Below are positions 1-64,000 of a stretch of DNA of 64,000 bases, one piece after another. Both the position numbers and the translations under genes were made by a program. The notes beneath the pieces are model-generated. The model saw only the letters and a list, made by a program, of their open reading frames with translations. It was not told the DNA's origin and searched no databases. Numbering within the stretch: position 1 is the stretch's first letter; every line of letters begins with the position of its first letter. This stretch comes from Urbifossiella limnaea (GTDB taxonomy: Bacteria; Planctomycetota; Planctomycetia; Gemmatales; Gemmataceae): the NCBI RefSeq assembly GCF_007747215.1, contig NZ_CP036273.1, positions 6,246,322 to 6,310,321 on the forward strand, read 5' to 3'.

Positions 1-204
1 GAGACGAGGGCGCTGGAGGTGATCCGCGGCGGCGGCGACCTGGTGCAGGCGGAGAAGGCGAACGGCGCGATGCGGGCGGTGAGCGGCGTGTACGCCGGCC
101 GGCAGTGCCTGCGGTGCCACGAGCGGCCGGGCGAGATGCTCGGCGCGTTCACCTACCGGCTGGCCGTCGAGGACGCCCCGGCCGCCGGCACCGTGCGGCC
201 GTGA
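1..204 (+). CDS. C-terminal end of a haem-motif protein (partial, 5' end outside window)
   Basis: The frame is open from the first base and ends at a TGA at 202-204, so only about 67 C-terminal residues are visible. They contain one CLRCH motif (a CxxCH c-type haem attachment site) at about residues 37-41 of the visible part, followed by a short tail. Covalent haem attachment takes place outside the cytoplasm, so the parent protein is probably exported. The body of the protein is missing and no family can be assigned. It ends 8 nt from the stop of the convergent esterase gene. Confidence 0.55.
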   Translation, partial: ETRALEVIRGGGDLVQAEKANGAMRAVSGVYAGRQCLRCHERPGEMLGAFTYRLAVEDAPAAGTVRP

Positions 205-211
205 CCCCGCG

Positions 212-1561
212 CTATCGGCCCGGGCCGCCGACGTACCGCTCCGCGAAGCGGAGGAACGTCGGCCAGTTCGGGCCGGTGGTGTGGCCGCCGGCGTGCTGGC
301 GGAACGCCACCTCGCCCGCCACCAGCGCCGTCTCTTGCGGCGGGAACTCGGCCGTGCCCAGGCCGCGCTTCCCGAGCAACTCGTACACCGGCCCGGCGTG
401 CACGCCCGCCAGGAACATGCCCCGCGCGTCCACCCACGTCCCCTCCACCTGCGCCGACCCGACGCTGATGAACACCGGCCGCGGGGCGCACAGCGCCACC
501 AGCTCGTGCGCGTCCACCGGCAGGTCCTTCGCCGTCAGCGGGCCGGCGTACTTCAGGTAGTTCCCGGCCATCCAGTGGTACTCGCCGCTGCCGGCCACGT
601 TCTCCACCTTCTCGCCGAAGTCGCGGCGGTGCAGCTTCGCCCCGCCGGCCCCCGACGAGCCGATGAACCCGACCGCGAACCGCTCGTCGTAGGCCATCGC
701 CACCAGCGCCGCCTTGCCGTACCGCGACAGCCCCTCGATCATCACCCGCCGCGCGTCCACGCTCGGGTCGGTCTCGAAGTAGTCGAGCGCCCGGCTGGCG
801 CCCCAGGCCCAGGCCCGCAGCGCGCCCCAGTCGTCCACCCCGCGCGGCCGGCCGGCGTTGCAAAGGCCGATGATCCCGCGCGTCAGCCCGGCGCCGGTGT
901 CGGCCTGCACGGTGGCCGGAACCAGGATCGCGTAGCCCCACCCCTTCGCCAGCACCTGCTGCTGCCACGACGGGCCGCCCTTCCCGCCCGGCGGCGGCAG
1001 CGCCGGCCCCTTCCCGCCGGGGAACACGAAGCCGAACTCCAGCACCACCGGCACCGGCCCGGCGGCCGCCGCCGGCACCGTCAGCGTCAGGGCGATGTCC
1101 ACGGTCACCGCCGGGTACGCCGAGTTGTCCACGCGGCCGACCAGCGTCTTGGTGACGACCGGGACGTCGCCCACGGTCTGCTTCTCGGTCCTGGTCACCT
1201 CCCACTTCACCTTCGGCGTCTGCCGCGGCACCCGGCCGTACACCTCGCGGTCGAAGTCCTCGACGATCTCGGCGCGGCGCCTGGTGCGCCACAGTTCCGG
1301 CGTGGTGACGCGCTGCCCGTCCTTGAGCCGGAGCGGGTCGGGGAGGTCGGGGTACGGCGTGGCCTTCGCCTCGTCGCTGTTGGCGGCGTTCGGCGACTTG
1401 GGGTTGCCGTCGGCGCCGCGGCGCAGCTCCTTGATGCCGAGCAGGTCCATCGTGCGCTTGTGGTCGTCCTTCGCGGAGAGCTGGACCGGCGGCGGGTGGT
1501 CGGCACGGGCCGGGACGGCGGCGACGAGCGCGAGCAACGGAAGCAGAACGGTCGGTCGCAT
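212..1561 (-). CDS. CE15-like glucuronoyl esterase / alpha-beta hydrolase, secreted
   Basis: A 449-residue protein with a signal peptide (about residues 1-20, ending ARA-DH). The nucleophile elbow GLSRYGKAA at about residues 275-283 matches the G-x-S-R-x-G-K signature of carbohydrate esterase family 15. A late histidine in GGHTTGPNW (about residue 427) fits the catalytic base. CE15 enzymes cut the ester between lignin alcohols and 4-O-methyl-glucuronate on xylan, which would place this enzyme in extracytoplasmic plant-polymer breakdown. Several planctomycete members of this fold are annotated only as acetylxylan esterase-like, so the substrate is inferred. It is a single gene; the next gene upstream on this strand begins 66 nt away. 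Confidence 0.8.
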   Translation of the reverse strand: MRPTVLLPLLALVAAVPARADHPPPVQLSAKDDHKRTMDLLGIKELRRGADGNPKSPNAANSDEAKATPYPDLPDPLRLKDGQRVTTPELWRTRRRAEIVEDFDREVYGRVPRQTPKVKWEVTRTEKQTVGDVPVVTKTLVGRVDNSAYPAVTVDIALTLTVPAAAAGPVPVVLEFGFVFPGGKGPALPPPGGKGGPSWQQQVLAKGWGYAILVPATVQADTGAGLTRGIIGLCNAGRPRGVDDWGALRAWAWGASRALDYFETDPSVDARRVMIEGLSRYGKAALVAMAYDERFAVGFIGSSGAGGAKLHRRDFGEKVENVAGSGEYHWMAGNYLKYAGPLTAKDLPVDAHELVALCAPRPVFISVGSAQVEGTWVDARGMFLAGVHAGPVYELLGKRGLGTAEFPPQETALVAGEVAFRQHAGGHTTGPNWPTFLRFAERYVGGPGR

Positions 1562-1627
1562 GACGTGTCCTCGGGACAGGGGAGAGGGCGCGACGCCTGG
1601 TGAACGGGCTTCGCCGCCAACCCGGCG

Positions 1628-2071
1628 CTACCGGCCGGCGGTGGCCGCAAGGACCCCGCCGGCGACGACCAGGACGGCGGCCAGCGCCAGCCGGCCGGGC
1701 TGAACCGTCTGCCATTCGCCGAGCGCGACGAGGCCGACGGCCACGGCCACGAGCGTGTTCATGTTGTAGAGCGGCACCAGCTGGCTGATGCGGGCTTCGA
1801 ACCGGCCGAGGGCGACGGCGATGGCCCCGACGCCGGCCGCCCACAAGAGCCCGAACAGCGCCGCGTACCCGGCGCCGGCCGGCGTCGCCGAGGCGTCCCG
1901 CTCGACGGCCGTCACAGCCGCCCCGGCCGCGGCCACGACCAGCCCGATGACGACGAGGTACGGCCCGGTGGCGATGCCGCCGGCGGCGCCCTTCTGCACC
2001 GCCCCCGACAGGCCGAAGCAGACCGCGGGGACGAGCCCGCCGACGAGCAGGCCGAGGGTGGCGTTCGACAT
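1628..2071 (-). CDS. EamA-like small integral membrane protein
   Basis: A 147-residue, very hydrophobic protein with roughly four to five membrane segments. It corresponds to a single EamA/DMT half-unit: the N-terminal GLLVGGLVPAVCFGLSGAVQKG, and a late segment with the ISQLVPLYNMNTL pattern often seen in DMT carriers. Full DMT exporters carry two such units, so this one probably acts as a dimer. The ATG at 2071 is chosen over the longer upstream reading because the extra 156 residues are arginine-rich out-of-frame sequence overlapping the divergent sigma gene. The substrate is unknown. Confidence 0.7.
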   Translation of the reverse strand: MSNATLGLLVGGLVPAVCFGLSGAVQKGAAGGIATGPYLVVIGLVVAAAGAAVTAVERDASATPAGAGYAALFGLLWAAGVGAIAVALGRFEARISQLVPLYNMNTLVAVAVGLVALGEWQTVQPGRLALAAVLVVAGGVLAATAGR

Positions 2072-2173
2072 GCCGGGAGGATACGCCCCGCCGCCCGGCG
2101 ACAGCGCGCGAATTCCGAATAAATCCACCCCAGCGGCGGGAGTACCCCGCGGACACCGACCCCGGACGGCCCG

Positions 2174-4216
2174 ATGCCCGGCCCCCCACTCCGCGACGTG
2201 CTCCGCCGGTTCCCGCCGGCCCACGACGGCGCGGACCGGCCCGACGCCGACCTGATCCGCCGCTACGCCGCCGAGCGCGACGAGGCGGCGTTCGAGGCGC
2301 TCGTGCGCCGGCACGGGCCGATGGTGCTCGGGGTGTGCCGCCGCGCCCTCGGCGGGCACGACGCCGAGGACGCCTTCCAGGCCACGTTCCTGGTGCTCGC
2401 CCGCAAGGCGGGGGCGCTGCGCGACCGGGCCGCCGTTGGCAGCTGGCTGTACGGCGTCGCCGCGAACGTGGCCCGCCGGGCGCGGGCGCGGATCGGCCGG
2501 CGGCGCGAGTGTGAACTCGTCGCCGACCCCCTGCACCACCCACCCATCGACGGCTGGCGCGACGCCGTCGCCGTCGTGGACGACGAGTTGGGCCGGCTCC
2601 CCGCGAAGTACCGCACGCCGATCGTGGCCTGCGCACTCGAAGGGCAGACGATTCGGGAGGCGGCGCTCGCGCTGGGTTGGCCGCAGGGCACCGTCGCCAC
2701 GCGGCTCGCACGCGGCCGGGCGTTACTGGCGGCACGGCTGGCGCGCCGCGGGGTCGCGGTCGCAGCGGCACTGGCGGCGTTGGGTCCCGTACCGGTGACG
2801 GCGGAACTGGTGGCTCGGGCGGTGCGGGTGACGGCCGGGGCGGTCCCGGCCGCGGTCCTGGCGCTCACGAACGAGGTCACGCGCGGCATGTTCCTCACCA
2901 AACTCAAGGCCGTCGCGGCCGTCCTGCTCGCCGCCGGCGTCGGCGTCGCGGCCGCCACCGTTCAACCGCCCGACGCCCCACCGAAGGCCGACCCGCCGGC
3001 CGCGAAGCGCGAGGCGACCGCCGCCCGCAAGCTGATCGAGCGACTGCACGCGTTGAAGCCGAAGGGCGGCGGCGAGTGCCTGGACGACGACAGCGGCGCG
3101 GTGCTGCGCGACCTGATCCGCCTCGGCCCGGCCGCCGTCCCCGACGTGGTCGCCGAGCTCGACGCCACCACCGACCCGTTCCTGCTCCGCTGCCTCGGCT
3201 ACGCCGCCCGCGGCATCGGCGACAAGCGCGTGGTGCCGGCTCTCATCCGCGCGCTGCCGAAGACGTGCCTGCCGAGCGCCAGCGACTACGGCAACGTCTC
3301 GAACGACCCGGAGCTGTTCGCGTTCCTGAAGGAACACGCCCACGACAAGGTGAGGATCGGCGACCACTACGCCTTCGGCCGGCCGCTCACCGAGTTCCGG
3401 TCGGCGCTGAAGGTGCTGACCGGCACGACGCACGGCGAGTCCGAACTGAACTTCGCCTCGCTGAGCGGGTCGGCCCGGCAGCAGGCACTGCAGCGCGAGC
3501 AGTTCCACCGCTGCGCCGCGCGGTGGGCGGCGTGGTGGGACGCGAACTCCCGCGACCTCGTGGCCGACCCTGCGTACCGCGCGTCCGGCTACAAGGCGCC
3601 GCCGGCCGCCGCCCTGCCGCCGCCGCCGGCCGAGTTCCCGCACGGGCCGCGGGCGAAGTTCGGTGGTGGGATTTCGGGCGGCGTGCTGGAGTCGGCGCGG
3701 GCGGCCGGGGCGGGGGCCGTGTTCAAGGATTTGGACACCGGCCGCGAGGGACGGATGCCGGCGCACCTCCGTGCCGCCGCGGGCCGGCCCGATCGGCTCG
3801 ATGCCATCGCCGCGTGGGCCGCGGGTGAGGGCTACGACCTGATGTGTACCGAGGACGGCCCCGCGACCGAGCCGCACTACGTGATCCGCGGCCTGGGCCT
3901 GACCGCGTGGGAAGTCGATGTCGGTCGGCGCGGCACGCTCGCGGCGGAAGTGAAGGCCGACGGGCGGTTCGAGATGGGCCGGCCGGCGGGGGCGCTGCTG
4001 GCGCCGTTCGACGCCAAGGCCGGCCGGCACGCGATCACCGAGCCGGGGCTGTTCCTGTTCCGCACGCGGGAGGGCGGCTACGGCTGGCTGTTCGTCGGCG
4101 CTGAGGTCCACGACAACACGCTGCAGCCGGGCGGGGCAGCCGGCGGCGACCTGGAACTGAGCCCGGTGGCGTTCCAGAAGGGCCGGCGGTACGGGTACAC
4201 GCTGGTGTGGGAGTAG
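2174..4216 (+). CDS. ECF sigma factor with transmembrane anchor and large C-terminal extension
   Basis: A 680-residue protein. Residues about 35-105 are sigma-70 region 2 (DEAAFEALVRRHGPMVLGVC, then DAEDAFQATFLVL and GSWLYGVAANVARRARA). Residues about 135-190 are region 4 with a helix-turn-helix (REAALALGWPQGTVATRLARGR). One hydrophobic helix follows at about 244-262, then some 415 residues that should lie outside the cytoplasm. The first part of that extension is HEAT-like (AAVPDVVAEL, KRVVPALIRAL); the rest is unrecognised. Membrane-tethered ECF factors with C-terminal extensions are a known planctomycete speciality, so anti-sigma and sensor roles may be built into the one chain. There is no separate anti-sigma gene beside it. 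Start at ATG 2174. Confidence 0.88.
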   Translation: MPGPPLRDVLRRFPPAHDGADRPDADLIRRYAAERDEAAFEALVRRHGPMVLGVCRRALGGHDAEDAFQATFLVLARKAGALRDRAAVGSWLYGVAANVARRARARIGRRRECELVADPLHHPPIDGWRDAVAVVDDELGRLPAKYRTPIVACALEGQTIREAALALGWPQGTVATRLARGRALLAARLARRGVAVAAALAALGPVPVTAELVARAVRVTAGAVPAAVLALTNEVTRGMFLTKLKAVAAVLLAAGVGVAAATVQPPDAPPKADPPAAKREATAARKLIERLHALKPKGGGECLDDDSGAVLRDLIRLGPAAVPDVVAELDATTDPFLLRCLGYAARGIGDKRVVPALIRALPKTCLPSASDYGNVSNDPELFAFLKEHAHDKVRIGDHYAFGRPLTEFRSALKVLTGTTHGESELNFASLSGSARQQALQREQFHRCAARWAAWWDANSRDLVADPAYRASGYKAPPAAALPPPPAEFPHGPRAKFGGGISGGVLESARAAGAGAVFKDLDTGREGRMPAHLRAAAGRPDRLDAIAAWAAGEGYDLMCTEDGPATEPHYVIRGLGLTAWEVDVGRRGTLAAEVKADGRFEMGRPAGALLAPFDAKAGRHAITEPGLFLFRTREGGYGWLFVGAEVHDNTLQPGGAAGGDLELSPVAFQKGRRYGYTLVWE

Positions 4217-4222
4217 CCCGCC

Positions 4223-4255
4223 GGCGGATCGATACGTTACCCGTACCGATCCGCC
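4223..4255 (+). terminator. Hairpin between sigma gene and cotH-like gene
   Basis: The arms GGCGGATCG (4223-4231) and CGATCCGCC (4247-4255) pair exactly, and the inner TACG/CGTA extends the stem. The hairpin begins 7 nt after the sigma-factor stop. There is no clear T-run, so it may be a terminator or a processing/attenuation structure upstream of the CotH gene. Confidence 0.5.
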
Positions 4256-4271
4256 CACCCGGGGAGCCCCC

Positions 4272-5657
4272 ATGACCCGGCCGTGCCTCGTCGCCGCCCT
4301 CGTCCTCGCCGCACCCGCCGCCGCCGACGAGCCCCCGCGCCGCCCCGCCCACCTCGCCGTCGTCCCGGTCACCGTCACCCTCAGCGCCGCCGAGTACACC
4401 GCCATGCAGCCGCGCGGCGGGCTCGCCGGCTTCGGCCCGCGGCAGCCGGTGCCGCCCCCCGCCGACCCGACCCGCGAGGCGCACAAGAACAACTTCGGCA
4501 CGGACCTGCCGTGGGCCACCGGCGACGTGACGATCGGCGGCGAAACCTTCACGGGCGTCGGCGTCCGGTACAAGGGGAACGGCACGATCCTCGACGCCAG
4601 CTTCACGGCGCAGAAGTCGTTCCGCGTAAACCTGGGGCGCGGCGGCGGCACCGGCCGCTACCACGGCTCGAAGACGATCAACCTCCACTGCGGCATCACC
4701 GACCCGTCCGGGTACCGCGAGGCGTTCGGGTACGCCGTCTACCGCGCCGCGAAGGTGCCGGCGCCGGCCACGACGTTCGCCGAGGTGCGGCTCACCGTGC
4801 CGGGCCGGCACGCCGCCGAGTTGCTCGGCCTCTACACCCTCACCGAGGAGGTGGACGCGGCGTTTCTCCGCGCCCACTACGGCACCGCCGACGGCCTGCT
4901 GCTGAAGCCCGAGGGCGTGCGCGACCTGGAGTTCCGCGGCGACGACTGGACCCGCTACGCCACCGCGTACCGCCCGAAGCGCGAGCCGACCGCCGCCGAG
5001 GCGCGGCGCCTCGTCACCTTCTCCCGGCTGCTGCACACGGCCGACGACGCCGCCTTCCGGCGCGAGGCCGAGGCGTACCTGGACGTGGACGCGTACCTGC
5101 GGTTCCTGGCGGTCACGTCGTTCGTCGCCAACGTGGACAGCTTCTTCGCCCTCGGGCACAACTACTACCTGTACCTCCACCCCGCGACGGGCCGGCTCCA
5201 CTTCGTGCCGTGGGACCTCGACCGGGCGTTCGCCAACCACCCGCTGTTCGGCACCGCCGAGCAGAAGATGGACCTGAGCCTGACGAAGCCGTACCCGGGG
5301 AAGCACCGGTTGACGGAGCGCGTGCTGGCGCTGCCGGGCGTCGGCGAGCGCTACCGGGCGCTGCTCCGCGACCTGGCCGGGACGGCGTTCGCGAAGGAGC
5401 GGCTGCTGAAGGAGCTGGACGCGGCCGAGGCGGCACTGAAGGAGCCGCTGGCGCGGGACGCCGCGGCGGCGCGGGCGCGCAAGGAGGGCGACACGACCGC
5501 GGGACTGCAGCTGATGTACGGCAAGCCGCCCAACCTGCGCGAGTTCGTCGGCCGGCGGACGGCGTCGGTGGCGGCGCAGCTGGCGGGCACGTCGGCTGGG
5601 TACGTGCCGGCCGGCGGGTTCGGCCCGTTCGGCCCGCCGCCGGCGAAGAAGGAGTAG
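4272..5657 (+). CDS. CotH kinase family protein, secreted
   Basis: A 461-residue protein with a signal peptide (residues 1-19, cleavage after AAA). The CotH family signature is present: VGVRYKGNGT (about residue 96), KSFRVNL, the GSKTINLHCG block, EAFGYAVYRAAKVPAP, and FVPWDLDRAFANHPLF near residue 315. CotH proteins are atypical protein kinases first known from spore coats; in planctomycetes they are usually exported and their targets are unknown. The DLDRAF motif corresponds to the metal-binding region of the family. Convergent with the DUF1501 gene, with a gap of only 7 nt. Confidence 0.82.
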   Translation: MTRPCLVAALVLAAPAAADEPPRRPAHLAVVPVTVTLSAAEYTAMQPRGGLAGFGPRQPVPPPADPTREAHKNNFGTDLPWATGDVTIGGETFTGVGVRYKGNGTILDASFTAQKSFRVNLGRGGGTGRYHGSKTINLHCGITDPSGYREAFGYAVYRAAKVPAPATTFAEVRLTVPGRHAAELLGLYTLTEEVDAAFLRAHYGTADGLLLKPEGVRDLEFRGDDWTRYATAYRPKREPTAAEARRLVTFSRLLHTADDAAFRREAEAYLDVDAYLRFLAVTSFVANVDSFFALGHNYYLYLHPATGRLHFVPWDLDRAFANHPLFGTAEQKMDLSLTKPYPGKHRLTERVLALPGVGERYRALLRDLAGTAFAKERLLKELDAAEAALKEPLARDAAAARARKEGDTTAGLQLMYGKPPNLREFVGRRTASVAAQLAGTSAGYVPAGGFGPFGPPPAKKE

Positions 5658-5664
5658 GGCCGCG

Positions 5665-7077
5665 TCAGGCCAGCACCTCGCGGACCACCCGCGCGTGCTC
5701 CACGCCGGTCAGCTTCGCGTCCAGCCCCTGGTGCTTGAACGTCAGCTTCTCGTGGTCGATGCCGAGCTGGTGGAGGATCGTCGCGTTCAGGTCGTGGACG
5801 CTCACCGGGTTCTCGGTCACGTTGTACCCGAAGTCGTCGGTCGCCCCGTGCGTGACACCCGGCTTGACGCCGCCGCCGGCCATCAGCACCGAGTAGCAGC
5901 GCGGGTGGTGGTCGCGGCCGTAGTCGGTGGCGGTGAGCGCCCCCTGGCTGTACACGGTGCGGCCGAACTCGCCGCCCCACACCACGAGCGTGTCGTCGAG
6001 CAGCCCCTTCCGCTTCAAGTCGCGGAGCAGCGCGGCCGTGGGCTGGTCGGTGTCGCGGCACTGCCCGCGGATCGCCGCGGGGAGGCCGCCGTGGTGGTCC
6101 CAGCCCATGTGGAACAGCTGCACGAAGCGCACGTCGCGCTCGGCGAGGCGGCGCGCCAGCAGGCAGTTCGCGGCGTAGCTGCCGGGGCGGTTCACGTCCG
6201 GGCCGTAGGCGTCGAGCACGGCCCGCGGCTCCTTCGTCGTGTCGAGCAGCTCCGGCACGCTCGTCTGCATGCGGAACGCCATCTCGTACTGGGCGATGCG
6301 GGCCTGCGTCTCGGGGTCGCCGACGGCGTCGAAGTGCTGGCGGTTGAGCGCGGCGAGGCGGTCGAGCGTGGCGCGGCGCGCGGCCGGGTCCACGCCGGGC
6401 GGGTTCGACAGGAACAGCACGGCGTCGCCGGTGTTGCGGAACTTCACCCCCTGGTGCCGGCCCGGCAGGAAGCCGGCGCCCCACAGGCGGTCGTACAGCG
6501 GCTGGTCGTCGCGGCGGCCGCTGCCGAACGACGTGAGGACGACGTACGCCGGCAGGCTCTGGTTCTCGCTGCCGAGGCCGTAGCTGACCCACGAGCCGAT
6601 GCTCGGCCGGCCCGCGAGCTGGTTGCCCGTCTGGCAGAAGGTGATAGCCGGGTCGTGGTTGATGGCCTCGGTGTGGACCGAGCGGATCATCGTGAGGTCG
6701 TCGGCTACCGTCGCCATGTGCGGCATCAGCTCGCTGAGCCACAGCCCGCCCTTGCCGTGCTGCGCGAACTTGAACATCGACGGGGCGGTGGGGAACGTCG
6801 CCTGCCCGCTGGTCATGGTGGTGAGGCGCTGGCCGCGGCGGATGCTCTCGGGCAGGTTCTCGCCGCGGCGGCGCTCGAGTTGCGGCTTCGGGTCGAACAG
6901 GTCGAGCTGCGACGGGGCGCCGGACTGGAACAGGTAGATGACGCGCTTCGCCTTCGCCGCGGGGAGGCGGAAGGGTTGCGCTCGTGCGGTGAGCGTGGCG
7001 AGCGCCGCGGCGCCGAGGGCGGTGGAGTGCCGCAGGAACAGGCGGCGGTTGAGCGCGTCGGCGGGGTGCGGGGTCAT
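5665..7077 (-). CDS. DUF1501 domain protein (sulfatase-like fold), Tat-type N-terminus
   Basis: A 470-residue protein from the ATG at 7077. The N-terminus has [20 protein letters not shown], a twin-arginine-like signal, followed by the DUF1501 core: [22 protein letters not shown], a [18 protein letters not shown] block, and [15 protein letters not shown] with YGRDHHP further on. DUF1501 proteins share the alkaline phosphatase/sulfatase superfamily fold and in planctomycetes nearly always sit beside a PSD1 cytochrome protein, as here. The biochemical role is not established. The longer reading upstream (46 more residues) runs through an inverted repeat and is unlikely to be real. It lies downstream of the PSD1 gene, probably in the same operon. 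Confidence 0.88.
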
Positions 7078-7118
7078 GGTGCGGCCTCCGGGTCTTCTTG
7101 TGCTGAGCCCGGTAGGGC

Positions 7119-7233
7119 GTCGGCGTGTAGCCCGGGGTGGAACCCCGGGCGGGCGTGTTCGTGGCTCGTGGGAGTGACGCCCCGGTATCACCGCCGACGC
7201 CGCCCGGGGTTCCACCCCGGGCTACACGCCGAC
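7119..7233. repeat. 33-bp inverted repeat pair between PSD1 and DUF1501 genes
   Basis: The arm at 7119-7151 is the exact reverse complement of 7201-7233, with 49 nt between them. Each arm also contains a smaller self-complementary core, CCCGGGGTGGAACCCCGGG. The match continues outward with one mismatch. The pair separates the two cotranscribed genes and is not part of either. It may form a long stem in the mRNA or represent two copies of a small mobile palindrome. Confidence 0.75.
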
Positions 7234-7259
7234 GTCCTCCGGGCTCAAGCCCCGAGCCG

Positions 7260-10253
7260 TCATTCCCGGGTCACCACCTCGTCCAGGTTCAGCAGCACGT
7301 TCGCGGTCAGCGTCAGCGCCGCCTGTTCGGCGTCGCCGGCGAGGCGCTTCGCCGCGTCGGGGTCGGCGCGGAAGCGGGCCACGTCGGCGGCGTAGCCGTC
7401 GCTCAACACCGCCAGCTCGGCCGCGGTCGGGCGGCGGGCCGTGACCACGCGGAAGCCGTAGGCCAGCGGGTCGGCGCCGCCCTCGGCCTTCATGCGGGCC
7501 GCCAGCGCCCGCGCCGCCTCCACGTAGGTGAACTCGTTCAGCAGCGCCAGCGCCTGCAGCGGCGTGTTCGTGCGGGAGCGGCGGACGGTACACACCTCGC
7601 GGTTCGGGGCGTCGAACAGCAGCATCGTCGGCGGGGCGGCGGTCCGCTTCCACACCGTGTACATCGTGCGGCGGTGGCGGTCCGGGCCGGCGTCCATGCG
7701 GTAGTTCCGCAGGTCGCCGTACACGCTCACCTCGTCCCACACGCCCGCCGGCATGTACGGCCGCACCGACGGCCCGCCCAGCGTCCGCGTCAGCAGCCCC
7801 GCCGCGGCGAGCGCCTGGTCGCGCACCAACTCGCCCGGCAGCCGGAACCGCGGGCCGCGCGCCAGCAGGCGGTTGTCCGGGTCGCGCTGCACCAGCGCCG
7901 GCGTCACCCGCGACGACTGGCGGTACGTCGCCGACGTGACGATCAACTTGTGCATGGCCTTCATGTCCCAGCCGAGGCGGACGAACTCGGTGGCGAGCCA
8001 GTCGAGCAGCTCGGGGTGCGACGGGAACTCGGCCTGCGTGCCGAGGTTCTCCGTGCTGCGCACCAGCCCCGTGCCGAAGAAGTGCTCCCACGCCCGGTTC
8101 GCCCACACCCGCGCCGTCAGCGGGTTCTCCGCCGACGCCACCCACCGCGCGAACGACAGTCGGTCCGCCTTCGCGCCGGCGGGGAGCGGCGGCAGCGCCG
8201 CGGGCACGCCGGGCGTCACCTTCGCGCCGCGGCGGTCGTACTGGCCACGCACCAGCACGAAGGCGTCGCGCGGCGTGCCCTCCTGCATCACCATGACCGT
8301 CGGCAGCGCTGCGTCGAAGTCGGCGAGGCGCTTGCGGGCCGCGGCCAGCGCGGCGTCGGCGCGCTTCACCGGGCCGTCGGCGGTGGTGCGGTAGAAGTCG
8401 GCCAGCGTCGCGGTCTGCGTCGGCGTCCGTTTCGCCGGGTCGGTGTCGAGCACGGCCTTCACCGCCGGCGGGATGCGCGGCCCGGCGAGCGTCACGGTGC
8501 CGGGGGTAGCGCCGGTCACCGACAGGCGGAAGCGGCCGACCGAGTGGTGGTTCAGCGCCTCGTGGAGCAGCTTCACCGTGATCGTGGCGTCGGCGGGAAC
8601 CTCGACCGCCGTGTCGGCCACGAGCGCCGCCTTGAGCGGCGCCCGGCGCGTGGGGCCGTCGGCCGCCCAGCCGCGCTTCGGGTCGCCGCCGAGGAGGTTC
8701 TTCACGTCCCAGCCCGGCTGCGAGTAATCGGCCACGGCCCGCACGAAGCGCAGCTTCCGCGGCTCCTTCAGCGACGGCGCCGTGACTTCCGCTTCGATCG
8801 AGGTGAGGACGAAGTTGCCGTTCGGCGCCCGGCCGACGCTCTGGTTCGGCAGCGACTTGTCGGGCAGGCATTCGAGCAGCACCGCCGACAGCGGCCCGGC
8901 GGCGACAGGGGCGACGACGGTGTACAGGTCGTAGGGCGGCGACTGCCCCACCGCGAGGTACGAGCCGTCGGCCTGCTTCTCGAACTTCCCCATGCCGCTG
9001 CCGGCCACCGAGCGCGGCGCCAGCACCGTCCACGCCTCCTTCACCTCGGCGTGCGACGCCTTGAAGCCGGGCTCCCACGCGGCGACGAGTTTGGGCAGTT
9101 CCTTCGCCGCGTCGGCCGCAGCCTTCTCCGCGGCGCCGACCGCGTCCTTCAACTTCGCCAGCTCCGCCTCCTGCCCGGGGAGCGGCACCGTGACCGCCGG
9201 GTCGGAGTTGCCGCCGCCGCGGTTCGCCGCCAGCGTGCCGGACTCGGGCACGTTGTTGAAGAACGCGAACAGCCGGTAGTACTCGGCCTGCGAGATGGGG
9301 TCGTACTTGTGGTCGTGGCAGCGGGCGCAGCCGGCGGTCATGCCGAGCCACGTCAGCGCCGTCGTGTCCACGCGATCGATCACCGTCTCGACGCGCCACT
9401 CCTCGCCGATCAGCCCGCCCTCGCCGTTCAGCCGGTGGTTGCGGTTGAACCCGGTGGCGATGATCTGGTCCCGCGTCGGGTTGGCGAGCATGTCGCCGGC
9501 GAGTTGCTGGATGGTGAACTGGTCGTACGGCAGGTTGCGGTTGAACGCGCGGACGACCCAGTCGCGCCACGGCCACATCGCCCGGCTGCTGTCGGTCTGG
9601 AAGCCGTTGCTGTCGGCGAAGCGGGCGTAGTCGAGCCACGGCATCGCCATCCGCTCGCCGTAGTGCGGCGACGCCAGCAGCCGGTCCACGACCTTCTCGT
9701 AGGCGTTCGGCGCGGCGTCGGCGAGGAAGGCGTCCACCTCCTGCGGCGTCGGCGGCAGGCCGGTGAGGTCGAGCGACAGCCGGCGGATGAGCGTCTCGCG
9801 GCTCGCCTCCGGCGCGGGCGCCAGCCCGTCCTTCAGCAGCCGGGCGCGGACGAACGCGTCGATGGGGTTGACGACGGCGGGCGTCGTGGCGGGCACGGGT
9901 GGCCGCTTCGGCGTCTCGAACGCCCAGTGCGCCGACCACTTCGCCCCGCCCTCGACCCAACTCTTGATGGCGCCCACCTGCGCCGGCGTGAGCGCCTTGC
10001 CGCCCTTCGGCGGCGGCATCCGCTCGGTGGGTTCGGCGCTGGTGACGCGGGCGAGCACCTCCTTCGCCGCGGCGGTGAGGCCGTCGCGGGTGTCGAGGCG
10101 GAGGTCGGCCTTGCGGCCCTTCTCGTCGGGGCCGTGGCAGGCGAAGCAGTACTCGGTGAGGACCGGCCGCACGTCGCGGGCGAAGTCCACGTCGGCGGCG
10201 GCACGGGGGGCCAGGGCCAGAACGGCCGCGGCGGCCAGGAGAGCGTGGCGCAT
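7260..10253 (-). CDS. PSCyt1-PSCyt2-PSD1 (DUF1549/DUF1553) cytochrome-domain protein
   Basis: A 997-residue protein with a signal peptide (about residues 1-20). Residues about 24-110 form the planctomycete cytochrome c domain, with the haem site CFACHGP and a MPPPKGGK methionine loop. DUF1549 (PSCyt2) follows with NPIDAFVRARL and SLDLTGLPPTPQEVDAFL, then MLANPTRDQIIATGFNRNHRLNGEGG and CARCHDHKYDPI. A middle beta-rich segment of about 250 residues lies before the C-terminal DUF1553 (PSD1), with RLSFARWVASAENPLTARV and NRAWEHFFGTGLV. The pair with the downstream DUF1501 gene is a stereotyped planctomycete module whose substrate is unknown. The two CxxCH sites suggest redox chemistry outside the cytoplasm. 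Confidence 0.92.
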   Translation of the reverse strand: MRHALLAAAAVLALAPRAAADVDFARDVRPVLTEYCFACHGPDEKGRKADLRLDTRDGLTAAAKEVLARVTSAEPTERMPPPKGGKALTPAQVGAIKSWVEGGAKWSAHWAFETPKRPPVPATTPAVVNPIDAFVRARLLKDGLAPAPEASRETLIRRLSLDLTGLPPTPQEVDAFLADAAPNAYEKVVDRLLASPHYGERMAMPWLDYARFADSNGFQTDSSRAMWPWRDWVVRAFNRNLPYDQFTIQQLAGDMLANPTRDQIIATGFNRNHRLNGEGGLIGEEWRVETVIDRVDTTALTWLGMTAGCARCHDHKYDPISQAEYYRLFAFFNNVPESGTLAANRGGGNSDPAVTVPLPGQEAELAKLKDAVGAAEKAAADAAKELPKLVAAWEPGFKASHAEVKEAWTVLAPRSVAGSGMGKFEKQADGSYLAVGQSPPYDLYTVVAPVAAGPLSAVLLECLPDKSLPNQSVGRAPNGNFVLTSIEAEVTAPSLKEPRKLRFVRAVADYSQPGWDVKNLLGGDPKRGWAADGPTRRAPLKAALVADTAVEVPADATITVKLLHEALNHHSVGRFRLSVTGATPGTVTLAGPRIPPAVKAVLDTDPAKRTPTQTATLADFYRTTADGPVKRADAALAAARKRLADFDAALPTVMVMQEGTPRDAFVLVRGQYDRRGAKVTPGVPAALPPLPAGAKADRLSFARWVASAENPLTARVWANRAWEHFFGTGLVRSTENLGTQAEFPSHPELLDWLATEFVRLGWDMKAMHKLIVTSATYRQSSRVTPALVQRDPDNRLLARGPRFRLPGELVRDQALAAAGLLTRTLGGPSVRPYMPAGVWDEVSVYGDLRNYRMDAGPDRHRRTMYTVWKRTAAPPTMLLFDAPNREVCTVRRSRTNTPLQALALLNEFTYVEAARALAARMKAEGGADPLAYGFRVVTARRPTAAELAVLSDGYAADVARFRADPDAAKRLAGDAEQAALTLTANVLLNLDEVVTRE

Positions 10254-10417
10254 CGGGAGACCTGCGGCCGGGCGGGTGGGACCGTGTGATTATGCCGCGC
10301 CCGGGGTGCGGCGGGTACGGGAAATCGGCCGGGTGTATCATGAGGGGCACGGACCGAAGAACGTGCCGTCGGCCCGAACCGATCGTGCCGCGGTACGTGG
10401 CGGCAGGAGGAAACAGA

Positions 10418-10783
10418 ATGATCCTGGGCTTGCGGACGGCCATCTACCCCGCGCCGGACCTGGCCCGCGGCCGGGAGTGGTACCGCCAGGTGCTCGGCCG
10501 CGACCCGTACTTCGACGAGCCGTTCTACGTCGGCTTCGCGGTCGGCGGGTTCGAACTGGGGCTGATCCCCGACGGGGCACCGGGCGCCGCCGGGGTGCAG
10601 GCGCTGTGGGGCGTGTCCGACGCCGCGGCCGAGCTGGCGCGGCTGACGGTGCTGGGGGCGGAGGTGCACGAGCCGGTGAAGGACGTGGGCGGCGGCATCA
10701 AGGTGGCGTCGGTGATCGACCCGTTCGGCAACGTGTTCGGGATTATCGAGAACCCGCACTTCAACCGCGCCGACGTGCGGTGA
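10418..10783 (+). CDS. VOC (glyoxalase/bleomycin-resistance) family protein
   Basis: A 121-residue protein. The ATG at 10418 is preceded by AGGAGG at 10405-10410, the clearest Shine-Dalgarno in this part. The sequence shows the vicinal oxygen chelate beta-alpha-beta-beta-beta pattern: LRTAIYPAPDLARGREWYRQVLGRDP at the start and the closing VIDPFGNVFGIIENP. A single VOC protein of this size normally dimerises around a metal. The enzymatic substrate cannot be read from the sequence. It is divergent from the PSD1 gene. Confidence 0.85.
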   Translation: MILGLRTAIYPAPDLARGREWYRQVLGRDPYFDEPFYVGFAVGGFELGLIPDGAPGAAGVQALWGVSDAAAELARLTVLGAEVHEPVKDVGGGIKVASVIDPFGNVFGIIENPHFNRADVR

Positions 10784-10991
10784 ATACGGTTGCGACCGCG
10801 TCGCGTGATCAGACAGGATGCCCTTCCGTTCTCCGGCTCCGCCGTGGGTCGAGCAAAATAAACCCGAGTGCGTGACTCGGTTGTGGCCAGCGCGGGCGGG
10901 CGATATGCTCGAACGCAGGGCGGACCTGACGGCCGGACAAACCCTTCGGAACGCCCCGGCGAATCACCAGTTCGGCCAACGGAGAGCGCGG

Positions 10992-12113
10992 ATGTCGTTG
11001 CGACTCCTCCTGCTCGGGTGCCTGCTGATCGTCACCGGATGCGCGGGCAGGACGGTGCCGACTGAACCAGTGGCCGCCGAGCCACCCGATACGGCGATCG
11101 AGAGCGAGCCGCCCGAATCGGCCACGCTCCCGCACTCGAACTCCGTCGTCGGCCTCGCCTTCACACCAGACGGAGGCACGCTTGTCACGAGCGACAACGA
11201 CTCGATCAGGTTGTGGGATGTCGCATCGCGCCGGGAGACAGCAACCCTCAAAAACGGGAAGAGCGGGGCGAAGCCGGTCGCTGTCTCCCGGGACGGGAAA
11301 TTGATTGCCGCCGGGAATTGGGACGCGACCGTCCGACTCTGGGACCGTGCGACAGGGATGGAACTTGCCACGCTCACCGGCCACACCGGCCCGGTGCTGA
11401 CCGTCGCGTTCTCCCCGGACGGGTCGCTGCTCGCCAGCGGCGGCCGTGGTAAGCAGTGGGGCGGGGCCGCCGAGGTGAAGCTCTGGAACCTGCGGGACCG
11501 GACGGAGGCGGGCGCCCTGCCCGGGGTCGCCGACCCGCTCGGGCGCCTGGCGTTCTCACCCGACGGGAAGACTCTCGCCGTCGGCGACGTTCGCGGCAAC
11601 CTCTTCCTTTGGGACGCGGCCTCCAAGAAGGTAACATCGCCGCTCAAGGGGCAACGCAGTGTCAGCTGCGTCGTCTGGTCACCCGACGGGAGTAGGCTCG
11701 TCTCGGGCGGGAGTGATCTGCGGGTCTGGGAGCCTGCGACGGGCAAGTTGCTCGCGACCCTCCCCGTCGGGGACGCCACGGACGACTGCTTCGGCCTTGC
11801 GATTTCCAGGGACGGTAAGCTGGTCGCCTCGGGCACCCACCGCGGCAACCTCAAGGTCTGGGACCTCACTACGGGGACCGCCAGGCTCGTGCTTCGGCGG
11901 GCTCACTCACCGGAAGCGCCGGTGGTGAGGCCGATCGGAGAGCTGTCGAAGGGGACGGCGGGGTACGTCTACTGCGTCGCCCTCTCCCCGGACGACGCCG
12001 TGCTCGCCGCCGGCGTCGGCCCGACGGTCCGGCTCTGGGACCTCAAGACACTGCTCCCTGCGAACGCCGCAGCCGAGAAGCAGCCCAAGGGCGCGGAACC
12101 CGAATCGCGGTAG
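10992..12113 (+). CDS. WD40-repeat lipoprotein
   Basis: A 373-residue protein from the ATG at 10992. The N-terminus LRLLLLGCLLIVTGC ends in a lipobox (VTGC), so the mature protein should be lipid-anchored at about Cys18. After a short linker there are about seven WD40 blades, for example LAFTPDGGTLVTSDNDSIRLWD, VAVSRDGKLIAAGNWDATVRLWD, VAFSPDGSLLASGG and VALSPDDAVLAAGVGPTVRLWD. This would form one beta-propeller, a protein-binding platform outside the cytoplasm. Longer upstream readings lack a signal sequence. The partner is unknown. Confidence 0.88.
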   Translation: MSLRLLLLGCLLIVTGCAGRTVPTEPVAAEPPDTAIESEPPESATLPHSNSVVGLAFTPDGGTLVTSDNDSIRLWDVASRRETATLKNGKSGAKPVAVSRDGKLIAAGNWDATVRLWDRATGMELATLTGHTGPVLTVAFSPDGSLLASGGRGKQWGGAAEVKLWNLRDRTEAGALPGVADPLGRLAFSPDGKTLAVGDVRGNLFLWDAASKKVTSPLKGQRSVSCVVWSPDGSRLVSGGSDLRVWEPATGKLLATLPVGDATDDCFGLAISRDGKLVASGTHRGNLKVWDLTTGTARLVLRRAHSPEAPVVRPIGELSKGTAGYVYCVALSPDDAVLAAGVGPTVRLWDLKTLLPANAAAEKQPKGAEPESR

Positions 12114-12359
12114 CGGGCAAACCCGAGCCAATGTGAGATCGGAGCTCCGTCTCGCGATCGCTCTCGATTCTTCGCAGAGGTGATAGGCGCACCGCGTCGG
12201 GCCTCGAAGACTCGACCCGACCTACGGAAGCCCCGAGCCGGCCGCGGGTTGCGGCCCACGGCGTCGCTCCAACGCTAATTTGTGACATTGACTCAATGCG
12301 TGCCTCGACCCCCCGGGGGGGAGCCGTACACACAATGCCCCCGGCTTGAGCGACGCCCG

Positions 12360-15300
12360 TCACAGCAGCCGGTCGCGCTTCCGCAGCAGCCACTCGCCCA
12401 GCAGCGCCAGCAGCAGCAGGCCGTACACCCCCGCGTGGTTCCACAGCGGCAGCGGCGGCCGCGGCTCGTTCAGCGGCACCCGGTCCGGCTCCTTCAGGTC
12501 CGCGAAGAACGCCTCCGCCGTCGCCAGCGTGTAGAACTTGCCGTGCGACTTCGCCGCCGCCGCGATCAGGTCCGGGGCGTTCAGGTCCACCCGCTCCCGC
12601 TCCGTCGCCGGCGGCAGCACCCGCACGCTCGCCGACGGCGGCGCCGCACCCACGTCCGGGTCCGACAGCACGAACTGGTACACCCCCTCCGGCGTCCGCG
12701 TCAGCACGCCCTCGAAGCGGCGGCGGTCGGCCTTGTCGCGCGCCAGCACCAGCAGCTGCGTCTCCGCCTCGCCCGCCGACCCCGGCAGCGGCGACCGCGT
12801 CACCCGCACCTTCACCACCGTGCCCTCCGGCGGCGCCGGGGCGTCGTCGGGGAAGCCTACCTGTACCGTGATGCGGTCGCCGCGGCGGACCGGGCCGTCG
12901 GGCAGCAGCTTCAGTTCCGGCTTGCCGCGCCGCGCCCGCGCCAGCGCCCGCACCGACTGCAACCAGAAGGCGTTGAACTGCGGCTCGTCGGCGCGGAAGC
13001 GCCACCGCCACGTCTCGTCGAAGCCGAGGAACACCACACGCCCGGCGCCAGCGAACTGCTGCAGCACCAGCGGGTGCTTGCCGCCGGTGTTCCCCTCCGC
13101 GGCGCGGTCCGGGTGAACCGCCAGTACCTCGGCCGCGGGCTTGCGGGCGTACCCCTTCGCGGCCCAGAACAGCGGCGGCAGCCGCGCCCAAATCTGCTCC
13201 GCCTCCGCGTCCTTCTTGCCGAACCGGAACAGCGGGTGCCGCTTCCCCTCGGGCGTCAACTGCGGGCGGTAGCCCTCCGTCAGCGGGCGGTCCTCGGGCG
13301 TCGGCCGCGGCACGACTTCGAGCACCACCACCGGCAGCACGTCGGCCACCGGCGTGTCGGCGAACGCGGCCGGGGTGTGGTGCTCGCCGGCGGCCACGAG
13401 GAGGCCGCCGCCCTTCACCTTCACGAAGTCGGCCAGGTCTTGCATCGCCCGCGCCGACTGCGGCAGCAGTTTCGGGTCGAAGTCGCCGAGGATGACCACG
13501 TCGAACGTGAACAGCTCGTCGCGGGTCGGGAACGCCTCCAGGGCCACGGCGCTGCGGTCCGTCTCCGACCACCCCGGCGACGCCCCCACCAGCACCGTCT
13601 TGAACTCGATCGACTTGTTCCCCGCCACCTGGTCCGACTCGCGCTCCAGCAGCACCTTGGCGAAGCGGAAGTCGTACCGCGGCCGGCCCTCCACGAACAG
13701 CACGCGGGCGCGCTTGGCCTCGGTCACGAGCACGCGCCGCTCGACGCGGTTGTTCGTCAGGTCCGTCTCGCCCGGCGCCGGCGGCACGTCGAGGACAAGA
13801 ATCTTTTCGCCGACGGTGGTGGGGGTGTACGCCAGCTCCACCTTTTCGCCGGCCTCGGTGGGCCGCACCTCCTGCCGGCCGAGCTCGACGAGGCGGTCGC
13901 CGACCTTCTCGTAGAGCGTCACGCGGACGGGGTCCGGCGGCACGGCGCCGCGCGACGCCAGCTTGGCACCGATGTCGAGCGTGTCGCCGCGGGCCACCAC
14001 GTCGCCGAAGCGCAGGTCGGACAGGCCCAGGTCGGGGACGACCCACGGGTCACCGACGCCGACGAGGTACAGGGGCACGCCGGCGGCCTCGGCCGCGGCC
14101 GGCAGCGACGCGCCGGCGGTGGTCACGCCGTCGGTGAACATCACCACCGCGGCGGGCGGATTCCCCTGGAACTGTCGGGCGATCTGCTCGACGCCGTCGC
14201 CGAGCTGCGAGCCGTCGCCGGTGGGTTGCAGCGCGAGCAGCGCCTCGCGCAGGGGGGCAGCCTCCTCGGTCTCGGTGGCGCTGCCGACGACGCGGCCGCG
14301 GACGTCCACGGCGAACACGTTCACCTTGACGCGCTTCTCGGTGAGGAGGCGGTCGAGCCAGTCGCCGCCGGGGCGCGTGAGCAGTTGTTGGGCGAGCTTC
14401 AGGCGGTGCGTCCGCGGCAGGTTGGCGGCGCCGACCAACTCCTCGGCCTTGGCGCGGACGGCGGCGTCCTTCAGGTCGTCCACCGTGTCCATGCTCGCGG
14501 ACGTGTCGAGGATGATGACGACTTCGGGCCAGCCGACGCGCTTGAAGACGAGCTTCCACTGCGGCAGCACGGCCGTGAGTACCGTGAGAATGACGGCCCC
14601 GCGCAGCAGCGCCGCGGGGAGGACGCGAGCCAGGCCGCCGGCGGCGGCGCGCTCCCGGGCGTAAATGCCGAACGCGTAGCCGACGAACAGCACGGCGACG
14701 CCGACGACGGCCCAGCCGTCGTTGCGGCGGTCCGGCGTCGTCACCGACACGCGCTCGAACACCACGCGGTTGCTCTCGCCGGCCGGCGCCGGCGGCACCC
14801 CGGCGGCGCGGGCGATGGCGCCTTCCGCGGCGTCGCGGGCCGGGTCGGGGAGGAAGCCGAACAGGTCGCCGGTGAGTTCGACGCGCACCGCCAGCGCCAC
14901 GGCGGCGAGGCACACCAGCGTCAGCCCGCCGGCGAGCACGGTGCCGAACGTGCGCCAGACCGGGTGCCGGCTGAGCGGCCGCGCCACCGTGCCGCCGGCG
15001 CGGGCGGGGCCGGTCCACCACGCCAACGTCGTCTCCGCGGCCAGCAGCGTCAGCAGCGCCCACGCCGCCCACCGGGACAGGTCGGGGCCGTGCGGCCGCG
15101 GCTGCGTCACGGTGCCGGTGCCGCTGCCGTCGGTCGGCTGTGCCTCGGCCGGGTCGCTCACCACCTGAACGGGGCCGACCACCTTCCACTCGTCGGGCGT
15201 GAGCCGCTTCAGGTCGGACTCGGCGTCGCCGGCCGGGTTCACCGCGAACACGCGGTCGCGGCTGTCGCCGGGCGCCACCCGCTCGCGCGGGTCGGTCAGC

Positions 15301-17396
15301 CGCATCCGGTAGAAGCCGGCGAGGCGCGTGTCGGCGAACCGGGCCACGGCCGACTCGTCGCGGAGTGTCACCGGGGCGTCACCGCTGATCCCCTCGGGGC
15401 CGGTCACGCTCGCGGTCAGGCCGGCGGCCGCGGCGGGGAAGAATTCCTCGAGCGCGTCGCCGACGCGGGCCGTGTGCGGGTCCGGGTTTGCGGCGGCGAA
15501 GCGGAGCAGTTCGTGCTGGAATTCCAGGTAGCTCGGGAAGATGGGCCACTCGGTCCAGTCGCGGTTCAGGCTGCTGGCGTACACCACGACGCGGCCGCGG
15601 AAGCGCGGCCACTCGAGCACCGCGGGGTCGAGCTTCGCGTCCTTCGCGCCGGCCGCCGGGGCGAACGACAGGACGCGCCGGGCGGCGCCGTCGGCGAGCT
15701 TCACGTACCCGCGGAACGGCACGCCGACGAGGCCGGCGCGCGGGTTGTCCTCGCGGAACGCGGCCAGCGGCGAGCCCGGCCGGCGGTACTCGGCGTCGTC
15801 GGCGCTCAGGGTGAAGCCGGGGTTCTCGGCGGGGGCGCTCACGACCTCCCCGAGCGCCGACGGGAGGATGCCCTTGCCGTCGGCGTACAGGAGGCGGTTG
15901 TAGCTGTCCTTCGCCGCGGCCGCGTTCGGGCCGAGGCCGATCACCACGCCGCCGCCGCGCTTCAGGTGCGCTTCGAGCCGCGCCGCCATCGCCGGGGTGA
16001 CCGTCGGCACGTCGGCGAGGTAGACGCAGTCGGCGCCGGTGGTGTCGCCGACGGCCGCGTCCGCGAACTCGCCGTAGCTCAGCATCCAGCGCTCGGCGGG
16101 CGTCTCGGGCCAGCGACCGCCGGGGCGGTGCAGACGCGCCGGGGTGTCGCCCGGCCGCGCGCCCGGCGGCACGAGCGCCCGCGCCAGGTACTCGCCGGCC
16201 CGCTTCAGCGGGTCGGCCTCGCCCTTCTTCCCCTCCACGATCAGCGCGTGCAGCCCGTCGCGCGCCTCGACCACGACCGCCCGCGCGTCGTCGGCCGGCA
16301 GGTCGTCGCCGGTTTCCAGCTTCACCTGGATGAGATGCACGCCCGGCGTCAGGAAACCGGTTTTGCTCCCCTCCAGCGTGAACGACGCCGACACCCGCCC
16401 GCCGGCCGGGATCGCGGGCGTGGACTCGGCGGCGACCGCGGCCGGCGTCTCGACCCCCGCCGCCGACGGCCGGCCGAGGTGCAGCCCGAGCTTGGTCGGC
16501 GGGTGGTCGCGGCGGCCGAAGTTCTGCACGGTCGCGGTGACGACCATTGGCGAGCCCACGACCGCGACCGGGTCGGACAGTGCGAGATCGACGACGGCCA
16601 GGTTCTCGGGGTCGTCGCGGGCCACGTCCACGACGACCACGTCGGCGGCGCCGCGGCCGTTCTTGCCGCGGAGGATGGTGGTCCACGCCTCCGGCAGCGG
16701 CGCGTCGGCCCGCGGCAGCGCGGCGGCCCACCCGGTGCGCTGCGCGTCGGTGAAGATGGTGACCTGCCGGCGCGGGTAGCCGCGCGGGGAGCGGCTCAGG
16801 GCATCGACCACGTGCGACAGCACGACGGCGCCGTCGGCCGCGGCGTGGGTGGGGCGGAGCTTCCCGAGTTCGTCCAGCACCTTCAGCACGGCGTTCGACG
16901 GCCCCGGCACCACGACCGGCGACGGCGCGCCGACGACGATCACGCTGAACCCGTCGCCGGGGCTGCCGCCGCGGACCAGCTCCTCGGCCTGGGCCTTCGC
17001 CTTCTCGAACCGCGTCGGCCCGTCGGCGGCGCGGGCCGTCATGCTCATCGAGGCGTCGAGCACGATCACGTGGTGCGTCCGCGTGCCGGACGCGACGGCG
17101 ACCTGCTCGCCGGGCCGGACGCGCTGCCACCACGCCTCGGCCCAGTCGGTGGCGGCGGCGAGCGCGAACAGCGCGACGAGCAGCGCCAGCACACGGGCGG
17201 CGAGGAGGAGCCAGTGGTCGACGCGGCGGCGGTGGCGGCGCTCGGCCACCGCCAGGAAGCGGATCGCGGCCCAGGGGACGATCTGGTAGCGCTTGCGGAA
17301 CAGGAGGTGGACGAGGAACGGCACCGCGACGGCGGCGGCCGCGGCCCCGGCGGCGAGGCCGGGGGTGAACACGGCGAACACGGCGAACGGGGGCAT
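12360..17396 (-). CDS. Giant membrane protein with BatA-type head and two vWA domains
   Basis: A 1678-residue protein. The first 85 residues are a BatA-type head with two membrane helices (about 10-32 and 60-82) and a FLVHLLFRKRY core. The first vWA domain follows, with MIDAS motif DASMS at about 114-118. After about 600 residues of beta-rich sequence comes a second membrane cluster (about 780-935), then a second vWA with DTSAS at about 963. The rest includes a glutamine-amidotransferase-like segment (FVKVKGGGLLVAAGEHH) and ends in a membrane helix with a basic tail. In related bacteria these halves are usually separate genes, often beside MoxR ATPases; none is visible here. The frame is uninterrupted. 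Confidence 0.8.
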   Translation of the reverse strand: MPPFAVFAVFTPGLAAGAAAAAVAVPFLVHLLFRKRYQIVPWAAIRFLAVAERRHRRRVDHWLLLAARVLALLVALFALAAATDWAEAWWQRVRPGEQVAVASGTRTHHVIVLDASMSMTARAADGPTRFEKAKAQAEELVRGGSPGDGFSVIVVGAPSPVVVPGPSNAVLKVLDELGKLRPTHAAADGAVVLSHVVDALSRSPRGYPRRQVTIFTDAQRTGWAAALPRADAPLPEAWTTILRGKNGRGAADVVVVDVARDDPENLAVVDLALSDPVAVVGSPMVVTATVQNFGRRDHPPTKLGLHLGRPSAAGVETPAAVAAESTPAIPAGGRVSASFTLEGSKTGFLTPGVHLIQVKLETGDDLPADDARAVVVEARDGLHALIVEGKKGEADPLKRAGEYLARALVPPGARPGDTPARLHRPGGRWPETPAERWMLSYGEFADAAVGDTTGADCVYLADVPTVTPAMAARLEAHLKRGGGVVIGLGPNAAAAKDSYNRLLYADGKGILPSALGEVVSAPAENPGFTLSADDAEYRRPGSPLAAFREDNPRAGLVGVPFRGYVKLADGAARRVLSFAPAAGAKDAKLDPAVLEWPRFRGRVVVYASSLNRDWTEWPIFPSYLEFQHELLRFAAANPDPHTARVGDALEEFFPAAAAGLTASVTGPEGISGDAPVTLRDESAVARFADTRLAGFYRMRLTDPRERVAPGDSRDRVFAVNPAGDAESDLKRLTPDEWKVVGPVQVVSDPAEAQPTDGSGTGTVTQPRPHGPDLSRWAAWALLTLLAAETTLAWWTGPARAGGTVARPLSRHPVWRTFGTVLAGGLTLVCLAAVALAVRVELTGDLFGFLPDPARDAAEGAIARAAGVPPAPAGESNRVVFERVSVTTPDRRNDGWAVVGVAVLFVGYAFGIYARERAAAGGLARVLPAALLRGAVILTVLTAVLPQWKLVFKRVGWPEVVIILDTSASMDTVDDLKDAAVRAKAEELVGAANLPRTHRLKLAQQLLTRPGGDWLDRLLTEKRVKVNVFAVDVRGRVVGSATETEEAAPLREALLALQPTGDGSQLGDGVEQIARQFQGNPPAAVVMFTDGVTTAGASLPAAAEAAGVPLYLVGVGDPWVVPDLGLSDLRFGDVVARGDTLDIGAKLASRGAVPPDPVRVTLYEKVGDRLVELGRQEVRPTEAGEKVELAYTPTTVGEKILVLDVPPAPGETDLTNNRVERRVLVTEAKRARVLFVEGRPRYDFRFAKVLLERESDQVAGNKSIEFKTVLVGASPGWSETDRSAVALEAFPTRDELFTFDVVILGDFDPKLLPQSARAMQDLADFVKVKGGGLLVAAGEHHTPAAFADTPVADVLPVVVLEVVPRPTPEDRPLTEGYRPQLTPEGKRHPLFRFGKKDAEAEQIWARLPPLFWAAKGYARKPAAEVLAVHPDRAAEGNTGGKHPLVLQQFAGAGRVVFLGFDETWRWRFRADEPQFNAFWLQSVRALARARRGKPELKLLPDGPVRRGDRITVQVGFPDDAPAPPEGTVVKVRVTRSPLPGSAGEAETQLLVLARDKADRRRFEGVLTRTPEGVYQFVLSDPDVGAAPPSASVRVLPPATERERVDLNAPDLIAAAAKSHGKFYTLATAEAFFADLKEPDRVPLNEPRPPLPLWNHAGVYGLLLLALLGEWLLRKRDRLL

Positions 17397-17477
17397 CGGC
17401 GGCCGGGTCGGGGTGCGGGCGCGGGGTGCCCCGTTAGTATGACGCCCGGCCGCCGCCGGGAACAGGGCGCGCGCCGG

Positions 17478-18956
17478 TCACGTGGCCATGATGACGGTCT
17501 TCACCTCGGTGTACAGCTGCAGCGCGTACGCCCCCAGCTCGCGGCCGATGCCGCTCATCTTGAACCCGCCGAACGGCGCCGCGGCGTCGAACACGTCGTA
17601 GCAGTTCACCCACACCGTGCCGGCCTTCAGCGCGTTCGACAGGCGGATCGCCTTCTTCACGTCCTTCGTCCACACGGCCGCGGCCAGGCCGTAAAAGCTC
17701 TTGTTGCCGCGGGCGATCACCTCGTCGGCGTCCTTGAACCGCAGGATGCTCATCACCGGCCCGAAAATCTCCTCCCGCGCGATCTTCATGTCGTCGTTCA
17801 CGTCGGCGAACACCGTCGGCTCCACGAAGTAGCCGCGGTCGCCGACGCGGCCGCCGCCGGAGAGGCGCCGCGCGCCCTCGGCGTTACCGGCGTCGATGTA
17901 GCCGAGGATGCGCTCCATCTGCTCCTGGCTCACTTGCGGCCCCTGCTCCGTCGTCGGGTCGAACGGGTCGCCGACGCGCCGGGCCTTCGCCTTCGCCGTC
18001 ATCTTGTGGACGAACTCGTCGTACACGCGGTCCTCGACGTACAGCCGGCTGCCGGCCACGCAGCACTGCCCCTGGTTGAAGAACAGCCCGAAGTACGCGC
18101 CTTCCACGGCAGCGTCCAGGTCGGCGTCGGCGAACACGACGTTCGGCGACTTGCCGCCGAGTTCGAGGCTGACGCGCTTCAGGTTGCTGTCCGCGGCCGC
18201 CTTCATGACGATCTTGCCGGTCGTCGTCTCGCCGGTGAAGGCGATCTTGTCCACGTCCGGGTGGCCGGACAGCGCCGCGCCGGCAGTCGGGCCGAAGCCG
18301 GGCACCACGTTGATGACGCCGTCGGGGAAGCCGACCTCCTGCGCCAGTTTGGCGATCCGCAGCGCGGTGAGCGGCGTCTGCTCGGCGGGCTTGAGGACGA
18401 GGGCGTTGCCGCACGCCAGCGCCGGCCCCCACTTCCACGCCTGCATCAGCAGCGGGAAGTTCCACGGGATGATCTGCCCCACGACGCCGACCGGCTCGTG
18501 GCGGGTGTAGCAGAAGTAGTTGCCGTCGACGGGGATGGTGAGGCCGTGGTTCTTGTCGGCCCAGCCGGCGTAGTAGCGGTAGCACTGCAAGGTCAGCGGC
18601 AGGTCGGCGGCCAGCGAGTCGGCGATCGGCTTGCCGTTGTCCAGCGTCTCGAGCGCGGCCAGTTCGTCGAGGTTCGCCTCAACGGCGTCGGCGAGCTTGT
18701 TGAGGAGCCGGCCGCGGCCGCTGGCGTTCATGCGACCCCACGGGCCGTCCATCGCGGCTCGGGCGGCCTTCACGGCGCGGTCGATGTCCTCCTTGTCGCC
18801 CTCCGCGACGCGGCAGATCACGTCGCCGGTGGCGGGGTTCACCGTCTCGAACGTCTTGCCGGACGCGGCCGGCAGCCACCTGCCGCCGACGAACAGCTGC
18901 TGGTCGGACACCTTCGGCGGCGCGGGCTTCGGCATCCGGGCGGTGGCGGCGGCCAT
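17478..18956 (-). CDS. NAD(P)-dependent aldehyde dehydrogenase
   Basis: A 492-residue protein from the ATG at 18956, the usual ALDH length. The cofactor-binding stretch [12 protein letters not shown], the glutamate motif [10 protein letters not shown], and the catalytic cysteine in [13 protein letters not shown] are all present, as is the closing [14 protein letters not shown]. It oxidises aldehydes to acids with NAD(P); the overall sequence resembles class 1/2 (betaine/retinal-type) ALDHs. The longer upstream reading adds 26 arginine-rich residues and lacks support. It stands between two unrelated genes, 82 nt upstream of the vWA gene on the same strand. Confidence 0.93.
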
Positions 18957-19046
18957 GGGAGAGCCTCGGGGGAAGGGGGTGGCATTGTAGGTAGGCCGCC
19001 GCGTGCGGCGGTGCGCAGCCGTGCTACGCCGCAACCGGCGACCCGA

Positions 19047-20735
19047 TCACTCCTTGTCCTCCAGCCTGCCCGACCGCTGGATCGCCCGGAACAGGCGCAA
19101 CCCGAACATCGTCGCCGTGGCGCACCCAAGCATCCCGAACACCGGCAGGTCCCACAGCAGCGGCGGTGCCTTCGCCGCCCAGATCACCGCCGAGCCCAAG
19201 AACAGCGCGCTCACCATCATCCCGAACACCAGCCGGTTCACCGACGGGTCGAGGTGGCGGTGGTCCAGCTGCACCGCGAGCTGCTGGTTGTTCAGCCGGC
19301 GGAACAGGCCCGACACCTCGCGCGGCAGGCCGCGGACGAGTTGCTCCCACTCGCGCAGGTCGGAGAACAGCTGGCGCACGACCCGCTTCGGCGACAGCTT
19401 CTTCATCACCAGCGACCGCGCGTACGGCTCCAGCAGCCCCACCAGGTTGAACTTCGGCGACAGCCGCCGGCCGGTCCCTTCGAGGATGATGAGCACCCGC
19501 AGCAGCATCGCCAGCGGCGCCGGCAGCAGGACGTGGTAGCGGCGGACCGCGTCGGTCAGGTCGTTCAGCGCCGTGCCGAGCTGGAACTGGTCCAGCGGCA
19601 TCCCCCAGTAGTATGCCAGCTGCTCCGCCACCTCCGCCTCCAGGGCGTCGGCGTCGAGCTTCGGCGGCACGTCGGCCACCTCCACGATCAGGTCCGTCAG
19701 CGTCGCCGCGTCGTGGTTCACCGCCGCGGTCACGCCGCGCTCGATCCGGTCGCGCAGCTTCGCGTCCACGCGGCCAACCATGCCCACGTCCAGCAGCCCG
19801 ATGCGGCCACGCGGGTGGTCGGGCGTCGCCGGCAGGTACAGCAGGTTGCCCGGATGCGGGTCGGCGTGGAAGATGCCGTCGCGGAAGATCATCGCCAGGA
19901 AGACGTGCGCCCCGCGCGCCGCCAGGTCGTGGAGGTCGCCGCCGGCCGACCTCACCTTCTCGAGCCGGGTGAACGGCACGCCCTCCAGGTACTCCATCGT
20001 CAAGACGCGGCCGGTCGAGAACGCCGGGTACGGTTCCGGCACCGCCACGCCGGCGTCCTTCTCGAACGCCTGCCGGAACAGTTGCAGGTTGCGCAGTTCG
20101 CGGCGGAAGTCGAGCTCGCGCAGAAGCACACGCTTGAACTCGGCCACAACCGCGACCGGGCGGTAGGGTCGCAGCTCCGGCAGGAACCGCACGGCCAGCT
20201 CGGCCAGTTCCGCGAGGATGGACAGGTCGTTCTCGACGCGGCGGACGATTCCGGGGTGCTGCACCTTCACCACGACCGCGCGGCCGTCGTGGAGCGTGGC
20301 CCGGTGGACCTGCCCGATCGACGCCGACGCCAGGGGCACCGGTTCGAAGTGCGGGAACACCTCCGGCACGGGGCGACCGAGTTCCTGTTCGATGAGGTCG
20401 CGGGTGGCCTCGAACGGGTCCGCGGGGACGTTCCCTTGTAGTTCGGACAGTTCGTCGGCGAGCGCCGAGCCGACCACGTCGCGGCGGGTGCTGAGGACCT
20501 GGCCGAACTTGATGAACGTGGTGCCGAGCTCGGTGAGGACGAGCCGCACCCGGGCCTCGAACGTCAGCTGCGACAGGCGGACGATCTCGGTCCGGGCGGC
20601 CCACCGGCGGACGAACCCGGGGTCGAGCCGCAGCACCACGTCGGCGAGGCCGTACTTGGTCAGCGTGCGGACGATCTCGACGACCCGGGACAGGTTCCGG
20701 GCGAGCTGCGGGATGGACGCCAGGTCGAGCCGCAT
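19047..20735 (-). CDS. AarF/ABC1/UbiB family kinase-like protein
   Basis: A 562-residue protein carrying the UbiB/ADCK signatures: the KxGQ motif KFGQVLSTR (76-84), the alanine/serine-rich loop ASASIGQVH (about 136-144), the VVVKVQHPGI lysine, the catalytic DPHPGN and the metal-binding LLDVGMVG. Two hydrophobic segments near the C-terminus (about 500-545) anchor it to the membrane. Family members act as atypical kinases or ATPases that support quinone biosynthesis and lipid trafficking. Nothing nearby belongs to the quinone pathway, so the role here stays general. Confidence 0.9.
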   Translation of the reverse strand: MRLDLASIPQLARNLSRVVEIVRTLTKYGLADVVLRLDPGFVRRWAARTEIVRLSQLTFEARVRLVLTELGTTFIKFGQVLSTRRDVVGSALADELSELQGNVPADPFEATRDLIEQELGRPVPEVFPHFEPVPLASASIGQVHRATLHDGRAVVVKVQHPGIVRRVENDLSILAELAELAVRFLPELRPYRPVAVVAEFKRVLLRELDFRRELRNLQLFRQAFEKDAGVAVPEPYPAFSTGRVLTMEYLEGVPFTRLEKVRSAGGDLHDLAARGAHVFLAMIFRDGIFHADPHPGNLLYLPATPDHPRGRIGLLDVGMVGRVDAKLRDRIERGVTAAVNHDAATLTDLIVEVADVPPKLDADALEAEVAEQLAYYWGMPLDQFQLGTALNDLTDAVRRYHVLLPAPLAMLLRVLIILEGTGRRLSPKFNLVGLLEPYARSLVMKKLSPKRVVRQLFSDLREWEQLVRGLPREVSGLFRRLNNQQLAVQLDHRHLDPSVNRLVFGMMVSALFLGSAVIWAAKAPPLLWDLPVFGMLGCATATMFGLRLFRAIQRSGRLEDKE

Positions 20736-20770
20736 GCCGGGCGTCCCCCGCGCTCCGGGCGGAGCGCCCG

Positions 20771-21286
20771 CTACTTCGGGTTGAGCGTCACGCGGGCCGT
20801 CTCGCCGGCCCGCAACACCACCTTCGCCGCGGCCCGGGTCGTCTTCCCGTTCGCGGTCACCTCGGCGACGAGTTCATACCCGTAATCCTGGCCGTAGCTC
20901 AGTGCCGGCACGGAGTACGTCCGCGAGTTGCCGGTGGTCGGCGACGACACCCCGTTGAACTTCAGGACGGCGCTCTCGGGCAGGTCGACGACCAGCGTGG
21001 CCGCGCCGGTGCCGGCGAACGGGTCGGCGTAGCCGCGGCAGCCGTAGCAGCCCCACCCGTAGGTGGCGTAGGGGCCGTACGACGCCCAGTTCGCGTACGG
21101 GCCGTGGGCGTAGTTGTAGTACGCGAACCACGGGTAGGCCCAGCCGTAGTAGTACGTGTTGGTGTAGTACCCGCTCGGGGTCAGGAGCGGGAACGTGGCG
21201 CTGGTGGCGGTCGGCCAGTCCCAGGCCTTCGCGGGGGCGGCGGATGCGGCCACGGCCAGGACGGCGGCGAACAGGGCGCGTCGCAT
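20771..21286 (-). CDS. TIGR03000 domain protein, secreted
   Basis: A 171-residue protein from the ATG at 21286 with a signal peptide (residues 1-21). A Tyr/Gly/Trp-rich region follows (about 40-95, with a CYGC pair), then a C-terminal beta domain of about 75 residues beginning ATLVVDLPESAVLKFNG and ending GETARVTLNPK. This matches TIGR03000, a small domain known almost only from planctomycetes and of unknown function. The low-complexity aromatic segment suggests a surface or matrix protein. Confidence 0.82.
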   Translation of the reverse strand: MRRALFAAVLAVAASAAPAKAWDWPTATSATFPLLTPSGYYTNTYYYGWAYPWFAYYNYAHGPYANWASYGPYATYGWGCYGCRGYADPFAGTGAATLVVDLPESAVLKFNGVSSPTTGNSRTYSVPALSYGQDYGYELVAEVTANGKTTRAAAKVVLRAGETARVTLNPK

Positions 21287-21402
21287 GGGGTGTCTCCGGG
21301 TTGCGGGGGCGGCATAAAGCCCCCTCCCCCTCGACTCTAGCGACCGGCGTGTCCGACACAACCTGTCTTGCCCAGATTATCCAAACTACCACCCGGGCCG
21401 CT

Positions 21403-23196
21403 TCAATCCCCGTTCCGCTCCGCTTCGCGGTCGAGGTGCAGGTGCGGCGTCGCGCCTTTGCCGCGGAGCTCGATCACGCGGTCGGCGCGGCCCTGCGTCA
21501 GGTACGCGGTCAGGTCCACGCCCATCTCGCGCAGCGCGCTCAGGTGCTGCCGCTGCCGCTCCTCGGCCTGCCGGCGCACCTCGATCTCCGTCTCCGCGTC
21601 GCGGCGGCGCTGGTCGCGCACGGCCGTGCGCTCCGCCTCCTTCTGCCGCAGCTCCGCCTCCTGCCGCTTGCGGCCCAGTTCGATCTCGGCTTCCACCTCG
21701 GCCGTCTGCTCGGTCCGCCGCCGCGTCGCGCGGTTCATCTGCGCGTTTAGCTTGAAGTCCTCCAGCGTCTGCGCCTGCTCCTCGGTCGCGCGTTCCAGTT
21801 GCAGCCGCGTCCGCGACTCGATCGCCTGGTCGTGCATCGCCTGGAGCCGGTCCGGGGCGGCGTAGCCCCGGTAGACCACCTTGTTGACGCGGTAGCCGTT
21901 CTGGGCCGCCCGCGCCGTGAGCTGCCGGTAGGCGTCGAGCTCGTTCAGCCCGCCGGTGTCGTGCTTGAACTGCTCGAACGTACGCCGGCCGCAAAACTCG
22001 ACCACGTCCGACGTGGCGGCGTTGATGAAGTCGCCGATCGGGTCGTGCGTCGCCTCCAACATGCGGTCGATGTCCATGAGCTCGAAGAAGAGCATGAGCT
22101 TGATGGTGAGGACGGCGTCGTCGGCGGTGCGGACCTCGGGCACGTCGTGGTACATCTGGTCGGGCATGAGCCACAGCTTCTGGAAGACGAGCCCCTTGGC
22201 GACCTTCCGCACGCCCTGCGAGCCGCCCTCGGAGCCGTGCCACGCGAACGTGTGCAGCCACTCGCCGGGCGCCGGCACGAACAGCGTCGGCCCGTACACG
22301 ATCCGCCGCGTGATCGCGTCCGACCCCGCGGCCCGGCTGTACACGATCACCGCCTCCTTGGCGGCGAGTTGGAGGGCGTCCTGGCGCTGGACGGTCTCGT
22401 GGACGCGCGGGTCGAACCACAGGTCGGCGGGGCCGGGGACGTGTTCCTGCCGGCCGTCGCGGAAGCGGACGATGAGGAACTCGCCGGGGTGCGCGACGAA
22501 GTGCCGCATCTTCTCGAACCGCTTCCGCCACGCCCACACGCGCCGCGGCCCGATCACGACCTCCATGCTCCCGTCCGCGCGGACCATGAGCGCCCGCTGC
22601 CCCTCCTCGACGGTGTAGTACCACATGGTGGCGGTCCCGTAGTCAGGGGTGGTGTCGAGTCCCGGCGGCATCGGCCGCTGGGGGATGTTGGCTTGAAGGT
22701 CGGCGACGTGAACGGAATCCCAACGGCCGGTGTTCGGGTCGATCGTGCCGCGCATCCCCTTGAGGAATTCGACGCGGGCGTGGGCGCGCTTCGCCTTCGC
22801 GGCGGTGCGCGTCACCGACTCCTCGGGCACGTCGAAGTCGATAGCCGTGTCGGTGAACTCGCAGAGCATCGAGTCCACGGACTCCGTTTCGCTCTGGCCG
22901 TAGTGCTCGTTGATGGCCTTGATGAGCGCGGCCCGCGGGTAGCCGACGAGGCGGATCTTCTTGTTCAGGATGAACGTCAGCTTGTCGGCGACGGACAGGT
23001 CGTTGGGGTCGGCGGCGGCCACGAACAGCGTCTCGCCGTCGAGCCGGACGGGGAGGACGAGATTCTCGCGCGCCACCGACTCGGGGACGAGTTCGAGGAC
23101 GTGCGGGGGCGGCGTCGGCAGCGGGATGACCGACGGCTCCGCGGCCTCGGCGGCGAGGTGGACGGCGCCCCGCTTGTGGATGATGTCGGGGATCAC
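21403..23196 (-). CDS. MshEN + vault-like repeats + SPFH + coiled-coil protein
   Basis: A 597-residue protein with an unusual order of parts. Residues about 33-100 resemble the N-terminal MshEN/GspE-N domain of type II secretion ATPases (LVPESVARENLVLPV, LFVAAADPNDL, INEHYG), but no ATPase follows. Residues about 196-320 hold three related segments, each a strand pair followed by GP and aromatic residues (VVIGPRRVWAW, HVPGPADLWFDP, IVYGPTLFVPAP). These resemble major vault protein repeats. Residues about 330-445 look like an SPFH/band-7 domain. About 450-550 form a Glu/Arg/Gln-rich coiled coil. There is no signal peptide or membrane helix, so the protein is probably cytoplasmic and oligomeric. 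Function unknown; domain calls are by eye. Confidence 0.7.
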   Translation of the reverse strand: MIPDIIHKRGAVHLAAEAAEPSVIPLPTPPPHVLELVPESVARENLVLPVRLDGETLFVAAADPNDLSVADKLTFILNKKIRLVGYPRAALIKAINEHYGQSETESVDSMLCEFTDTAIDFDVPEESVTRTAAKAKRAHARVEFLKGMRGTIDPNTGRWDSVHVADLQANIPQRPMPPGLDTTPDYGTATMWYYTVEEGQRALMVRADGSMEVVIGPRRVWAWRKRFEKMRHFVAHPGEFLIVRFRDGRQEHVPGPADLWFDPRVHETVQRQDALQLAAKEAVIVYSRAAGSDAITRRIVYGPTLFVPAPGEWLHTFAWHGSEGGSQGVRKVAKGLVFQKLWLMPDQMYHDVPEVRTADDAVLTIKLMLFFELMDIDRMLEATHDPIGDFINAATSDVVEFCGRRTFEQFKHDTGGLNELDAYRQLTARAAQNGYRVNKVVYRGYAAPDRLQAMHDQAIESRTRLQLERATEEQAQTLEDFKLNAQMNRATRRRTEQTAEVEAEIELGRKRQEAELRQKEAERTAVRDQRRRDAETEIEVRRQAEERQRQHLSALREMGVDLTAYLTQGRADRVIELRGKGATPHLHLDREAERNGD

Positions 23197-23307
23197 GGCG
23201 GTCTCCGCCGCCGCGACCGCGGCGGGTGGACACCTGGGCTGGGACTTGTCGGTGCTATTGTTTCCGCGCGGTCAAGAGGAAGGGTGGGGTCGGCAAGAGA
23301 CGACGGG

Positions 23308-23441
23308 TTAACCACAGAGTCACAGAGAGCACAGAGGGAAGACAAAAAACCGAGAGGAAGACACAAGATTGATTGAAATCAAACTCTGCCTCGTCTCGGT
23401 TTTCTGTCTTCCCTCTGTGCTCTCTGTGACTCTGTGGTTAA
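23308..23441. repeat. Tandem-arm hairpin element (CACAGAG type)
   Basis: The left arm at 23308-23352 and right arm at 23395-23441 are inverted copies of about 45 bp with two mismatches, separated by about 42 nt. The arms are built from repeated CACAGAG-like units. Base composition is clearly more AT-rich than the surroundings. The right arm runs into the TAA stop codon of trpB (23438-23440). Confidence 0.85.
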
Positions 23442-24664
23442 TCCGGCTTCGCTCCCGTTTTCCGGCCCGCCATCAGCCGAGCCACCTCGGCGCAGTCCTT
23501 GTCGCCGCGGCCGCTGAAGCACAGCACCACCACGTCCGTCTTCGGCCGCCGCGCCGCCTCGCGCATCGTCTCGACCACCGCGTGCGCCGTCTCCAGCGCC
23601 GGCAAAATCCCCTCCAGCCGGGCGCACAGGTGGAAGGCGTCCAGCGCGTCCTGGTCGCTCACGTTGCAGTACCGCACCCGGCTGCTGTCGCGCCAGTAGC
23701 TGTGCTCCGGGCCGACGCCCGGGTAGTCCAGCCCGGCGCTCACCGAGTGCACGTCGGCCGTCTGCCCGTCGTCGTCCTGGAGCACGTAGCTGAAGCTGCC
23801 GTGCAGCACGCCGGGGGCGCCGAACGTGAGCGTCGCGGCGTGCTGGCCGCGCTCCTTGTTCCGCCCGCCGGCCTCGACGCCGACCAGTTCCACGCCCGCC
23901 TCGTCCACGAACGGGTAGAACATGCCGGCCGCGTTGCTCCCGCCGCCGACGCACGCCACCACCGCGTCCGGCAGCCGGCCGAACAGCTCGCGGGATTGCT
24001 CGATCGTCTCGCGGCCGATGACGCTCTGGAAGTCGCGGACCATCATCGGGAACGGGTGCGGGCCGACGACGCTGCCGATGATGTAGTGCGTCCCCTCGAC
24101 GGTGCTCATCCACTCGCGCATGGCCTCGTTCGTGGCGTCCTTCAGCGTCTTGCTGCCGCTCGACACGGGGAACACCTCGGTCCCCATCGCCTTCATGCGG
24201 AAGACGTTCAGCTCCTGCCGGCGGATGTCCTCCTCGCCCATGTACACCCGGCACGTCATGCCGAACAGCGCCGCCGCGGTGGCGGTGGCGACGCCGTGCA
24301 TCCCCGCCCCCGTCTCGGCGATGACGCGAGACTTGCCCATGCGCTTCGTGAGCATGGCCTGGCCGAGGGCGTTGTTGATCTTGTGCGCCCCGGTGTGGTT
24401 CAGGTCTTCGCGCTTGAGGTAGATGCGAGCGCCGCCGGCTTCCGCCGTGAGCCGCTCCGCGAAGTACAGCCGACTCGGCCGGCCGACGTACTCCTGCAAC
24501 CGCCGGTCGAACTCGGCGAGGAACGCGGGGTCGGCCTGCGCGTCCTTGTAGGCGCGGTCGAGCTGTTCGAGCGCGAACATGAGGGTTTCGGGGACGAACC
24601 GGCCGCCGTAGGGGCCGAACCGGCCGCGGGCGTCGGGGACGTGGGAGACGGGGGCAGAAGTCAT
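23438..24664 (-). CDS. trpB: Tryptophan synthase beta chain
   Basis: A 408-residue protein, the normal TrpB length. It has the PLP lysine in [19 protein letters not shown], the [10 protein letters not shown] loop, the phosphate-binding [12 protein letters not shown] and the closing CFSGRGDKD. It condenses indole with serine to give tryptophan, normally with TrpA. No trpA or other trp gene is adjacent; upstream is an unrelated hypothetical gene, so the tryptophan genes are dispersed here. The stop codon lies inside the arm of a repetitive hairpin element. Confidence 0.97.
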
Positions 24665-24731
24665 GAGCCGGGGTCGCTCGTGGGGTGGGTCCGCGCCGTC
24701 ATTCTAGGCGCGTGCCCCCCGAGCGGGCGCG

Positions 24732-25253
24732 TCAGGGGGCGGAGTGCGCCACCCTTTCGGCCCCTGCCGGGGCGGGCTCGGATAAAAGCGGTGCGATCCG
24801 ACGCCGCCACCGCAGCGCTTCGGCGGTCAGCAGCCCGGCCGCGACCGCGCCGACGAGCCACGGCACGAGGTGCCAGCCCGGCCGGAACACGCGGTACCCC
24901 TCGGCCGACGTGACGCGCTCCTCCCCCTCCGCGCCGTGGAACGCGACCGCCACCACGCCGGCGCCCACGTCGTAGTCGCGGTAGACCGAGCTGTCCGCCT
25001 TCCGCATGGCCCGGCCGCGGTCCACCGCCGACTCGCTCCACAGGTCGGACAGGTCGCGGGCGCCGTGCTTCAACTGCTCCGTGGCGTAGTCCGGCCGGCC
25101 CTCGCTGCCGAGCGCCGCCGCCACCTCCGCGGCCGTCATGCCGGGCTGAACCTTCGCCGCGTCCTCGGCGGGGCTCGCGCTCAGGGCGCCGGCCACCAGC
25201 ACGACCACGGCCACGACCTCGCCGGCCGTCCGCTCCCGCATCGTCCAGCGCAT
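24732..25253 (-). CDS. Hypothetical membrane protein with SmpA-like motif
   Basis: A 173-residue protein with an N-terminal hydrophobic helix (about 10-27), a short region beginning VQPGMTAAEVAAALGSEGRPD that resembles the SmpA/OmlA-type helix-turn motif, and a second membrane helix at about 130-147 followed by a basic then Pro/Ala-rich tail. The middle part would be extracytoplasmic. No specific family is recognised. It is divergent from mutM with 65 nt between starts. Confidence 0.6.
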   Translation of the reverse strand: MRWTMRERTAGEVVAVVVLVAGALSASPAEDAAKVQPGMTAAEVAAALGSEGRPDYATEQLKHGARDLSDLWSESAVDRGRAMRKADSSVYRDYDVGAGVVAVAFHGAEGEERVTSAEGYRVFRPGWHLVPWLVGAVAAGLLTAEALRWRRRIAPLLSEPAPAGAERVAHSAP

Positions 25254-25318
25254 CGCCGCCCCCGGGTGAGTACCAGCCGAAGCGTAGCACGCAACCGGCC
25301 GTCTGGTAGAATCCCGGG

Positions 25319-26212
25319 ATGCCGGAACTGCCCGAGGTGGAGACCGTGGTCCGCGACCTCCGCCCCCGCGCGGTCGGCCGCACGGTCACCGCCGTCCGCG
25401 TCGGGGCGAAGCAACTCCGCAAGGCGTGGAACGTGGCCTGGGCGGCGGACGTGGTCGGCCGGCGGGTCGCCGCGATCCGCCGCCGCGGCAAGTGGATCGT
25501 GGTCGAAATGGAGGGGCCGCGCATCGTCGTCCACCTCGGCATGACGGGTCAGTTCACCGCCGTCGCCGCGGCCGAACCCGAGCCCGACCACCTGCACCTC
25601 GTGTTCGCCCTGAACGACGGCACCGAGCTCCGCTTCCGCGACGTGCGCCGGTTCGGCTCCGTCACGCTGTTCGCCGACGACGCCGCGGTGGAAGCGTTCT
25701 TCGCCGCCGCCGGCCTCGGCCCCGAGCCGTTCGGCCTCGACCCGGCCGCGTTCCGCGAAGTCGTGCGTGCTTCCGCGCGGAACCTGAAGGCGATCCTGAT
25801 CGACCAGACGGTCGTGGCCGGCGTCGGCAACATCTACGCGGACGAGGCGTGCTGCCGCGCCGGCCTCCACCCCGCCCGCAAGGGCGACTCGCTGACGCCC
25901 GCCGAGTGCGACGCGCTGCGGGTCGCCGTCGAGGCCGTGCTGACGACCGCGATCGCCGCCCGCGGCAGCACGATCCGCGACTACGTCGGCGGCTCCGGCC
26001 TCGGCGGCGGCTTCCAGCTGGAGCATCGCGTCTACGGCCGCACCGGTGAGCCGTGCCTCACCTGTGGAGCCGCGATCGAGCGCGTCGTGTTGGCAGGCCG
26101 GTCGTCGCACTACTGCCCGAAGTGTCAGCCGAGGGACCGAGGGACCGAGGGACCGAGGGACCGAGGGGCAGGAACCAGGGAGCGCCCCCGCCCCCGGCTC
26201 AAGCCGAAATGA
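25319..26212 (+). CDS. mutM: Formamidopyrimidine-DNA glycosylase with repeat-encoded tail
   Basis: A 297-residue protein starting MPELPEVETVVRDL, so the catalytic Pro2 and Glu3 of Fpg are present. The helix-two-turn-helix region (VAGVGNIYADEACCRAGLHP) and a C-terminal zinc finger (CLTCG...YCPKC, about 244-266) complete the enzyme, which removes oxidised purines such as 8-oxoguanine and nicks the strand. Fpg normally ends a few residues after the finger. Here about 30 extra residues (PRDRGTEGPRDRG and a basic Pro/Arg end) follow, encoded by the left arm of a tandem-repeat hairpin. Confidence 0.96.
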   Translation: MPELPEVETVVRDLRPRAVGRTVTAVRVGAKQLRKAWNVAWAADVVGRRVAAIRRRGKWIVVEMEGPRIVVHLGMTGQFTAVAAAEPEPDHLHLVFALNDGTELRFRDVRRFGSVTLFADDAAVEAFFAAAGLGPEPFGLDPAAFREVVRASARNLKAILIDQTVVAGVGNIYADEACCRAGLHPARKGDSLTPAECDALRVAVEAVLTTAIAARGSTIRDYVGGSGLGGGFQLEHRVYGRTGEPCLTCGAAIERVVLAGRSSHYCPKCQPRDRGTEGPRDRGAGTRERPRPRLKPK

Positions 26213-26260
26213 TCGGACGGTCGGTCCCTGTGTCCCTGTGCCCCTGTGTCCCTCAGTCCC
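26130..26260. repeat. Tandem-arm hairpin element (GGGACCGA type)
   Basis: The left arm at 26130-26167 is a run of GGGACCGA units. The right arm at 26223-26260 is made of TCCCTGTG-type units and is largely its inverse complement, with a 55-nt spacer. The left arm is translated as the tail of mutM. The right arm lies just upstream of the sensor kinase start. Confidence 0.8.
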
Positions 26261-26273
26261 CCCAGTCGCCGTC

Positions 26274-27911
26274 ATGTCCTACCGCGCGTTCAAGAAGCTG
26301 CTCGGCGAGACGAGCCTGGAGCGGAAGTGCCGGTGGCTCCTCGGCGCCATGGTGCTCGTCCTCATGACCGGCAGCTTCTGGGTGTACGCCATCCAGACCG
26401 AGGGCCTCGCCCACGACCAGCTCCGCACCACCGGCCGCACCCTCGTCACCCCGGCGCTGGCCCGGCTGCACGTCCGCGCCGAGCAGCAGAACGCCATGGA
26501 CGAGTTCGCGAAGCAGAACGAGGCCCACTGGCCGGCCCAGCTGCGCGACTACAACGTCCGCCTCATCCGCGTGCCGCTCACGCCCAGCGACCCCGAGCAC
26601 CGGGCCGAGGCCGACGACATGCCGGCCGTGTCCAAGGTGAGCGAGCCCGACCGCACCGAGTGGGACCGCGACGCCGACGCCGAGAAGGCGTACTACTACT
26701 ACTCCGCGCTTCGCGCCGCCCCGTCCTGCGTCGGCTGCCACCGCGACCCGGAGAAGATGGGCCGCCCGGAACTGGCCCGCCCCGACCTGAAGCCGAACGA
26801 CCTCATCGGCATCGTCCGCATCCGCCTCACCACCCGCGAGATCGAGGAGGGCTTCCACACCAACCGGGCCGTCCTCATCTCGTTCGCCGTCGGCACGTCG
26901 CTCCTCATCATCGCCGGCAGCTACCTCATGATCCGGTACGTGATCGTGAAGCCGCTCAAGCACCTGAAGGAGGTGTCGGAGGCGATCGCCGGCGGCGAGC
27001 TGAACATCCGCAGCGAGATTCAGACCGGCGACGAGTTCGAGGACCTGTCGCACGCCTTCAACCGCATGATCCGCAACCTGACCAACACCCAGGACCGCAA
27101 CAAGAAGCTGATTTCGGACCTGGACCGCAAGGTGGACGAGCTGGCGCGGGTGAACATGGCCCTGTACGAGAACAACCGCCTGAAGGGCGACTTCCTCGCC
27201 ACCATGAGCCACGAGCTGCGCACGCCGCTGAACAGCATCATCGGGTTCAGCGAGGTGCTCCTCTCGGCGGACAACATGACCGAGAAGCAGCAGCGCTACG
27301 CCGGCAACATCATGACCGGCGGCAAGCAGCTGCTGGCGCTCATCAACGACGTGCTGGAGCTGGCGAAGCTCGAAGCCGGCAAGATGCGGCTGCGCCCGGA
27401 GCCGCTCGACGTCGCCGCGGCGTGCGAGCACGCGGCGGCGATGTTCCGCCAGCAGGCCGAGAAGAAGAACATCGACCTCAAGGTGCTCGTGGAGCCCGGC
27501 ACGCCGGCGGTCCGGCAGGACGCCGGGAAGCTGCACCAGGTGCTGTCGAACCTCCTGTCGAACGCGGTGAAGTTCACCCCCGAGGGCGGCCGCGTCACGC
27601 TCCGCGCCGCGTCCGACGGCGCGGAGCTGGTGCTGACCGTGGCCGACACCGGCGTCGGCATCGCGCCGGAGGAGCAGGAGCTGGTGTTCGAGAAGTTCCG
27701 GCAGACGGCGAACCCGCTGACGCGGGAGCAGGGCGGCACCGGGCTGGGGCTGTCGATCGTGCGCGAGCTGGCGAAGCTGCTCGGCGGCGACGTGGGCCTG
27801 CACAGCGAGCTCGGCCGCGGCAGCACGTTCACGGTGCGCGTCGCGGCCCGCCTCGCGGACGAGCCGCTCCTCGACTTCGAGCTCGGCGAGGAGCCGGGGC
27901 CGGCGGCGTAG
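26274..27911 (+). CDS. Membrane sensor histidine kinase with a haem-c motif in the sensor domain
   Basis: A 545-residue protein from the ATG at 26274. One membrane helix (about 22-42) is followed by a periplasmic domain of about 160 residues containing SCVGCH at about 154-159, a CxxCH haem site. A second helix (about 202-224) leads into a HAMP domain (PLKHLKEVSEAIAGGELN). The HisKA H-box MSHELRTPLNS places the phosphoacceptor at about His313. HATPase boxes follow: NLLSNAVKF, VADTGVGI, GGTGLGLSI. The sensor resembles DUF3365/Tll0287-type haem domains, suggesting redox or gas sensing. No response regulator gene lies beside it. Confidence 0.9.
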   Translation: MSYRAFKKLLGETSLERKCRWLLGAMVLVLMTGSFWVYAIQTEGLAHDQLRTTGRTLVTPALARLHVRAEQQNAMDEFAKQNEAHWPAQLRDYNVRLIRVPLTPSDPEHRAEADDMPAVSKVSEPDRTEWDRDADAEKAYYYYSALRAAPSCVGCHRDPEKMGRPELARPDLKPNDLIGIVRIRLTTREIEEGFHTNRAVLISFAVGTSLLIIAGSYLMIRYVIVKPLKHLKEVSEAIAGGELNIRSEIQTGDEFEDLSHAFNRMIRNLTNTQDRNKKLISDLDRKVDELARVNMALYENNRLKGDFLATMSHELRTPLNSIIGFSEVLLSADNMTEKQQRYAGNIMTGGKQLLALINDVLELAKLEAGKMRLRPEPLDVAAACEHAAAMFRQQAEKKNIDLKVLVEPGTPAVRQDAGKLHQVLSNLLSNAVKFTPEGGRVTLRAASDGAELVLTVADTGVGIAPEEQELVFEKFRQTANPLTREQGGTGLGLSIVRELAKLLGGDVGLHSELGRGSTFTVRVAARLADEPLLDFELGEEPGPAA

Positions 27912-27926
27912 GGCGCGGCCGGCTTC

Positions 27927-28283
27927 CTACGACGCCTTCACGAACTTGTTGGGGGTGCCTTCCAGCCCGCCGCCCGCGGCCGGCCGCCAGAGCACGACCT
28001 CGTCGATCTTCCGGGCGAGTTCGAAGTCCTTGTCCGTGATGCCGCCGGCCGAGTGGGTCTTCAGCTTCACCCAGACCTTCGCCCAGGTGACGCCGAGGTC
28101 GGGGTGGTGCCACGCGGCCTCGGCGAGGTAGCCGATGGCGTTGACCAGCATCAGCGTGGTGGGCCAGCCGTCGGTGTTGAACTTCTTCCGCAGCCAGCCG
28201 TCCTCCAGGTTCCATCCGGTCAGGCCGAGTTCGGCGACCTTCGTCGCCACCTCGGCCTCGGTGTAGGTGCAGGCGTCGGCCAT
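27927..28283 (-). CDS. phhB: Pterin-4a-carbinolamine dehydratase
   Basis: A 118-residue protein, typical size. It has the family core WHHPDLGVTWAKVWVKLKTH followed by GGITDKDFELARKID. The HHP histidines are the catalytic residues. The enzyme dehydrates 4a-hydroxytetrahydrobiopterin; close relatives work on other pterins or bind partners. No aromatic amino acid hydroxylase is seen here. The genome carries H4MPT-related genes elsewhere in the window, so a role with another pterin is possible but not shown. It is convergent with the sensor kinase, 15 nt apart. Confidence 0.93.
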   Translation of the reverse strand: MADACTYTEAEVATKVAELGLTGWNLEDGWLRKKFNTDGWPTTLMLVNAIGYLAEAAWHHPDLGVTWAKVWVKLKTHSAGGITDKDFELARKIDEVVLWRPAAGGGLEGTPNKFVKAS

Positions 28284-28337
28284 GATCGTCCTCCGTATTC
28301 TGACCTGAACCTATCACCCCGCCCGCCGGGCTACAAC

Positions 28338-28880
28338 ATGACGACCCGCGACCGCCTCCGCGACCTGTTCCGCCAGCGCGCCCTCCAGTTCGGCGACTTC
28401 ACGCTCGCGAGCGGCAAGAAGAGCAGCTACTACGTGAACTCGAAGAAGGTGCTGTTCCACGCCGAGGCCATCACCCTGCTCGGCGAGGAGCTGTACGCGG
28501 CGACGGCCGACCTGACGTTCGAGGCGATCGGCGGGCTGGAGGTCGGCGCCATCCCGATGGCGGCCGCGGCGCTGACGGCGTTCCACCGCCACGGCCGGGC
28601 GCTGGAAGGCTTCTTCGTCCGCAAGCAGGCCAAGAGCCACGGCAGCCAGGAGCTGGTCGAGGGCCAGGTGAGCAAGGGAGACCGCGTGGTCGTGATCGAC
28701 GACGTGCTGACGACCGGCGGCAGCGTGGTTCAAGCGATCAAGGCGGTGGAGGCGGTCGGGGCGACGGTGCTGCGGGTGGTGTGTATCTGCGACCGGCTGC
28801 AGGGCGCGCGGGAGGCGCTGGCCGGGTACGACTACCGCCCGCTGTTCACGATCCGCGACTTCGGCATCGAACCGAGCTAA
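28338..28880 (+). CDS. pyrE: Orotate phosphoribosyltransferase
   Basis: A 180-residue protein from the ATG at 28338. It has the OPRTase start FTLASGKKSSYYVNSK, the flexible-loop region KQAKSHGSQELVEG and the PRPP-binding signature VVVIDDVLTTGGSV. It makes orotidine monophosphate in pyrimidine synthesis. Longer upstream readings cross the divergent phhB start region. A tandem-arm repeat element follows the stop codon. Confidence 0.96.
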   Translation: MTTRDRLRDLFRQRALQFGDFTLASGKKSSYYVNSKKVLFHAEAITLLGEELYAATADLTFEAIGGLEVGAIPMAAAALTAFHRHGRALEGFFVRKQAKSHGSQELVEGQVSKGDRVVVIDDVLTTGGSVVQAIKAVEAVGATVLRVVCICDRLQGAREALAGYDYRPLFTIRDFGIEPS

Positions 28881-28888
28881 GAACAAAG

Positions 28889-28999
28889 CCGATTAGCCGC
28901 GAAAAGGCACGAAAAGGAACACCGAGCCAAGACCGAATCCTGGTTTTCGCCGTTCTTCCTTTTCGTGCCTTTTCGTGCCTTTTCGTGGCCATCCTGCCT
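28889..28999. repeat. Tandem-arm hairpin element (ACGAAAAGGC type)
   Basis: The left arm contains GAAAAGGCACGAAAAGGA (about 28901-28917). The right arm (about 28953-28990) is TTCCTTTTCGTGCC followed by further TTTTCGTGCC units. The element fills the convergent gap between pyrE and the DUF697 gene and contains many A and T tracts against the GC-rich background. It may also serve as a bidirectional terminator. Confidence 0.8.
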
Positions 29000-29004
29000 T
29001 GAAT

Positions 29005-30237
29005 TTACCTTGCCACCGGGCGTAGCAACCGCGCCGCGTAGCGTCCCAGGCGCACCAGAAGGACGCGGTTCAGGTAGCCCGTGGTGGCGCGGGCGCCCAC
29101 CTTGCCCAGCACCTTCCCCGCCAGGTTCGTGCCCACCCCGACGCCGACCACGTTCAGCGCCTCGTGGAACAGCTGGTCGTACTGGTCCTCCACCACCTTC
29201 TCCCACTCGGCGCCCTGCCCCGCCAGGTAGGCGTTGAAGAACACCCGACTCAGCAACACGCCCGTCCCCGTCTTGCCGGCGCGCAGCTGGTACACCCGAC
29301 ACAGGTCGGTCAGCATCGACACCGCGTAGAACAGCGTCGCGCCGGTGTCCACGACCGCGTTCGGGGCCACCGCCGTCACCACCCAGATGCGGCTGCCCCA
29401 GTACTTCACGCGGCTCTCGGCGGCGGCGTCGAGCTCGGCCTGGAACTCGTCGCGGAAGCGGGCGAACCACTGCTCGCTCGACGCGAACTTTGCCGGGTCC
29501 ATCAGCTGCTCGCGGACCACCTTCAGCCGCACCTGCACGGCGTCGGACAGGCCGACGGCGGCGAGCGCCTTGCGGTCCTTCTCGGTGTCGAGCGGGTACT
29601 CGCGCAGGTAGCGTTCGAGCTGCTCCCGCGCCTCGTCCGTCTTCGCGGCGGCGAGCCAGCGCAGCCGGGTGCGGCGGGCGAGTTCTTCGAGCCCCTTCAC
29701 CTGCACCTGGCGGTTGCGGCGGAGGCGGGCGTACAGGACCGCGAACCGGCCGAAGGCGTACAGGATGCACGCCCCGAACAGCCCGAGGCCGGCGTAGCCG
29801 ACGTACTGCGCCCACTGCGGCTGCGCCGCCAGGTTCGCCAGCAGCGCGAGCACCTGGTTGAACGTGAACAGCCCGGCCAGGCCGACGGAGCCGACGAAGA
29901 AGGCGAGGACGAGCGGGGCGCCGAACCAGCCGAGCCAGCCGAGGCCGGTGGGGTCGGCGGCGAGGAGCATTTCGGCTTCGGCGAGTTCTTTCGCGGCCTG
30001 CTCGTCTTCGAGCTTGCGGAGGGTGGCGCGGTCGGCGTCCGAGAGCAGGTCGAGCGCCGACGGCACCTGCGGCGGGCGGCCGAGCTCGGTCTCGCCCTCG
30101 CGCAGCTCGACGTGCTCGTCTTGGCGAGCGGCGGGCGTGAGTCCGCTGTTCTCGGGGCGCGGCAGGGTGGCGGCACGGCCGGCGACGGGGACGCCGATCC
30201 GGTCTTCGTCGTCCCAGGCGGCTGGGTTGGCGGGCAT
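29005..30237 (-). CDS. DUF697 / YcjF-like membrane protein
   Basis: A 410-residue protein from the ATG at 30237. A polar N-terminal part (residues 1-95, with an acidic helix LRKLEDEQAAKELAEAEMLLA) is followed by two membrane helices (about 107-130 and 147-170). A helical region leads to the C-terminal DUF697-like segment (VVTAVAPNAVVDTGATLFYAVSMLTDLCRVYQL). In other bacteria DUF697 proteins accompany membrane-associated GTPases; no GTPase gene is adjacent. The longer reading upstream runs into a repeat element and is rejected. Confidence 0.7.
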   Translation of the reverse strand: MPANPAAWDDEDRIGVPVAGRAATLPRPENSGLTPAARQDEHVELREGETELGRPPQVPSALDLLSDADRATLRKLEDEQAAKELAEAEMLLAADPTGLGWLGWFGAPLVLAFFVGSVGLAGLFTFNQVLALLANLAAQPQWAQYVGYAGLGLFGACILYAFGRFAVLYARLRRNRQVQVKGLEELARRTRLRWLAAAKTDEAREQLERYLREYPLDTEKDRKALAAVGLSDAVQVRLKVVREQLMDPAKFASSEQWFARFRDEFQAELDAAAESRVKYWGSRIWVVTAVAPNAVVDTGATLFYAVSMLTDLCRVYQLRAGKTGTGVLLSRVFFNAYLAGQGAEWEKVVEDQYDQLFHEALNVVGVGVGTNLAGKVLGKVGARATTGYLNRVLLVRLGRYAARLLRPVAR

Positions 30238-30311
30238 CGGCGGTCCCCCGAGGTGTGCGGCCATTGTACCGGAGTGATTCGCCGGCCGCGCCGCGGGATT
30301 GCGATGGAAGA

Positions 30312-30437
30312 CAAAGACGGATGGCCACAAAAAGGCACAAAAGACACAAAAAGGAAACCCGAGCCAAGACGGAATTCAAGCTCTGTTCTGTCTTCCTTAT
30401 TGTGTCTTTTCGTGCCTTTTTGTGGCCATCCGTCTTT
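30312..30437. repeat. Tandem-arm hairpin element (ACAAAAAGGC type)
   Basis: The left arm 30312-30355 and right arm 30392-30437 are inverted copies of about 44 bp with two or three mismatches, around a 36-nt spacer. The outer part is AAAGACGGATGGCCACAAAA and the inner part is repeated ACAAAA-type units. The right arm abuts the TAA stop codon of fumC at 30437-30439. Confidence 0.85.
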
Positions 30438-31972
30438 TACCCGGCGCCCGGGCCCGTCATCGTCTCGGGGCGCACGATCTGGTCGAACTTCTCCGCCGTC
30501 AGCACGCCGCCGCCGTCCTTCAGCGGCGGCGCCAGCTTCACCGCCTCCTCCCGCAGCGTCGTGCCGTTGTGGTGCGCCGTCTTGGCGATCTTCGCCGCCG
30601 CGTCGTACCCGATGTGCCGGTTCAGCGCGGTCACCAGCATCAGCGACTCGTTCACGATCCGCGATATCGCCGCGCGGTTGGCGTCGATCCCCTTCCGCAC
30701 CTTGCCGCCGGCCTTCGGCTTCAGCGCCGACTGGTCCACCTCCACCATGCCGCTGTCGGCGCCGACCACGTACTCCAGCGCCTCGTAGTCCGTCTCCGGC
30801 ATGTCGGCGGCGCAGTGCTCGCGGAAGCTTCGGCAGGCGTCGGTCAGCAGGCGGATGCTGTGCATCACGTTGTGGATGATGACCGGCTTGAACACGTTGA
30901 GCTCGAAGTTCCCCTGGCTCGCGGCGAACCCGACGGCGGCGTCGTTGCCGAGCACCTGCACGCACACCATCGTCATCGCCTCGCTCTGCGTCGGGTTCAC
31001 CTTCCCCGGCATGATCGAGCTCCCGGGCTCGTTCTCCGGGATGGTCAGCTCGCCGAGCCCGCACCGCGGCCCGCTCGCCAGCCAGCGGATGTCGTTGGCG
31101 ATCTTCATGAGGCCGACGGCGAGCGTCTTGAGGGCGCCGCTGAGGAACGTCAGCGGCTCGTGACCGGCGAGCGCCTGGAACTTGTTCGGCGCCGTCACGA
31201 ACGGCAGGCTGGTCAGCGACGCGATCTCCTTCGCCACCTTCGCAGCGAACTGCGGGTGGCTGTTCAGCCCGGTGCCGACGGCGGTGCCGCCGAGGGCCAG
31301 CTCGTACACCATCGGCAGCGCCGCCTCCACGGCCTTGATGCCGTACTCCATCTGCGCCACGTACCCGCCGAACTCCTGGCCGAGCGTCAGCGGCACGGCG
31401 TCCATCAGGTGCGTGCGGCCGATCTTCACCACGTCGGCGAACTCCGCGGCCTTGTCGGCGAACGTCTTCCGCAGCGCCGACACGCTCGGGAGCAGCCGGT
31501 GAACCACCTCCTCCGCGGCGGCGATGTGCATCGCCGTGGGGAACGTGTCGTTCGACGACTGCGACATGTTCACGTCGTCGTTCGGGTGGACCGGCTTCTT
31601 CGACCCCATGACGCCGCCGGCGAGCTCGATGGCGCGGTTGGAGATGACCTCGTTCACGTTCATGTTGGTCTGCGTGCCGCTGCCGGTCTGCCAGACGCGG
31701 AGGGGGAAGTGGTCGTCGAGCGTGCCGGCGATCACCTCGTCGGCGGCGCGGCCGATCAGGTCGCGGCGGTCGGCGGGCATCAGGCCGAGCTCGGCGTTGG
31801 TGCGCGCGGCAGCCTTCTTGAGGATGCCGAAGGCGCGGATGACGGGCCGCGGCATGGTGTCGGCGCCGACGGCGAAGTGGACGAGCGAGCGGGCCGTCTG
31901 GGCGCCGTAATAGCGGTCGGCGGGGACGCGGATCGGCCCCATGCTGTCGGTTTCGGTGCGGTAGGCGGGCAT
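30437..31972 (-). CDS. fumC: Class II fumarate hydratase with C-terminal-region insertion
   Basis: A 511-residue protein. Class II fumarase landmarks are clear: [55 protein letters not shown] and the signature [13 protein letters not shown]. It interconverts fumarate and malate in the TCA cycle. The usual length is about 460-470; the difference is an insertion of about 40 residues (about 388-428, [19 protein letters not shown] and a basic stretch) between FREHCAA and the [11 protein letters not shown] helix. Start at ATG 31972. Confidence 0.95.
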
Positions 31973-32102
31973 TCGGCAGGGTCTCGCGGCGGGGGTGGGA
32001 AAGTGGGGCCATTCTACGGCAACCGAGGTTGGCAGACCGGCCGGCGTCTGCGAACCTACCGGCACCCGCGGTGGCGGGCTTCCCCGAACAACGGAGCGTG
32101 CG

Positions 32103-32615
32103 ATGACCCGATTCATGGCGCCGGCGGTGCTGGCGGTGGCGGTGTGCGGGACGGTCGCGGCGCAGCCGCCGGCCCTCCCCGGCCCGGAACTGAATGTGCT
32201 CAAGGCGATGGTCGGCACGTGGGACACGACGATGAAGATGGAGGGGACGGAGAGCAAGGGGACGTGTGTTTACAAGATGGACGTGGGCGGGCTGTGGCTG
32301 GCGTCGAACTTCGAGGGCGACCTCGGCGGGATGAAGTTCAGCGGCCGCGGGTACGACAGCTACGACCCCTCGAAGAAGAAGTACGTGGGGCTGTGGATCG
32401 ACAGCATGATGCCGAGCGTGATGGTGATGGAGGGGAGCTACGACGCGGCGAAAAAGACGATGACGATGGTGGGGAGCGCCCCCGGCCCGGACGGGAAGCT
32501 GGAGAAGATGCAGGCCGTGTCGGTGATGCCGGACGCGGACACGATCGACTTCAAGATGTACATGGGCGACGCGAAGCAGCCGGCGTTCACGATCCTGTAC
32601 AAGCGGAAGAAGTGA
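32103..32615 (+). CDS. DUF1579 domain protein, secreted
   Basis: A 170-residue protein from the ATG at 32103 with a signal peptide (about 1-20). The mature part matches DUF1579: [16 protein letters not shown] at the start, then a beta-barrel pattern ([36 protein letters not shown]). These small lipocalin-like proteins are frequent in planctomycetes and have no known function. It is a single gene, divergent from fumC. Confidence 0.85.
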
Positions 32616-32758
32616 CGTGACAACGGCGAGCCGGGCGGCGTCAGCCGCCGGTGCGTCCGTCTATCGGTCGCGTCCGACGTGATACGATAGGCAGACGCAC
32701 CCGACGCCTGACGGCGTTCGGCTCGCCGGCTGGTCCGACTGCCGTTTTCGGTGTGAGC

Positions 32759-33535
32759 ATGCCCGACCTCGTCCGCTACGACCGCGACGGCCCCGCCGCG
32801 GTAGTCACCATCGACCGCCCCGACCGGCGCAACGCCCTCAGCCGCGCCCTCATCTCGCACCTCAGCGACGCCGTCAGCCGCGCCGCCGACGACGATGCCG
32901 TTCGTGCCGTCATCCTCACCGGCACCGGCCCCGCGTTCTGCGCCGGCATGGACCTCGACGAACTCCGCGCCACCCTCGGCGACGAGCAGCACATGGTCTG
33001 GGACGACGCCGCGCGACTGTCGGCGCTGTACGAGCAGATTTACGCCCTCCCCAAACCCACAGTCGCGGCGGTGAACGGGGCGGCGGTCGCCGGCGGGGCG
33101 GGCCTCGTCACCGTGTGCGACCTGGCGGTCGCGGTGTCGGCGGCGAAGTTCGGCTACCCCGAGGTGCGGCGCGGCCTTGTCGCCGCGATGGTGCTGCCGC
33201 ACCTGCTCCGGCACGTCGGCGAGCGCACGGCGCGATGGATGCTCCTCACCGGCGAGCTGATCGACGCCGCGGCCGCCGAGCGCGCCGGGCTCGTCAACGC
33301 CGTGGTGCCGGCCGAGGCGCTGCTGGACACGGCGCGGGCGTGGTGCCGGTCGCTGGCCGAGGGCGGGCCGAAGGCGCTGGCGACGACGAAGGAGCTGTTG
33401 CGCCGCTGTTCCCGGCAGGCGGTCGGGGTGGACGAGCTGGCCCGCGCCAGCGCCGAGCCGCGACTGACCGACGAGTGTCGCGGCGGCCTGGCGGCGTTCT
33501 TCGAGAAGCGACCCGTGCCGTGGGCGCCCCAATGA
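32759..33535 (+). CDS. Enoyl-CoA hydratase/isomerase family protein
   Basis: A 258-residue protein from the ATG at 32759. It has the crotonase start VVTIDRPDRRNALS, the first oxyanion-hole motif GTGPAFCAGMDLDEL, the second motif AAVNGAAVAGGAGLVTVCDLAVA and FGYPEVRRGLVAAMV. The catalytic acids in this family vary, so hydratase or isomerase activity on acyl-CoA is the family-level call. It overlaps the next gene by 4 nt (ATGA), forming a coupled operon with the PfkB kinase and GNAT genes. Confidence 0.92.
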   Translation: MPDLVRYDRDGPAAVVTIDRPDRRNALSRALISHLSDAVSRAADDDAVRAVILTGTGPAFCAGMDLDELRATLGDEQHMVWDDAARLSALYEQIYALPKPTVAAVNGAAVAGGAGLVTVCDLAVAVSAAKFGYPEVRRGLVAAMVLPHLLRHVGERTARWMLLTGELIDAAAAERAGLVNAVVPAEALLDTARAWCRSLAEGGPKALATTKELLRRCSRQAVGVDELARASAEPRLTDECRGGLAAFFEKRPVPWAPQ

Positions 33536-34557
33536 CGCGACCCGTCGTCGGCATCGGCGAACTGCTGTGGGACGTGTTCCCCGACGGCCGCCGCGTCGCC
33601 GGCGGGGCGCCGTTCAACTTCGCCTTCCACTGCCGCCAGCTCGGCCACGCCGGCACCGTCGTGTCGCGCGTCGGCGACGACGCCCTCGGCCGCGAGCTGC
33701 GCGACGAAGTCCGCCGCCTGGGCCTGACGGACGAGTTCATCCAGACCGACCCGGAGCGCCCGACCGGCACCGTACAAGTGACACTCGACGCGGCCGGCGT
33801 GCCGGCGTACCGCATCACTGAAGGCGTGGCCTGGGACGCGATCGCGTGGGACGAGCCGACGGCGCGGCTGATGTACGACGCGGCGGCCGTCTGCTTCGGG
33901 TCGCTCGTACAGCGCGAAGTCACATCTCGGGAGACTGTTTACCGGCTGCTGGCGAACGTGTACGGGTTCGTGGGCGAGGGCCGGCCACTGGACCTGTTCC
34001 CGTGGGCCGAGGCGGACCACGCCGCGGGTGCCGCCGGGCCGCGGAAGCTGGTCGTCTTCGACGTCAACCTGCGGCAGCACTACTACGACCGCGAGACGCT
34101 GCGCCGGGGCCTGCGGGAGGCGAACTGGTGCAAGCTAAACGACGAGGAATTGGCCCTGCTCGTCGGGCTGTTCGACCTCGACGGGGCGACCGACTCGGCC
34201 GCCCTCGACGCGCTCCGGCGGCTCGACCACGCCGGGAAGGACACGATTTGCCTGACCCGCGGCGCGAGCGGGGCGACGGTCCGCCGGGTGTGGTGGGAGG
34301 AGATGCCCGACGACTGCACCGATGTCCGCCGCGAAGTTGAATGCGACGAGCCCGCGCCGCCGGCCGACGTGATCGACACCGTCGGCGCGGGCGACGCGTT
34401 TACCGCCGCGATGGTGTGCCTCCACCTGGAGGGCCGGCCGCTGCGCGACTGCCTGCGGTTCGCGCTGCACTACGCGGCCCGGGTGTGCGAGCACCGCGGG
34501 GCCACCCCGCGGATCGACCGCGCCGAGGTCGAGCGCGCCGCGCTCGGGACGCCGTGA
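33532..34557 (+). CDS. PfkB-family carbohydrate kinase (fructokinase-like)
   Basis: A 341-residue protein. It begins VVGIGELLWDVFPDGRRVAGGAPFN, has the ribokinase-fold substrate region and ends with the catalytic anion-hole motif DVIDTVGAGDAFTAAMV. The aspartate of GAGD is the catalytic base. It phosphorylates a sugar, probably fructose, with ATP. A short charged insertion (about 130-155) and one near 265-280 are longer than in typical fructokinases. It is translationally coupled to the enoyl-CoA hydratase gene upstream. Confidence 0.92.
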   Translation: MTRPVVGIGELLWDVFPDGRRVAGGAPFNFAFHCRQLGHAGTVVSRVGDDALGRELRDEVRRLGLTDEFIQTDPERPTGTVQVTLDAAGVPAYRITEGVAWDAIAWDEPTARLMYDAAAVCFGSLVQREVTSRETVYRLLANVYGFVGEGRPLDLFPWAEADHAAGAAGPRKLVVFDVNLRQHYYDRETLRRGLREANWCKLNDEELALLVGLFDLDGATDSAALDALRRLDHAGKDTICLTRGASGATVRRVWWEEMPDDCTDVRREVECDEPAPPADVIDTVGAGDAFTAAMVCLHLEGRPLRDCLRFALHYAARVCEHRGATPRIDRAEVERAALGTP

Positions 34558-35174
34558 GCCCGCTGATGATGCGCCCCGACTGGCGGCCGCCGACCCTCGA
34601 CACCCCCCGCCTCGTCCTCCGCCCGTTCGAGGAGGCCGACGCCGAGCCGCTGTTCTCGCTCGCCGCGAACCCGGCCGTCACCCGGTTCACCCTCTGGGAC
34701 CACCACCAGACACTCGCCGACACGCGGGTGTTCGTGCGCGACTACGCCCGCAGCCGCTACGCCGAGGGGGTGCCGGAGCCGCTGGCGGTCTGTCTGAAGG
34801 CCGACCCGCGGCGCTGGCCGGTCGGTGCGGTCGGGGTGTTCTGGGCGTCGCAGTCGAACCGCGTGATGGAACTCGGCTACTGGCTCGGCGAGCCGTTCTG
34901 GGGCGCCGGCTACGCCGCGGAGGCGTGCCGGGTCGCGGTGACGCACGCGTTCGCGGCCTACGCCGTGGAGCGGATTCAGGCGCGGGTGATCGCCGGGAAC
35001 GACGCCAGCGTGCGGGTGCTGGAGAAGGTCGGGTTTCGAGCGGAGGGAACGCTGCGGGGGAGCCTGTACCGGCGTGGAAGACAGGAGGACGTGCGGTTCT
35101 ACGCGACCCTGCGGGGGGATTGGACGGGCGAACGCCCGGGGACGGCCGTCCCCGGGCGTCGCGGGACGACTTAG
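34554..35174 (+). CDS. GNAT N-acetyltransferase (RimJ/RimL type)
   Basis: About 206 residues if started at the GTG at 34554, which overlaps the kinase stop by 4 nt; an ATG at 34566 is an alternative. The body shows TPRLVLRPFEEADAEPLFSL, ELGYWLGEPFWGAGYAAEA and the acetyl-CoA loop region ending in ARVIAGNDASVRVLEKVGFRAEGTLR, characteristic of RimJ/RimL-type acetyltransferases. The last 15 or so residues (GERPGTAVPGRRGTT) are encoded by a perfect GC palindrome and are unlikely to be part of the fold. Substrate unknown. Confidence 0.9.
   Translation: MSPLMMRPDWRPPTLDTPRLVLRPFEEADAEPLFSLAANPAVTRFTLWDHHQTLADTRVFVRDYARSRYAEGVPEPLAVCLKADPRRWPVGAVGVFWASQSNRVMELGYWLGEPFWGAGYAAEACRVAVTHAFAAYAVERIQARVIAGNDASVRVLEKVGFRAEGTLRGSLYRRGRQEDVRFYATLRGDWTGERPGTAVPGRRGTT
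35132..35159. repeat. Perfect 28-bp palindrome inside the GNAT 3' end
   Basis: The half ACGCCCGGGGACGG is followed directly by its reverse complement. The same CCCGGGGAC...GTCCCCGGG core recurs at 38451 and, imperfectly, at 45762. It overlaps the last codons of the acetyltransferase and lies between convergent genes, so it may act as a terminator. Confidence 0.8.
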
Positions 35175-35740
35175 CGCACGTTCGGGCAGCGGCCGTTCGG
35201 GCAGCTGCTGACCCCGCCGGTGTACGCCGGGGTGTAGTACCCGCCGGTCACCACGGTGCCGCAGCGGCCGTTGGCGCAGCTGCTGGTCACGACCGGGGCC
35301 GCGACGACGGCCGTGCCGGCCCGCTCGGTCGTGGTCACGGCCACGTCGGCGGCGCTGTACTTCGTGAGGTAGCTCGCCAGGTCCAGCGCGGGGACGGCGC
35401 CGCCGTACTTCAGCGCCTGCAGGTTACCGCAGCGGGAGCTGATCACGAGCCCCTCCTCGACGCCGAACGCGGTCGCCAGGCGCTTCCCCTCGGCGGTGTC
35501 GGCGTTGACGTACAGGGCGACGTAGCTGGTCGAGAGCAGCCGGCCGGCCTCGGTCGGCATGTTGCCGCCGACGACCCGGTTGTACCCCGACTCTCCGTGG
35601 CCGATGAACACGGCCAGCGGCTTCCGCTGGGCGACCGCCGTCTCCGACGCGCGAGCGTAGTTCGTCTCCCAGGCCGGCGCCGAGGGCGCCTCGGCCAGGG
35701 CCGCGCTGACGAGGACGGCGGCGAAAGTGGTGGTGAGCAT
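35171..35740 (-). CDS. Secreted thioredoxin-fold-like protein with CxNGRC repeats
   Basis: A 189-residue protein from the ATG at 35740, preceded by an AGGAGA-type ribosome site. A signal peptide (1-18) is followed by a domain with WETNYARASETAVAQRKPLAVFIGHGESGYN and a GNMPTEAGRLLSTSYVALYVNADTAEGKRLA block, which resembles thioredoxin-like proteins that have lost the CxxC pair. The C-terminus has two similar motifs, SCANGRCGTVV and SCPNGRCPNVR. Function unknown. It is convergent with the GNAT gene; the stop codons overlap by 4 nt. Confidence 0.7.
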   Translation of the reverse strand: MLTTTFAAVLVSAALAEAPSAPAWETNYARASETAVAQRKPLAVFIGHGESGYNRVVGGNMPTEAGRLLSTSYVALYVNADTAEGKRLATAFGVEEGLVISSRCGNLQALKYGGAVPALDLASYLTKYSAADVAVTTTERAGTAVVAAPVVTSSCANGRCGTVVTGGYYTPAYTGGVSSCPNGRCPNVR

Positions 35741-35836
35741 CAAGCTGAGTCTCCTGGATACGCCACTGGGCTCCCCGCGCCAACCGCTGGCGTGGGTCCG
35801 TGTCCTGCCGACATGGCGTGACTGTTGCGAAGCCCA

Positions 35837-35864
35837 ATTGTAGACATTGTCGCCGGCCGGACAA
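35837..35864 (-). promoter_or_regulatory. Candidate sigma-70 promoter for the thioredoxin-fold gene
   Basis: On the minus strand, TTGTCC (35859-35864) and TACAAT (35837-35842) are 16 nt apart. This gives an untranslated leader of about 90 nt to the ATG at 35740. The remainder of the 35741-36082 gap holds no other gene; its far end carries TTGACA (36046-36051) with a poor -10 just before the patatin gene. Confidence 0.5.
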
Positions 35865-36082
35865 CCGATTTGGACAACATTTCCGCTAACTCCGTTACAA
35901 CCCGGCAATTCGGTTCATCCGTTCCGGCCACACCCACGCATTGCTGGCCCTCATAACCGCGCCCCACCGCTGAAAATCTGGGTGGACTGGCGAATTTGGG
36001 TCGCTGCAAAACCGCCGCGACGGGGGGCTTCCAGCCCCTCGGGGGTTGACAGTCCGCCGCGGATTCGGGTACGGCCCGCCGC

Positions 36083-37363
36083 ATGGACCGGTGCGTTCGG
36101 GGGACAATCGGGGCACTTCTGCTGGCGGCGCTGGCGGCGGCCGGGTGTGCCATCCACCCCCCCCGCCGGCCGGTGCCGTTCACGCCGCCACACGCCCAGC
36201 CGCTCGCCCCCGCCGACCACCCCGGCGGCCCCGCCGGCGAGCCGGTCATGGCCATGTCGCCGGTCCCCGGCTGCCTGGCCCCGTTCGACCCCGCCGCCTC
36301 CGACGCCTACCCCATGCGGCGGCCGCGGAACGTGCTGGCCCTGTCCAGCGGCGCCGCCTACGGCGCCTACGCCGCCGGGTTCATCAACGGCTGGACCGAC
36401 AGCGGCACCCGCCCCGAGTTCGACGTGGTCACGGGCATCAGCACCGGCGCGCTGATGGCGCCGTTCGCGTTCCTCGGCCCCGAGTACGACGTCCACATGG
36501 GGCACCTGTACACGACCCTTCAGACGCAGGACGTGTTCCGCATCCGCACCTGGGTGACCATCCCGTTCAAGGACTCGGTCGCCAGCTCGTCCCCGCTCCA
36601 GCGGCTCATCGAGAAGGAGATTACCCCGACGCTGATGACCCGCATCGCCGAGGAGCACAAGAAGGGGCGGCGACTGTACGTGGGCACCACGAACCTGGAC
36701 ACCCGCCGGCTGGTAGTGTGGGACGTCGGGGCGATCGCGTGCCGGCCGTGCCCCGAGGGGTGCGAGCTGTTCCGGGACGTGCTGCTGGCGTCGGCCTCGG
36801 TGCCGGGGATGATGCCGCCGGTGCGGTTCCGCATCGACGTGGACGGCGAGCGGGCCACCGAGTTGCACGCCGACGGCGCCGTCTCGGCGCAGCTGTTCGT
36901 GCCGTCGCACGTGTTCGCGGCGGCGGCGGCCGGGGCGGCGGCCGACCCGCCGGCCGCGGGGCCCGGGCCGCACCCGCCGGGCGGGAACCTGTACGCGGTG
37001 GTGTCGGGGAAGCTGTACCCGGACGCGGCGCCGGTGCGGCCGCGGGTGCTGCCGGTGCTGGGGGCGTCGGTGGAGGGGCTGATCTACGCCCACTGCCGCG
37101 GCGAGCTGGCGAACCTGTACGGCCTGAGCCGGGCCAGCGGCCTGCGGTACCACCTGACGGCGCTGGACCAGGGTTACCAGGGGCTTCAGACGTCGGTGGA
37201 CTTCGACCGGAAGGGGCTGAAGGGGCTGTTCGACGAGGGGCGGCGGCAGGGGGAGGGGCCGGCGTGGATGTACGGCCCGCCGGCGCTGAGCCCGGGCGAC
37301 GGCGACTACATCCGCAGTGGGCTCCGGTTCCGTCGCCCGCCGGCGCATGTCGCGGGGCCGTGA
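36083..37363 (+). CDS. Patatin-like phospholipase lipoprotein
   Basis: A 426-residue protein. The signal ends in a lipobox (LAAAGC, Cys22), then a Pro-rich linker to about residue 78. The patatin core follows: the oxyanion region SSGAAYGAYAAGF (88-100), the nucleophile elbow GISTG with Ser120, and a DGA motif giving the catalytic Asp at about residue 264 (HADGAVSAQ). It should hydrolyse acyl esters of lipids at the membrane. The oxyanion stretch is not the classical GGG form. It is convergent with the next gene, 7 nt apart. Confidence 0.88.
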   Translation: MDRCVRGTIGALLLAALAAAGCAIHPPRRPVPFTPPHAQPLAPADHPGGPAGEPVMAMSPVPGCLAPFDPAASDAYPMRRPRNVLALSSGAAYGAYAAGFINGWTDSGTRPEFDVVTGISTGALMAPFAFLGPEYDVHMGHLYTTLQTQDVFRIRTWVTIPFKDSVASSSPLQRLIEKEITPTLMTRIAEEHKKGRRLYVGTTNLDTRRLVVWDVGAIACRPCPEGCELFRDVLLASASVPGMMPPVRFRIDVDGERATELHADGAVSAQLFVPSHVFAAAAAGAAADPPAAGPGPHPPGGNLYAVVSGKLYPDAAPVRPRVLPVLGASVEGLIYAHCRGELANLYGLSRASGLRYHLTALDQGYQGLQTSVDFDRKGLKGLFDEGRRQGEGPAWMYGPPALSPGDGDYIRSGLRFRRPPAHVAGP

Positions 37364-37370
37364 CGGCGAC

Positions 37371-37652
37371 TCATCCCGCGTCCGCCCCGACCGGGTCACC
37401 CCACTTGTCGTACTCCTGGCCGCACTCGGCGCAGGTGGCTCCGCCCCATAGCATCTGCCGCCGGTTCGCCGGCTTCCGCACCACGGGCGCCGGCTCGCCG
37501 CAGTTCGGGCACTCGATCGGCCGCGGGTTCACGCCCCACTTGCCGCGACGGCGGACGGTGTCGCGCACGACCAGTGTTCCGAGGCCGAGCAGGCCCAGGA
37601 ACAGCGTGCCGACGACGACCATCACCACCACCATCGCCATGTCGTCGCTCAC
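37371..37652 (-). CDS. Small membrane protein with zinc-ribbon motif
   Basis: About 93 residues from a GTG at 37652 (or 37655), chosen because GGAGGG lies 5-8 nt upstream; a longer ATG reading would begin inside a hairpin. One membrane helix (MVVVMVVVGTLFLGLLGLGTLVV) is followed by a cytoplasmic domain with CPNCGEP and CAECGQEYDKW, two CxxC pairs that can bind one zinc. Function unknown. Confidence 0.65.
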   Translation of the reverse strand: MSDDMAMVVVMVVVGTLFLGLLGLGTLVVRDTVRRRGKWGVNPRPIECPNCGEPAPVVRKPANRRQMLWGGATCAECGQEYDKWGDPVGADAG

Positions 37653-37671
37653 CACCGGCCCTCCGGAAACG

Positions 37672-37704
37672 CCGACGCCCACCCGTTTTCGGGGTGGGCG
37701 TCGG
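37672..37704. terminator. Perfect 13-bp stem-loop upstream of the zinc-ribbon gene
   Basis: CCGACGCCCACCC (37672-37684) and its exact complement (37692-37704) flank a 7-nt loop containing TTTT. It lies just upstream of the zinc-ribbon start. Because it precedes rather than follows a gene, it may be a leader structure. Confidence 0.5.
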
Positions 37705-38050
37705 GATGGGGTATGGGCTACCGCCGGGGTCGGGGAAGTAATGGGCGAGTAGGACGAACTTCAACCCAACCCCGGCGGGGTTCCGAAGGCGAACCGGAAC
37801 CATTGGATCAACAAGAACCACTCCCCCCGTGTTCGGTGGGAGGTGATTTCTGGGCAAAAGGGCGATCATCTTGCGATGCCAATGGCCAAAGCACGAGCAA
37901 TGCCGCAGCTGACGATTTTTCCGAAATTGATCGCAACTAGATATGAAAATGTGACTTATGCCGTCGCTCCCCTCGCAGCTGCCGGACATGGCGGTGTCGG
38001 AAGACCCGACAGACAGGGTGTCGGTGTCGGAATTTTCGGCGTCGAGAAAT
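37705..38050. other. Gene-poor, AT-richer intergenic stretch
   Basis: No convincing coding region is seen on either strand. GC content falls visibly, especially around 37850-37960 (for example AGATATGAAAATGTGACTTATG). Several GTGTCGG units occur at about 37994-38025. The stretch leads directly into the promoter at 38051 and may hold upstream control elements. Confidence 0.5.
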
Positions 38051-38079
38051 TTGACTCTGCGGGTCGGGGCGAGTATGAT
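38051..38079 (+). promoter_or_regulatory. Near-consensus sigma-70 promoter
   Basis: TTGACT (38051-38056) and TATGAT (38074-38079) are separated by exactly 17 nt. This is one of the best matches to the housekeeping consensus in the window. The predicted start of transcription is about 38086, one base before a large hairpin. Confidence 0.7.
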
Positions 38080-38085
38080 TCCTTT

Positions 38086-38149
38086 AGACCGGCCGCGGCT
38101 TCCCGACTGAATGGGCGACAGTCAGGGAGTCGGCGGCCGGTCCTTTTTT
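38086..38149 (+). ncRNA. Candidate ~64-nt small RNA or transcription attenuator
   Basis: The region begins at the predicted transcription start. An outer 10-bp stem (38087-38096 with 38133-38142) encloses an inner stem of 11 positions (38099-38109 with 38119-38129, one mismatch and one G-U) and a 9-nt loop. Six T residues (38144-38149) follow immediately. This is the form of an intrinsic terminator, so transcription would end after about 64 nt, giving a stable hairpin RNA, unless read-through is allowed into the small ORF at 38319. No known RNA family is recognised. Confidence 0.5.
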
Positions 38150-38318
38150 GCGCCCGTTCGGGAGCGCGAACTTCGGCAGAATACACCGGTTGCGGCAGTT
38201 CGACGGCGCACGTCCGCGGGCGACAATCTGCATCTGTGCTCGCAGCGGCACCGGTCGTGCATTGCCCTCGGGTGCCGGCCGCCGCGAGGGCGCCGGCGAC
38301 CCATCGCACGAGGGCCGA

Positions 38319-38444
38319 ATGATGCCTCTGGCCGCACGCCTCGACCGCGACGAAAACCTGCCGATTCCCACGGACATCGTCACGGACGACACCGGGCTGC
38401 ACGACCTCGGCGACCTGTGGACCGACCTCGGCGGGAGCGACTGA
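38319..38444 (+). CDS. Small acidic 41-residue protein (hypothetical)
   Basis: The ORF opens with a double ATG (38319 and 38322) preceded by GAGGG at 38310-38314. It encodes an acidic peptide, MMPLAARLDRDENLPIPTD followed by a DLGDLWTDLGG end, with no membrane segment. A perfect terminator-like palindrome follows 7 nt after the stop. The arrangement of promoter, leader, ribosome site, ORF and terminator supports a real small gene, but no homologue is known to me. Confidence 0.5.
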   Translation: MMPLAARLDRDENLPIPTDIVTDDTGLHDLGDLWTDLGGSD

Positions 38445-38450
38445 ACCACG

Positions 38451-38478
38451 AAGCCCGGGGACCGCGGTCCCCGGGCTT
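38451..38478 (+). terminator. Perfect 28-bp palindrome followed by T-rich bases
   Basis: AAGCCCGGGGACCG and its complement form a perfect palindrome ending CTTT, then CTTG. It comes 7 nt after the small ORF stop and shares its core with the palindrome at 35132. Confidence 0.65.
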
Positions 38479-38539
38479 TCTTGCAACCCGCCGGTAAATC
38501 CGGGGCGTAACACTTACACCCGGCAGGTAACTCCTTCCG

Positions 38540-40318
38540 TCAGCCGTCCAACTCCTCCTGCAACTCCAGCCAGCGCTCCTCGGCCGGGTCGAGTTTTGCG
38601 GTGAGCGCCGCCACCTCCTCGTGCAACCGCAGCGCTTCGGCCGGGTTCGTAGTCTCCATGAGCTTCGCGTTCGCGGCCCGCTTCTGCTCGTCGAGCAGGG
38701 CGATGGTCTTTTCCAGCGTCTTCATCTCCTTGCGGACCTCCTTCTCCCCCCGCCGCGCCGCCCGCGCAACCGGCCGGGCCTTCGCCACCTCCGCCGGCGC
38801 CTTCACCTTGCCCACGGCCGCCTCGCGCTCGCCGGCGTCCACTTCCTTCTCGACGCGGTCGAGGTAGTCGGCGTACCGGCCCGGGTACACCACCACGCGC
38901 CCCTCGCGGACCTCGATCACGCTCGTCGCCACCCGGCCGGCGAAGTGCCGGTCGTGGCTCGTGAACACCACCGTCCCCTGGTACGCGATCAGCGCGTCCA
39001 TCAGCGCCTCGACCGTGTCCACGTCCAGGTGGTTCCCGGGTTCGTCGAGCACCAGCACGTTGAACTCGCCGAGCAACAACCCCGCGAGGACGAGCCGCGC
39101 CCGCTCGCCGCCGGACAGCACCGGGATCGGCTTCTCGACGTGCGACTTGCGAAACAACAGCGCTCCGGCGACGGCGAGGACTTCCTGCTCCGTCCGCCCG
39201 CGCCCCTTCGACCGGAGGTAATCGATGACCGTCCAGTCGCCCGGGAGCGACGTGTAGACGTGCTGGGCGTACACGCCGACCTTGCAGCCGTGGCCCCAGC
39301 GCACGTCGCCCTTCAGCGGCTTCAGCGACTCGACGACCGTGCGCAGGAACGTCGTCTTCCCCTGGCCGTTGTCGCCGACGACGGCGACGCGGGTGCCGTG
39401 GTCCACTTCCAGGTCGATGCCGCTGGCGATGGCGCGCTCGGGGTAGCCAATGGTCACGTCGCGGCAGCGCAGGGCCGCCCCCTTGCGCGCCTCCACCCGC
39501 GGGGCGCGGATGCTGGCCGTCGGCTCGTCCGACTCGATCTCGACCGTCTCCAGCTTCTCGAGCGCCTTGGCCTTCGACTGCGCCAGCGCCGCGGTGCTGG
39601 CGCGGGCCTTGTTCCGGGCGATGAAGTCTTCGAGGTGCTTCCGCTTGGCCAGGATGCCGGCGTTGGAGCGCTCGTCGTGCTCGCGGCGCTCCCTCTCGAA
39701 CTGCAGGAACGCATCGACCTTGCCGGGGAAGCTGGTGAGCTTGCCGCGGGCCAGGCCGAGGGTGTGGGTGCAGGTGGCGGCGAGAAACGCCCGGTCGTGC
39801 GAGACGATGAGGCACGCCGCGCGGAAGTCGCGGAGGAAGTGTTCGAGGAGAATCTGCGTCCGCAGGTCGAGGAAGTTCGTCGGCTCGTCGAGCATCAGCA
39901 GGTTGGGCTCGTGCAGCAGCAGCGCCGCGAGCTTGAGGCGCGTCTGCCAGCCGCCGGACAGCTTGGCGACGGGGCCGTCGAGGTAGCTACCCTTGATCTC
40001 GAACCGGCCGGCGACTTCGCCGCAGCGCCAGTCGGGCTGCTCGCTGTCGCGCATGAGGAAGTCGATGGCCGTTTCGCCCGGCAGGAACGGGTCGTGCTGG
40101 CGGAGGTACCCGAGGCGGAGGTTCGGGTGTCGGAACACCTCGCCGGCGTCGAGTTCCTCCTCGCCGAGGAGAATGCGGAGGAGGGTACTCTTGCCGGCGC
40201 CGTTGCGGCCGATGAAGCCGACCTTCACGTCGTCGCCGATGGTGGCGTCGGCGTCGTCGAGCAGAATCTGGTCGCCGTAGTGTTTGGACGCCTTGGTGAG
40301 CTGCAGCAGGGTAGCCAT
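38540..40318 (-). CDS. ABC-F family ATPase
   Basis: A 592-residue soluble protein with two ABC domains. Walker A motifs are GRNGAGKST (37-45) and GDNGQGKTT (about 315-323). Signature motifs are KLSGGWQTRLKLA and VLSGGERARLVLA. Walker B motifs are LLMLDEPTNFLD and VLVLDEPGNHLD. A charged linker with KRKHLEDFIARNKARAS lies between the domains and a coiled-coil tail ends the chain. ABC-F proteins bind ribosomes to relieve stalling or protect against antibiotics; Walker B in the second half has EPGNH rather than EPTNH. No transport domain is present. Confidence 0.93.
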   Translation of the reverse strand: MATLLQLTKASKHYGDQILLDDADATIGDDVKVGFIGRNGAGKSTLLRILLGEEELDAGEVFRHPNLRLGYLRQHDPFLPGETAIDFLMRDSEQPDWRCGEVAGRFEIKGSYLDGPVAKLSGGWQTRLKLAALLLHEPNLLMLDEPTNFLDLRTQILLEHFLRDFRAACLIVSHDRAFLAATCTHTLGLARGKLTSFPGKVDAFLQFERERREHDERSNAGILAKRKHLEDFIARNKARASTAALAQSKAKALEKLETVEIESDEPTASIRAPRVEARKGAALRCRDVTIGYPERAIASGIDLEVDHGTRVAVVGDNGQGKTTFLRTVVESLKPLKGDVRWGHGCKVGVYAQHVYTSLPGDWTVIDYLRSKGRGRTEQEVLAVAGALLFRKSHVEKPIPVLSGGERARLVLAGLLLGEFNVLVLDEPGNHLDVDTVEALMDALIAYQGTVVFTSHDRHFAGRVATSVIEVREGRVVVYPGRYADYLDRVEKEVDAGEREAAVGKVKAPAEVAKARPVARAARRGEKEVRKEMKTLEKTIALLDEQKRAANAKLMETTNPAEALRLHEEVAALTAKLDPAEERWLELQEELDG

Positions 40319-40393
40319 CGTCGCGCGCGGTCCTCGGGGTGGGAACCGCCGATTATACGGTTGGGCGAGGTGGTCGGACGCCCGGAGTTGTCG

Positions 40394-40801
40394 CTACGTG
40401 AGGACCAACTCCACGCCGTCCTCCTCCTCCCCGCCGCCCGCCCCGTGGACCTCGACGATCTCGACCAGCCAGTCGAAAACCGTGGGGCCGACGCTGTGTC
40501 GCGCCCGCTCCAAGTCGGCTCCGACCAGGTCGCGGTTGGTCGGGTGGCAGCGGGTCAGACGGCGCTCCAACTGCCGTACCGTATCCGGGTAGCCGAGCCG
40601 CTCGCGCGACACCGCCGAGTTGGCCCACCGCAGGACGAACCCGCCGTCGGGGGTGCCGAACCCGCCCCGGAGAATGTCGTTGAAGGCGTCGAGGTTGTGC
40701 CCCCACTCGGCCCCGGGGATCAGTATCCTGCCGACCACCTCGTAAAACTCCTGAAGGGTTGCGAACTCGCATCCGTCGATCTCGTACACCTCCTTCGACA
40801 C
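40394..40801 (-). CDS. Barstar-family protein
   Basis: About 135 residues from the GTG at 40801, which has GGAGAGGG upstream. The start YEIDGCEFATLQEFYEVVGRIL and the following WGHNLDAFNDILRGGFG match the barstar fold, in which an acidic helix plugs a barnase-type ribonuclease. The C-terminal 50 residues are longer than in barstar. A longer ATG reading (182 residues) would start inside GC palindromes and is rejected. No barnase-like gene is seen nearby. Confidence 0.75.
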   Translation of the reverse strand: MSKEVYEIDGCEFATLQEFYEVVGRILIPGAEWGHNLDAFNDILRGGFGTPDGGFVLRWANSAVSRERLGYPDTVRQLERRLTRCHPTNRDLVGADLERARHSVGPTVFDWLVEIVEVHGAGGGEEEDGVELVLT

Positions 40802-40852
40802 CTTGAAGCCCTCTCCCGAACGGGTTAGTCGCACCGTCCTGCTGCCGGCGAA

Positions 40853-40919
40853 CCGGGGGCTGTCGCCCCCGGATTCTCGTGTCACGCACCCCAAGAGTCC
40901 GGGGGGCTGACGCCCCCGG
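40853..40919. repeat. Two tandem GC palindromes
   Basis: CCGGGGGCTGTCGCCCCCGG (40853-40872) and a close variant at 40899-40919 are two short hairpins 26 nt apart. The same GCCGGGGGCG-type core recurs at 54366. They lie between the divergent barstar and DUF1328 genes. Confidence 0.7.
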
Positions 40920-41008
40920 CTCGCCGCGCGGATTTCCACCATTCCGCCCTGGTTGGGTACGCGACGTGCATCTGCACCGCCGTCGGTTCACCCCCACGGA
41001 GGCACACC

Positions 41009-41179
41009 ATGGCACGCCTGGCGATCCTGTTCTTCGTCATCGCGCTGGTCGCGGCGCTGTTCGGCTTCGGCGGCATCGCCGGCGAGGCCGCCTGGATCGG
41101 GAAGCTCCTGCTGATCGTGTTCCTCATCCTCGCCGTCGTGTCGATGGTCTTCGGCCGCCGCACCACCGACATCACCTGA
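41009..41179 (+). CDS. DUF1328 (YtjA-type) small membrane protein
   Basis: A 56-residue protein from the ATG at 41009, preceded by CGGAGGC. It reads [20 protein letters not shown], then [20 protein letters not shown] and a short basic end. Two membrane helices flank the conserved GGIAG turn. This is the DUF1328 pattern found in many bacteria; function unknown, sometimes linked to stress. It is convergent with the RFAP-synthase-like gene. Confidence 0.88.
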
Positions 41180-41188
41180 CGTCGCCGC

Positions 41189-42121
41189 TCAACCCCGCTC
41201 GACGACGTGCCCGGCCGACGCCCGCGCCACCCAGCCGCGGACGCCGCCGGGCAGCGTCGTTGCCAGCCGCGCCGCCTCGTCCGCCGAGCCCACCACCGCG
41301 AACACCGACGGCCCCCACGAACTCTGCCCCACGCCCCTCACCCCGCGGCTGCGCAACGCGTCCACCAGCGCCGCCACCGCGGGGTCGGCGTAGGCGCCGC
41401 CCTGCGCGGCGGCGAACGGCTCGCCGGCCCGGCGGTTAAACTCGTACACCGCGTCGCCGAACCCGTCCAGGTCGCCGGCCACCGCCGCGGGCAGCATTCC
41501 CAACAGCGCGATGCGGCACAGCACGTCCGTGAGGCCGGACGGGCGGGCGGCGGCGAACGCCTCACGCTCGCGGCCGCCGTGCCACACCGCGCTCACGTTC
41601 GGCAGCAGCACCGCGACGCGCCACGCCTCGGGGAGTAGCACTCGCGTCAGGAGCGGCGACACGGCTTCCCCGGGCGCCTTGCCGGGTTCCACGATCAGCC
41701 CGCCGCGGTCGAACCCGTGGACGCCGATCGCCGACCGCTCGCCGCGGCCGACGCATACCGCCAACTCCGTGGCCGTCGGGTCGGGGTCCCCGGCTTCGAC
41801 GGCCAGCGCCTTCGCCACGGCCAATCCGAGTTGCGTGCCGACGCCGAGGCCGGCGTGCTCGGGCGGGGTGCGCTCGACGAGTACCTGGAGCGGCCGCACG
41901 TCGGGCCGGCCGGCGAGGAAGCGGTGTGCGAACACCTGCGCCCGGCTGGCGAGCGGCCCCTCGAACTGCCACGAGTCCGACGGCCGGGCGGAGACGACGA
42001 CGCCGGGTTGGTCGATGAGCAGGCCGACGCCCCCGAACGCGCGAGCGGGTGCGGGGTCGCCGCCGGCGGGGACGTGGAACAGGCCGAAGTGGAGCCGGCT
42101 CGGGGCGGTCACCCGCGTCAT
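41189..42121 (-). CDS. GHMP-family beta-RFAP synthase-like protein (methanopterin synthesis)
   Basis: A 310-residue protein. It begins TRVTAPSRLHFGLFHV and has the GHMP glycine-rich loop HAGLGVGTQLGLAVAKAL, then a late GVRGVGQSSWGPSVFAVV motif. These are landmarks of beta-ribofuranosylaminobenzene 5'-phosphate synthase, which joins 4-aminobenzoate and PRPP in the first committed step of tetrahydromethanopterin synthesis. It is the third gene of a coupled operon with pabB and a DUF447 gene, overlapping the latter by 4 nt. The neighbouring pabB supplies exactly the aromatic substrate, which strengthens the call. Confidence 0.85.
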   Translation of the reverse strand: MTRVTAPSRLHFGLFHVPAGGDPAPARAFGGVGLLIDQPGVVVSARPSDSWQFEGPLASRAQVFAHRFLAGRPDVRPLQVLVERTPPEHAGLGVGTQLGLAVAKALAVEAGDPDPTATELAVCVGRGERSAIGVHGFDRGGLIVEPGKAPGEAVSPLLTRVLLPEAWRVAVLLPNVSAVWHGGREREAFAAARPSGLTDVLCRIALLGMLPAAVAGDLDGFGDAVYEFNRRAGEPFAAAQGGAYADPAVAALVDALRSRGVRGVGQSSWGPSVFAVVGSADEAARLATTLPGGVRGWVARASAGHVVERG

Positions 42122-42678
42122 CGGGGCGCCTCCGCGAGCCGCGCGTCCAGGAAGTCCATCGCCGCGTGCTCGGCCGCGCCGCCGGTCTTGCCCACTATCA
42201 CCCGCAGCTTCCGAAACTCCGCCGCCACCTCATCGCGCGGCAGGAGGTGCAGCCGCGTCGCCAGGATGGCCGCCTCCACGACCGCGTGTTTCGCCCGGTT
42301 GAAGCCCCAGAAGTCGCGGTGCCGCTCGCTATGCACCACCTCCGCCTCGATGGTCACCCGCTCGCCGCTGTCGTCAACGCTCTTCACGACGAACTCGTAG
42401 TGCCGGCAGCAGTCGGCAAGGACGAAGCCGGCCACCTTCGACGCCGGGCGCACGGGCGGCAACTCGGCGGCGCCGAGGGCGGCACGGGCGATCAGGAGGG
42501 CGTCGTCGGTCACGTGGAGGACGCCTTCCGGGTGGGCGACGAGGTTGCGGTAGGTGCCCGAGGTCGGGAACGGGCAGAGGGTGAAGCGGGCGAAGTCCGG
42601 CGCCACCCGCGGCCCCATCGGGGCCAGGTGAGGCGAGCCGTCGGCGGCGCGGGTGGTGACGAGCCCTTCGAGGATCAT
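42118..42678 (-). CDS. DUF447 family protein
   Basis: A 186-residue protein from the ATG at 42678, overlapping pabB by 4 nt. The start MILEGLVTTRAADGSPHLAPMG and the later GFNRAKHAVVEAAILATRLHLL fit DUF447, a family with a flavin-reductase-like split barrel found in methanogens and in bacteria with H4MPT pathways. Its biochemical role is not established. Its position between pabB and the RFAP-synthase-like gene ties it to methanopterin chemistry. A longer reading exists only as out-of-frame sequence. Confidence 0.8.
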   Translation of the reverse strand: MILEGLVTTRAADGSPHLAPMGPRVAPDFARFTLCPFPTSGTYRNLVAHPEGVLHVTDDALLIARAALGAAELPPVRPASKVAGFVLADCCRHYEFVVKSVDDSGERVTIEAEVVHSERHRDFWGFNRAKHAVVEAAILATRLHLLPRDEVAAEFRKLRVIVGKTGGAAEHAAMDFLDARLAEAPR

Positions 42679-44132
42679 GTGGGGTTCAGCGCCTTCAACA
42701 GCCCGGCCGCCTTCACCAGCGTTTCCTCGTACTCGCGGCGCGGGTCGGAGTCGGCCACGATCCCGCCGCCGACGGGGAACTGCACCCAGCCGCGGCCGGC
42801 GGTGAACGTCCGGATCAGGATATTGGTGTCCATCGCCCCGTCGAACCCGACCCACCCCAGCGCCCCGCAGTACGGCCCCCGCGCCGTCGGCTCCAGCTCG
42901 GCGATGATCTCCATCGCCCGCACCTTCGGCGCCCCCGTCACCGACCCGCCGGGGAACGCCGCCGCCAGCAGGTCGAACGGCCCCGTGCCGGGCCGCAGCT
43001 TGCCGCGCACTTCGGAGACGAGGTGGTGGACGAAGCGGAACGTTTCGGGCTCGCACACGCGCGGCACGGTGACGGAGCCGAACTCGCAGACGCGGCCGAG
43101 GTCGTTGCGGAGGAGGTCCACGATCATGACGTTCTCGGCCCGGTCCTTCGGGTTGGCGACGAGGTCGCGAAGCTGGGCGGCGTCGTCCTCCGGCGTGCGG
43201 CCGCGCGGGCGGGTGCCCTTGATCGGCCGCGTCTCGACGGACCCGTCCGGGTGGCACCGCAAGAACCGTTCCGGCGACGCGCTGAGGAGTTGGAACTCGC
43301 CGAGGTCGAAGTACCCGGCGAACGGCGCGGGGTTGAGCGTGCGGAGGCGGGCGTACAGGTCGAGCGGGTGTTCGCGGAGCGGCGCGAGGAGCCGCTGGCT
43401 CAGATTCACCTGGAAGCAGTCGCCGGCGTGGACGTACTCGACGGCGCGGGCGACGGCGGCGATGTAGCCGTCGCGGCTGAAGTTGCTGGTGACGCCGGGG
43501 AAGCCGGGCAGCGGGTACTGCGGCGCGAGTTCCGGCGGGCCGAGCCGATTCGTGACCCCACCCGGGGGTTCTGCGGCGCGGAGGGCGTCCAGCGCCCGCC
43601 CCATGCGCCGTTCGGCCCGCCCGAGTCGCTCGTGAGGGTACTCGTCTTCCGCGACCACCCCCGTCGAGACGAGCCAGGCGCGGTTCCGGGCGTGGTCGAA
43701 GCTGACGACCCAGTCGTAGGTGGCGAGCGCCAGGTCAGGGGCGCCGAAGTCGTCGAGCCGGGGGCGCGGCTGGCGGTCGACCGCGCGGCCGAGGCCGTAC
43801 CCGAACAGCCCCGCCCACCCGCCGAGGAACGGCGGCAGTTCCGCGGCCGTCGGCCGTTCGACGGGGAGACAGTTGAAGCGGTCGTCGAAGAACGGGTTGC
43901 ACCGCCGGTTGCCGACGGGACGGATGAGCCGGTCGATCGGGTCGGCGGCGACGTAGGAGTAGCGGCCGCGGTCGGCGTGCTGTTCGGCGGAGTCGAGGAA
44001 CAGGAGGTGCGGGAGGTGCGCCAGCCGGCGGGCAACGGCCCACGGGTCGGGGGCGGGGACGAGCTCGACCACGAGCGGCTCGCCGGCCGCGGTCGGCACC
44101 GGCACCGCGTCGAACACCAGCGGCGCGTCCAT
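42675..44132 (-). CDS. pabB: Aminodeoxychorismate synthase component I
   Basis: A 485-residue protein from the ATG at 44132. The chorismate-binding domain carries KGTRPRGRTPEDD, NPKDRAENVMIVDLLRNDLGRVC, GGSVTGAPKVRAMEIIAELEP and the final GIVADSDPRREYEET. The PIKGTRPRG pattern with lysine favours aminodeoxychorismate over anthranilate synthase. It converts chorismate to 4-amino-4-deoxychorismate, the precursor of 4-aminobenzoate, using ammonia from a glutaminase partner not seen here. It heads the operon with DUF447 and the RFAP-synthase-like gene, so its product may feed methanopterin as well as folate. Confidence 0.92.
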   Translation of the reverse strand: MDAPLVFDAVPVPTAAGEPLVVELVPAPDPWAVARRLAHLPHLLFLDSAEQHADRGRYSYVAADPIDRLIRPVGNRRCNPFFDDRFNCLPVERPTAAELPPFLGGWAGLFGYGLGRAVDRQPRPRLDDFGAPDLALATYDWVVSFDHARNRAWLVSTGVVAEDEYPHERLGRAERRMGRALDALRAAEPPGGVTNRLGPPELAPQYPLPGFPGVTSNFSRDGYIAAVARAVEYVHAGDCFQVNLSQRLLAPLREHPLDLYARLRTLNPAPFAGYFDLGEFQLLSASPERFLRCHPDGSVETRPIKGTRPRGRTPEDDAAQLRDLVANPKDRAENVMIVDLLRNDLGRVCEFGSVTVPRVCEPETFRFVHHLVSEVRGKLRPGTGPFDLLAAAFPGGSVTGAPKVRAMEIIAELEPTARGPYCGALGWVGFDGAMDTNILIRTFTAGRGWVQFPVGGGIVADSDPRREYEETLVKAAGLLKALNPT

Positions 44133-44149
44133 GAGGGGAGTATAGCAGG

Positions 44150-44193
44150 GCCGCTCGCGGCTTCGCGCGGGGAAGCGCGAAGCCGCAAGCGGC
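44150..44193. repeat. Inverted repeat of CGCGAAGCCGC family
   Basis: Arms of 19 bp (44150-44168 and 44175-44193) pair with one mismatch around a 6-nt loop. The same GCCGCTTGCGGCTTCGCGC sequence is found near 50312-50330. It lies between the TlpA-like stop and the pabB start. Confidence 0.75.
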
Positions 44194-44200
44194 AGCGGAA

Positions 44201-45325
44201 CTAGTTCGTGCTGCCGGCCTCGCGGACCAGCGCGTCGATCTCGCGGTCGAGTACGTCGTTGGCCGGCGAGCCGACCCACTTCTTGCGGATCACGCCGCGG
44301 GCGTCGATCAGGTACAGCGTCGGGAACGCCCGCACCCGGAACGTCCGCAGCAGGTCGCTCTCGCCGCCGGCCCACCAGTGGGTCCACGGCATCGGCTCCG
44401 TCTTCAGGAACTCCGTCAGCGTCTCCTTCTTGTCGTCGGCCGAGATGCTGACCAGCGCGAACGCCTTGCCCTCGAGCCGCTTCACCAGCTCGCGCTCGTG
44501 CGGGATCATCGCCCGGCACGGCCCGCACCACGTCGCCCAGATGTCCAGCAGAACGACCTTCCCCTTCAGGCTGCTCAGCTTCGTCTTCTCGTCCTTCAGC
44601 CCCACGCCGGTCACGTCCGGGGCCGTCTTGCCGATGCCGAGCGTCTTCAGCGCGGTCAAGTCGTCGCCGGCCATCTTGGCGATGGTGTTCGGCCCGAGGC
44701 GGACGTCGCCGGCGTCCTTGGCGGCCTTCTCCAGGTAGTCGATGGCCTTGGTCGTCAGCTCGGTCGCGGCCTTCTCGGTCGGGGCGTCGTCGGCCTGCTC
44801 GGCCAGCGCGCTGCCGAGGAAGTACATCGCCGTGCCCTTGGCCTTCTTGTCGGTGGACTTCTCGACGACGGCCTTGAGCAGCTTCTCGCCGGCCGGGCCC
44901 ATCCGCGGGGCGGTCATGACCAGGTCGGTCAGCTGCGGGTTGTTGAGGTGGTGGTCGGTGATCGCGGCGGCGAGCTTGTCCATGTCCGGGCCGGACGTGC
45001 CGAACATGCTGAGCCGGGTGAGGCCGAACTTGGCGGCGTCGAAGGCGACGGCGTCCTTCGGGTTCTCGGCGACGAGCTTGGCGAGCTTGCCGGCGGTGAG
45101 GGTGGCGAGCTCCTTGGCCTCGGTGCGGACGGCGTTCTGCTCCTCGCGGTTCTTGGCCGCCTGGAACTTCTTGTTGAGGCCGCCGAACTCCTCGTCGAAC
45201 GCCTTCTGGATGTCCCGGGACTTGCCGACGCGGGCGGGGTCGGCGGGGCCGTCCTTGGCGTCCTGGGCGTGAGCGGTAAACAGGCCGCAGGCGCAAACGA
45301 GCGCGGCGGCGAGGGCCAGACGCAT
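44201..45325 (-). CDS. TlpA-like periplasmic thioredoxin with helical N-terminal domain
   Basis: A 374-residue protein with a signal peptide (1-20). Residues about 30-230 are mainly helical with many Lys and Ala and no catalytic motif. The C-terminal thioredoxin domain begins at about 232 (GKTAPDVTGVGLKDEKTK) with the active site WATWCGPCR near residue 266 and the cis-Pro motif VRAFPTLYLID. TlpA/ResA-type proteins reduce disulfides outside the cytoplasm, for instance on apocytochromes c, which fits a genome rich in haem-c motifs. The helical extension is common in planctomycetes. Confidence 0.88.
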   Translation of the reverse strand: MRLALAAALVCACGLFTAHAQDAKDGPADPARVGKSRDIQKAFDEEFGGLNKKFQAAKNREEQNAVRTEAKELATLTAGKLAKLVAENPKDAVAFDAAKFGLTRLSMFGTSGPDMDKLAAAITDHHLNNPQLTDLVMTAPRMGPAGEKLLKAVVEKSTDKKAKGTAMYFLGSALAEQADDAPTEKAATELTTKAIDYLEKAAKDAGDVRLGPNTIAKMAGDDLTALKTLGIGKTAPDVTGVGLKDEKTKLSSLKGKVVLLDIWATWCGPCRAMIPHERELVKRLEGKAFALVSISADDKKETLTEFLKTEPMPWTHWWAGGESDLLRTFRVRAFPTLYLIDARGVIRKKWVGSPANDVLDREIDALVREAGSTN

Positions 45326-45414
45326 GGGGGAACCTCGGGGGCGGGGGACCGACTCAGGCTACTACGCTAGACGGCCGCGGGGAAGGGTTATTCGCTTCGG
45401 CGCGCGCGGGTTGC

Positions 45415-45443
45415 TTGCCGCCCCGCGGGCCGCGCCCTATGGT
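45415..45443 (+). promoter_or_regulatory. Candidate promoter for rpmB
   Basis: TTGCCG (45415-45420) and TATGGT (45438-45443) are spaced by 17 nt and lie about 45 nt upstream of the rpmB ATG. The TTGCCG -35 form recurs in front of two other genes in the window. Confidence 0.5.
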
Positions 45444-45490
45444 ACGAGTTCCGACCCGCCCCGGGCGGTCGCCAGTAGTAGGGCCATGCC

Positions 45491-45751
45491 ATGAGCAAGA
45501 CGTGCGTGTTCACCGGCCGGGTGGTCGGGTTCGGCAACCAGAAGACCTACCGCGGTAAGGCCAAGTACCTCGGCGGCGTCGGCAAGAAGATCACCGGCAC
45601 CAGCCGGCGGAAGTTCAAGCCGAACCTGCAGAAGGTGAAGTGCGTCATCGACGGCGAGGTGAAGCGGGTGTGGGTGTCGGCCGCGGCCATCCGCAGCGGG
45701 CTGGTCGTCAAGCCGGTCAAGGTTCAGCCGTTCAGCACCATCAACGTCTGA
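45491..45751 (+). CDS. rpmB: 50S ribosomal protein L28
   Basis: An 86-residue protein. It opens KTCVFTGRVVGFGNQKTYRGK and has RRKFKPNLQKVKCVIDGEVKRVWVSAAAIRSG, the L28 core. The N-terminal CVFTG keeps one cysteine of the zinc-binding C+ form of L28, but the other three are absent, so this is a C-minus-like paralogue. It lies 62 nt upstream of gatC, with a palindrome in between that may separate transcripts. Confidence 0.95.
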   Translation: MSKTCVFTGRVVGFGNQKTYRGKAKYLGGVGKKITGTSRRKFKPNLQKVKCVIDGEVKRVWVSAAAIRSGLVVKPVKVQPFSTINV

Positions 45752-45761
45752 CGCCCCGACG

Positions 45762-45785
45762 GCCCGGGGACGGCGGTTCCCGGGC
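45762..45785. terminator. GC palindrome after rpmB
   Basis: GCCCGGGGAC (45762-45771) pairs with 45776-45785, with one G-U pair and a 4-nt loop. It shares the CCCGGGGAC core with the palindromes at 35132 and 38451 and starts 11 nt after the rpmB stop. Confidence 0.55.
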
Positions 45786-45813
45786 GTTCCGCCCCTGTCC
45801 CCGGCTGCGCGCC

Positions 45814-46122
45814 ATGTCCCTGACGCTCGACCAGGTCCGCAAGGTCGCCAAGCTGGCCCGGCTGGAGATGACCGAGGCCGACCTCGGCCGGATGCAGACC
45901 CAACTCTCCGCTATTCTCGACTACGTCGATCAGCTGCAGCAGCTGAACACCGACGGCGTCGAGCCGCTGGCCCACCCGCTGCCGGTGCAGAACGTGTTCC
46001 GGCCGGACGAACCGCGGCCGTCGCTGCCGGTGGCCGAGGCGCTACGGAACGCCCCCACCCGGCTCGGCGACTACTTCGGCGTCCCGGCCGTGTTCGACTC
46101 GGATGAGCCGGTGAGCCATTAG
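45814..46122 (+). CDS. gatC: Aspartyl/glutamyl-tRNA amidotransferase subunit C
   Basis: A 102-residue protein from the ATG at 45814. It shows LDQVRKVAKLARLEMTEADL, the ILDYVDQLQQLNTDGVEPLAHP block and the closing PSLPVAEALRNAPTRLGDYFGVP, all diagnostic for GatC. It stabilises GatA and helps it dock on GatB in the complex that converts Glu-tRNA(Gln) or Asp-tRNA(Asn). gatA follows, separated by a tandem-arm repeat element; gatB is not in the window. Confidence 0.96.
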   Translation: MSLTLDQVRKVAKLARLEMTEADLGRMQTQLSAILDYVDQLQQLNTDGVEPLAHPLPVQNVFRPDEPRPSLPVAEALRNAPTRLGDYFGVPAVFDSDEPVSH

Positions 46123-46133
46123 GACAGGAAGCA

Positions 46134-46275
46134 GAAGGCGGGATTAGCCACAGAGTCACAGAGGGCACAGAGAGAAAGACGGAAGGCAGAGACCGGACAA
46201 TTCAACGATTTGTCTCCTCTCGGTTTTCTGTCTTCCTCTCTGTGCCCTCTGTGACTCTGTGGCTAATCCGCCTTC
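46134..46275. repeat. Tandem-arm hairpin element (CACAGAG type)
   Basis: The arms at 46134-46180 and 46229-46275 are inverted copies of about 47 bp (GAAGGCGGATTAGCCACAGAG outward), with small differences at the inner ends. It is a second member of the CACAGAG group found at 23308. It sits between gatC and gatA, which normally form one operon. Confidence 0.85.
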
Positions 46276-46293
46276 ATCCCCGCGAGCATCGCC

Positions 46294-47754
46294 ATGAGCC
46301 TGATCGAGAAGACCGCCGCGGAGCTGCTCGCCCTCCAGGCCGCGAAGCAGGCCAGCGCCGCCGAGGTCGCCGACGCCTTCCTCGCCGCCGTCCGCGACCG
46401 CGAGCCGAAGCTCAAGTCCTTCATGACGGTCGACGAGGCCGACGTCCGCAAGCAGGCCGCCGCCGTCGACGCCAAGCGCGCCGCGGGTCAGCCGCTCGGC
46501 AAGCTCGCCGGCGTGCCCGTCGCGGTGAAGGACGTGCTCTGCACGAAGGGGATGCGCACCACCTGTTCGAGCAAAATTCTCGACGGCTTCGTGCCCCCCT
46601 ACGACGCCCACGTCGTCGAGCGGCTGCGGGCCGAGGACGCCGTCATCCTCGGCAAGACGAACATGGACGAGTTCGCGATGGGCTCGTCCACCGAGAACAG
46701 CGCGTACCAGACGAGCCGCAACCCGTGGGACGTGTCGCGCATCCCCGGCGGCTCGTCCGGCGGCAGCGCGGCCGCGGTCGCCGGCTGTCAGGCGCCGCTG
46801 AGTCTGGGCACCGACACCGGCGGCTCGATCCGCCAGCCGGCGGCGCTGTGCGGCATCGTCGGCATCAAGCCGACCTACGGCCGCGTGTCGCGGTACGGCC
46901 TGATCGCGTTCGCCAGCTCGCTCGACCAGGTCGGCCCGTTCACCCACGACGTGACCGACTGCGCCCTGATGATGGAGGTGGTGTCCGGCCACGACGGCCG
47001 CGACAGCACCAGCATCGACACGCCGGTGCCGGCGTACACGAAGACGCTCAACGACCCCATCGCCGGGCTGCGCATCGGCGTGCCGAAGGAGTTCTTCGGC
47101 GAGGGGCTCGATTCGGAGGTGGAGGGCGCCGTCCGCGCCGCGCTGATGGAGTACGAGAAGCGCGGGGCGAAGCTCGTGGACGTGTCGCTGCCGCACAGCC
47201 CGTACGCGCTGGCGGCGTACTACATCGTGGCGCCGGCGGAGGCGTCGAGCAACCTGGCGCGGTTCGACGGCATGCACTACGGCCACCGCACGAAGGAGAA
47301 GGCCGACCTGATTGCGACGTACAGCAAGAGCCGCGGCGAGGGGTTCGGCCCCGAAGTGCAGCGGCGGATCATGATCGGCACGTACGTGCTCTCCAGCGGC
47401 TACAAGGACGCGTACTACGTGAAGGCGCTGAAGGTGCGGCGCCTGGTGAAGAAGGACTACGACGAGGCGTTCGAGAAGTGTGACGTGGTGATGGGGCCGA
47501 CGACGCCGACGGCGGCGTTCAAGGCCGGCGAGAAGTCGGGCGACCCGCTGGCGATGTACCTGTCGGACGTGTACACGGTGTCGTGCAACCTGGCCGGCAT
47601 CCCGGGCGTGAGCATCCCGTGCGGGTTCACGAAGGACAAGCTGCCGATCGGGTTGCAGCTGCTGTGCCCGCCCTTCGAGGAGGAGCGCATGCTGCGGGCG
47701 GCGCGGATGTACGAGGCCGCGACCGACTGGCACACCCGCCGGCCGGCGGTGTAG
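46294..47754 (+). CDS. gatA: Aspartyl/glutamyl-tRNA amidotransferase subunit A
   Basis: A 486-residue amidase-signature protein. The Ser-cisSer-Lys triad is visible: Lys in GVPVAVKDVLCTKG (about 76), cis-Ser in the GGSSGGSAAAVAG loop and the nucleophile in TDTGGSIRQPAALCG, followed by GIKPTYGRVSRYGL. It hydrolyses glutamine and passes ammonia to GatB for transamidation of mischarged tRNA. Normal length and start. Confidence 0.97.
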   Translation: MSLIEKTAAELLALQAAKQASAAEVADAFLAAVRDREPKLKSFMTVDEADVRKQAAAVDAKRAAGQPLGKLAGVPVAVKDVLCTKGMRTTCSSKILDGFVPPYDAHVVERLRAEDAVILGKTNMDEFAMGSSTENSAYQTSRNPWDVSRIPGGSSGGSAAAVAGCQAPLSLGTDTGGSIRQPAALCGIVGIKPTYGRVSRYGLIAFASSLDQVGPFTHDVTDCALMMEVVSGHDGRDSTSIDTPVPAYTKTLNDPIAGLRIGVPKEFFGEGLDSEVEGAVRAALMEYEKRGAKLVDVSLPHSPYALAAYYIVAPAEASSNLARFDGMHYGHRTKEKADLIATYSKSRGEGFGPEVQRRIMIGTYVLSSGYKDAYYVKALKVRRLVKKDYDEAFEKCDVVMGPTTPTAAFKAGEKSGDPLAMYLSDVYTVSCNLAGIPGVSIPCGFTKDKLPIGLQLLCPPFEEERMLRAARMYEAATDWHTRRPAV

Positions 47755-47763
47755 AATCGCAGA

Positions 47764-48405
47764 ATGAGTACCGCCACCTTGTTGCCGCCGCCGGCTGTCG
47801 GCCCAGTCGCGTTGCCGGTTGCGCCTGGTCCTCTCGCGGCCCCTCGGGGCCGGTTGCTCACCGTCGCAGACTTGGCGGCCCTCCCGGCCGATCTCCCGTC
47901 CGGCAGTGTGTCCTGGGAACTTCTGGACGGAGTGCCAATCCTCATGTCCCCGCCGGGCTACCGACACGGCCGGGCGGCCGCGCGGTTCGTGATCGAGTTG
48001 CACGCCCAGTGCGAAGTCCCTGGCCTGGGTGAGGTCGGCGACGAGGTCGGGGTCATCCTCCGCCGCAACCCGGATCGGGTGGCCGGACCCGACGCCGTGT
48101 TCCTGCTGCGGGCGTCGCTTCCCGCCCGGCTGTCGCCCGAGGGCTATCTCGAAACCGTCCCCGAGATCGTGGTCGAGGTGCGGAGCAAGAACGACACCGG
48201 CCCGGAAGTCGTGGCGAAGGTCGGGGAGTACCTCGCGGCCGGGGTGAAGGCGGTCTGGGTGGCCGACCCCGACGACCGGACGGTCGCCGTCCACACGCCT
48301 GGCGCTGCGCCGGTGGTGCTCGGCCCGGCCGACACCCTCACCACGCCGCTCCTCCCCGGGTTCACCGTCCCGGTCGAGCGCCTGTTCCCACCCGTAGCCG
48401 GCTAA
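47764..48405 (+). CDS. Uma2 family (DUF820) putative nuclease
   Basis: A 213-residue protein starting 9 nt after gatA. After a Pro/Ala-rich head it shows the Uma2 core: ELLDGVPILMSPPGYRHG, the PDAVFLLR strand and VPEIVVEVRSKND, where Glu and Lys fit the PD-(D/E)xK nuclease site, then KVGEYLAAGVKAVWVADPDDRTVAVH. Uma2 proteins are widespread in cyanobacteria and planctomycetes; their DNA target is unknown. Confidence 0.88.
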   Translation: MSTATLLPPPAVGPVALPVAPGPLAAPRGRLLTVADLAALPADLPSGSVSWELLDGVPILMSPPGYRHGRAAARFVIELHAQCEVPGLGEVGDEVGVILRRNPDRVAGPDAVFLLRASLPARLSPEGYLETVPEIVVEVRSKNDTGPEVVAKVGEYLAAGVKAVWVADPDDRTVAVHTPGAAPVVLGPADTLTTPLLPGFTVPVERLFPPVAG

Positions 48406-48414
48406 TCCTTTTCC

Positions 48415-48443
48415 TTGCCGGCGGTCGGGCGGGGCGCGATAAT
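48415..48443 (+). promoter_or_regulatory. Candidate promoter for DUF1508 gene
   Basis: TTGCCG (48415-48420) and GATAAT (48438-48443) are 17 nt apart. The -10 box lies within a GGGGCG/CGCCCC inverted repeat. The predicted leader is about 45 nt and the GTG start at 48495 has AGGAG at 48483-48487. Confidence 0.55.
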
Positions 48444-48494
48444 CGCCCCGGGCGTCGACTCGCTCCGCCCGTTCCCCTCCCGAGGAGTGTATCC

Positions 48495-48806
48495 GTGACA
48501 AAGCTGCTCAGCGGCCTGTGCGCCGCGGCCCTGGTCGTCGGCCTGGCCGGCACCGGCGGCGTGACCACCGCCCAGGACAAGAAGGACACCAAGAAGGACA
48601 CCAAGACCGCACCCGCCAAGGGCGGCACGATCGAAATCAACGAGAGCAAGGACGGCAAGTTCCGGTTCACCGTCCGCGACGCGGAGGGGAAGTACCTCGG
48701 CGGCAGCGCCACCGGGTACGCCACCAAAGAAGACGCGGCGAAGGCCGTGGACGCCCTCAAGGCCGCGCTCGGCAGCGCCAAGATCGAGTACGGCAAGAGC
48801 AAGTAG
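48495..48806 (+). CDS. Secreted DUF1508 (YegP-like) protein
   Basis: A 103-residue protein with GTG start at 48495. A signal peptide (about 1-26) and a Lys/Thr-rich linker (DKKDTKKDTKTAPAK) precede one DUF1508 unit: IEINESKDGKFRFTVRDAEGK and GYATKEDAAKAVDALKAAL. YegP proteins in enterobacteria carry two such units in the cytoplasm; here a single unit is exported. Function unknown. Confidence 0.85.
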   Translation: MTKLLSGLCAAALVVGLAGTGGVTTAQDKKDTKKDTKTAPAKGGTIEINESKDGKFRFTVRDAEGKYLGGSATGYATKEDAAKAVDALKAALGSAKIEYGKSK

Positions 48807-48998
48807 TCGAGCCTGGGAGCCGGCCGCGTCTGGGGTCGGAGCGCGCCGTACGCCGGGCGTTCCGACCCCAGATGGGGCCGGCTCGTAAGCGCTCGCGCAA
48901 CTCCACGTCTGTAACGCCCCCGTAACCACCCCCACGTCCCGCGCTTCACGCCCGCCCGCCGCCGGGTAGGATTCCCCGCACGAGCGGGAGGATCTCTC

Positions 48999-50261
48999 AT
49001 GCGTTACGGGTGTCTGGCGGTCGCCGTCGCGGCCGCGGTCGGGTGCGGGCAGCTCGGCAGCACCACCGCCACACCGAAGGGCGGCGCGGCCGTCCGGTCC
49101 GGAAGCGGGACCGGTTCGGCCGACGCCGCCCCCGCGGTGCCGTGGACCGACGCCCTCCAGGCCGCGGCCGACGGCGAGGTCGCATTCGCCCTCGACCTGT
49201 ACGCCCGCCTAACCGCCGCGGAGAAGGGGAACGTCTTCGTCTCGCCGTACAGCATCCACGCGGCGCTGGCCCTCACCGCCACCGGCGCCGTCGGCGCCAC
49301 CCGCGACCAGCTGGCGAAGGCGCTGCGGCTCCCGCCCGGCGACGGCGGCCCCGCCGCGGCCGGCGACCTCGGCCGCTACTACGCCCGGCCGCGGCCCGAC
49401 TTCACCCTCGCCGTCGCCAACGCGGTGTGGGGCCAGGCCGGCTACCCGTGGCGGCCCGAGTGGAAGGCGCTGGCCGCCGAGCGCTTCGGCGGCGGCTTCC
49501 GCGACGCCGACTTCCGCGCCAGGCCCGCCGAGGAGCGCGCCCGCATCAACGCCTGGGTGTCGGAGCAGACCCGGACGCGCATCCCGGACCTGCTCCAGCC
49601 GCCCCACGTCACCGACAGTACCCGCATGGTCCTCACCAACGCCGTGTACTTCGACGGCAAGTGGACCGACGCCTTCCCGAAGCACGCGACGCGGCCGCAG
49701 CCGTTCACCACGCCGACGGGCAAGGTGCAGGCGCCGCTGATGACCGTGGAGGCCCACTTCCGCTACGCCGAGGGCGGCGGCGTGCAGGTGGTGGAGCTGC
49801 CGTACCGCGGCGGCGAGTTGTCGATGCTGGTGATCCTTCCCGCGAGCGGCGAGCCGAAGCTGACGGCCGAAGCGCTGAAGGGGTGGGACGCGACGCTGAG
49901 CCGCGAGCTGGTGCGGGTGACGCTGCCGAAGTTCAAGCACACGCTGCGGGCGCAACCGCTCCCGCTGCTGCGCGACATGGGCGTGGTGGACGCGCTGAGC
50001 CCGGCGTCGGCCGACTTCGGGCGGATGCTGGCGGGCAAGCCGGAGGAGCCGATCTTCGTGGCGAACGTGGTCCACCAGGCATTCGTGGACGTGACCGAGG
50101 AGGGGACGGAAGCCGCGGCGGCGACGGCAGTGGTGAACAACGCGCCGAGCCCGCCACCGCCGCGGCCGAAGGTGTTCCGGGCGGACCGGCCGTTCGCCTA
50201 CCTGATCCGCGACACGCACAAGGGGACGGTGCTGTTCGCCGGGCGGGTGGTGAGCCCGTAA
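48999..50261 (+). CDS. Serpin family protease inhibitor, lipoprotein
   Basis: A 420-residue protein. The signal ends in AVGC, a lipobox (Cys16), then a Gly/Ser/Ala linker. The serpin fold follows: NVFVSPYSIHAALALTATGA, TRMVLTNAVYFDGKW, VVELPYRGGELSMLVILP and the closing FRADRPFAYLIRDTHKGTVLFAGRV. The reactive loop hinge EEGTEAAAAT is of inhibitory type. Counting from the hinge puts P1-P1' near Pro-Ser within AVVNNAPSPPPP, an unusual bait. It should trap serine or cysteine proteases at the cell surface; the target is unknown. Confidence 0.92.
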   Translation: MRYGCLAVAVAAAVGCGQLGSTTATPKGGAAVRSGSGTGSADAAPAVPWTDALQAAADGEVAFALDLYARLTAAEKGNVFVSPYSIHAALALTATGAVGATRDQLAKALRLPPGDGGPAAAGDLGRYYARPRPDFTLAVANAVWGQAGYPWRPEWKALAAERFGGGFRDADFRARPAEERARINAWVSEQTRTRIPDLLQPPHVTDSTRMVLTNAVYFDGKWTDAFPKHATRPQPFTTPTGKVQAPLMTVEAHFRYAEGGGVQVVELPYRGGELSMLVILPASGEPKLTAEALKGWDATLSRELVRVTLPKFKHTLRAQPLPLLRDMGVVDALSPASADFGRMLAGKPEEPIFVANVVHQAFVDVTEEGTEAAAATAVVNNAPSPPPPRPKVFRADRPFAYLIRDTHKGTVLFAGRVVSP

Positions 50262-50270
50262 CCGCCGCTC

Positions 50271-50338
50271 GCGGCGGCGGCGCGCGAAGCCGCAACGTAA
50301 CCACCCGAGTTGCCGCTTGCGGCTTCGCGCCGCCGCGG
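50271..50338. terminator. Imperfect GC hairpin between convergent serpin and mtdB genes
   Basis: The arm at about 50271-50295 (GCGGCGGCG...CGAAGCCGCAA) pairs with about 50312-50338. It fills the gap between two convergent genes and probably terminates both. It shares GCTTGCGGCTTCGCGC with the repeat at 44150. Confidence 0.6.
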
Positions 50339-51214
50339 CTACGGCAGCTTCAGCGCGATCTGGTAGATCGCATCCACGTCCAGCACCGCGGCGTTCGACT
50401 CGAACAGGCTCCGCACCGCCGCCTTGTGCGCTTTCATCTTCGTGTCGCCGACGCCGATCGCGCCGTAGCAGACCACCCCGTCGCGCTCCTTGCCGCGGTC
50501 GCCGACCTCCACGCCCTCGATGCCGGCCGGCGGCACCGCGTTCAGGTCGATCACCACGCGCAGGTCCCGGGCCGCGTCGCGCAGCTTCTTCGGCAGCAGC
50601 ACCGCCCCCGCCGCGCCGGCCGCCACCACCAGCCCGCGACCCTCCAGCGCCCGCGGGCCGTCCGAACTGGAGCCCACCGCCACCGCCTCGACGCGCGCCT
50701 TCGGCACGTGCCGGCGGATCGCCTCGCACACCGCCTCGGCCTTGTCCTTCGTCCGCGAGCCGATGCGGACGTGGCCGCCGTGCCCGGCCAGCAGTTGCGC
50801 GACGCGCTGCCCCACCGGCCCGGTGCCGCCGAGTACCAACGACTTCGTCTGCTCCAGATCGACGTGCCGGCCGGCGGCGCGGACGGCGGCGGCGGCCGTC
50901 GTGTTGGCGCCGTTCGAGTCGAGCATCACGGACACGGTCATGCCGTACTGCGGGATGAGGTGCTTGCGTACCTCCGCGAGCACCGCCTCACCGGCCGCCA
51001 CGTCCGAGCCGCCGACGAAGATCGCCGTGCGATGCAGGTCTTTGGGGCCGCGGGTGAAGATGCACCCGTGGACCAGCGGCATCACGTTCTCGGGCTTCAC
51101 GCCGCCGTAGGTGAACAGGTGCTGCACTCCGGCGTCGACGGCGACGACGCGGTCGAACACGCTCGGGAGCGGGTCGGTGTCCAGTTGGAGGAGGATGGTG
51201 GCTTTGTCGGACAT
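50339..51214 (-). CDS. mtdB: NAD(P)-dependent methylene-H4MPT dehydrogenase
   Basis: A 291-residue protein from the ATG at 51214, the usual length. It starts SDKATILLQLDTDPLPSVFDRVVAVDAG, the MtdA/MtdB N-terminal signature, and has a Rossmann loop VLGGTGPVGQRVAQLLAG and GSRTKDKAEAV. The enzyme oxidises methylene-H4MPT to methenyl-H4MPT with NAD(P). MtdA and MtdB are similar; pairing with fae directly upstream favours MtdB. The longer reading crosses a palindrome and is rejected. Confidence 0.9.
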   Translation of the reverse strand: MSDKATILLQLDTDPLPSVFDRVVAVDAGVQHLFTYGGVKPENVMPLVHGCIFTRGPKDLHRTAIFVGGSDVAAGEAVLAEVRKHLIPQYGMTVSVMLDSNGANTTAAAAVRAAGRHVDLEQTKSLVLGGTGPVGQRVAQLLAGHGGHVRIGSRTKDKAEAVCEAIRRHVPKARVEAVAVGSSSDGPRALEGRGLVVAAGAAGAVLLPKKLRDAARDLRVVIDLNAVPPAGIEGVEVGDRGKERDGVVCYGAIGVGDTKMKAHKAAVRSLFESNAAVLDVDAIYQIALKLP

Positions 51215-51238
51215 CGGGACGTGGTGGTGTGAGGGGAA

Positions 51239-51321
51239 GGCGAGCGGCCGGCGTGAGGCGGCTGTTTCTTGAAGCGCCGCTGGCGCTTCAAGAAACAGCC
51301 GCCTCACGCCGGCCGCTCGCC
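51239..51321. repeat. Perfect 40-bp inverted repeat between fae and mtdB
   Basis: The arm 51239-51278 is the exact reverse complement of 51282-51321, with a 3-nt loop (GCT). The whole palindrome lies in the 117-nt gap between the two co-directional genes. In RNA it would be a very stable stem that could end transcription after fae or protect its 3' end. Confidence 0.9.
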
Positions 51322-51331
51322 GGGTCCGGTG

Positions 51332-51832
51332 TCACTCGAACGGGTGCTTGGTTTCCTTCTTGGCGATGATCTCGTCGATGGTCGGGGTCTTGGCCATGGC
51401 GTGCTTGATGGCCAGCTTGGTGGCCTCGTAGTTGTTCTTGTAGATCTTGGCGTTGCTGTTCGCCGACCCGGCGATGAACACGCCGCACACGATCACCCAG
51501 TCCTCGGCCTTGTCCTTCGGCAGGGTGCCATCGACCACGCTGTCCACGACTGCCCGGGCGACCGCGGCCTGGGCAGGGCCGAACATCTGCATCACCTGCT
51601 TGCCGCCCTTGAGCGTCACCTTCGTGATCATCACCGTGGCCGGCTTGCACACGATGTTCGGCGACACGACCGCCAGCAGGTTGGTGTGGCCGGCGCTCTG
51701 GTTGGACAGGGCGTTGGCGAACGCCGTCCCGACCGGGCCGTCCTTCGGCCCGATGAGCAGGTCGATGTGGGCGACGTTGTCCAGGTCGCTGCCTTCGATG
51801 ACCAAGCCTTCGCCGACGTACATCACGGACAT
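51332..51832 (-). CDS. fae: Formaldehyde-activating enzyme
   Basis: A 166-residue protein. It has YVGEGLVIEGSDLDNVAHIDLLIGPKDGPVG with the conserved His that acts as general acid, followed by NALSNQSAGHTNLLAVV and LPKDKAEDWVIVCGVFI. Fae joins formaldehyde to tetrahydromethanopterin to give methylene-H4MPT, the substrate of the MtdB encoded just downstream. The full Fae domain is alone, without a hexulose-phosphate synthase fusion. Confidence 0.96.
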   Translation of the reverse strand: MSVMYVGEGLVIEGSDLDNVAHIDLLIGPKDGPVGTAFANALSNQSAGHTNLLAVVSPNIVCKPATVMITKVTLKGGKQVMQMFGPAQAAVARAVVDSVVDGTLPKDKAEDWVIVCGVFIAGSANSNAKIYKNNYEATKLAIKHAMAKTPTIDEIIAKKETKHPFE

Positions 51833-51887
51833 GGGGAGGCGCCTCCGGGGCGGGGGAACGGGGGTGTCACGGTTGGTCGCTGGCGTA

Positions 51888-51915
51888 GGTTTACTTCCAC
51901 GGCTGCGGACGGCAA
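51888..51915 (-). promoter_or_regulatory. Candidate promoter for fae
   Basis: On the minus strand, TTGCCG (51910-51915) and TAAACC (51888-51893) are 16 nt apart, about 55 nt upstream of the fae ATG. It has the same -35 form as the rpmB and DUF1508 candidates. Confidence 0.45.
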
Positions 51916-51936
51916 CCGCAAACCCGGAGGCGCACC

Positions 51937-52332
51937 GTGGATTGGCTGACTCACCCGGTGGTGCTCCTGGCCGTCGGCGGCGGGGCGGGCGCGAACGCCC
52001 GCTTCTACCTCGGCCGGTGGGTCGCCGAGTGGCAGCTGCGGCACGGCGGCGTCAGCTTCCCGTGGGGCACGTGCGTCATCAACGTGACGGGGTCGGCGCT
52101 GCTGGGGTTCCTGGCGGCGGCGTGCCTGGGAAGTGCCGACCCGGGCCGGCGGGCTTGGTACCTCCTGCTCGGCACCGGCTTCTGCGGCGGGTTCACCACC
52201 TTCTCGACGTTCAGCGTCGAGGCGCTGGACCTCATCCGCGAGGAGCGGATTGGGGCGGCCGTGGTGTACGTGCTGGGCTCGGTGCTGGCCGGGCTCGGCG
52301 CCGCGGCGCTGGCGATGCGGGCGGGGCGATAG
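51937..52332 (+). CDS. crcB: Fluoride channel CrcB/Fluc
   Basis: A 131-residue protein with GTG start at 51937. It has four membrane helices and the Fluc landmarks GGGAGANARFYLG, the INVTGSALLGF helix break with the conserved Asn, and the GFCGGFTTFSTFSVEAL track of Phe, Thr and Ser residues. It works as a dual-topology dimer that exports fluoride. I looked for a fluoride riboswitch in the 104-nt leader and did not find the consensus. Confidence 0.95.
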   Translation: MDWLTHPVVLLAVGGGAGANARFYLGRWVAEWQLRHGGVSFPWGTCVINVTGSALLGFLAAACLGSADPGRRAWYLLLGTGFCGGFTTFSTFSVEALDLIREERIGAAVVYVLGSVLAGLGAAALAMRAGR

Positions 52333-52359
52333 ACTGACGGTAACCTCGAGACCTCGCGC

Positions 52360-54360
52360 ATGACCTCCCACGGCTTCCTCCGCGCCGCCGCCGCCACGCC
52401 GGAGCTCGTCGTCGCCGACCCGGCGGCCAACGCCCGCCACACGATCGCGCTGCTGGCGGAGGCCGAGGCCCGGGGCGTGAGCCTCGTCGTCTTCCCCGAG
52501 ATGGGCCTGACCGGCTACACCTGCGGCGACCTGTTCCACACCCGCACCCTGCCCCGGGCCGCCGACGAGGCACTGGCGGAAGTCCTCGCCTTCACCGAAT
52601 CCGGCTTCCGCGGCGTCGCCGTCGTCGGGCTGCCGGTCGTGCTCGACGGGCAGCTGTTCAACTGCGCCGCCGTGCTCAACGGCGGCAGCGTCCTCGGCGT
52701 CGTGCCGAAGGCGTACCTGCCGAACTACAAGGAGTTCTACGACGCCCGCTACTACAGCCCGGCCGCGAACGCCGTGTCGAAGTACGCGGCCGTCGCGGGC
52801 CGGCACGCCCCGTTCGGCACCGACCTGCTCTTCGTGTGCGAGAACGTCCCCGACTTCGTGCTCGGCGTCGAGGTGTGCGAAGACCTGTGGGTGCCGGTGC
52901 CCCCGAGCTGCCACCTCGCTCTGGCCGGGGCGACGGTGCTGGCGAACCTGTCGGCCAGCAACGAGGCGATCGGCAAGGCCGGCTACCGCAAGCAGCTGAT
53001 CGGCTGCCAGAGCGGCCGCTGCCTCGCGGCGTACATCTACGCCGCCGCCGGCGTCGGCGAGTCCACCACGGACCTCGTCTTCGGCGGGCAAAACGTCATC
53101 GCCGAGAACGGCGCCGTCCTCGCGGAAGCGCCGCGGTTCCGGCGCGACGGCTCCCTCACCGTCGCCGACCTCGACCTCGACCACCTCCGGCACGACCGCG
53201 TCCAGACGAACACGTTCAACGACAGCCGCCGCGACCACGCCCGGCTGGTGCGCCGCGTGTCGTTCGCGCTCGACCCGGCGCCGCGCACCCCGGACCTGCG
53301 GCGGTTCGTGGACGCGGCTCCGTTCGTGCCCAAAGACCCGGCCACGCTCCACGAGCGGTGCGACGAAATCTTCCACACCCAGGTCGCGGGCCTCGCCAAG
53401 CGCCTCACCGCGTCCGACACGCAGGCCGTGTCGATCGGCGTGTCCGGCGGCCTCGACTCGACGCTCGCCCTGCTCGTGGCGTGCAAGACGTTTGACGCCC
53501 TCGGCCGCCCGCGCGGCGGCATCCGGGCGCTGACGATGCCGGGCTTCGGCACCACCGGTCGCACCCTGGCGAACGCCCGCGCCCTGATGGCGGCGCTCGG
53601 CGTGGGCGTGCGGGAGGCCGACATCCGCGGCCTGTGCCTGGAGCAGATGCGGGCCCTCGGCCACGCCCCGTTCGGCCTGCCGCTGGCGGGGGAAACCGTC
53701 GAGACGCTCGGCGAGAAGCTGCGCCACCTCCCCGCGGACCGGCGGAACGACCTGGTCTTCGAGAACGTGCAGGCCCGCGTCCGCACCAGCCTGCTGATGA
53801 ACGCCGGGTTCGTGGTCGGCACCGGCGACCTGTCGGAGCTGGCGCTCGGGTGGTGTACCTACAACGCCGACCACATGAGCATGTACAACCCGAACGTGAG
53901 CGTCCCCAAGACGCTGGTCAAGTTCCTGGTCGGCTGGGCCGCCGACCACGAGTTCGACGGCGCCACCCGCGGCACCCTTCACGACGTGGTCGGCACCGAG
54001 ATCTCGCCCGAGCTGCTGCCCGTGGCCGCGGACGGCACGGCGACGCAGCCGACGGAGGCGACGGTCGGCCCGTACGAGCTGGTGGACTTCTTCCTGTACC
54101 ACCTGCTGCGGTGGGGCGCGGAGCCGGCGAAGGTGCTGTTCCTGGCGCGGCACGCGCGCTTCTCGCGGCCCTACACGGCGGCGGAGGTGAAGGCGTGGCT
54201 GGTGGTGTTCCTGCGGCGGTTCTTCGCGAGCCAGTTCAAGCGGAGCTGCCTGCCGGACGGGCCGAAGGTGGGGTCGGTGAGCCTGTCGCCGCGCGGCGAC
54301 TGGCGGATGCCGAGCGACGCCGCGGCGCGGGCGTGGCTGGCGGCCGCGGAGTCGGCGTGA
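52360..54360 (+). CDS. nadE: Glutamine-dependent NAD(+) synthetase
   Basis: A 666-residue two-domain enzyme. The N-terminal nitrilase-like glutaminase has its Glu in VVFPEMGLTGYTCGDL, Lys in VVPKAYLPNYKEF and Cys in GVEVCEDLWVPVPP. The C-terminal synthetase carries the P-loop SIGVSGGLDSTLALL and VVGTGDLSELALGWCTYNADHMSMYN. It amidates deamido-NAD with ammonia channelled from glutamine, the last step of NAD synthesis. The full-length type resembles the long form of Mycobacterium. Confidence 0.96.
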   Translation: MTSHGFLRAAAATPELVVADPAANARHTIALLAEAEARGVSLVVFPEMGLTGYTCGDLFHTRTLPRAADEALAEVLAFTESGFRGVAVVGLPVVLDGQLFNCAAVLNGGSVLGVVPKAYLPNYKEFYDARYYSPAANAVSKYAAVAGRHAPFGTDLLFVCENVPDFVLGVEVCEDLWVPVPPSCHLALAGATVLANLSASNEAIGKAGYRKQLIGCQSGRCLAAYIYAAAGVGESTTDLVFGGQNVIAENGAVLAEAPRFRRDGSLTVADLDLDHLRHDRVQTNTFNDSRRDHARLVRRVSFALDPAPRTPDLRRFVDAAPFVPKDPATLHERCDEIFHTQVAGLAKRLTASDTQAVSIGVSGGLDSTLALLVACKTFDALGRPRGGIRALTMPGFGTTGRTLANARALMAALGVGVREADIRGLCLEQMRALGHAPFGLPLAGETVETLGEKLRHLPADRRNDLVFENVQARVRTSLLMNAGFVVGTGDLSELALGWCTYNADHMSMYNPNVSVPKTLVKFLVGWAADHEFDGATRGTLHDVVGTEISPELLPVAADGTATQPTEATVGPYELVDFFLYHLLRWGAEPAKVLFLARHARFSRPYTAAEVKAWLVVFLRRFFASQFKRSCLPDGPKVGSVSLSPRGDWRMPSDAAARAWLAAAESA

Positions 54361-54365
54361 CGCCC

Positions 54366-54397
54366 GGCGAGCCGGGGGCGGACGCCCCCGGCTCGCC
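54366..54397. terminator. 15-bp perfect palindrome between convergent nadE and glgP
   Basis: GGCGAGCCGGGGGCG (54366-54380) pairs exactly with 54383-54397 across 2 nt. It occupies the whole gap between two convergent stop codons and likely terminates both. It belongs to the same GCCGGGGGCG group as the hairpins at 40853. Confidence 0.7.
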
Positions 54398-54405
54398 GGA
54401 CTTGC

Positions 54406-56985
54406 TTACCCCCACGTCACCAGGCCGGGCTCGAACAGGTGCGGCAGGTCGGCGTGCTTCGGCAGCACCCGCACCCCGAACCCGAACTGCCCGCTCGCCG
54501 AGCACGGCACCTTCCCGGCGTACGTCACCAGGCCCGCCCCCGAGCCGTTCTTCGAGAACGACCCCTCCGGCAGCAGCGCCATCGCCCGCGGCTCGGTGAT
54601 CTCGCCCAGCGCGCCCAGCACGCCGTAGCACAGCTGCACCTCCACGTCGTCCGGGTGGAACGACCCCAGCTGCACCCGCACCGTCACCGGGAACGCGCCG
54701 CCGACGCGGTGCGTCGCCCCCGCCGGCGCCTCCACGCCCTCCACCCGCACCTGGCCCCAGTCGCCGCCGACGCGCTTCCGCCACCCGGCCAACGCCTTCG
54801 CCGCCGTCAGGTGGTTCGCCCCCAGCTTGGCGTACCGGCGGTGGCTCGGCAGGTAGCACCGCTCGGCGTACTCCTCCACCATCCGGTTCGTGTTGAACAC
54901 CGGCACGCACGTCATGATCGACCGCTTCATCCGCCGGATCCAGCCGCGCGGCAGGCCGTCCGCCCCGCGGGTGTAGAACAGCGGCACCACGTCCTGCTCG
55001 ATCTGGTCGTACAGGCTGCGGCTCTCCACCTCGTCCTGGTACGCCAGGTCCGTGTACTCCTCGCCGGCGCCGATCGCCCAGCCGTTGTCGCCGTCGTACC
55101 CCTCCACCCACCACCCGTCGAGGATGCTCAGGTTCAGCCCGCCGTTCACCGGCACCTTCATGCCGCTGGTGCCCGAGGCTTCGAGCGGCCGGCGCGGGTT
55201 GTTCAGCCACACGTCCACGCCCTGGACGAGGTACCGGGCGACGTTCATGTCGTAGTCTTCGAGGAACACGACCCGCCGCCGCAGCTCCGAGCGGCGGGCC
55301 ATCTGCACGACGCGGGCGATCAGCTCCTTGCCGCCCTGGTCCTTCGGGTGGGCCTTGCCGCTGAAGATGAACTGCACCGGCCGGTCCTTGTCGTTGACCA
55401 GCTTCACGATCCGCTCGATGTTCCGGAAGATCAGGTCGCCGCGCTTGTACGTGGCGAACCGGCGGGCGAACCCGATCGTCAACGCGTCCGGGTCGAGCAC
55501 CTCGTCGGCGGCGTCCACCTCGCTCGGCGGCGAGCCGCGGCGCTTCAGCTGCGCCTTCAGCCGCTGCCGCGCGAAGGCGACGAGCCGCTCGCGGCCGCGC
55601 TCGTGGGTGCGCCACAGCTCGGCGTCGGGGATGTGCTCGACGCGCTTCCACACGGCGTAATCCGTCGGCTTCGCCTCCCACTGCACGGCGAGGTAGCGGT
55701 CGTACAGCTGACCCACCTCCGGCGACAGCCAGCTCTGGGTGTGGACGCCGTTGGTGATGCTGGAGATCGGCACCTCGTCGGCCGGCAGGCCCGGCCAGAT
55801 TTCGTGCCACATCTTCCGGGACACGCTGCCGTGCAGCTTGCTCACGCCGTTCGAGGTGTTGGCCAGCTTGAGCGCGAGCACGGTCATGCCGAACGGCTCG
55901 CCGTCGTTGGTCGGGTGCTGGCGGCCGAGCGCGAGCAGGCCGGCGCGGTCCACGCCCATCGCGGCCATGTACCCGCCCAAGTACTCGTCGATCATGACGA
56001 CGGGGAAGGCGTCGTTGCCGGCGGGCACCGGCGTGTGGGTGGTGAAGCAGGTGCCGGCCTTGACGAACTCGGCGGCGGCCGCGAAGTCGAGCTTGTGCTC
56101 CTCCATCGCCACGCGGACGCGCTCCAGGGCGGCGAACGCGGCGTGCCCCTCGTTCATGTGGACGACGGTGGGCACCACGCCGACGGCCCGCAGGGCGCGG
56201 ATGCCGCCGATGCCGAGGATGATCTCCTGCTGGATGCGGGTGTGGTGGTCGCCGCCGTACAGCTGCGCCGTGATGGCGCGGTCCTCGGGGCGGTTCTCGG
56301 GGATGTTGGCGTCGAGCAGGTACAGCGGCACCCGGCCGACCTGGATGTGCCAGATCTTCAGCTTCAGCTCGCGGCCCGGCAGCGGCACCGACACCAGCAC
56401 GGGGTTGCCGGCGGCGTCCAGCTGCGGGATCAGCGGCAGGGTGAAGAAGTCGTTCTCGGGGTAGCGCTCCTGCTGCCAGCCGTCCACGTTCAGGTACTGG
56501 CGGAAGTAGCCCTCGCGGTACATGAGGCTGACGCCGACGAGCGGCAGGCCGAGGTCGCTGGCGCTCTTGAGGTGGTCGCCGGCGAGGACGCCGAGGCCGC
56601 CGCTGTACACGGGCACGCTCTCGTGGATCCCGAACTCGGCCGAGAAGTAGGCGATCTTCAGGTCGCCGTCGGTGGCCCCGTGCGCCTCGCGGAACCAGGT
56701 CGGCGCCTTGAGGTAGTGGTCGAGCGCCGCGGCGACGCGGTCCATGTGCGCGAGGAAGCCGTCGTCCCCTTCCAGTTCGACGAGGCGGTCCTGCGACGTG
56801 GCGGCCAGCAGCCGGATGGGGCTGTGGTCGAGCATCTCAAACAGGTCGGGGTTGACGCGGCGGAACAGCGCGACGGCGTCGGCGTTCCAGCACCACCACA
56901 GGTTGTAGGCGAGCGTGTTGAGAGGCTTGAGACGCTCCGGGATGCTGGGCAGGACCGTGTACGTGCGGATCGAGCGACCGGGCAT
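54406..56985 (-). CDS. glgP: Alpha-glucan phosphorylase
   Basis: An 859-residue protein of the alpha-glucan phosphorylase group, with the N-terminal DUF3417-type start (PERLKPLNTLAYNLWWCWNADA). AYFSAEFGIHESVPVYSGGLGVLAGDHLKSASDLG is followed by VVHMNEGHAAFAALER and, late, the PLP-lysine motif EASGTSGMKVPVNGG. It releases glucose-1-phosphate from storage glucans. The last 100 residues or so form an added beta domain. It stands alone, with no glycogen synthase gene nearby. Confidence 0.94.
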   Translation of the reverse strand: MPGRSIRTYTVLPSIPERLKPLNTLAYNLWWCWNADAVALFRRVNPDLFEMLDHSPIRLLAATSQDRLVELEGDDGFLAHMDRVAAALDHYLKAPTWFREAHGATDGDLKIAYFSAEFGIHESVPVYSGGLGVLAGDHLKSASDLGLPLVGVSLMYREGYFRQYLNVDGWQQERYPENDFFTLPLIPQLDAAGNPVLVSVPLPGRELKLKIWHIQVGRVPLYLLDANIPENRPEDRAITAQLYGGDHHTRIQQEIILGIGGIRALRAVGVVPTVVHMNEGHAAFAALERVRVAMEEHKLDFAAAAEFVKAGTCFTTHTPVPAGNDAFPVVMIDEYLGGYMAAMGVDRAGLLALGRQHPTNDGEPFGMTVLALKLANTSNGVSKLHGSVSRKMWHEIWPGLPADEVPISSITNGVHTQSWLSPEVGQLYDRYLAVQWEAKPTDYAVWKRVEHIPDAELWRTHERGRERLVAFARQRLKAQLKRRGSPPSEVDAADEVLDPDALTIGFARRFATYKRGDLIFRNIERIVKLVNDKDRPVQFIFSGKAHPKDQGGKELIARVVQMARRSELRRRVVFLEDYDMNVARYLVQGVDVWLNNPRRPLEASGTSGMKVPVNGGLNLSILDGWWVEGYDGDNGWAIGAGEEYTDLAYQDEVESRSLYDQIEQDVVPLFYTRGADGLPRGWIRRMKRSIMTCVPVFNTNRMVEEYAERCYLPSHRRYAKLGANHLTAAKALAGWRKRVGGDWGQVRVEGVEAPAGATHRVGGAFPVTVRVQLGSFHPDDVEVQLCYGVLGALGEITEPRAMALLPEGSFSKNGSGAGLVTYAGKVPCSASGQFGFGVRVLPKHADLPHLFEPGLVTWG

Positions 56986-57068
56986 GAAGACCCCCGAAGA
57001 ACGCGTGGTAGCCGGTCGGTCGGGAGATGGCCCGCGAACCGGGCCGACCAGTCCGGTAGAACTGGGGT

Positions 57069-57097
57069 AGTTTAGAGAGACTGGAACGGCGATTCAA
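57069..57097 (-). promoter_or_regulatory. Candidate promoter for glgP
   Basis: On the minus strand, TTGAAT (57092-57097) and TAAACT (57069-57074) are 17 nt apart, giving a leader of about 75 nt to the ATG at 56985. The rest of the 56986-57195 gap holds no gene; a CCCCCGGA/TCCGGGGG hairpin overlaps the ruvX stop at 57184-57216. Confidence 0.55.
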
Positions 57098-57195
57098 TTC
57101 GGACTGCGGTGTCGGCGGAAGTGGTTGCGGAGTAGCAGGATAGTCCCCGAAGTCGGCCCCGCAAGGGCTCGGAGCGTTCGATTCCCCCGGACCCC

Positions 57196-57762
57196 TTACG
57201 GGGCCGGCTCCGGGGGCGTGACCACGGTCCCTTCCGGCGGGCAGCCGGCGTCGAGGTAGCCTTGCAGGATTAGCTGCGCCGCCACGCGGTCGCGGCGCTC
57301 CTTCCGCTGCTTCGGGTTCAGCTTCGCCAGCCGCAGGAAGTCCTCGGCCGCGGCCGTCGTGCAGCGCTCGTCCCACCACACCACCGGAAGGCCGGTCACG
57401 CCCGCGAGCCACGCGCCGAACACGCGCGACTCCTTCGCCTTGATCCCCTCCTCGCCGCCCGTGTGGAGTGGTAGCCCGACCACCACCCCCACCACCCGCT
57501 CGGCGGCGACCAGTTTGGCGAAGTACGGTCCGTCCAGCGCCGGCCCGCGGACGACGTACGTCTCCAGCGGCGACGCGACGAGCCGGTCGGGGTCGGACAC
57601 GGCCAGCCCGATCCGGACGGTGCCGGGGTCGAAGCCCAGGAGTCGTCCCGGGGACTTTGGGACGGGGGGACTCAGGGACGCAGGGACGGAAGTCGAGCCC
57701 GCTTCCTCCGTCCCTGAGTCCCTGAGTCCCTGAGTCCCTGAGTCCCTGAGTCCCCCAGTCAC
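57196..57762 (-). CDS. ruvX: RuvX/YqgF family nuclease with repeat-encoded N-terminus
   Basis: The YqgF core is clear from about residue 40: GRLLGFDPGTVRIGLAVSDP with the catalytic Asp, a VVVGLPLHTGGEEG block and VVWWDERCTTAAAEDFL. The family acts as a Holliday-junction resolvase or in 16S rRNA 5' maturation. The only usual in-frame start is the GTG at 57762, which overlaps the manC stop by 4 nt. That adds about 38 residues (GGLRDSGTQGLRDSGTEE and more) encoded by a tandem-repeat element. A rare CTG near the core is the alternative. Confidence 0.9.
   Translation of the reverse strand: MTGGLRDSGTQGLRDSGTEEAGSTSVPASLSPPVPKSPGRLLGFDPGTVRIGLAVSDPDRLVASPLETYVVRGPALDGPYFAKLVAAERVVGVVVGLPLHTGGEEGIKAKESRVFGAWLAGVTGLPVVWWDERCTTAAAEDFLRLAKLNPKQRKERRDRVAAQLILQGYLDAGCPPEGTVVTPPEPAP
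57651..57756. repeat. Tandem-arm hairpin element (TCCCTGAG type)
   Basis: The right arm at 57707-57756 contains five to six copies of TCCCTGAG. The left arm at 57651-57690 is the degenerate inverse (GGGACT, GGGACG units). The element lies inside the annotated 5' part of ruvX, immediately after manC. Confidence 0.85.
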
Positions 57763-58847
57763 AGGTAGCGCTCCAGGCCGCGGGCGCGGATCGCGTCCAC
57801 CAGCTTCTTCACCTCGCCCTCACGGTCCTTCGACGCCACCAGCGTCGCGTCGCCGTTCTGGATGATGATCAAATCCGTCACCCCCAGCGTGCCGACGAGG
57901 TGCCCGGCGTCCGACACGATCACGCAGCCGCCCGTCTCGACGCCGACGTGCAGCCCCTGTACGGTGTTCCGCGCCGCGTCCTGCGGGTTGCGACGCTCCA
58001 GCGCCAGCCAGCTCCCCACGTCGTCCCACTGGTACGGGGCGTGGAGCACCAGCACCTTGCCGGCCTTTCCCGCGTCCTGCATCACCGCGTAGTCGATGCT
58101 CACCTTCTCGGCGGCGGCGTACTCGGCGCGGAACACGCGGTCGAAGTCGGGCGTGCCCCACGCCGCGGCGATGCGCTGTACCGTGTCGTGCAGCGTCGGC
58201 TTGTTCGCCCTCAGCTCGCCGAGCACGGCCGCGGGCTTCCACACGAAGATGCCGGCGTTCCACAGGTGCCGGCCGCCCACGACGTACCTCTCGGCCGTCG
58301 CATCGTCCGGCTTCTCGACGAACGCCGCCACCTTCGACGCCTGCACGCCCTGCCGCGTGCCCGCGCCGCCGGCGAGTTCGATGTAGCCGTAGCCGGTGCT
58401 GGGGAACGTCGGCGGGATGCCGAACGTCAGCAGCGACGTGGGGTTCTCGTTCGCCAGCTGCTCCGCGGCGTGGACGGCGCGGTGGAACTCGGCGACGGGC
58501 TCGATGACGTGGTCGGCCGGCATCACGATGATGGTCGCGTCCGGGTCGTCCTTCGCGATGATCGCCGCGCCGAGGCCGACGCACGCGGCGGTGTCGCGGC
58601 GGGCCGGCTCGCCGATGACGTGGCTCGCCGGCAGTTCCGGCAGCTGCGCCGCGCTGTCGGCGACGTAGGCGTCGCCGGTGAGGACCCACGTTCGTTCAGG
58701 CGGCACTTGCGCCGAGATGCGATCGACCGTTTCCTGCAGCAGGGTGCGGTCGCCGGCGAAGGAGAGGAACTGTTTGGGCCGGCGGTCGCGGCTGCGCGGC
58801 CAGAACCGGGTGCCGCCGCCGCCGGCCATGATCATCGCGTGGAGCAT
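57759..58847 (-). CDS. manC: Mannose-1-phosphate guanylyltransferase
   Basis: A 362-residue protein starting MLHAMIMAGGGGTRFWPRSR, followed by RPKQFL, the nucleotidyltransferase signature of GDP-mannose pyrophosphorylases. IIVMPADHVIEP, FVEKPDD and the LWNAGIFVWKP motif continue the pattern. It makes GDP-mannose from GTP and mannose-1-phosphate. The bifunctional C-terminal isomerase domain of long ManC proteins is absent. It is upstream of and overlapping ruvX, and 14 nt downstream of the UDP-sugar pyrophosphorylase. Confidence 0.94.
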   Translation of the reverse strand: MLHAMIMAGGGGTRFWPRSRDRRPKQFLSFAGDRTLLQETVDRISAQVPPERTWVLTGDAYVADSAAQLPELPASHVIGEPARRDTAACVGLGAAIIAKDDPDATIIVMPADHVIEPVAEFHRAVHAAEQLANENPTSLLTFGIPPTFPSTGYGYIELAGGAGTRQGVQASKVAAFVEKPDDATAERYVVGGRHLWNAGIFVWKPAAVLGELRANKPTLHDTVQRIAAAWGTPDFDRVFRAEYAAAEKVSIDYAVMQDAGKAGKVLVLHAPYQWDDVGSWLALERRNPQDAARNTVQGLHVGVETGGCVIVSDAGHLVGTLGVTDLIIIQNGDATLVASKDREGEVKKLVDAIRARGLERYL

Positions 58848-58861
58848 CGGGCGTGGGGTCC

Positions 58862-60205
58862 TTAGCGCAGGTGGGTCGGGCCGGTGACGGCGAGGCCAGG
58901 GGGAATCTTCGAGCGCAGCTCGGCCGCGTCAAGCGCCAGCAGCGGCGACACCTCGACCGCGTGGCCGTGCGTCGTCACGCCGGCCGCCTCCAGCCAGCCG
59001 GCGTGTAGCGCGATCAGCGCGGCGCGCACCGTCTCGGGCGAGTCGGGGCCGGTGGCGTTCTTCAGCGGCGCGAACTCCTCCGCCCGCGGCGTCTCGACCG
59101 TCAGCCACCGCTCGGCCATCGGCAGCGCGTCGAATACGAACAGCTCGAACTTCAGCGCCTCGACCTCGCCGCCGGCCGTCGGCACCGTCTTGCGCGCCAG
59201 GTGGTACGCCAGCCCGCCGCGGCCCGTGACGCGGCCCAGGAACGGCACCGAGAACAGGTGAATCGCCGGGCTGCCGGCGCGGAACCGCAGGCGGCCGTCG
59301 GCCTCGCGCTCGGCCGCCATCTCCGCCGGCAGGTCGGAGTACTCGATGATGCCGCAGCGGCCGTCGACCGCCGCCAGGATGCCGACCTTCTCGCCCGGCT
59401 GCTCCTTGAGGACCACCTTCGACGACACCTCGGCCGCGGCCGCGAGGTGCCGGCCGACGAAGCCCGGGTCGCAGACCTTCACCAGCGGGTTGTCCACCTG
59501 AAAGTAGAAGACGTGCTCCACGCCGCGCGTCCGCAGGTCGGCGAGCAGTCCGGTCTCGGCCAGCGCGGTGAGCGTGCCGCCGTGGCCGTTCGGGCTCTCG
59601 AAGAGTTTGCCCGGCCGCTCCAGGATCAGCCGCCCGGTCGCCCGCTCGACCGCCGGCATCGTCCCCTGCTGGAAGAACACCACGTCGGGTTCCGCGAGCC
59701 CGAAGAAGCGCTCGGCGCGGAAGTAGGCCTCGGTCTCGGCGTGGGTGGCGGGGCTGGTCATGACCAGCAGCGGGACCGGCTTGCCGTAGCGACGCGACAG
59801 CGCCAGCACCTTCTCGGCGTGAATCCGGAACAGGGTCGCGCCGCTGACCGGGCCGACGGGGTACATCCCCTTCGGCTGGTCGGAGCCGAGCCGCGTCCCC
59901 TGCCCGCCGGCGACCAGCAGCGCCGCCACCGCCCCGGCGCGGAGGGCCGCCTCGCCACGGGCCACGGCTTCGGCGGTCGCCGGCGCTTCGAGCGGCACGG
60001 GGGCGATGCGGTGGCGCGGCGGCAGCGCGGCGTGCGGCTCGTCCTTGCGGCGGTAAAGCGCGTCCAGTTCGCCGAGGTCGATGCCGGCGAGTTGCGCGAC
60101 GAGCGCGCCCCGGTCCGCCGGCGCGAGGGCGTCCCAGCCGGCGAGGACGTGCTCCTGGCCGTGGGCCGCGAGGCGGTGCCGTAGGTCGGGGGGGACGTGG
60201 GTCAT
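58862..60205 (-). CDS. UDP-N-acetylglucosamine/UDP-sugar pyrophosphorylase (UDPGP type)
   Basis: A 447-residue protein of the eukaryotic-like UDPGP family. The uridyl-binding motif VAGGQGTRLGSDQPKGMYPVG is intact, followed by LLVMTSPATHAET, FFQQGTMPAV, PNGHGGTLTAL and FYFQVDNPLVKVCDP. These match UDP-N-acetylhexosamine pyrophosphorylase (UAP1) most closely. It couples UTP with a sugar-1-phosphate for envelope or glycan synthesis. Most bacteria use GlmU for this step, so the eukaryotic-type enzyme is notable. It heads the manC-ruvX operon. Confidence 0.9.
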   Translation of the reverse strand: MTHVPPDLRHRLAAHGQEHVLAGWDALAPADRGALVAQLAGIDLGELDALYRRKDEPHAALPPRHRIAPVPLEAPATAEAVARGEAALRAGAVAALLVAGGQGTRLGSDQPKGMYPVGPVSGATLFRIHAEKVLALSRRYGKPVPLLVMTSPATHAETEAYFRAERFFGLAEPDVVFFQQGTMPAVERATGRLILERPGKLFESPNGHGGTLTALAETGLLADLRTRGVEHVFYFQVDNPLVKVCDPGFVGRHLAAAAEVSSKVVLKEQPGEKVGILAAVDGRCGIIEYSDLPAEMAAEREADGRLRFRAGSPAIHLFSVPFLGRVTGRGGLAYHLARKTVPTAGGEVEALKFELFVFDALPMAERWLTVETPRAEEFAPLKNATGPDSPETVRAALIALHAGWLEAAGVTTHGHAVEVSPLLALDAAELRSKIPPGLAVTGPTHLR

Positions 60206-60235
60206 GGGTGCGCTACGCCGCGAGCGGCGGAAGAA

Positions 60236-61021
60236 TTAGAACTCGAACTCGAGCCCGTCGTACCCCAGCTCGACGCCCGGCGGCAACCCCGCGCTGATCG
60301 CGTCGTGGTCCATCAAGTGCCCGAGGTGCGTCAGGTACGCCCGCCGCGGCTGCACCCGGTCGATCACCTCCAGCGCCTGCTCCAGGCTGAAGTGCGACGG
60401 GTGCGGCTTCAGCGGCCGCAGCGCCCCGAGGATCAGCACGTCCAGCCCCTCCAGCAGCGGCCAGCTCCGGTCGGGGATGCCGCTCACGTCGGTGCAGTAG
60501 GCCAGGTTCCCGACGCGGAAGCCGTACACGTGGAACCGGCCGTGCGCGAACGGGATCGGCGTCACGAGTTCGCCGCACGCCGCGAACGGGGTGTCGTCGA
60601 TGCGGCGGAACTCGACCTTCGGTACGACGCCGACGGGGATGTCCTCGCTGCCCGGCTCGAAGGCGTAGGAGTACACCCGCCGGACCACCTCCTCGGTGTC
60701 GGCGTCGCAGTACAGCGGCAGCGGCGCCTTCAGCAGCAGCGGCATGAGCCGCAGGTCGTCGAGGCCGAAGACGTGATCGACGTGGTAGTGCGTGTAAACG
60801 ACGGCGTTCACCAGCCCGACGCCGGCGCGGACGAGTTGCAGCCGCACCTCGGGGCTGGTGTCGATGAGGATGGTGCCGCCCGGCGCCTGGATGAGGGCCG
60901 AGGTGCGGAGGCGGTGGTTCTTCGGGTTCGGCGAGCGGCAGACGGCGCAGTCGCAGCCGATCATCGGCACCCCGACGGAGGTGCCGGTGCCCAGAAAGGT
61001 GAAGGTCCGGCCCGCGCTCAT
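60236..61021 (-). CDS. Metallo-beta-lactamase fold phosphodiesterase (PhnP-like)
   Basis: A 261-residue protein from the ATG at 61021. It has TFLGTGTSVGVPMIGCDCAVC, including the cysteine pair of a PhnP-type structural zinc site, and the metal-binding THYHVDHVFGLDDLR. A later LTHLGHLMDH supplies the remaining histidine and aspartate. PhnP relatives cleave cyclic ribose phosphodiesters; others act on nucleotides, so the substrate is open. Longer readings cross a tandem-repeat element. Confidence 0.88.
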   Translation of the reverse strand: MSAGRTFTFLGTGTSVGVPMIGCDCAVCRSPNPKNHRLRTSALIQAPGGTILIDTSPEVRLQLVRAGVGLVNAVVYTHYHVDHVFGLDDLRLMPLLLKAPLPLYCDADTEEVVRRVYSYAFEPGSEDIPVGVVPKVEFRRIDDTPFAACGELVTPIPFAHGRFHVYGFRVGNLAYCTDVSGIPDRSWPLLEGLDVLILGALRPLKPHPSHFSLEQALEVIDRVQPRRAYLTHLGHLMDHDAISAGLPPGVELGYDGLEFEF

Positions 61022-61050
61022 GGCGGAATTATAGCCCGCCGGCGCCGCCG

Positions 61051-61110
61051 AATGACGAATGACGAATGACGAATGACGGCGGGCGATTTCGTCATTCGTC
61101 ATTCGTCATT
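61051..61110. repeat. Tandem-arm hairpin element (ATGACGA type)
   Basis: Four copies of an AATGACG unit (61051-61077) face three copies of its complement (61091-61110) across 13 nt. It fills the short gap between the MFS gene stop and the PhnP-like gene start. It is the shortest member of the tandem-arm class. Confidence 0.85.
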
Positions 61111-61112
61111 TC

Positions 61113-62972
61113 CTACCGCCCCCAGTGCTCGGCCGGGGCGCCGTACTTGTCGCGCGGGTCGCGCGACGTCGGCCCGGTCAGTTCCACCGGCTTGTACCCG
61201 CCGGTGGCGGCGAAGTAGAGGATCAGCAGCAGGAACCCCGCCGCCAGCACCGCCGGGATCGCGGCCGTCCACTTCAACGCCGTCTTCGCCCCGTACGTCC
61301 GGGCCTCGTCGAGCGGCTTCTGGTCGGTCACGAAGTTCGGCCGGCCCTCCGCCTCCCACCACGACTTCAGCTTCGACAGCGACTCCTTCAACTTCGCCTC
61401 GACCGGCTTCCCCTCCTTCTCCTGCTCGGCGATCGTCGCCAGGTCGGCGTCGAGGGTCGTCGGCTTGGCGTCCGGCTTGCGCACGCCCTTGTCGTCCGTC
61501 CCGGCGGCGTAGTCGTCGAACACCTTCAGCTTGGCGTTGTCCAGCCCGGCCACCGGCGGCGCCTCCGCCGGCGCCAGGTCGGTCACCAGCGGGAACCCGG
61601 ACGGCTCCGGCGCCTTGTACCGGGCGTACGTCGCCGGCGACGTGGCGGTGATCTTCTCGACCGCGAAGTAGTCCTGCTTGTAGCCGATGCCGGGGCTGCC
61701 GAGGAGGCCGGCGGCGAGCATCCCGGTGCCGCCGCTGAGGCCCAGCGCCAGCGCCCCGCCCTTCGGGAACCGCTCCGAGATCACCCCCAGCAGCGTCGGC
61801 CAGTAGAACGTCTTGCCGATGCCGTACACGGTCACCGCGAGCACCCACGGCACCACCGAGTCGGTGAACGGCAGCCCGAGCATGAACAGCCCGGCGGTGC
61901 CGAGCAGGGCGCTCACAAACAACAGGCCGATCGGGTTGATCTTGTGGACGATCGGCCCGGCGAAGAACCGCAGGGTGAACATCAGCAGGTTCGTCCAGAT
62001 GAACACCATCAGCGCCGTGTTCTGGTTCACCAGCACCCGCTCGGTGATGTTCGTGATCCAGCTGTCGGTGCCGAGCTCGACGTACCCGACCAGGGCGTGC
62101 ATCACGTACAGGAACAAGATCAGGATGCTGCCGAACGCGAACCGGGTGGCGCCGGCGTAGGCCAGCCACACGGCGCCGGCCCCGGCCCACCCGAGCCACG
62201 CCGGGAACTCGACGTTCACCGCCTTGCTGATCATCGGCAGGATCTGCGTGTTCAGCGTCAGCCCGAACAGCCCGACGGCGGCGGCGACGCCGACCATGCC
62301 GATCGTCCCCATCTGGTCGGGCATCGACACCCCGGCGGTGTCGGCCTCGGACCGCGGGAAGGGGCGGTTGAACATCATCAGCCCGTACGCCAGCACCGGC
62401 ACCAGGAACACGCCGAGCTTGTACTCCCAGCGGATCGTCTCGCCCGAGTAGTTGAACCCGAGCAGGATGACGGCCCCGAGGATGAGCCCGAGCGGCCAGC
62501 CGGCGTGGAGGATGTTCAGCCAGTGCGTCTTGTTCTTCGGGAACAGCGTGGCGGTGAGCGGGTTGATGACCGCCTCACAGGTGCCGTTGCCGAACGCGAA
62601 CAGCCACATGCCGAGGTTCAGGCACGTGAACGCGGCGGTCTTGCCGTAGGCGTTGTAGACCGGGGTGGCGGCGAACGTGAGGATGGCCGACGAGGCGTGG
62701 AGCAGGAAGGCGACGGCCATGAGCCGGCCGTACCCGAACCGGTCGGCGAGGAAGCTGAAGAAGATGATGGCGAGCCCGAAGCCCCACAGGCCGCCGCCGT
62801 TGATGGTGCCGAGTTCGGCCTGGGTGAAGCCGAACTGCTGCCCCCAGTCTTTCACGATCGCCCCGCGGACGGAGAACCCGATGCCGGCGGCGATGAGGGT
62901 GGCGAAACTCGCCCAGAACAGGATGCGGTCGTTCAGGCTCGGCCGGTCGGCCGAGCGGGTGGCGCCGTTCAC
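61113..62972 (-). CDS. MFS transporter with a soluble insertion
   Basis: A 619-residue carrier, long for the family. Twelve membrane helices can be traced, with the MFS loop motif FLADRFGYGRLMA near residue 78. Between helix 11 (ending about residue 440) and helix 12 (about 580-600) there is a charged region of about 130 residues (EPSGFPLVTDLAPAEAPP, then Lys/Glu-rich helices). The first half has GNGTCEAVINPLTATLFP, seen in FucP-like sugar or nucleoside carriers. Substrate not predictable. Confidence 0.85.
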   Translation of the reverse strand: MNGATRSADRPSLNDRILFWASFATLIAAGIGFSVRGAIVKDWGQQFGFTQAELGTINGGGLWGFGLAIIFFSFLADRFGYGRLMAVAFLLHASSAILTFAATPVYNAYGKTAAFTCLNLGMWLFAFGNGTCEAVINPLTATLFPKNKTHWLNILHAGWPLGLILGAVILLGFNYSGETIRWEYKLGVFLVPVLAYGLMMFNRPFPRSEADTAGVSMPDQMGTIGMVGVAAAVGLFGLTLNTQILPMISKAVNVEFPAWLGWAGAGAVWLAYAGATRFAFGSILILFLYVMHALVGYVELGTDSWITNITERVLVNQNTALMVFIWTNLLMFTLRFFAGPIVHKINPIGLLFVSALLGTAGLFMLGLPFTDSVVPWVLAVTVYGIGKTFYWPTLLGVISERFPKGGALALGLSGGTGMLAAGLLGSPGIGYKQDYFAVEKITATSPATYARYKAPEPSGFPLVTDLAPAEAPPVAGLDNAKLKVFDDYAAGTDDKGVRKPDAKPTTLDADLATIAEQEKEGKPVEAKLKESLSKLKSWWEAEGRPNFVTDQKPLDEARTYGAKTALKWTAAIPAVLAAGFLLLILYFAATGGYKPVELTGPTSRDPRDKYGAPAEHWGR

Positions 62973-63116
62973 GAAACGACTCCGGGGGGAGGGTGGGGGT
63001 GCGTGGTAAAGCGGCGAGTATAACCGCGGGTGCCCGTGAGTGTTTACGAAAAACCCGGTGGGTGGGCGAGTTACCGACGGGAGCGAAAACCCGGCGTCGC
63101 GCGTGACAGGTGAACA

Positions 63117-63144
63117 AATGTAAACTACGTCTTGGTAGAGTCAA
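63117..63144 (-). promoter_or_regulatory. Candidate promoter for the MFS gene
   Basis: On the minus strand, TTGACT (63139-63144) and TACATT (63117-63122) are 16 nt apart, about 145 nt upstream of the ATG at 62972. The surrounding 62973-63260 gap holds no other gene; TGAACA (63111) and TGTTCA (63152) flank the site as an inverted pair. Confidence 0.5.
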
Positions 63145-63260
63145 GGAATTCTGTTCACCCGCCTCACCGACCGCCAGCGAGCGACGCTTCCCCCTTGCAC
63201 CCGCCGGCCGCCGCGGTATACCCGGGCCTCCCGAACTTCTGCCGCCGAGGACGCGTGGGC

Positions 63261-64000
63261 ATGGACGCCACAGCCCGGTTCCGCCGCACGCTCGGCCTCG
63301 TCGCGCTGCTCGCCGGCTGTCAGGCCGCCGCCGCCGACCGCCCCGTCGGCCGCGCCCAGAGCCCCGACGGCCCGCTGCCCCCCGTTGCGCCACTCGCCCC
63401 GGCCGCCCCCGTCGCCCCGGCCGCCCAGCCCGCCTCATTCACCGCGCCGCCGGTCAAGGCGGCCGCCGCGGCCCTCGCCGGCGACCCGCGCATCAAGGTC
63501 GTCGCGCTCGTCGGCCTGCGCAACACCGTCACCGAACAAGAGGTGTGGGAGGCGGCCCGGCAGCGCGTGCAGGACTACATCAACGTCGTGGACGGCCCCG
63601 GCGGCAAGCAGACGGTCGTGAAGGACGACGCGAAGGCGAAGGAAGTTTACAACGACGAGCTGAAGCGGATCGTGGAGCGCGAGCTGGTGCTGGAGGAGAT
63701 GGAGGCGAAGCTCAAGAAGGCGGGCAAGGCGGCGGTGATGGACGACATCAAGGACTTCGCCGGCAAGCTCGCCGACCGCAAGCTGCGCGACTTCAAGAGC
63801 CGCACTAAGGCCAAGACCGACGACGACTTCCGCGCCGCGCTGGCCGTGATGGGCCTGACGCCGGGCGTGGTGAAGCGGCAGATCGAGCGGCAGGTGATGG
63901 CCGACGAGTACGTCCGCAACAGCCTGAAGGACCGCGGCCGGACGGTGAGCCTGGGCGACGTGCGCCGGTACTACGACGAGCACCCGGACGAGTACTCGCG
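63261..64000 (+). CDS. SurA-like peptidyl-prolyl isomerase lipoprotein (partial, runs off window)
   Basis: The frame opens at ATG 63261 and stays open to the window end (about 246 residues seen). A signal ends in a lipobox (LLAGC, Cys20), followed by a Pro/Ala-rich linker to about residue 70. Then a helical region with ALVGLRNTVTEQEVWEAARQRV, ELKRIVERELVLEEMEAKLKK and SLGDVRRYYDEHPDEYS fits the SurA/PrsA N-terminal chaperone domain, with the parvulin domain expected downstream. It would assist folding of exported proteins. Confidence 0.75.
   Translation, partial: MDATARFRRTLGLVALLAGCQAAAADRPVGRAQSPDGPLPPVAPLAPAAPVAPAAQPASFTAPPVKAAAAALAGDPRIKVVALVGLRNTVTEQEVWEAARQRVQDYINVVDGPGGKQTVVKDDAKAKEVYNDELKRIVERELVLEEMEAKLKKAGKAAVMDDIKDFAGKLADRKLRDFKSRTKAKTDDDFRAALAVMGLTPGVVKRQIERQVMADEYVRNSLKDRGRTVSLGDVRRYYDEHPDEYS

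What the first reader, a model, noticed from the sequence alone, without database searches (positions are those of the whole stretch)
21403..23196. Protein joining an MshEN domain to vault-like repeats, an SPFH domain and a coiled coil
The order seen by eye is MshEN (about 33-100), three GP-centred beta repeats (about 196-320), SPFH-like (about 330-445), coiled coil (about 450-550). The last three parts follow the order of eukaryotic major vault protein, which assembles into large shells. The MshEN head, known from type II secretion/pilus ATPases and able to bind cyclic di-GMP in some members, has no ATPase partner here. A bacterial shell-forming protein with a possible nucleotide-sensing head would be new. 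The vault relationship is inference from repeat pattern and domain order.
Basis: partly seen in the sequence, partly recalled or inferred. Interest (0 to 1): 0.75.

Follow-up and report, generated by a model that had tools for sequence, protein, structure and literature searches.

The report
Bacterial mini-vault protein with pilus-ATPase head
This planctomycete gene encodes a shortened relative of the major vault protein, which builds giant hollow barrels in eukaryotic cells, with a domain borrowed from a pilus-assembly ATPase at its front; it may form open cages, but it lacks the parts needed to sense cyclic di-GMP or to close a full vault.

Summary
The gene is real and lies on the minus strand (21403-23196, 597 aa, GTG start). 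The domain order read by eye is right.

The vault relationship holds. The predicted model's best PDB matches are all major vault protein (MVP): Foldseek E 1.8e-14 for the whole protein; 244 of 266 core residues at 3.3 Å and 21% identity for the core alone. A profile comparison with genuine bacterial MVPs scores 54.5 against 16.0 ± 2.8 for shuffled controls. Only repeats equivalent to MVP R7-R9, the SPFH shoulder and a helix are present. R1-R6 and the waist that joins two half-vaults have no counterpart. An open cage or ring is therefore likelier than a closed vault; assembly is untested.

The head is only the C-terminal half of MshEN. The c-di-GMP-binding half is absent, so the nucleotide-sensing idea is not supported. 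The head was probably copied once from a planctomycete PilB, with its conserved tail (ESVDSMLxEFTDTAI). It is missing from 17 of 41 relatives, including all the Myxococcota ones. All share the conserved core, and nearly all an N-terminal GALQE-type peptide.

I found no published description. New variant of a known kind; function inferred, not shown.

The parts
21403..23196 (-). Whole gene, 597 aa, GTG start, stop at 21403-21405
   Evidence: relatives start at the same codon
23143..23196 (-). N-terminal peptide, residues 1-18 (family form Y.Y.....GALQEA; here IPDIIHKRGAVHLAAEA), predicted disordered
   Evidence: Gly10 in 39 of 41 relatives, with or without head; pLDDT under 50
22885..23112 (-). 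MshEN C-subdomain, residues 29-104; no c-di-GMP-binding N-subdomain
   Evidence: Pfam E 4.8e-19; MshE 57-145 Z 12.0; tree places 21 of 22 heads in one clade among planctomycete PilB
22834..22890 (-). PilB-derived linear motif ETESVDSMLCEFTDTAIDF, residues 103-121
   Evidence: same motif follows MshEN in planctomycete PilB incl. own genome (L045), not in Nannocystis PilB (L086)
22639..22833 (-). Variable linker, residues 122-186
   Evidence: low pLDDT, not conserved
22378..22638 (-). Two MVP-type beta repeats, residues 187-273; matched by MVP but not by canonical SPFH proteins
   Evidence: SPFH chains align only from model residue 88 on (= protein residue 274), MVP from residue 4-5 on; internal repeat
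22207..22377 (-). Third beta unit, residues 274-330 (equivalent to the last MVP repeat / beta part of the SPFH module)
21859..22206 (-). SPFH / vault shoulder domain, residues 331-446
   Evidence: members hit MVP_shoulder and Band_7 at E 0.009-0.05
21526..21852 (-). Long charged helix, residues 449-557 (position of MVP cap helix)
21406..21525 (-). Conserved C-terminal tail, residues 558-597 (GVDLTAYLTQGRADRVIELRG..PHLHLD)
   Evidence: many near-invariant columns in 41 relatives

Best explanation
It is a 'mini-vault' protein: a bacterial relative of MVP that keeps only the last part of the vault wall (repeats equivalent to R7-R9), the SPFH shoulder and a cap-type helix. Inferred mechanism: subunits pack side by side through repeats, shoulder and helix into a ring or open half-cage, closed at the helix end and open at the repeat end. 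From the open rim hang the flexible N-termini, each with a GALQE-type peptide and, in most planctomycetes, an MshEN C-subdomain plus motif taken from the type IV pilus/type II secretion ATPase PilB. Because that subdomain is a protein-docking module in such ATPases, and because its PilB-specific motif was kept, the head most likely docks the cage to a PilB partner, or to PilB-associated machinery, at the inner membrane. Shown: domain make-up, MVP-like fold (as a prediction), PilB origin of the head, absence of the c-di-GMP motifs. Inferred: oligomerisation (about 0.7 likely), open rather than closed cage (about 0.65), docking to pilus/secretion machinery (about 0.35).
For: Fold: top Foldseek hits are MVP, E 1.8e-14. 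Core-only model (pLDDT 89.6) aligns to MVP 320-651 over 244 residues at 3.3 A, 21% identity, Z 13.5, TM 0.69 by query. Sequence: hhalign to 9 bacterial MVPs, score 54.5, prob 92, against 100 column shuffles 16.0 +/- 2.8, max 24.9, reversed 17.0; those MVPs match PDB MVPs at E about 1e-51. Weak Pfam hits to Vault_3 (4 members), MVP_shoulder (6) and Band_7 (6). Head: 21 of 22 heads one clade, support 98/96, among planctomycete PilB; own PilB 53% identical over residues 33-141. Docking role: PDB holds a PilB N-domain-PilZ complex (7lkm/7lkn/7lko). SPFH proteins in general assemble into half cages (PMC13100048). No transmembrane segment: highest 19-residue hydropathy 1.26, inside the SPFH domain.
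Against: No assembly was modelled or measured. HMMER with the family profile finds no MVP in PDB even at E 10, and the window protein itself hits no Vault or SPFH Pfam model. The first hhalign with only 4 MVPs was weak (prob 44). Gene neighbours are not conserved beyond trpB in the closest relatives, so no partner is named. The gene is patchy and dispensable: 6 of 61 family genomes have it whole; one has decayed remnants.
Confidence: 0.55

Rival explanations
1. An ordinary bacterial SPFH (flotillin/stomatin-type) membrane scaffold with extra beta domains; the vault likeness comes only from the shared SPFH domain.
For: The SPFH domain alone gives the tightest superposition (stomatin 1.8 A over 109 residues, Z 14.5, tied with MVP Z 13.5); Band_7 is among the weak Pfam hits.
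Against: Canonical SPFH proteins align only from protein residue 274 on; residues 187-273 are matched only by MVP. Foldseek ranks MVP well above them (best E 1.8e-14 against 1.4e-7; 1.0e-11 against 6.3e-7). No transmembrane or strongly hydrophobic N-terminus. PMC13100048 calls the MVP repeats unique to the vault.
Confidence: 0.2
2. It forms a closed, small two-halved vault, the N-terminal GALQE-type peptide or the head replacing the R1 waist contact.
For: MVP-like core; an N-terminal peptide kept in nearly all relatives with or without head, as a joining element would be.
Against: R1-R6 absent; the peptide sits on a variable, largely disordered stretch (68-217 residues lie before the core), unlike the rigid MVP waist.
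Confidence: 0.15
3. A cyclic di-GMP-sensing shell.
For: MshEN Pfam match.
Against: Only the MshEN C-subdomain is present; both 24-residue binding motifs are missing in all 41 sequences; 17 relatives have no MshEN at all.
Confidence: 0.03
4. A shoulder-based adenine-nucleotide sensor: human vaults bind NAD+/ADP/ADP-ribose at the shoulder, and this family could do the same.
For: The core with the shoulder is the most conserved part of the family; nucleotide binding at the human shoulder is reported (PMC13174449).
Against: The residues of the human pocket could not be obtained (paper not held), so conservation was not tested.
Confidence: 0.07

Closest known systems
Major vault protein (MVP), eukaryotic and full-length bacterial forms
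   Same: Order of beta repeats, SPFH shoulder, long helix; core fold 3.3 A over 244 residues; profile-level sequence relationship
   Different: About 3 repeats in place of 9; no waist; helix of 109 residues, shorter than the stretch compared in bacterial MVPs (129-162); extra N-terminal peptide, linker and PilB-derived head; below all Pfam cut-offs
Canonical SPFH proteins (stomatin, prohibitin, flotillin, HflK/C, QmcA)
   Same: SPFH domain followed by a long helix
   Different: Two further MVP-type repeats; no membrane anchor seen; soluble N-terminal head
PilB/MshE/GspE MshEN domain
   Same: C-subdomain and the planctomycete PilB motif ESVDSMLxEFTDTAI; heads cluster among planctomycete PilB
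   Different: No c-di-GMP-binding N-subdomain and no ATPase

Membership tests
Major vault protein | MVP-type beta repeats before the SPFH domain | tested here: met
   Core model aligns from MVP residue 320 on; the first two repeats are not matched by SPFH proteins
Major vault protein | Nine repeats including the R1 waist | tested here: not met
   Only residues 187-330 carry repeats, about three units
Major vault protein | SPFH-type shoulder followed by long cap helix | tested here: met
Major vault protein | Passes Pfam Vault/MVP_shoulder cut-offs | tested here: not met
   Window protein no hit; relatives E 0.006-0.05, below cut-off; own genome has no MVP_shoulder match
Major vault protein | Assembles into 39-mer half-vaults / 78-mer barrel | not testable with these tools
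   No multimer prediction or experiment
Canonical SPFH membrane scaffold | SPFH domain | tested here: met
Canonical SPFH membrane scaffold | N-terminal membrane anchor (transmembrane or hydrophobic helix) | tested here: not met
   Highest hydropathy 1.26 at residue 362, inside the SPFH domain; lipid modification or amphipathic binding not tested
MshEN c-di-GMP receptor | Two RLGxx(LVI)(LVI)xxG... motifs in the N-subdomain | tested here: not met
   Absent in all 41 sequences; definition from PMC5013675
MshEN c-di-GMP receptor | MshEN C-subdomain fold | tested here: met

The most novel reading that the evidence does not exclude
Planctomycetes and Myxococcota build a previously undescribed hollow protein compartment, a mini-vault, and in planctomycetes it is tethered to the pilus/secretion machinery by a module copied from PilB.
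Probability: 0.2. Interest if true: 0.87.

Novelty: new variant of a known kind. Interest (0 to 1): 0.62.

Why it matters
Recent papers still describe vaults as exclusively eukaryotic or absent in prokaryotes (abstracts of PMC11855390 and PMC9778704), while a review notes putative bacterial homologues without firm conclusions (PMC7916137). Here a strongly conserved minimal vault module is shared by two bacterial phyla, and one genome (Nannocystis) also holds full-length MVPs. A minimal bacterial version in named isolates (Gemmata, Limnoglobus, Zavarzinella, Singulisphaera, Nannocystis) could make the long-standing question of vault origin and function testable with gene deletions.

Tried and rejected
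Conserved operon or partner: neighbours cluster only within close relatives (trpB in the Gemmata group). Defence system: no PADLOC or PHROGs match. Direct HMMER match to MVP in PDB: none. c-di-GMP motif: none. Heptad/hendecad periodicity in the helix: none, but bacterial MVP helices show none either, so not informative. Repeat 3 similarity to repeats 1 and 2 by sequence: not significant. N-terminal peptide as a shared targeting signal: in the Nannocystis genome only this protein carries it (a short-query test, weak). Viral relatives: only Band 7/SPFH proteins at E 1e-10 or weaker. Human shoulder nucleotide site mapping: paper not held. Promoter and terminator scan: nothing above chance. The plus-strand ORF 21799-23376 over the same stretch was taken as an antisense reading of GC-rich DNA and not tested further.

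Full report
WHAT IS THERE. The ORF is on the minus strand at 21403-23196 and codes for 597 residues from a GTG. Forty-three related loci were found in public genomes; 41 sequences, the window protein included, were aligned (A1). The core (residues about 187-597) is shared by planctomycetes and Myxococcota with high identity; over residues 187-452 identity to the window protein is 55-90% and mean column identity 70%. This leaves little doubt that it is a real, constrained protein family. No Pfam, NCBIfam, PHROGs or PADLOC family describes it beyond the MshEN stretch.

VAULT RELATIONSHIP. By sequence alone the signal is weak: the window protein hits no vault family and the family profile finds no MVP in PDB at E 10. 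But several relatives, each scanned against 24,736 Pfam families, give Band_7, MVP_shoulder and Vault_3 at E 0.006-0.05. AlphaFold gives a confident core. Foldseek's nine best PDB matches for the whole model are MVP chains, E 1.8e-14 to 6.4e-10; flotillin and stomatin follow at about 1e-7. For the core alone, human MVP aligns over 244 of 266 residues at 3.3 Å, 21% identity, MVP residues 320-651, Foldseek E 1.0e-11, TM 0.69 by query. By Z the stomatin SPFH domain (14.5 over 109 residues) and MVP (13.5 over 244) are close to tied; what separates them is coverage. Canonical SPFH chains start to align only at protein residue 274, so residues 187-273 are MVP-type repeats.

INDEPENDENT SEQUENCE TEST. 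Full-length bacterial MVPs were found in planctomycete genomes (7 of 392) and in Nannocystis. Their profile (A3) hits PDB MVPs at E about 1e-51. Profile-profile comparison of residues 187-452 with the helix-free part of these MVPs scores 54.5 (probability 92); 100 column-shuffled versions score 16.0 ± 2.8, maximum 24.9, and the reversed profile 17.0. An earlier comparison with only four MVPs was weak.

HOW MUCH OF A VAULT. Present: about three repeat units (equivalent to R7-R9), shoulder, helix of 109 residues. Absent: R1-R6, including the waist that pairs two half-vaults. Two of the three units are alike by sequence, the third only by structure. SPFH proteins in general form half cages, vaults alone form full cages through their N-terminal repeats (PMC13100048).

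THE HEAD. Residues 29-104 match MshEN but align to residues 57-145 of V. cholerae MshE. The c-di-GMP site is made by two motifs at residues 9-61 (PMC5013675); neither exists in any sequence of the family. The own genome has a PilB (L045) that is 53% identical over residues 33-141 and continues with the same ETESVDSML.EFTDTAI motif; Nannocystis PilB lacks it. In a tree of heads and PilB domains, 21 of 22 heads fall together (98/96; bootstrap not settled) beside planctomycete PilB; the long-branch protein L046 falls among them and one long-branch head (L022) falls outside, so both placements are unsure. One fusion is the simplest reading. By Pfam, 24 of 41 carry the head; 17 do not. The N-terminal GALQE-type peptide is present in both groups, so it is probably older than the head.

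MECHANISM. Shown: domain make-up, predicted fold, origin of the head, absence of the c-di-GMP motifs. Inferred: lateral assembly into an open cage, and docking of the rim to the partner of PilB. The docking idea rests on the MshEN C-subdomain being kept with its PilB-specific motif and on a solved PilB N-domain-PilZ complex (7lkm family, titles). Gene order names no partner.

DISTRIBUTION. In 294 planctomycete genomes nine had the full core, some without head or N-terminal extension. In the window's own family 6 of 61 genomes have it whole, and one shows two decayed, frameshifted remnants. It is single copy in the window's genome. The gene is thus accessory, easily lost, yet strongly conserved where present.

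NOVELTY. I found no paper describing it in the library searched; most subscription journals are not in that library. Bacterial MVP homologues as such have been mentioned (PMC7916137), so this is a new variant of a known kind: a truncated vault protein with a borrowed pilus-ATPase module.

Noticed in passing
L069-L077: Full-length MVP homologues in bacteria: planctomycete genomes (7 of 392 searched) and two in Nannocystis, with profile matches to PDB MVP at E about 1e-51. Nannocystis holds both MVPs and the mini-vault.
   Followed up: partly
L046 (own genome C1:2995923-2996201): A 330-aa protein with an MshEN C-subdomain but no ATPase domain; the subdomain seems to be a mobile module in this lineage.
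   Followed up: no
L090 (G438:C1:7828500-7842000): Two decayed remnants of the mini-vault gene, one with head and tail but no core, both with frameshifts or stops.
   Followed up: partly
L054-L057: Short members (open frames of 422-426 aa) among the planctomycete hits; L056, the one read, is core only, without head or N-terminal peptide.
   Followed up: partly
window 26046-27911 (+): Histidine kinase with a Tll0287-like sensor domain, HAMP, HisKA and HATPase.
   Followed up: no
window 12360-17396 (-): 1678-aa membrane protein with BatA start and von Willebrand A domains.
   Followed up: no
L023, L026: Contigs labelled Proteobacteria that carry head-less mini-vaults; may be Myxococcota or misbinned.
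   Followed up: no

Follow-up and report, generated by a model that had tools for sequence, protein, structure and literature searches.

The CsrB/CsrC and RsmY/Z RNAs are longer transcripts that repeat a short exposed motif and titrate the global regulator CsrA, and the sponges SroC, 3'ETS-leuZ and the RNAs targeting Vibrio Qrr, whose genes use sigma-54, pair with a small RNA and lift its action. Most known sponges of small RNAs are pieces of mRNA or tRNA precursors with a single site. To our knowledge, post-transcriptional control in the Planctomycetes is almost unknown territory, and a literature search covering mostly papers outside subscription found no paper describing small RNAs in the Gemmataceae or either of the two RNAs reported here. 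The nearest regulatory logic is that of the enterobacterial GlmY/GlmZ-RapZ system, in which the sigma-54-driven decoy GlmY protects its constitutive partner GlmZ by titrating RapZ (PMC7073468).

In a 64,000-nucleotide stretch of the Urbifossiella limnaea genome (hereafter, the window), we find two divergent candidate RNA genes, RNA-1 and RNA-2, which we lean towards reading as a small RNA and a sponge RNA devoted to it under separate regulation, the pairing between them being inferred from complementarity. RNA-1, about 64 nt long and under a sigma-70-like promoter of constitutive type, would consist solely of a terminator hairpin showing the invariant loop UGGGCGA, and would act in trans via that loop. 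At type-I loci, including the one in the window, RNA-1 would be partnered by a divergent RNA-2 under a sigma-54 promoter, showing UCGCCC(A) motifs, as few as one or two and as many as 18, in single-stranded positions. Activation of sigma-54 polymerase by an enhancer-binding protein would lead to synthesis of RNA-2, which would then capture RNA-1 by loop-loop and loop-to-linker pairing and relieve its action. The comparative evidence supports two conserved RNAs, two promoter types, a sigma-54 box at a fixed place and an excess of exposed anti-loop motif; from it we infer transcription, the pairing of RNA-1 with RNA-2, the role of RNA-2 as sponge rather than target, an activator and controlled genes.

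Like GlmY and GlmZ, the two RNAs would form a regulatory pair with the decoy under sigma-54 and the partner constitutive; however, GlmY is similar to GlmZ and what it titrates is a protein, whereas RNA-2 bears no relation to RNA-1 and contains its complement many times over. RNA-2 shares with CsrB/CsrC and RsmY/Z the repetition of a short exposed motif, but the titrated partner proposed here is a small RNA and not the CsrA protein, and the repeated unit is UCGCCC(A), with no sign of the GGA core that recurs in the hairpin loops of CsrB and RsmZ. Where the known sponges of the SroC and 3'ETS-leuZ kind mostly have one site, RNA-2 would have as many as 18 and a gene dedicated to the purpose. There is a real chance that RNA-1 and RNA-2, taken as small RNA plus sponge, represent a new architecture.

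RNA-1 was delineated by folding and by covariance models (R1 and R3) as a small hairpin RNA with its own intrinsic terminator at 38086-38149 on the plus strand (64 nt). A promoter-motif scan placed a -35 box, TTGACT (38051-38056, plus), and, after a 17-nt spacer, a -10 box, TATGAT (38074-38079, plus), ahead of it. This promoter is one of only two such sites on both strands of 10 kb, with 0.2 expected from shuffled sequence. Folded from 38086, the RNA forms a 22-bp hairpin broken at two points by small interruptions (38087-38142, dG -40.9 kcal/mol) whose stability was equalled in 0/200 dinucleotide shuffles (z = -5.5), and it closes with six T (38144-38149, plus). Both the promoter and the 64-nt unit of hairpin plus six T had been proposed by the first-pass annotation, and both are present where it put them. 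The apical loop, AAUGGGCGAC (38110-38119, plus), is near-invariant in the family alignments, with consensus GAnUGGGCGAC. The 3' end of RNA-1 is that of a classical intrinsic terminator, but no Rfam 15 family fits: a search over the window returned none at gathering score, and the best sub-threshold matches were not credible. A search for tRNA and tmRNA genes was likewise negative.

Paralogues of RNA-1 are found at positions 4397690 and 3124347 of the window's own 7.8-Mb genome, together with a truncated one at 4393174, and congeners hold further copies. The first-pass annotation had looked to compensatory changes in the stem as a check on its reading, and these are plentiful in paralogues and orthologues alike. 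Two-sided changes affect 18/19 pairs over 60 aligned sequences, with 95.8% of cells paired and 298 two-sided cells against 80.7 in shuffles (0/500 reach the observed value) and 45-83 in slid controls, figures that lean slightly because the alignment was fitted to the model and contains one reverse-strand row. A free alignment of 19 copies agrees, with two-sided changes in 10/19 pairs. The stems vary freely in sequence, whereas the loop GAnUGGGCGAC barely does. Of 72 members, 53 have TAnnnT at -11 to -9 (equal windows further upstream, 1-8), 44 have TTG at -33 to -35 and 62 have a T-run after the hairpin.

The hairpin might instead be a mere REP-like or mobile DNA palindrome, or a bare terminator, with no RNA gene behind it. 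Its multicopy, dispersed occurrence and the truncated copy (G000:C1:4393174) would suit such an origin, which we nevertheless regard as scarcely credible given the single fixed -10 position, the T-run, a strand-specific GU bias, covariation of the stem independent of sequence, and conservation of the loop. The fixed -10 and -35 elements, the T-run, the covarying stems and the retained loop argue, on comparative grounds, that RNA-1 is a conserved structured small RNA gene and not a DNA repeat. A mobile origin was rejected as well, with no match in plasmids, phages or viral contigs.

Covariance model R1, built from 19 copies, detected RNA-1 in 28/59 relatives and in 4/294 genomes of the wider phylum, of which one is the window's own and three are marginal. 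The loci L099 and L100, matched only marginally by R1 and without the conserved loop, were excluded. The broader model R3 extended RNA-1 to 83/95 Gemmataceae genomes and 38/39 genera, with up to 13 copies per genome, and this retention points to a basic function. The exact window-type pattern was found at 15 places in 84,980 species genomes, and all named records are Gemmataceae or Planctomycetota.

Several local arrangements were seen within the family. An RNA-1 subtype with an extra small front hairpin lies, in ten genomes (L073, L085, L089, L090, L091, L095, L096, L102, L104 and L118), directly upstream of a gene that, on our own reading of its sequence, resembles truD (tRNA pseudouridine synthase); this conserved place may mark an ancestral copy or a leader. 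Tandem double hairpins, with the conserved loop in both, are present in other genera (L116, ~4038-4165, minus; L124, ~4050-4180, minus). At L067, L069, L070 and L081, a convergent gene for a small secreted-looking protein (…DDAQRAxWRLERQGRDAxIEV…) is located just downstream of RNA-1.

Comparison of the regions upstream of window-type RNA-1 copies revealed a second conserved block, 190-450 nt upstream. This block, RNA-2, starts on the minus strand 26 nt past a sigma-54-type box (TGGCAC-N5-TGCT), which lies 179-199 nt from the RNA-1 start and in many copies matches 9-10 of 12 consensus positions. Sigma-54 is in wide use among Planctomycetota, and its -24/-12 consensus is TGGCAC-N5-TTGCT (PMC12316311). 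On the strand opposite RNA-1, boxes with at least 9/12 matches are 55 times commoner at a distance of 175-200 nt from it than elsewhere on the same strand (p = 5e-13, a value that ignores the kinship of the copies), and none was found on the other strand within that slot. In the window, the putative box, CGGCATTGCTCGTGCT (37890-37905, minus), scores 7/12 and precedes the structured partner RNA at 37710-37879 (minus), whose start is placed from the -12 box and whose core spans 37801-37710. The window copy folds with z -3.3 and shows no clear T tract, and a strong palindrome follows it at ~37672-37705. The first-pass annotation had overlooked this second RNA, upstream on the opposite strand (~37879-37710, minus), where the chief interest of the locus lies.

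The RNA-2 fold comprises several hairpins and a terminator-like final helix, which in most copies runs into a T-rich tail. Two-sided changes were observed in 12/23 pairs across 14 copies. Since GU cells outnumber AC cells on the minus strand (23 vs 7, p = 0.005), RNA-2 is assigned to that strand, and the comparison indicates that it is a conserved structure on the strand opposite RNA-1. A plus-strand reading of the upstream RNA, with CsrB-like GGGCGA repeats, was rejected on three counts: the sigma-54 box, 3' ends that are T-rich in most copies, and the minus-strand GU:AC ratio. Searches with an RNA-2 model (R2) located the RNA in only about five genera. RNA-1 occurs in nearly all, suggesting that it has an older role without RNA-2. 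In a set of 29 RNA-2 copies with three further complete genomes, RNA-1 lies upstream on the opposite strand in 25. Copies with no RNA-1 beside them (L139, at G000:C1:1971759, L126 and L144) still have sigma-54-like boxes. At L079, a sigma-54-like box 187 nt upstream of RNA-1 (minus) is followed by a Flp-pilin-like ORF in place of RNA-2.

This geography bears on a different division of labor, in which RNA-2 is the regulated target and RNA-1 silences or matures it, or acts on transcripts from the same sigma-54 promoter. In its favor, the divergent layout resembles antisense control pairs, and at L079 the box at the same distance leads into the Flp-pilin-like gene and not into RNA-2. We nonetheless consider it improbable: no conserved ORF was found in RNA-2, free-standing copies exist, and many repeats per molecule suit titration better than single-site control.

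The reading of RNA-2 as a sponge draws on its complementarity to the RNA-1 loop. In the window, UCGCCCAUU (37740-37748, minus), in the loop of the RNA-2 3' hairpin, is a 9-nt perfect complement of the RNA-1 loop, and a second anti-loop motif, UCGCCC, is located at 37860-37865 (minus). A longest complement of 9 nt was matched in 1/200 shuffles at this locus. Longest-complement and duplex-energy tests of the RNA-1 loop against RNA-2 were not significant for most loci, where the longest complement is unremarkable because RNA-2 is C-rich. With its 7/12 box, two UCGCCC motifs and missing T tract, the window RNA-2 is a weak example.

The number and exposure of the sites, and not the longest match, carry the argument for the predicted pairing. 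UCGCCCA, the complement of the loop heptamer UGGGCGA, occurs 22 times in 14 RNA-2 copies against 0.61 in shuffled sequence (0/1000 shuffles, a p-value overstated because the copies are related), and 39 times against 1.0 expected over the 29 copies with three further complete genomes. The sense motif UGGGCGA was not found in RNA-2 copies. Within RNA-2, UCGCCC/CGCCCA has an unpaired probability of 0.73, compared with 0.27 for other GC-rich hexamers, so that, as would be expected of a sponge, an exposed complement of the small RNA's loop is present above chance (22 vs 0.61; 39 vs 1.0). Gemmata sp. IIL30, outside the model set, has 10 copies of RNA-1 and 7 of RNA-2; in this genome the RNA beside RNA-1 contains 17 UCGCCC and its sigma-54 box lies at 189 nt, and a second RNA-2 contains 15; among the three further complete genomes (Gemmata sp. 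IIL30 group), single copies have 18 and 13. UCGCCC is absent from about a third of the 29 copies, indicating that not every RNA-2 requires the repeats. Genome-wide clusters of triple TCGCCC were dropped as a means of finding targets, as they gave too many coding-region matches; those of G008 looked like coding or simple repeats.

The copies of RNA-2 without repeats, and the retention of RNA-1 in genera where no RNA-2 was found, would fit another scheme, in which the RNA-1 loop is a protein-binding hairpin, of CsrA type or coat-protein type, with a general protein partner. UCGCCC would then bind another partner, and the two RNAs would share a regulatory region and remain unpaired. We judge this rather unlikely, although it deserves consideration, because the repeats match the invariant loop exactly as its complement, are unpaired, and have been multiplied in an RNA encoded next door.

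For the favored small RNA and sponge, an activator site can also be proposed. Inverted repeats of TGTCGG/CCGACA lie between the two divergent promoters at 37995-38030 and form a candidate site for an enhancer-binding protein. These motifs number 23 in 14 type-I inter-promoter regions, compared with 1.1 in shuffles, and may bind the sigma-54 activator.

We put forward tentatively, as a conjecture with nearly even prospects, that lineage-wide 64-nt loop-only small RNAs, together with a sigma-54-controlled repeat-array sponge of up to 18 sites, constitute a main layer of post-transcriptional control in the Gemmataceae. If so, bacteria would possess an equivalent of the multi-site microRNA sponge. 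A gene devoted to a sponge and carrying one anti-loop site many times over would be unusual among them. The presence of RNA-1 and RNA-2 in cultured Gemmata makes the system testable.

Downstream of RNA-1, a 41-codon ORF, MMPLAARLDRDENLPIPTDIVTDDTGLHDLGDLWTDLGGSD, starts with ATGATG at 38319-38444 (plus), with the double ATG that the first-pass annotation had described, and is a neighbor outside the RNA system. That annotation had offered either a small stable RNA or an attenuated small-protein gene. The first half is strongly upheld by comparison across dozens of genomes, where the promoter keeps its position, the stems covary and the terminator is retained, which points to an RNA gene. The second finds no support, as other RNA-1 copies do not have the ORF, and relatives of the ORF occur at places in which no RNA-1 was found. 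An attenuator whose read-through yields the small protein would fit the order of promoter, terminator, ORF and terminator in the window and the conservation of the 41-aa protein. It is very improbable, since RNA-1 copies elsewhere are not followed by a 41-codon ORF, congeners carry the ORF where no RNA-1 was found, and an alternative conserved antiterminator is absent.

The 41-aa protein, for which Pfam returned no match, has relatives of 33-47 aa with the C-terminus LWxDLGGSD in 5/6 genomes of the genus. At these congener sites no RNA-1 was found and the ABC-F neighbor is absent. Because congeners keep the ORF with neither RNA-1 nor ABC-F beside it, the ORF appears to be a small-protein gene in its own right, expressed from signals of its own, and not the purpose of the hairpin. 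The LWxDLGGSD proteins form a new family, found only in the genus of Urbifossiella limnaea at about one per genome. Beyond the ORF, an ABC-F gene (38540-40318, minus; Pfam ABC_tran) runs convergently, and on the other side of the locus a small CxxC-containing membrane protein with no Pfam match is encoded downstream of RNA-2 (37371-37682, minus).

The perfect palindrome at 38451 reported by the first-pass annotation was recovered as a 28-bp, terminator-like element at 38451-38478, common to the small ORF and the convergent ABC-F gene. The genome contains about 30 near-identical copies of it, and it is therefore not specific to the RNA-1 locus but a common terminator-like repeat. We note it as either a REP-like element or a bidirectional terminator repeat specific to the genus.
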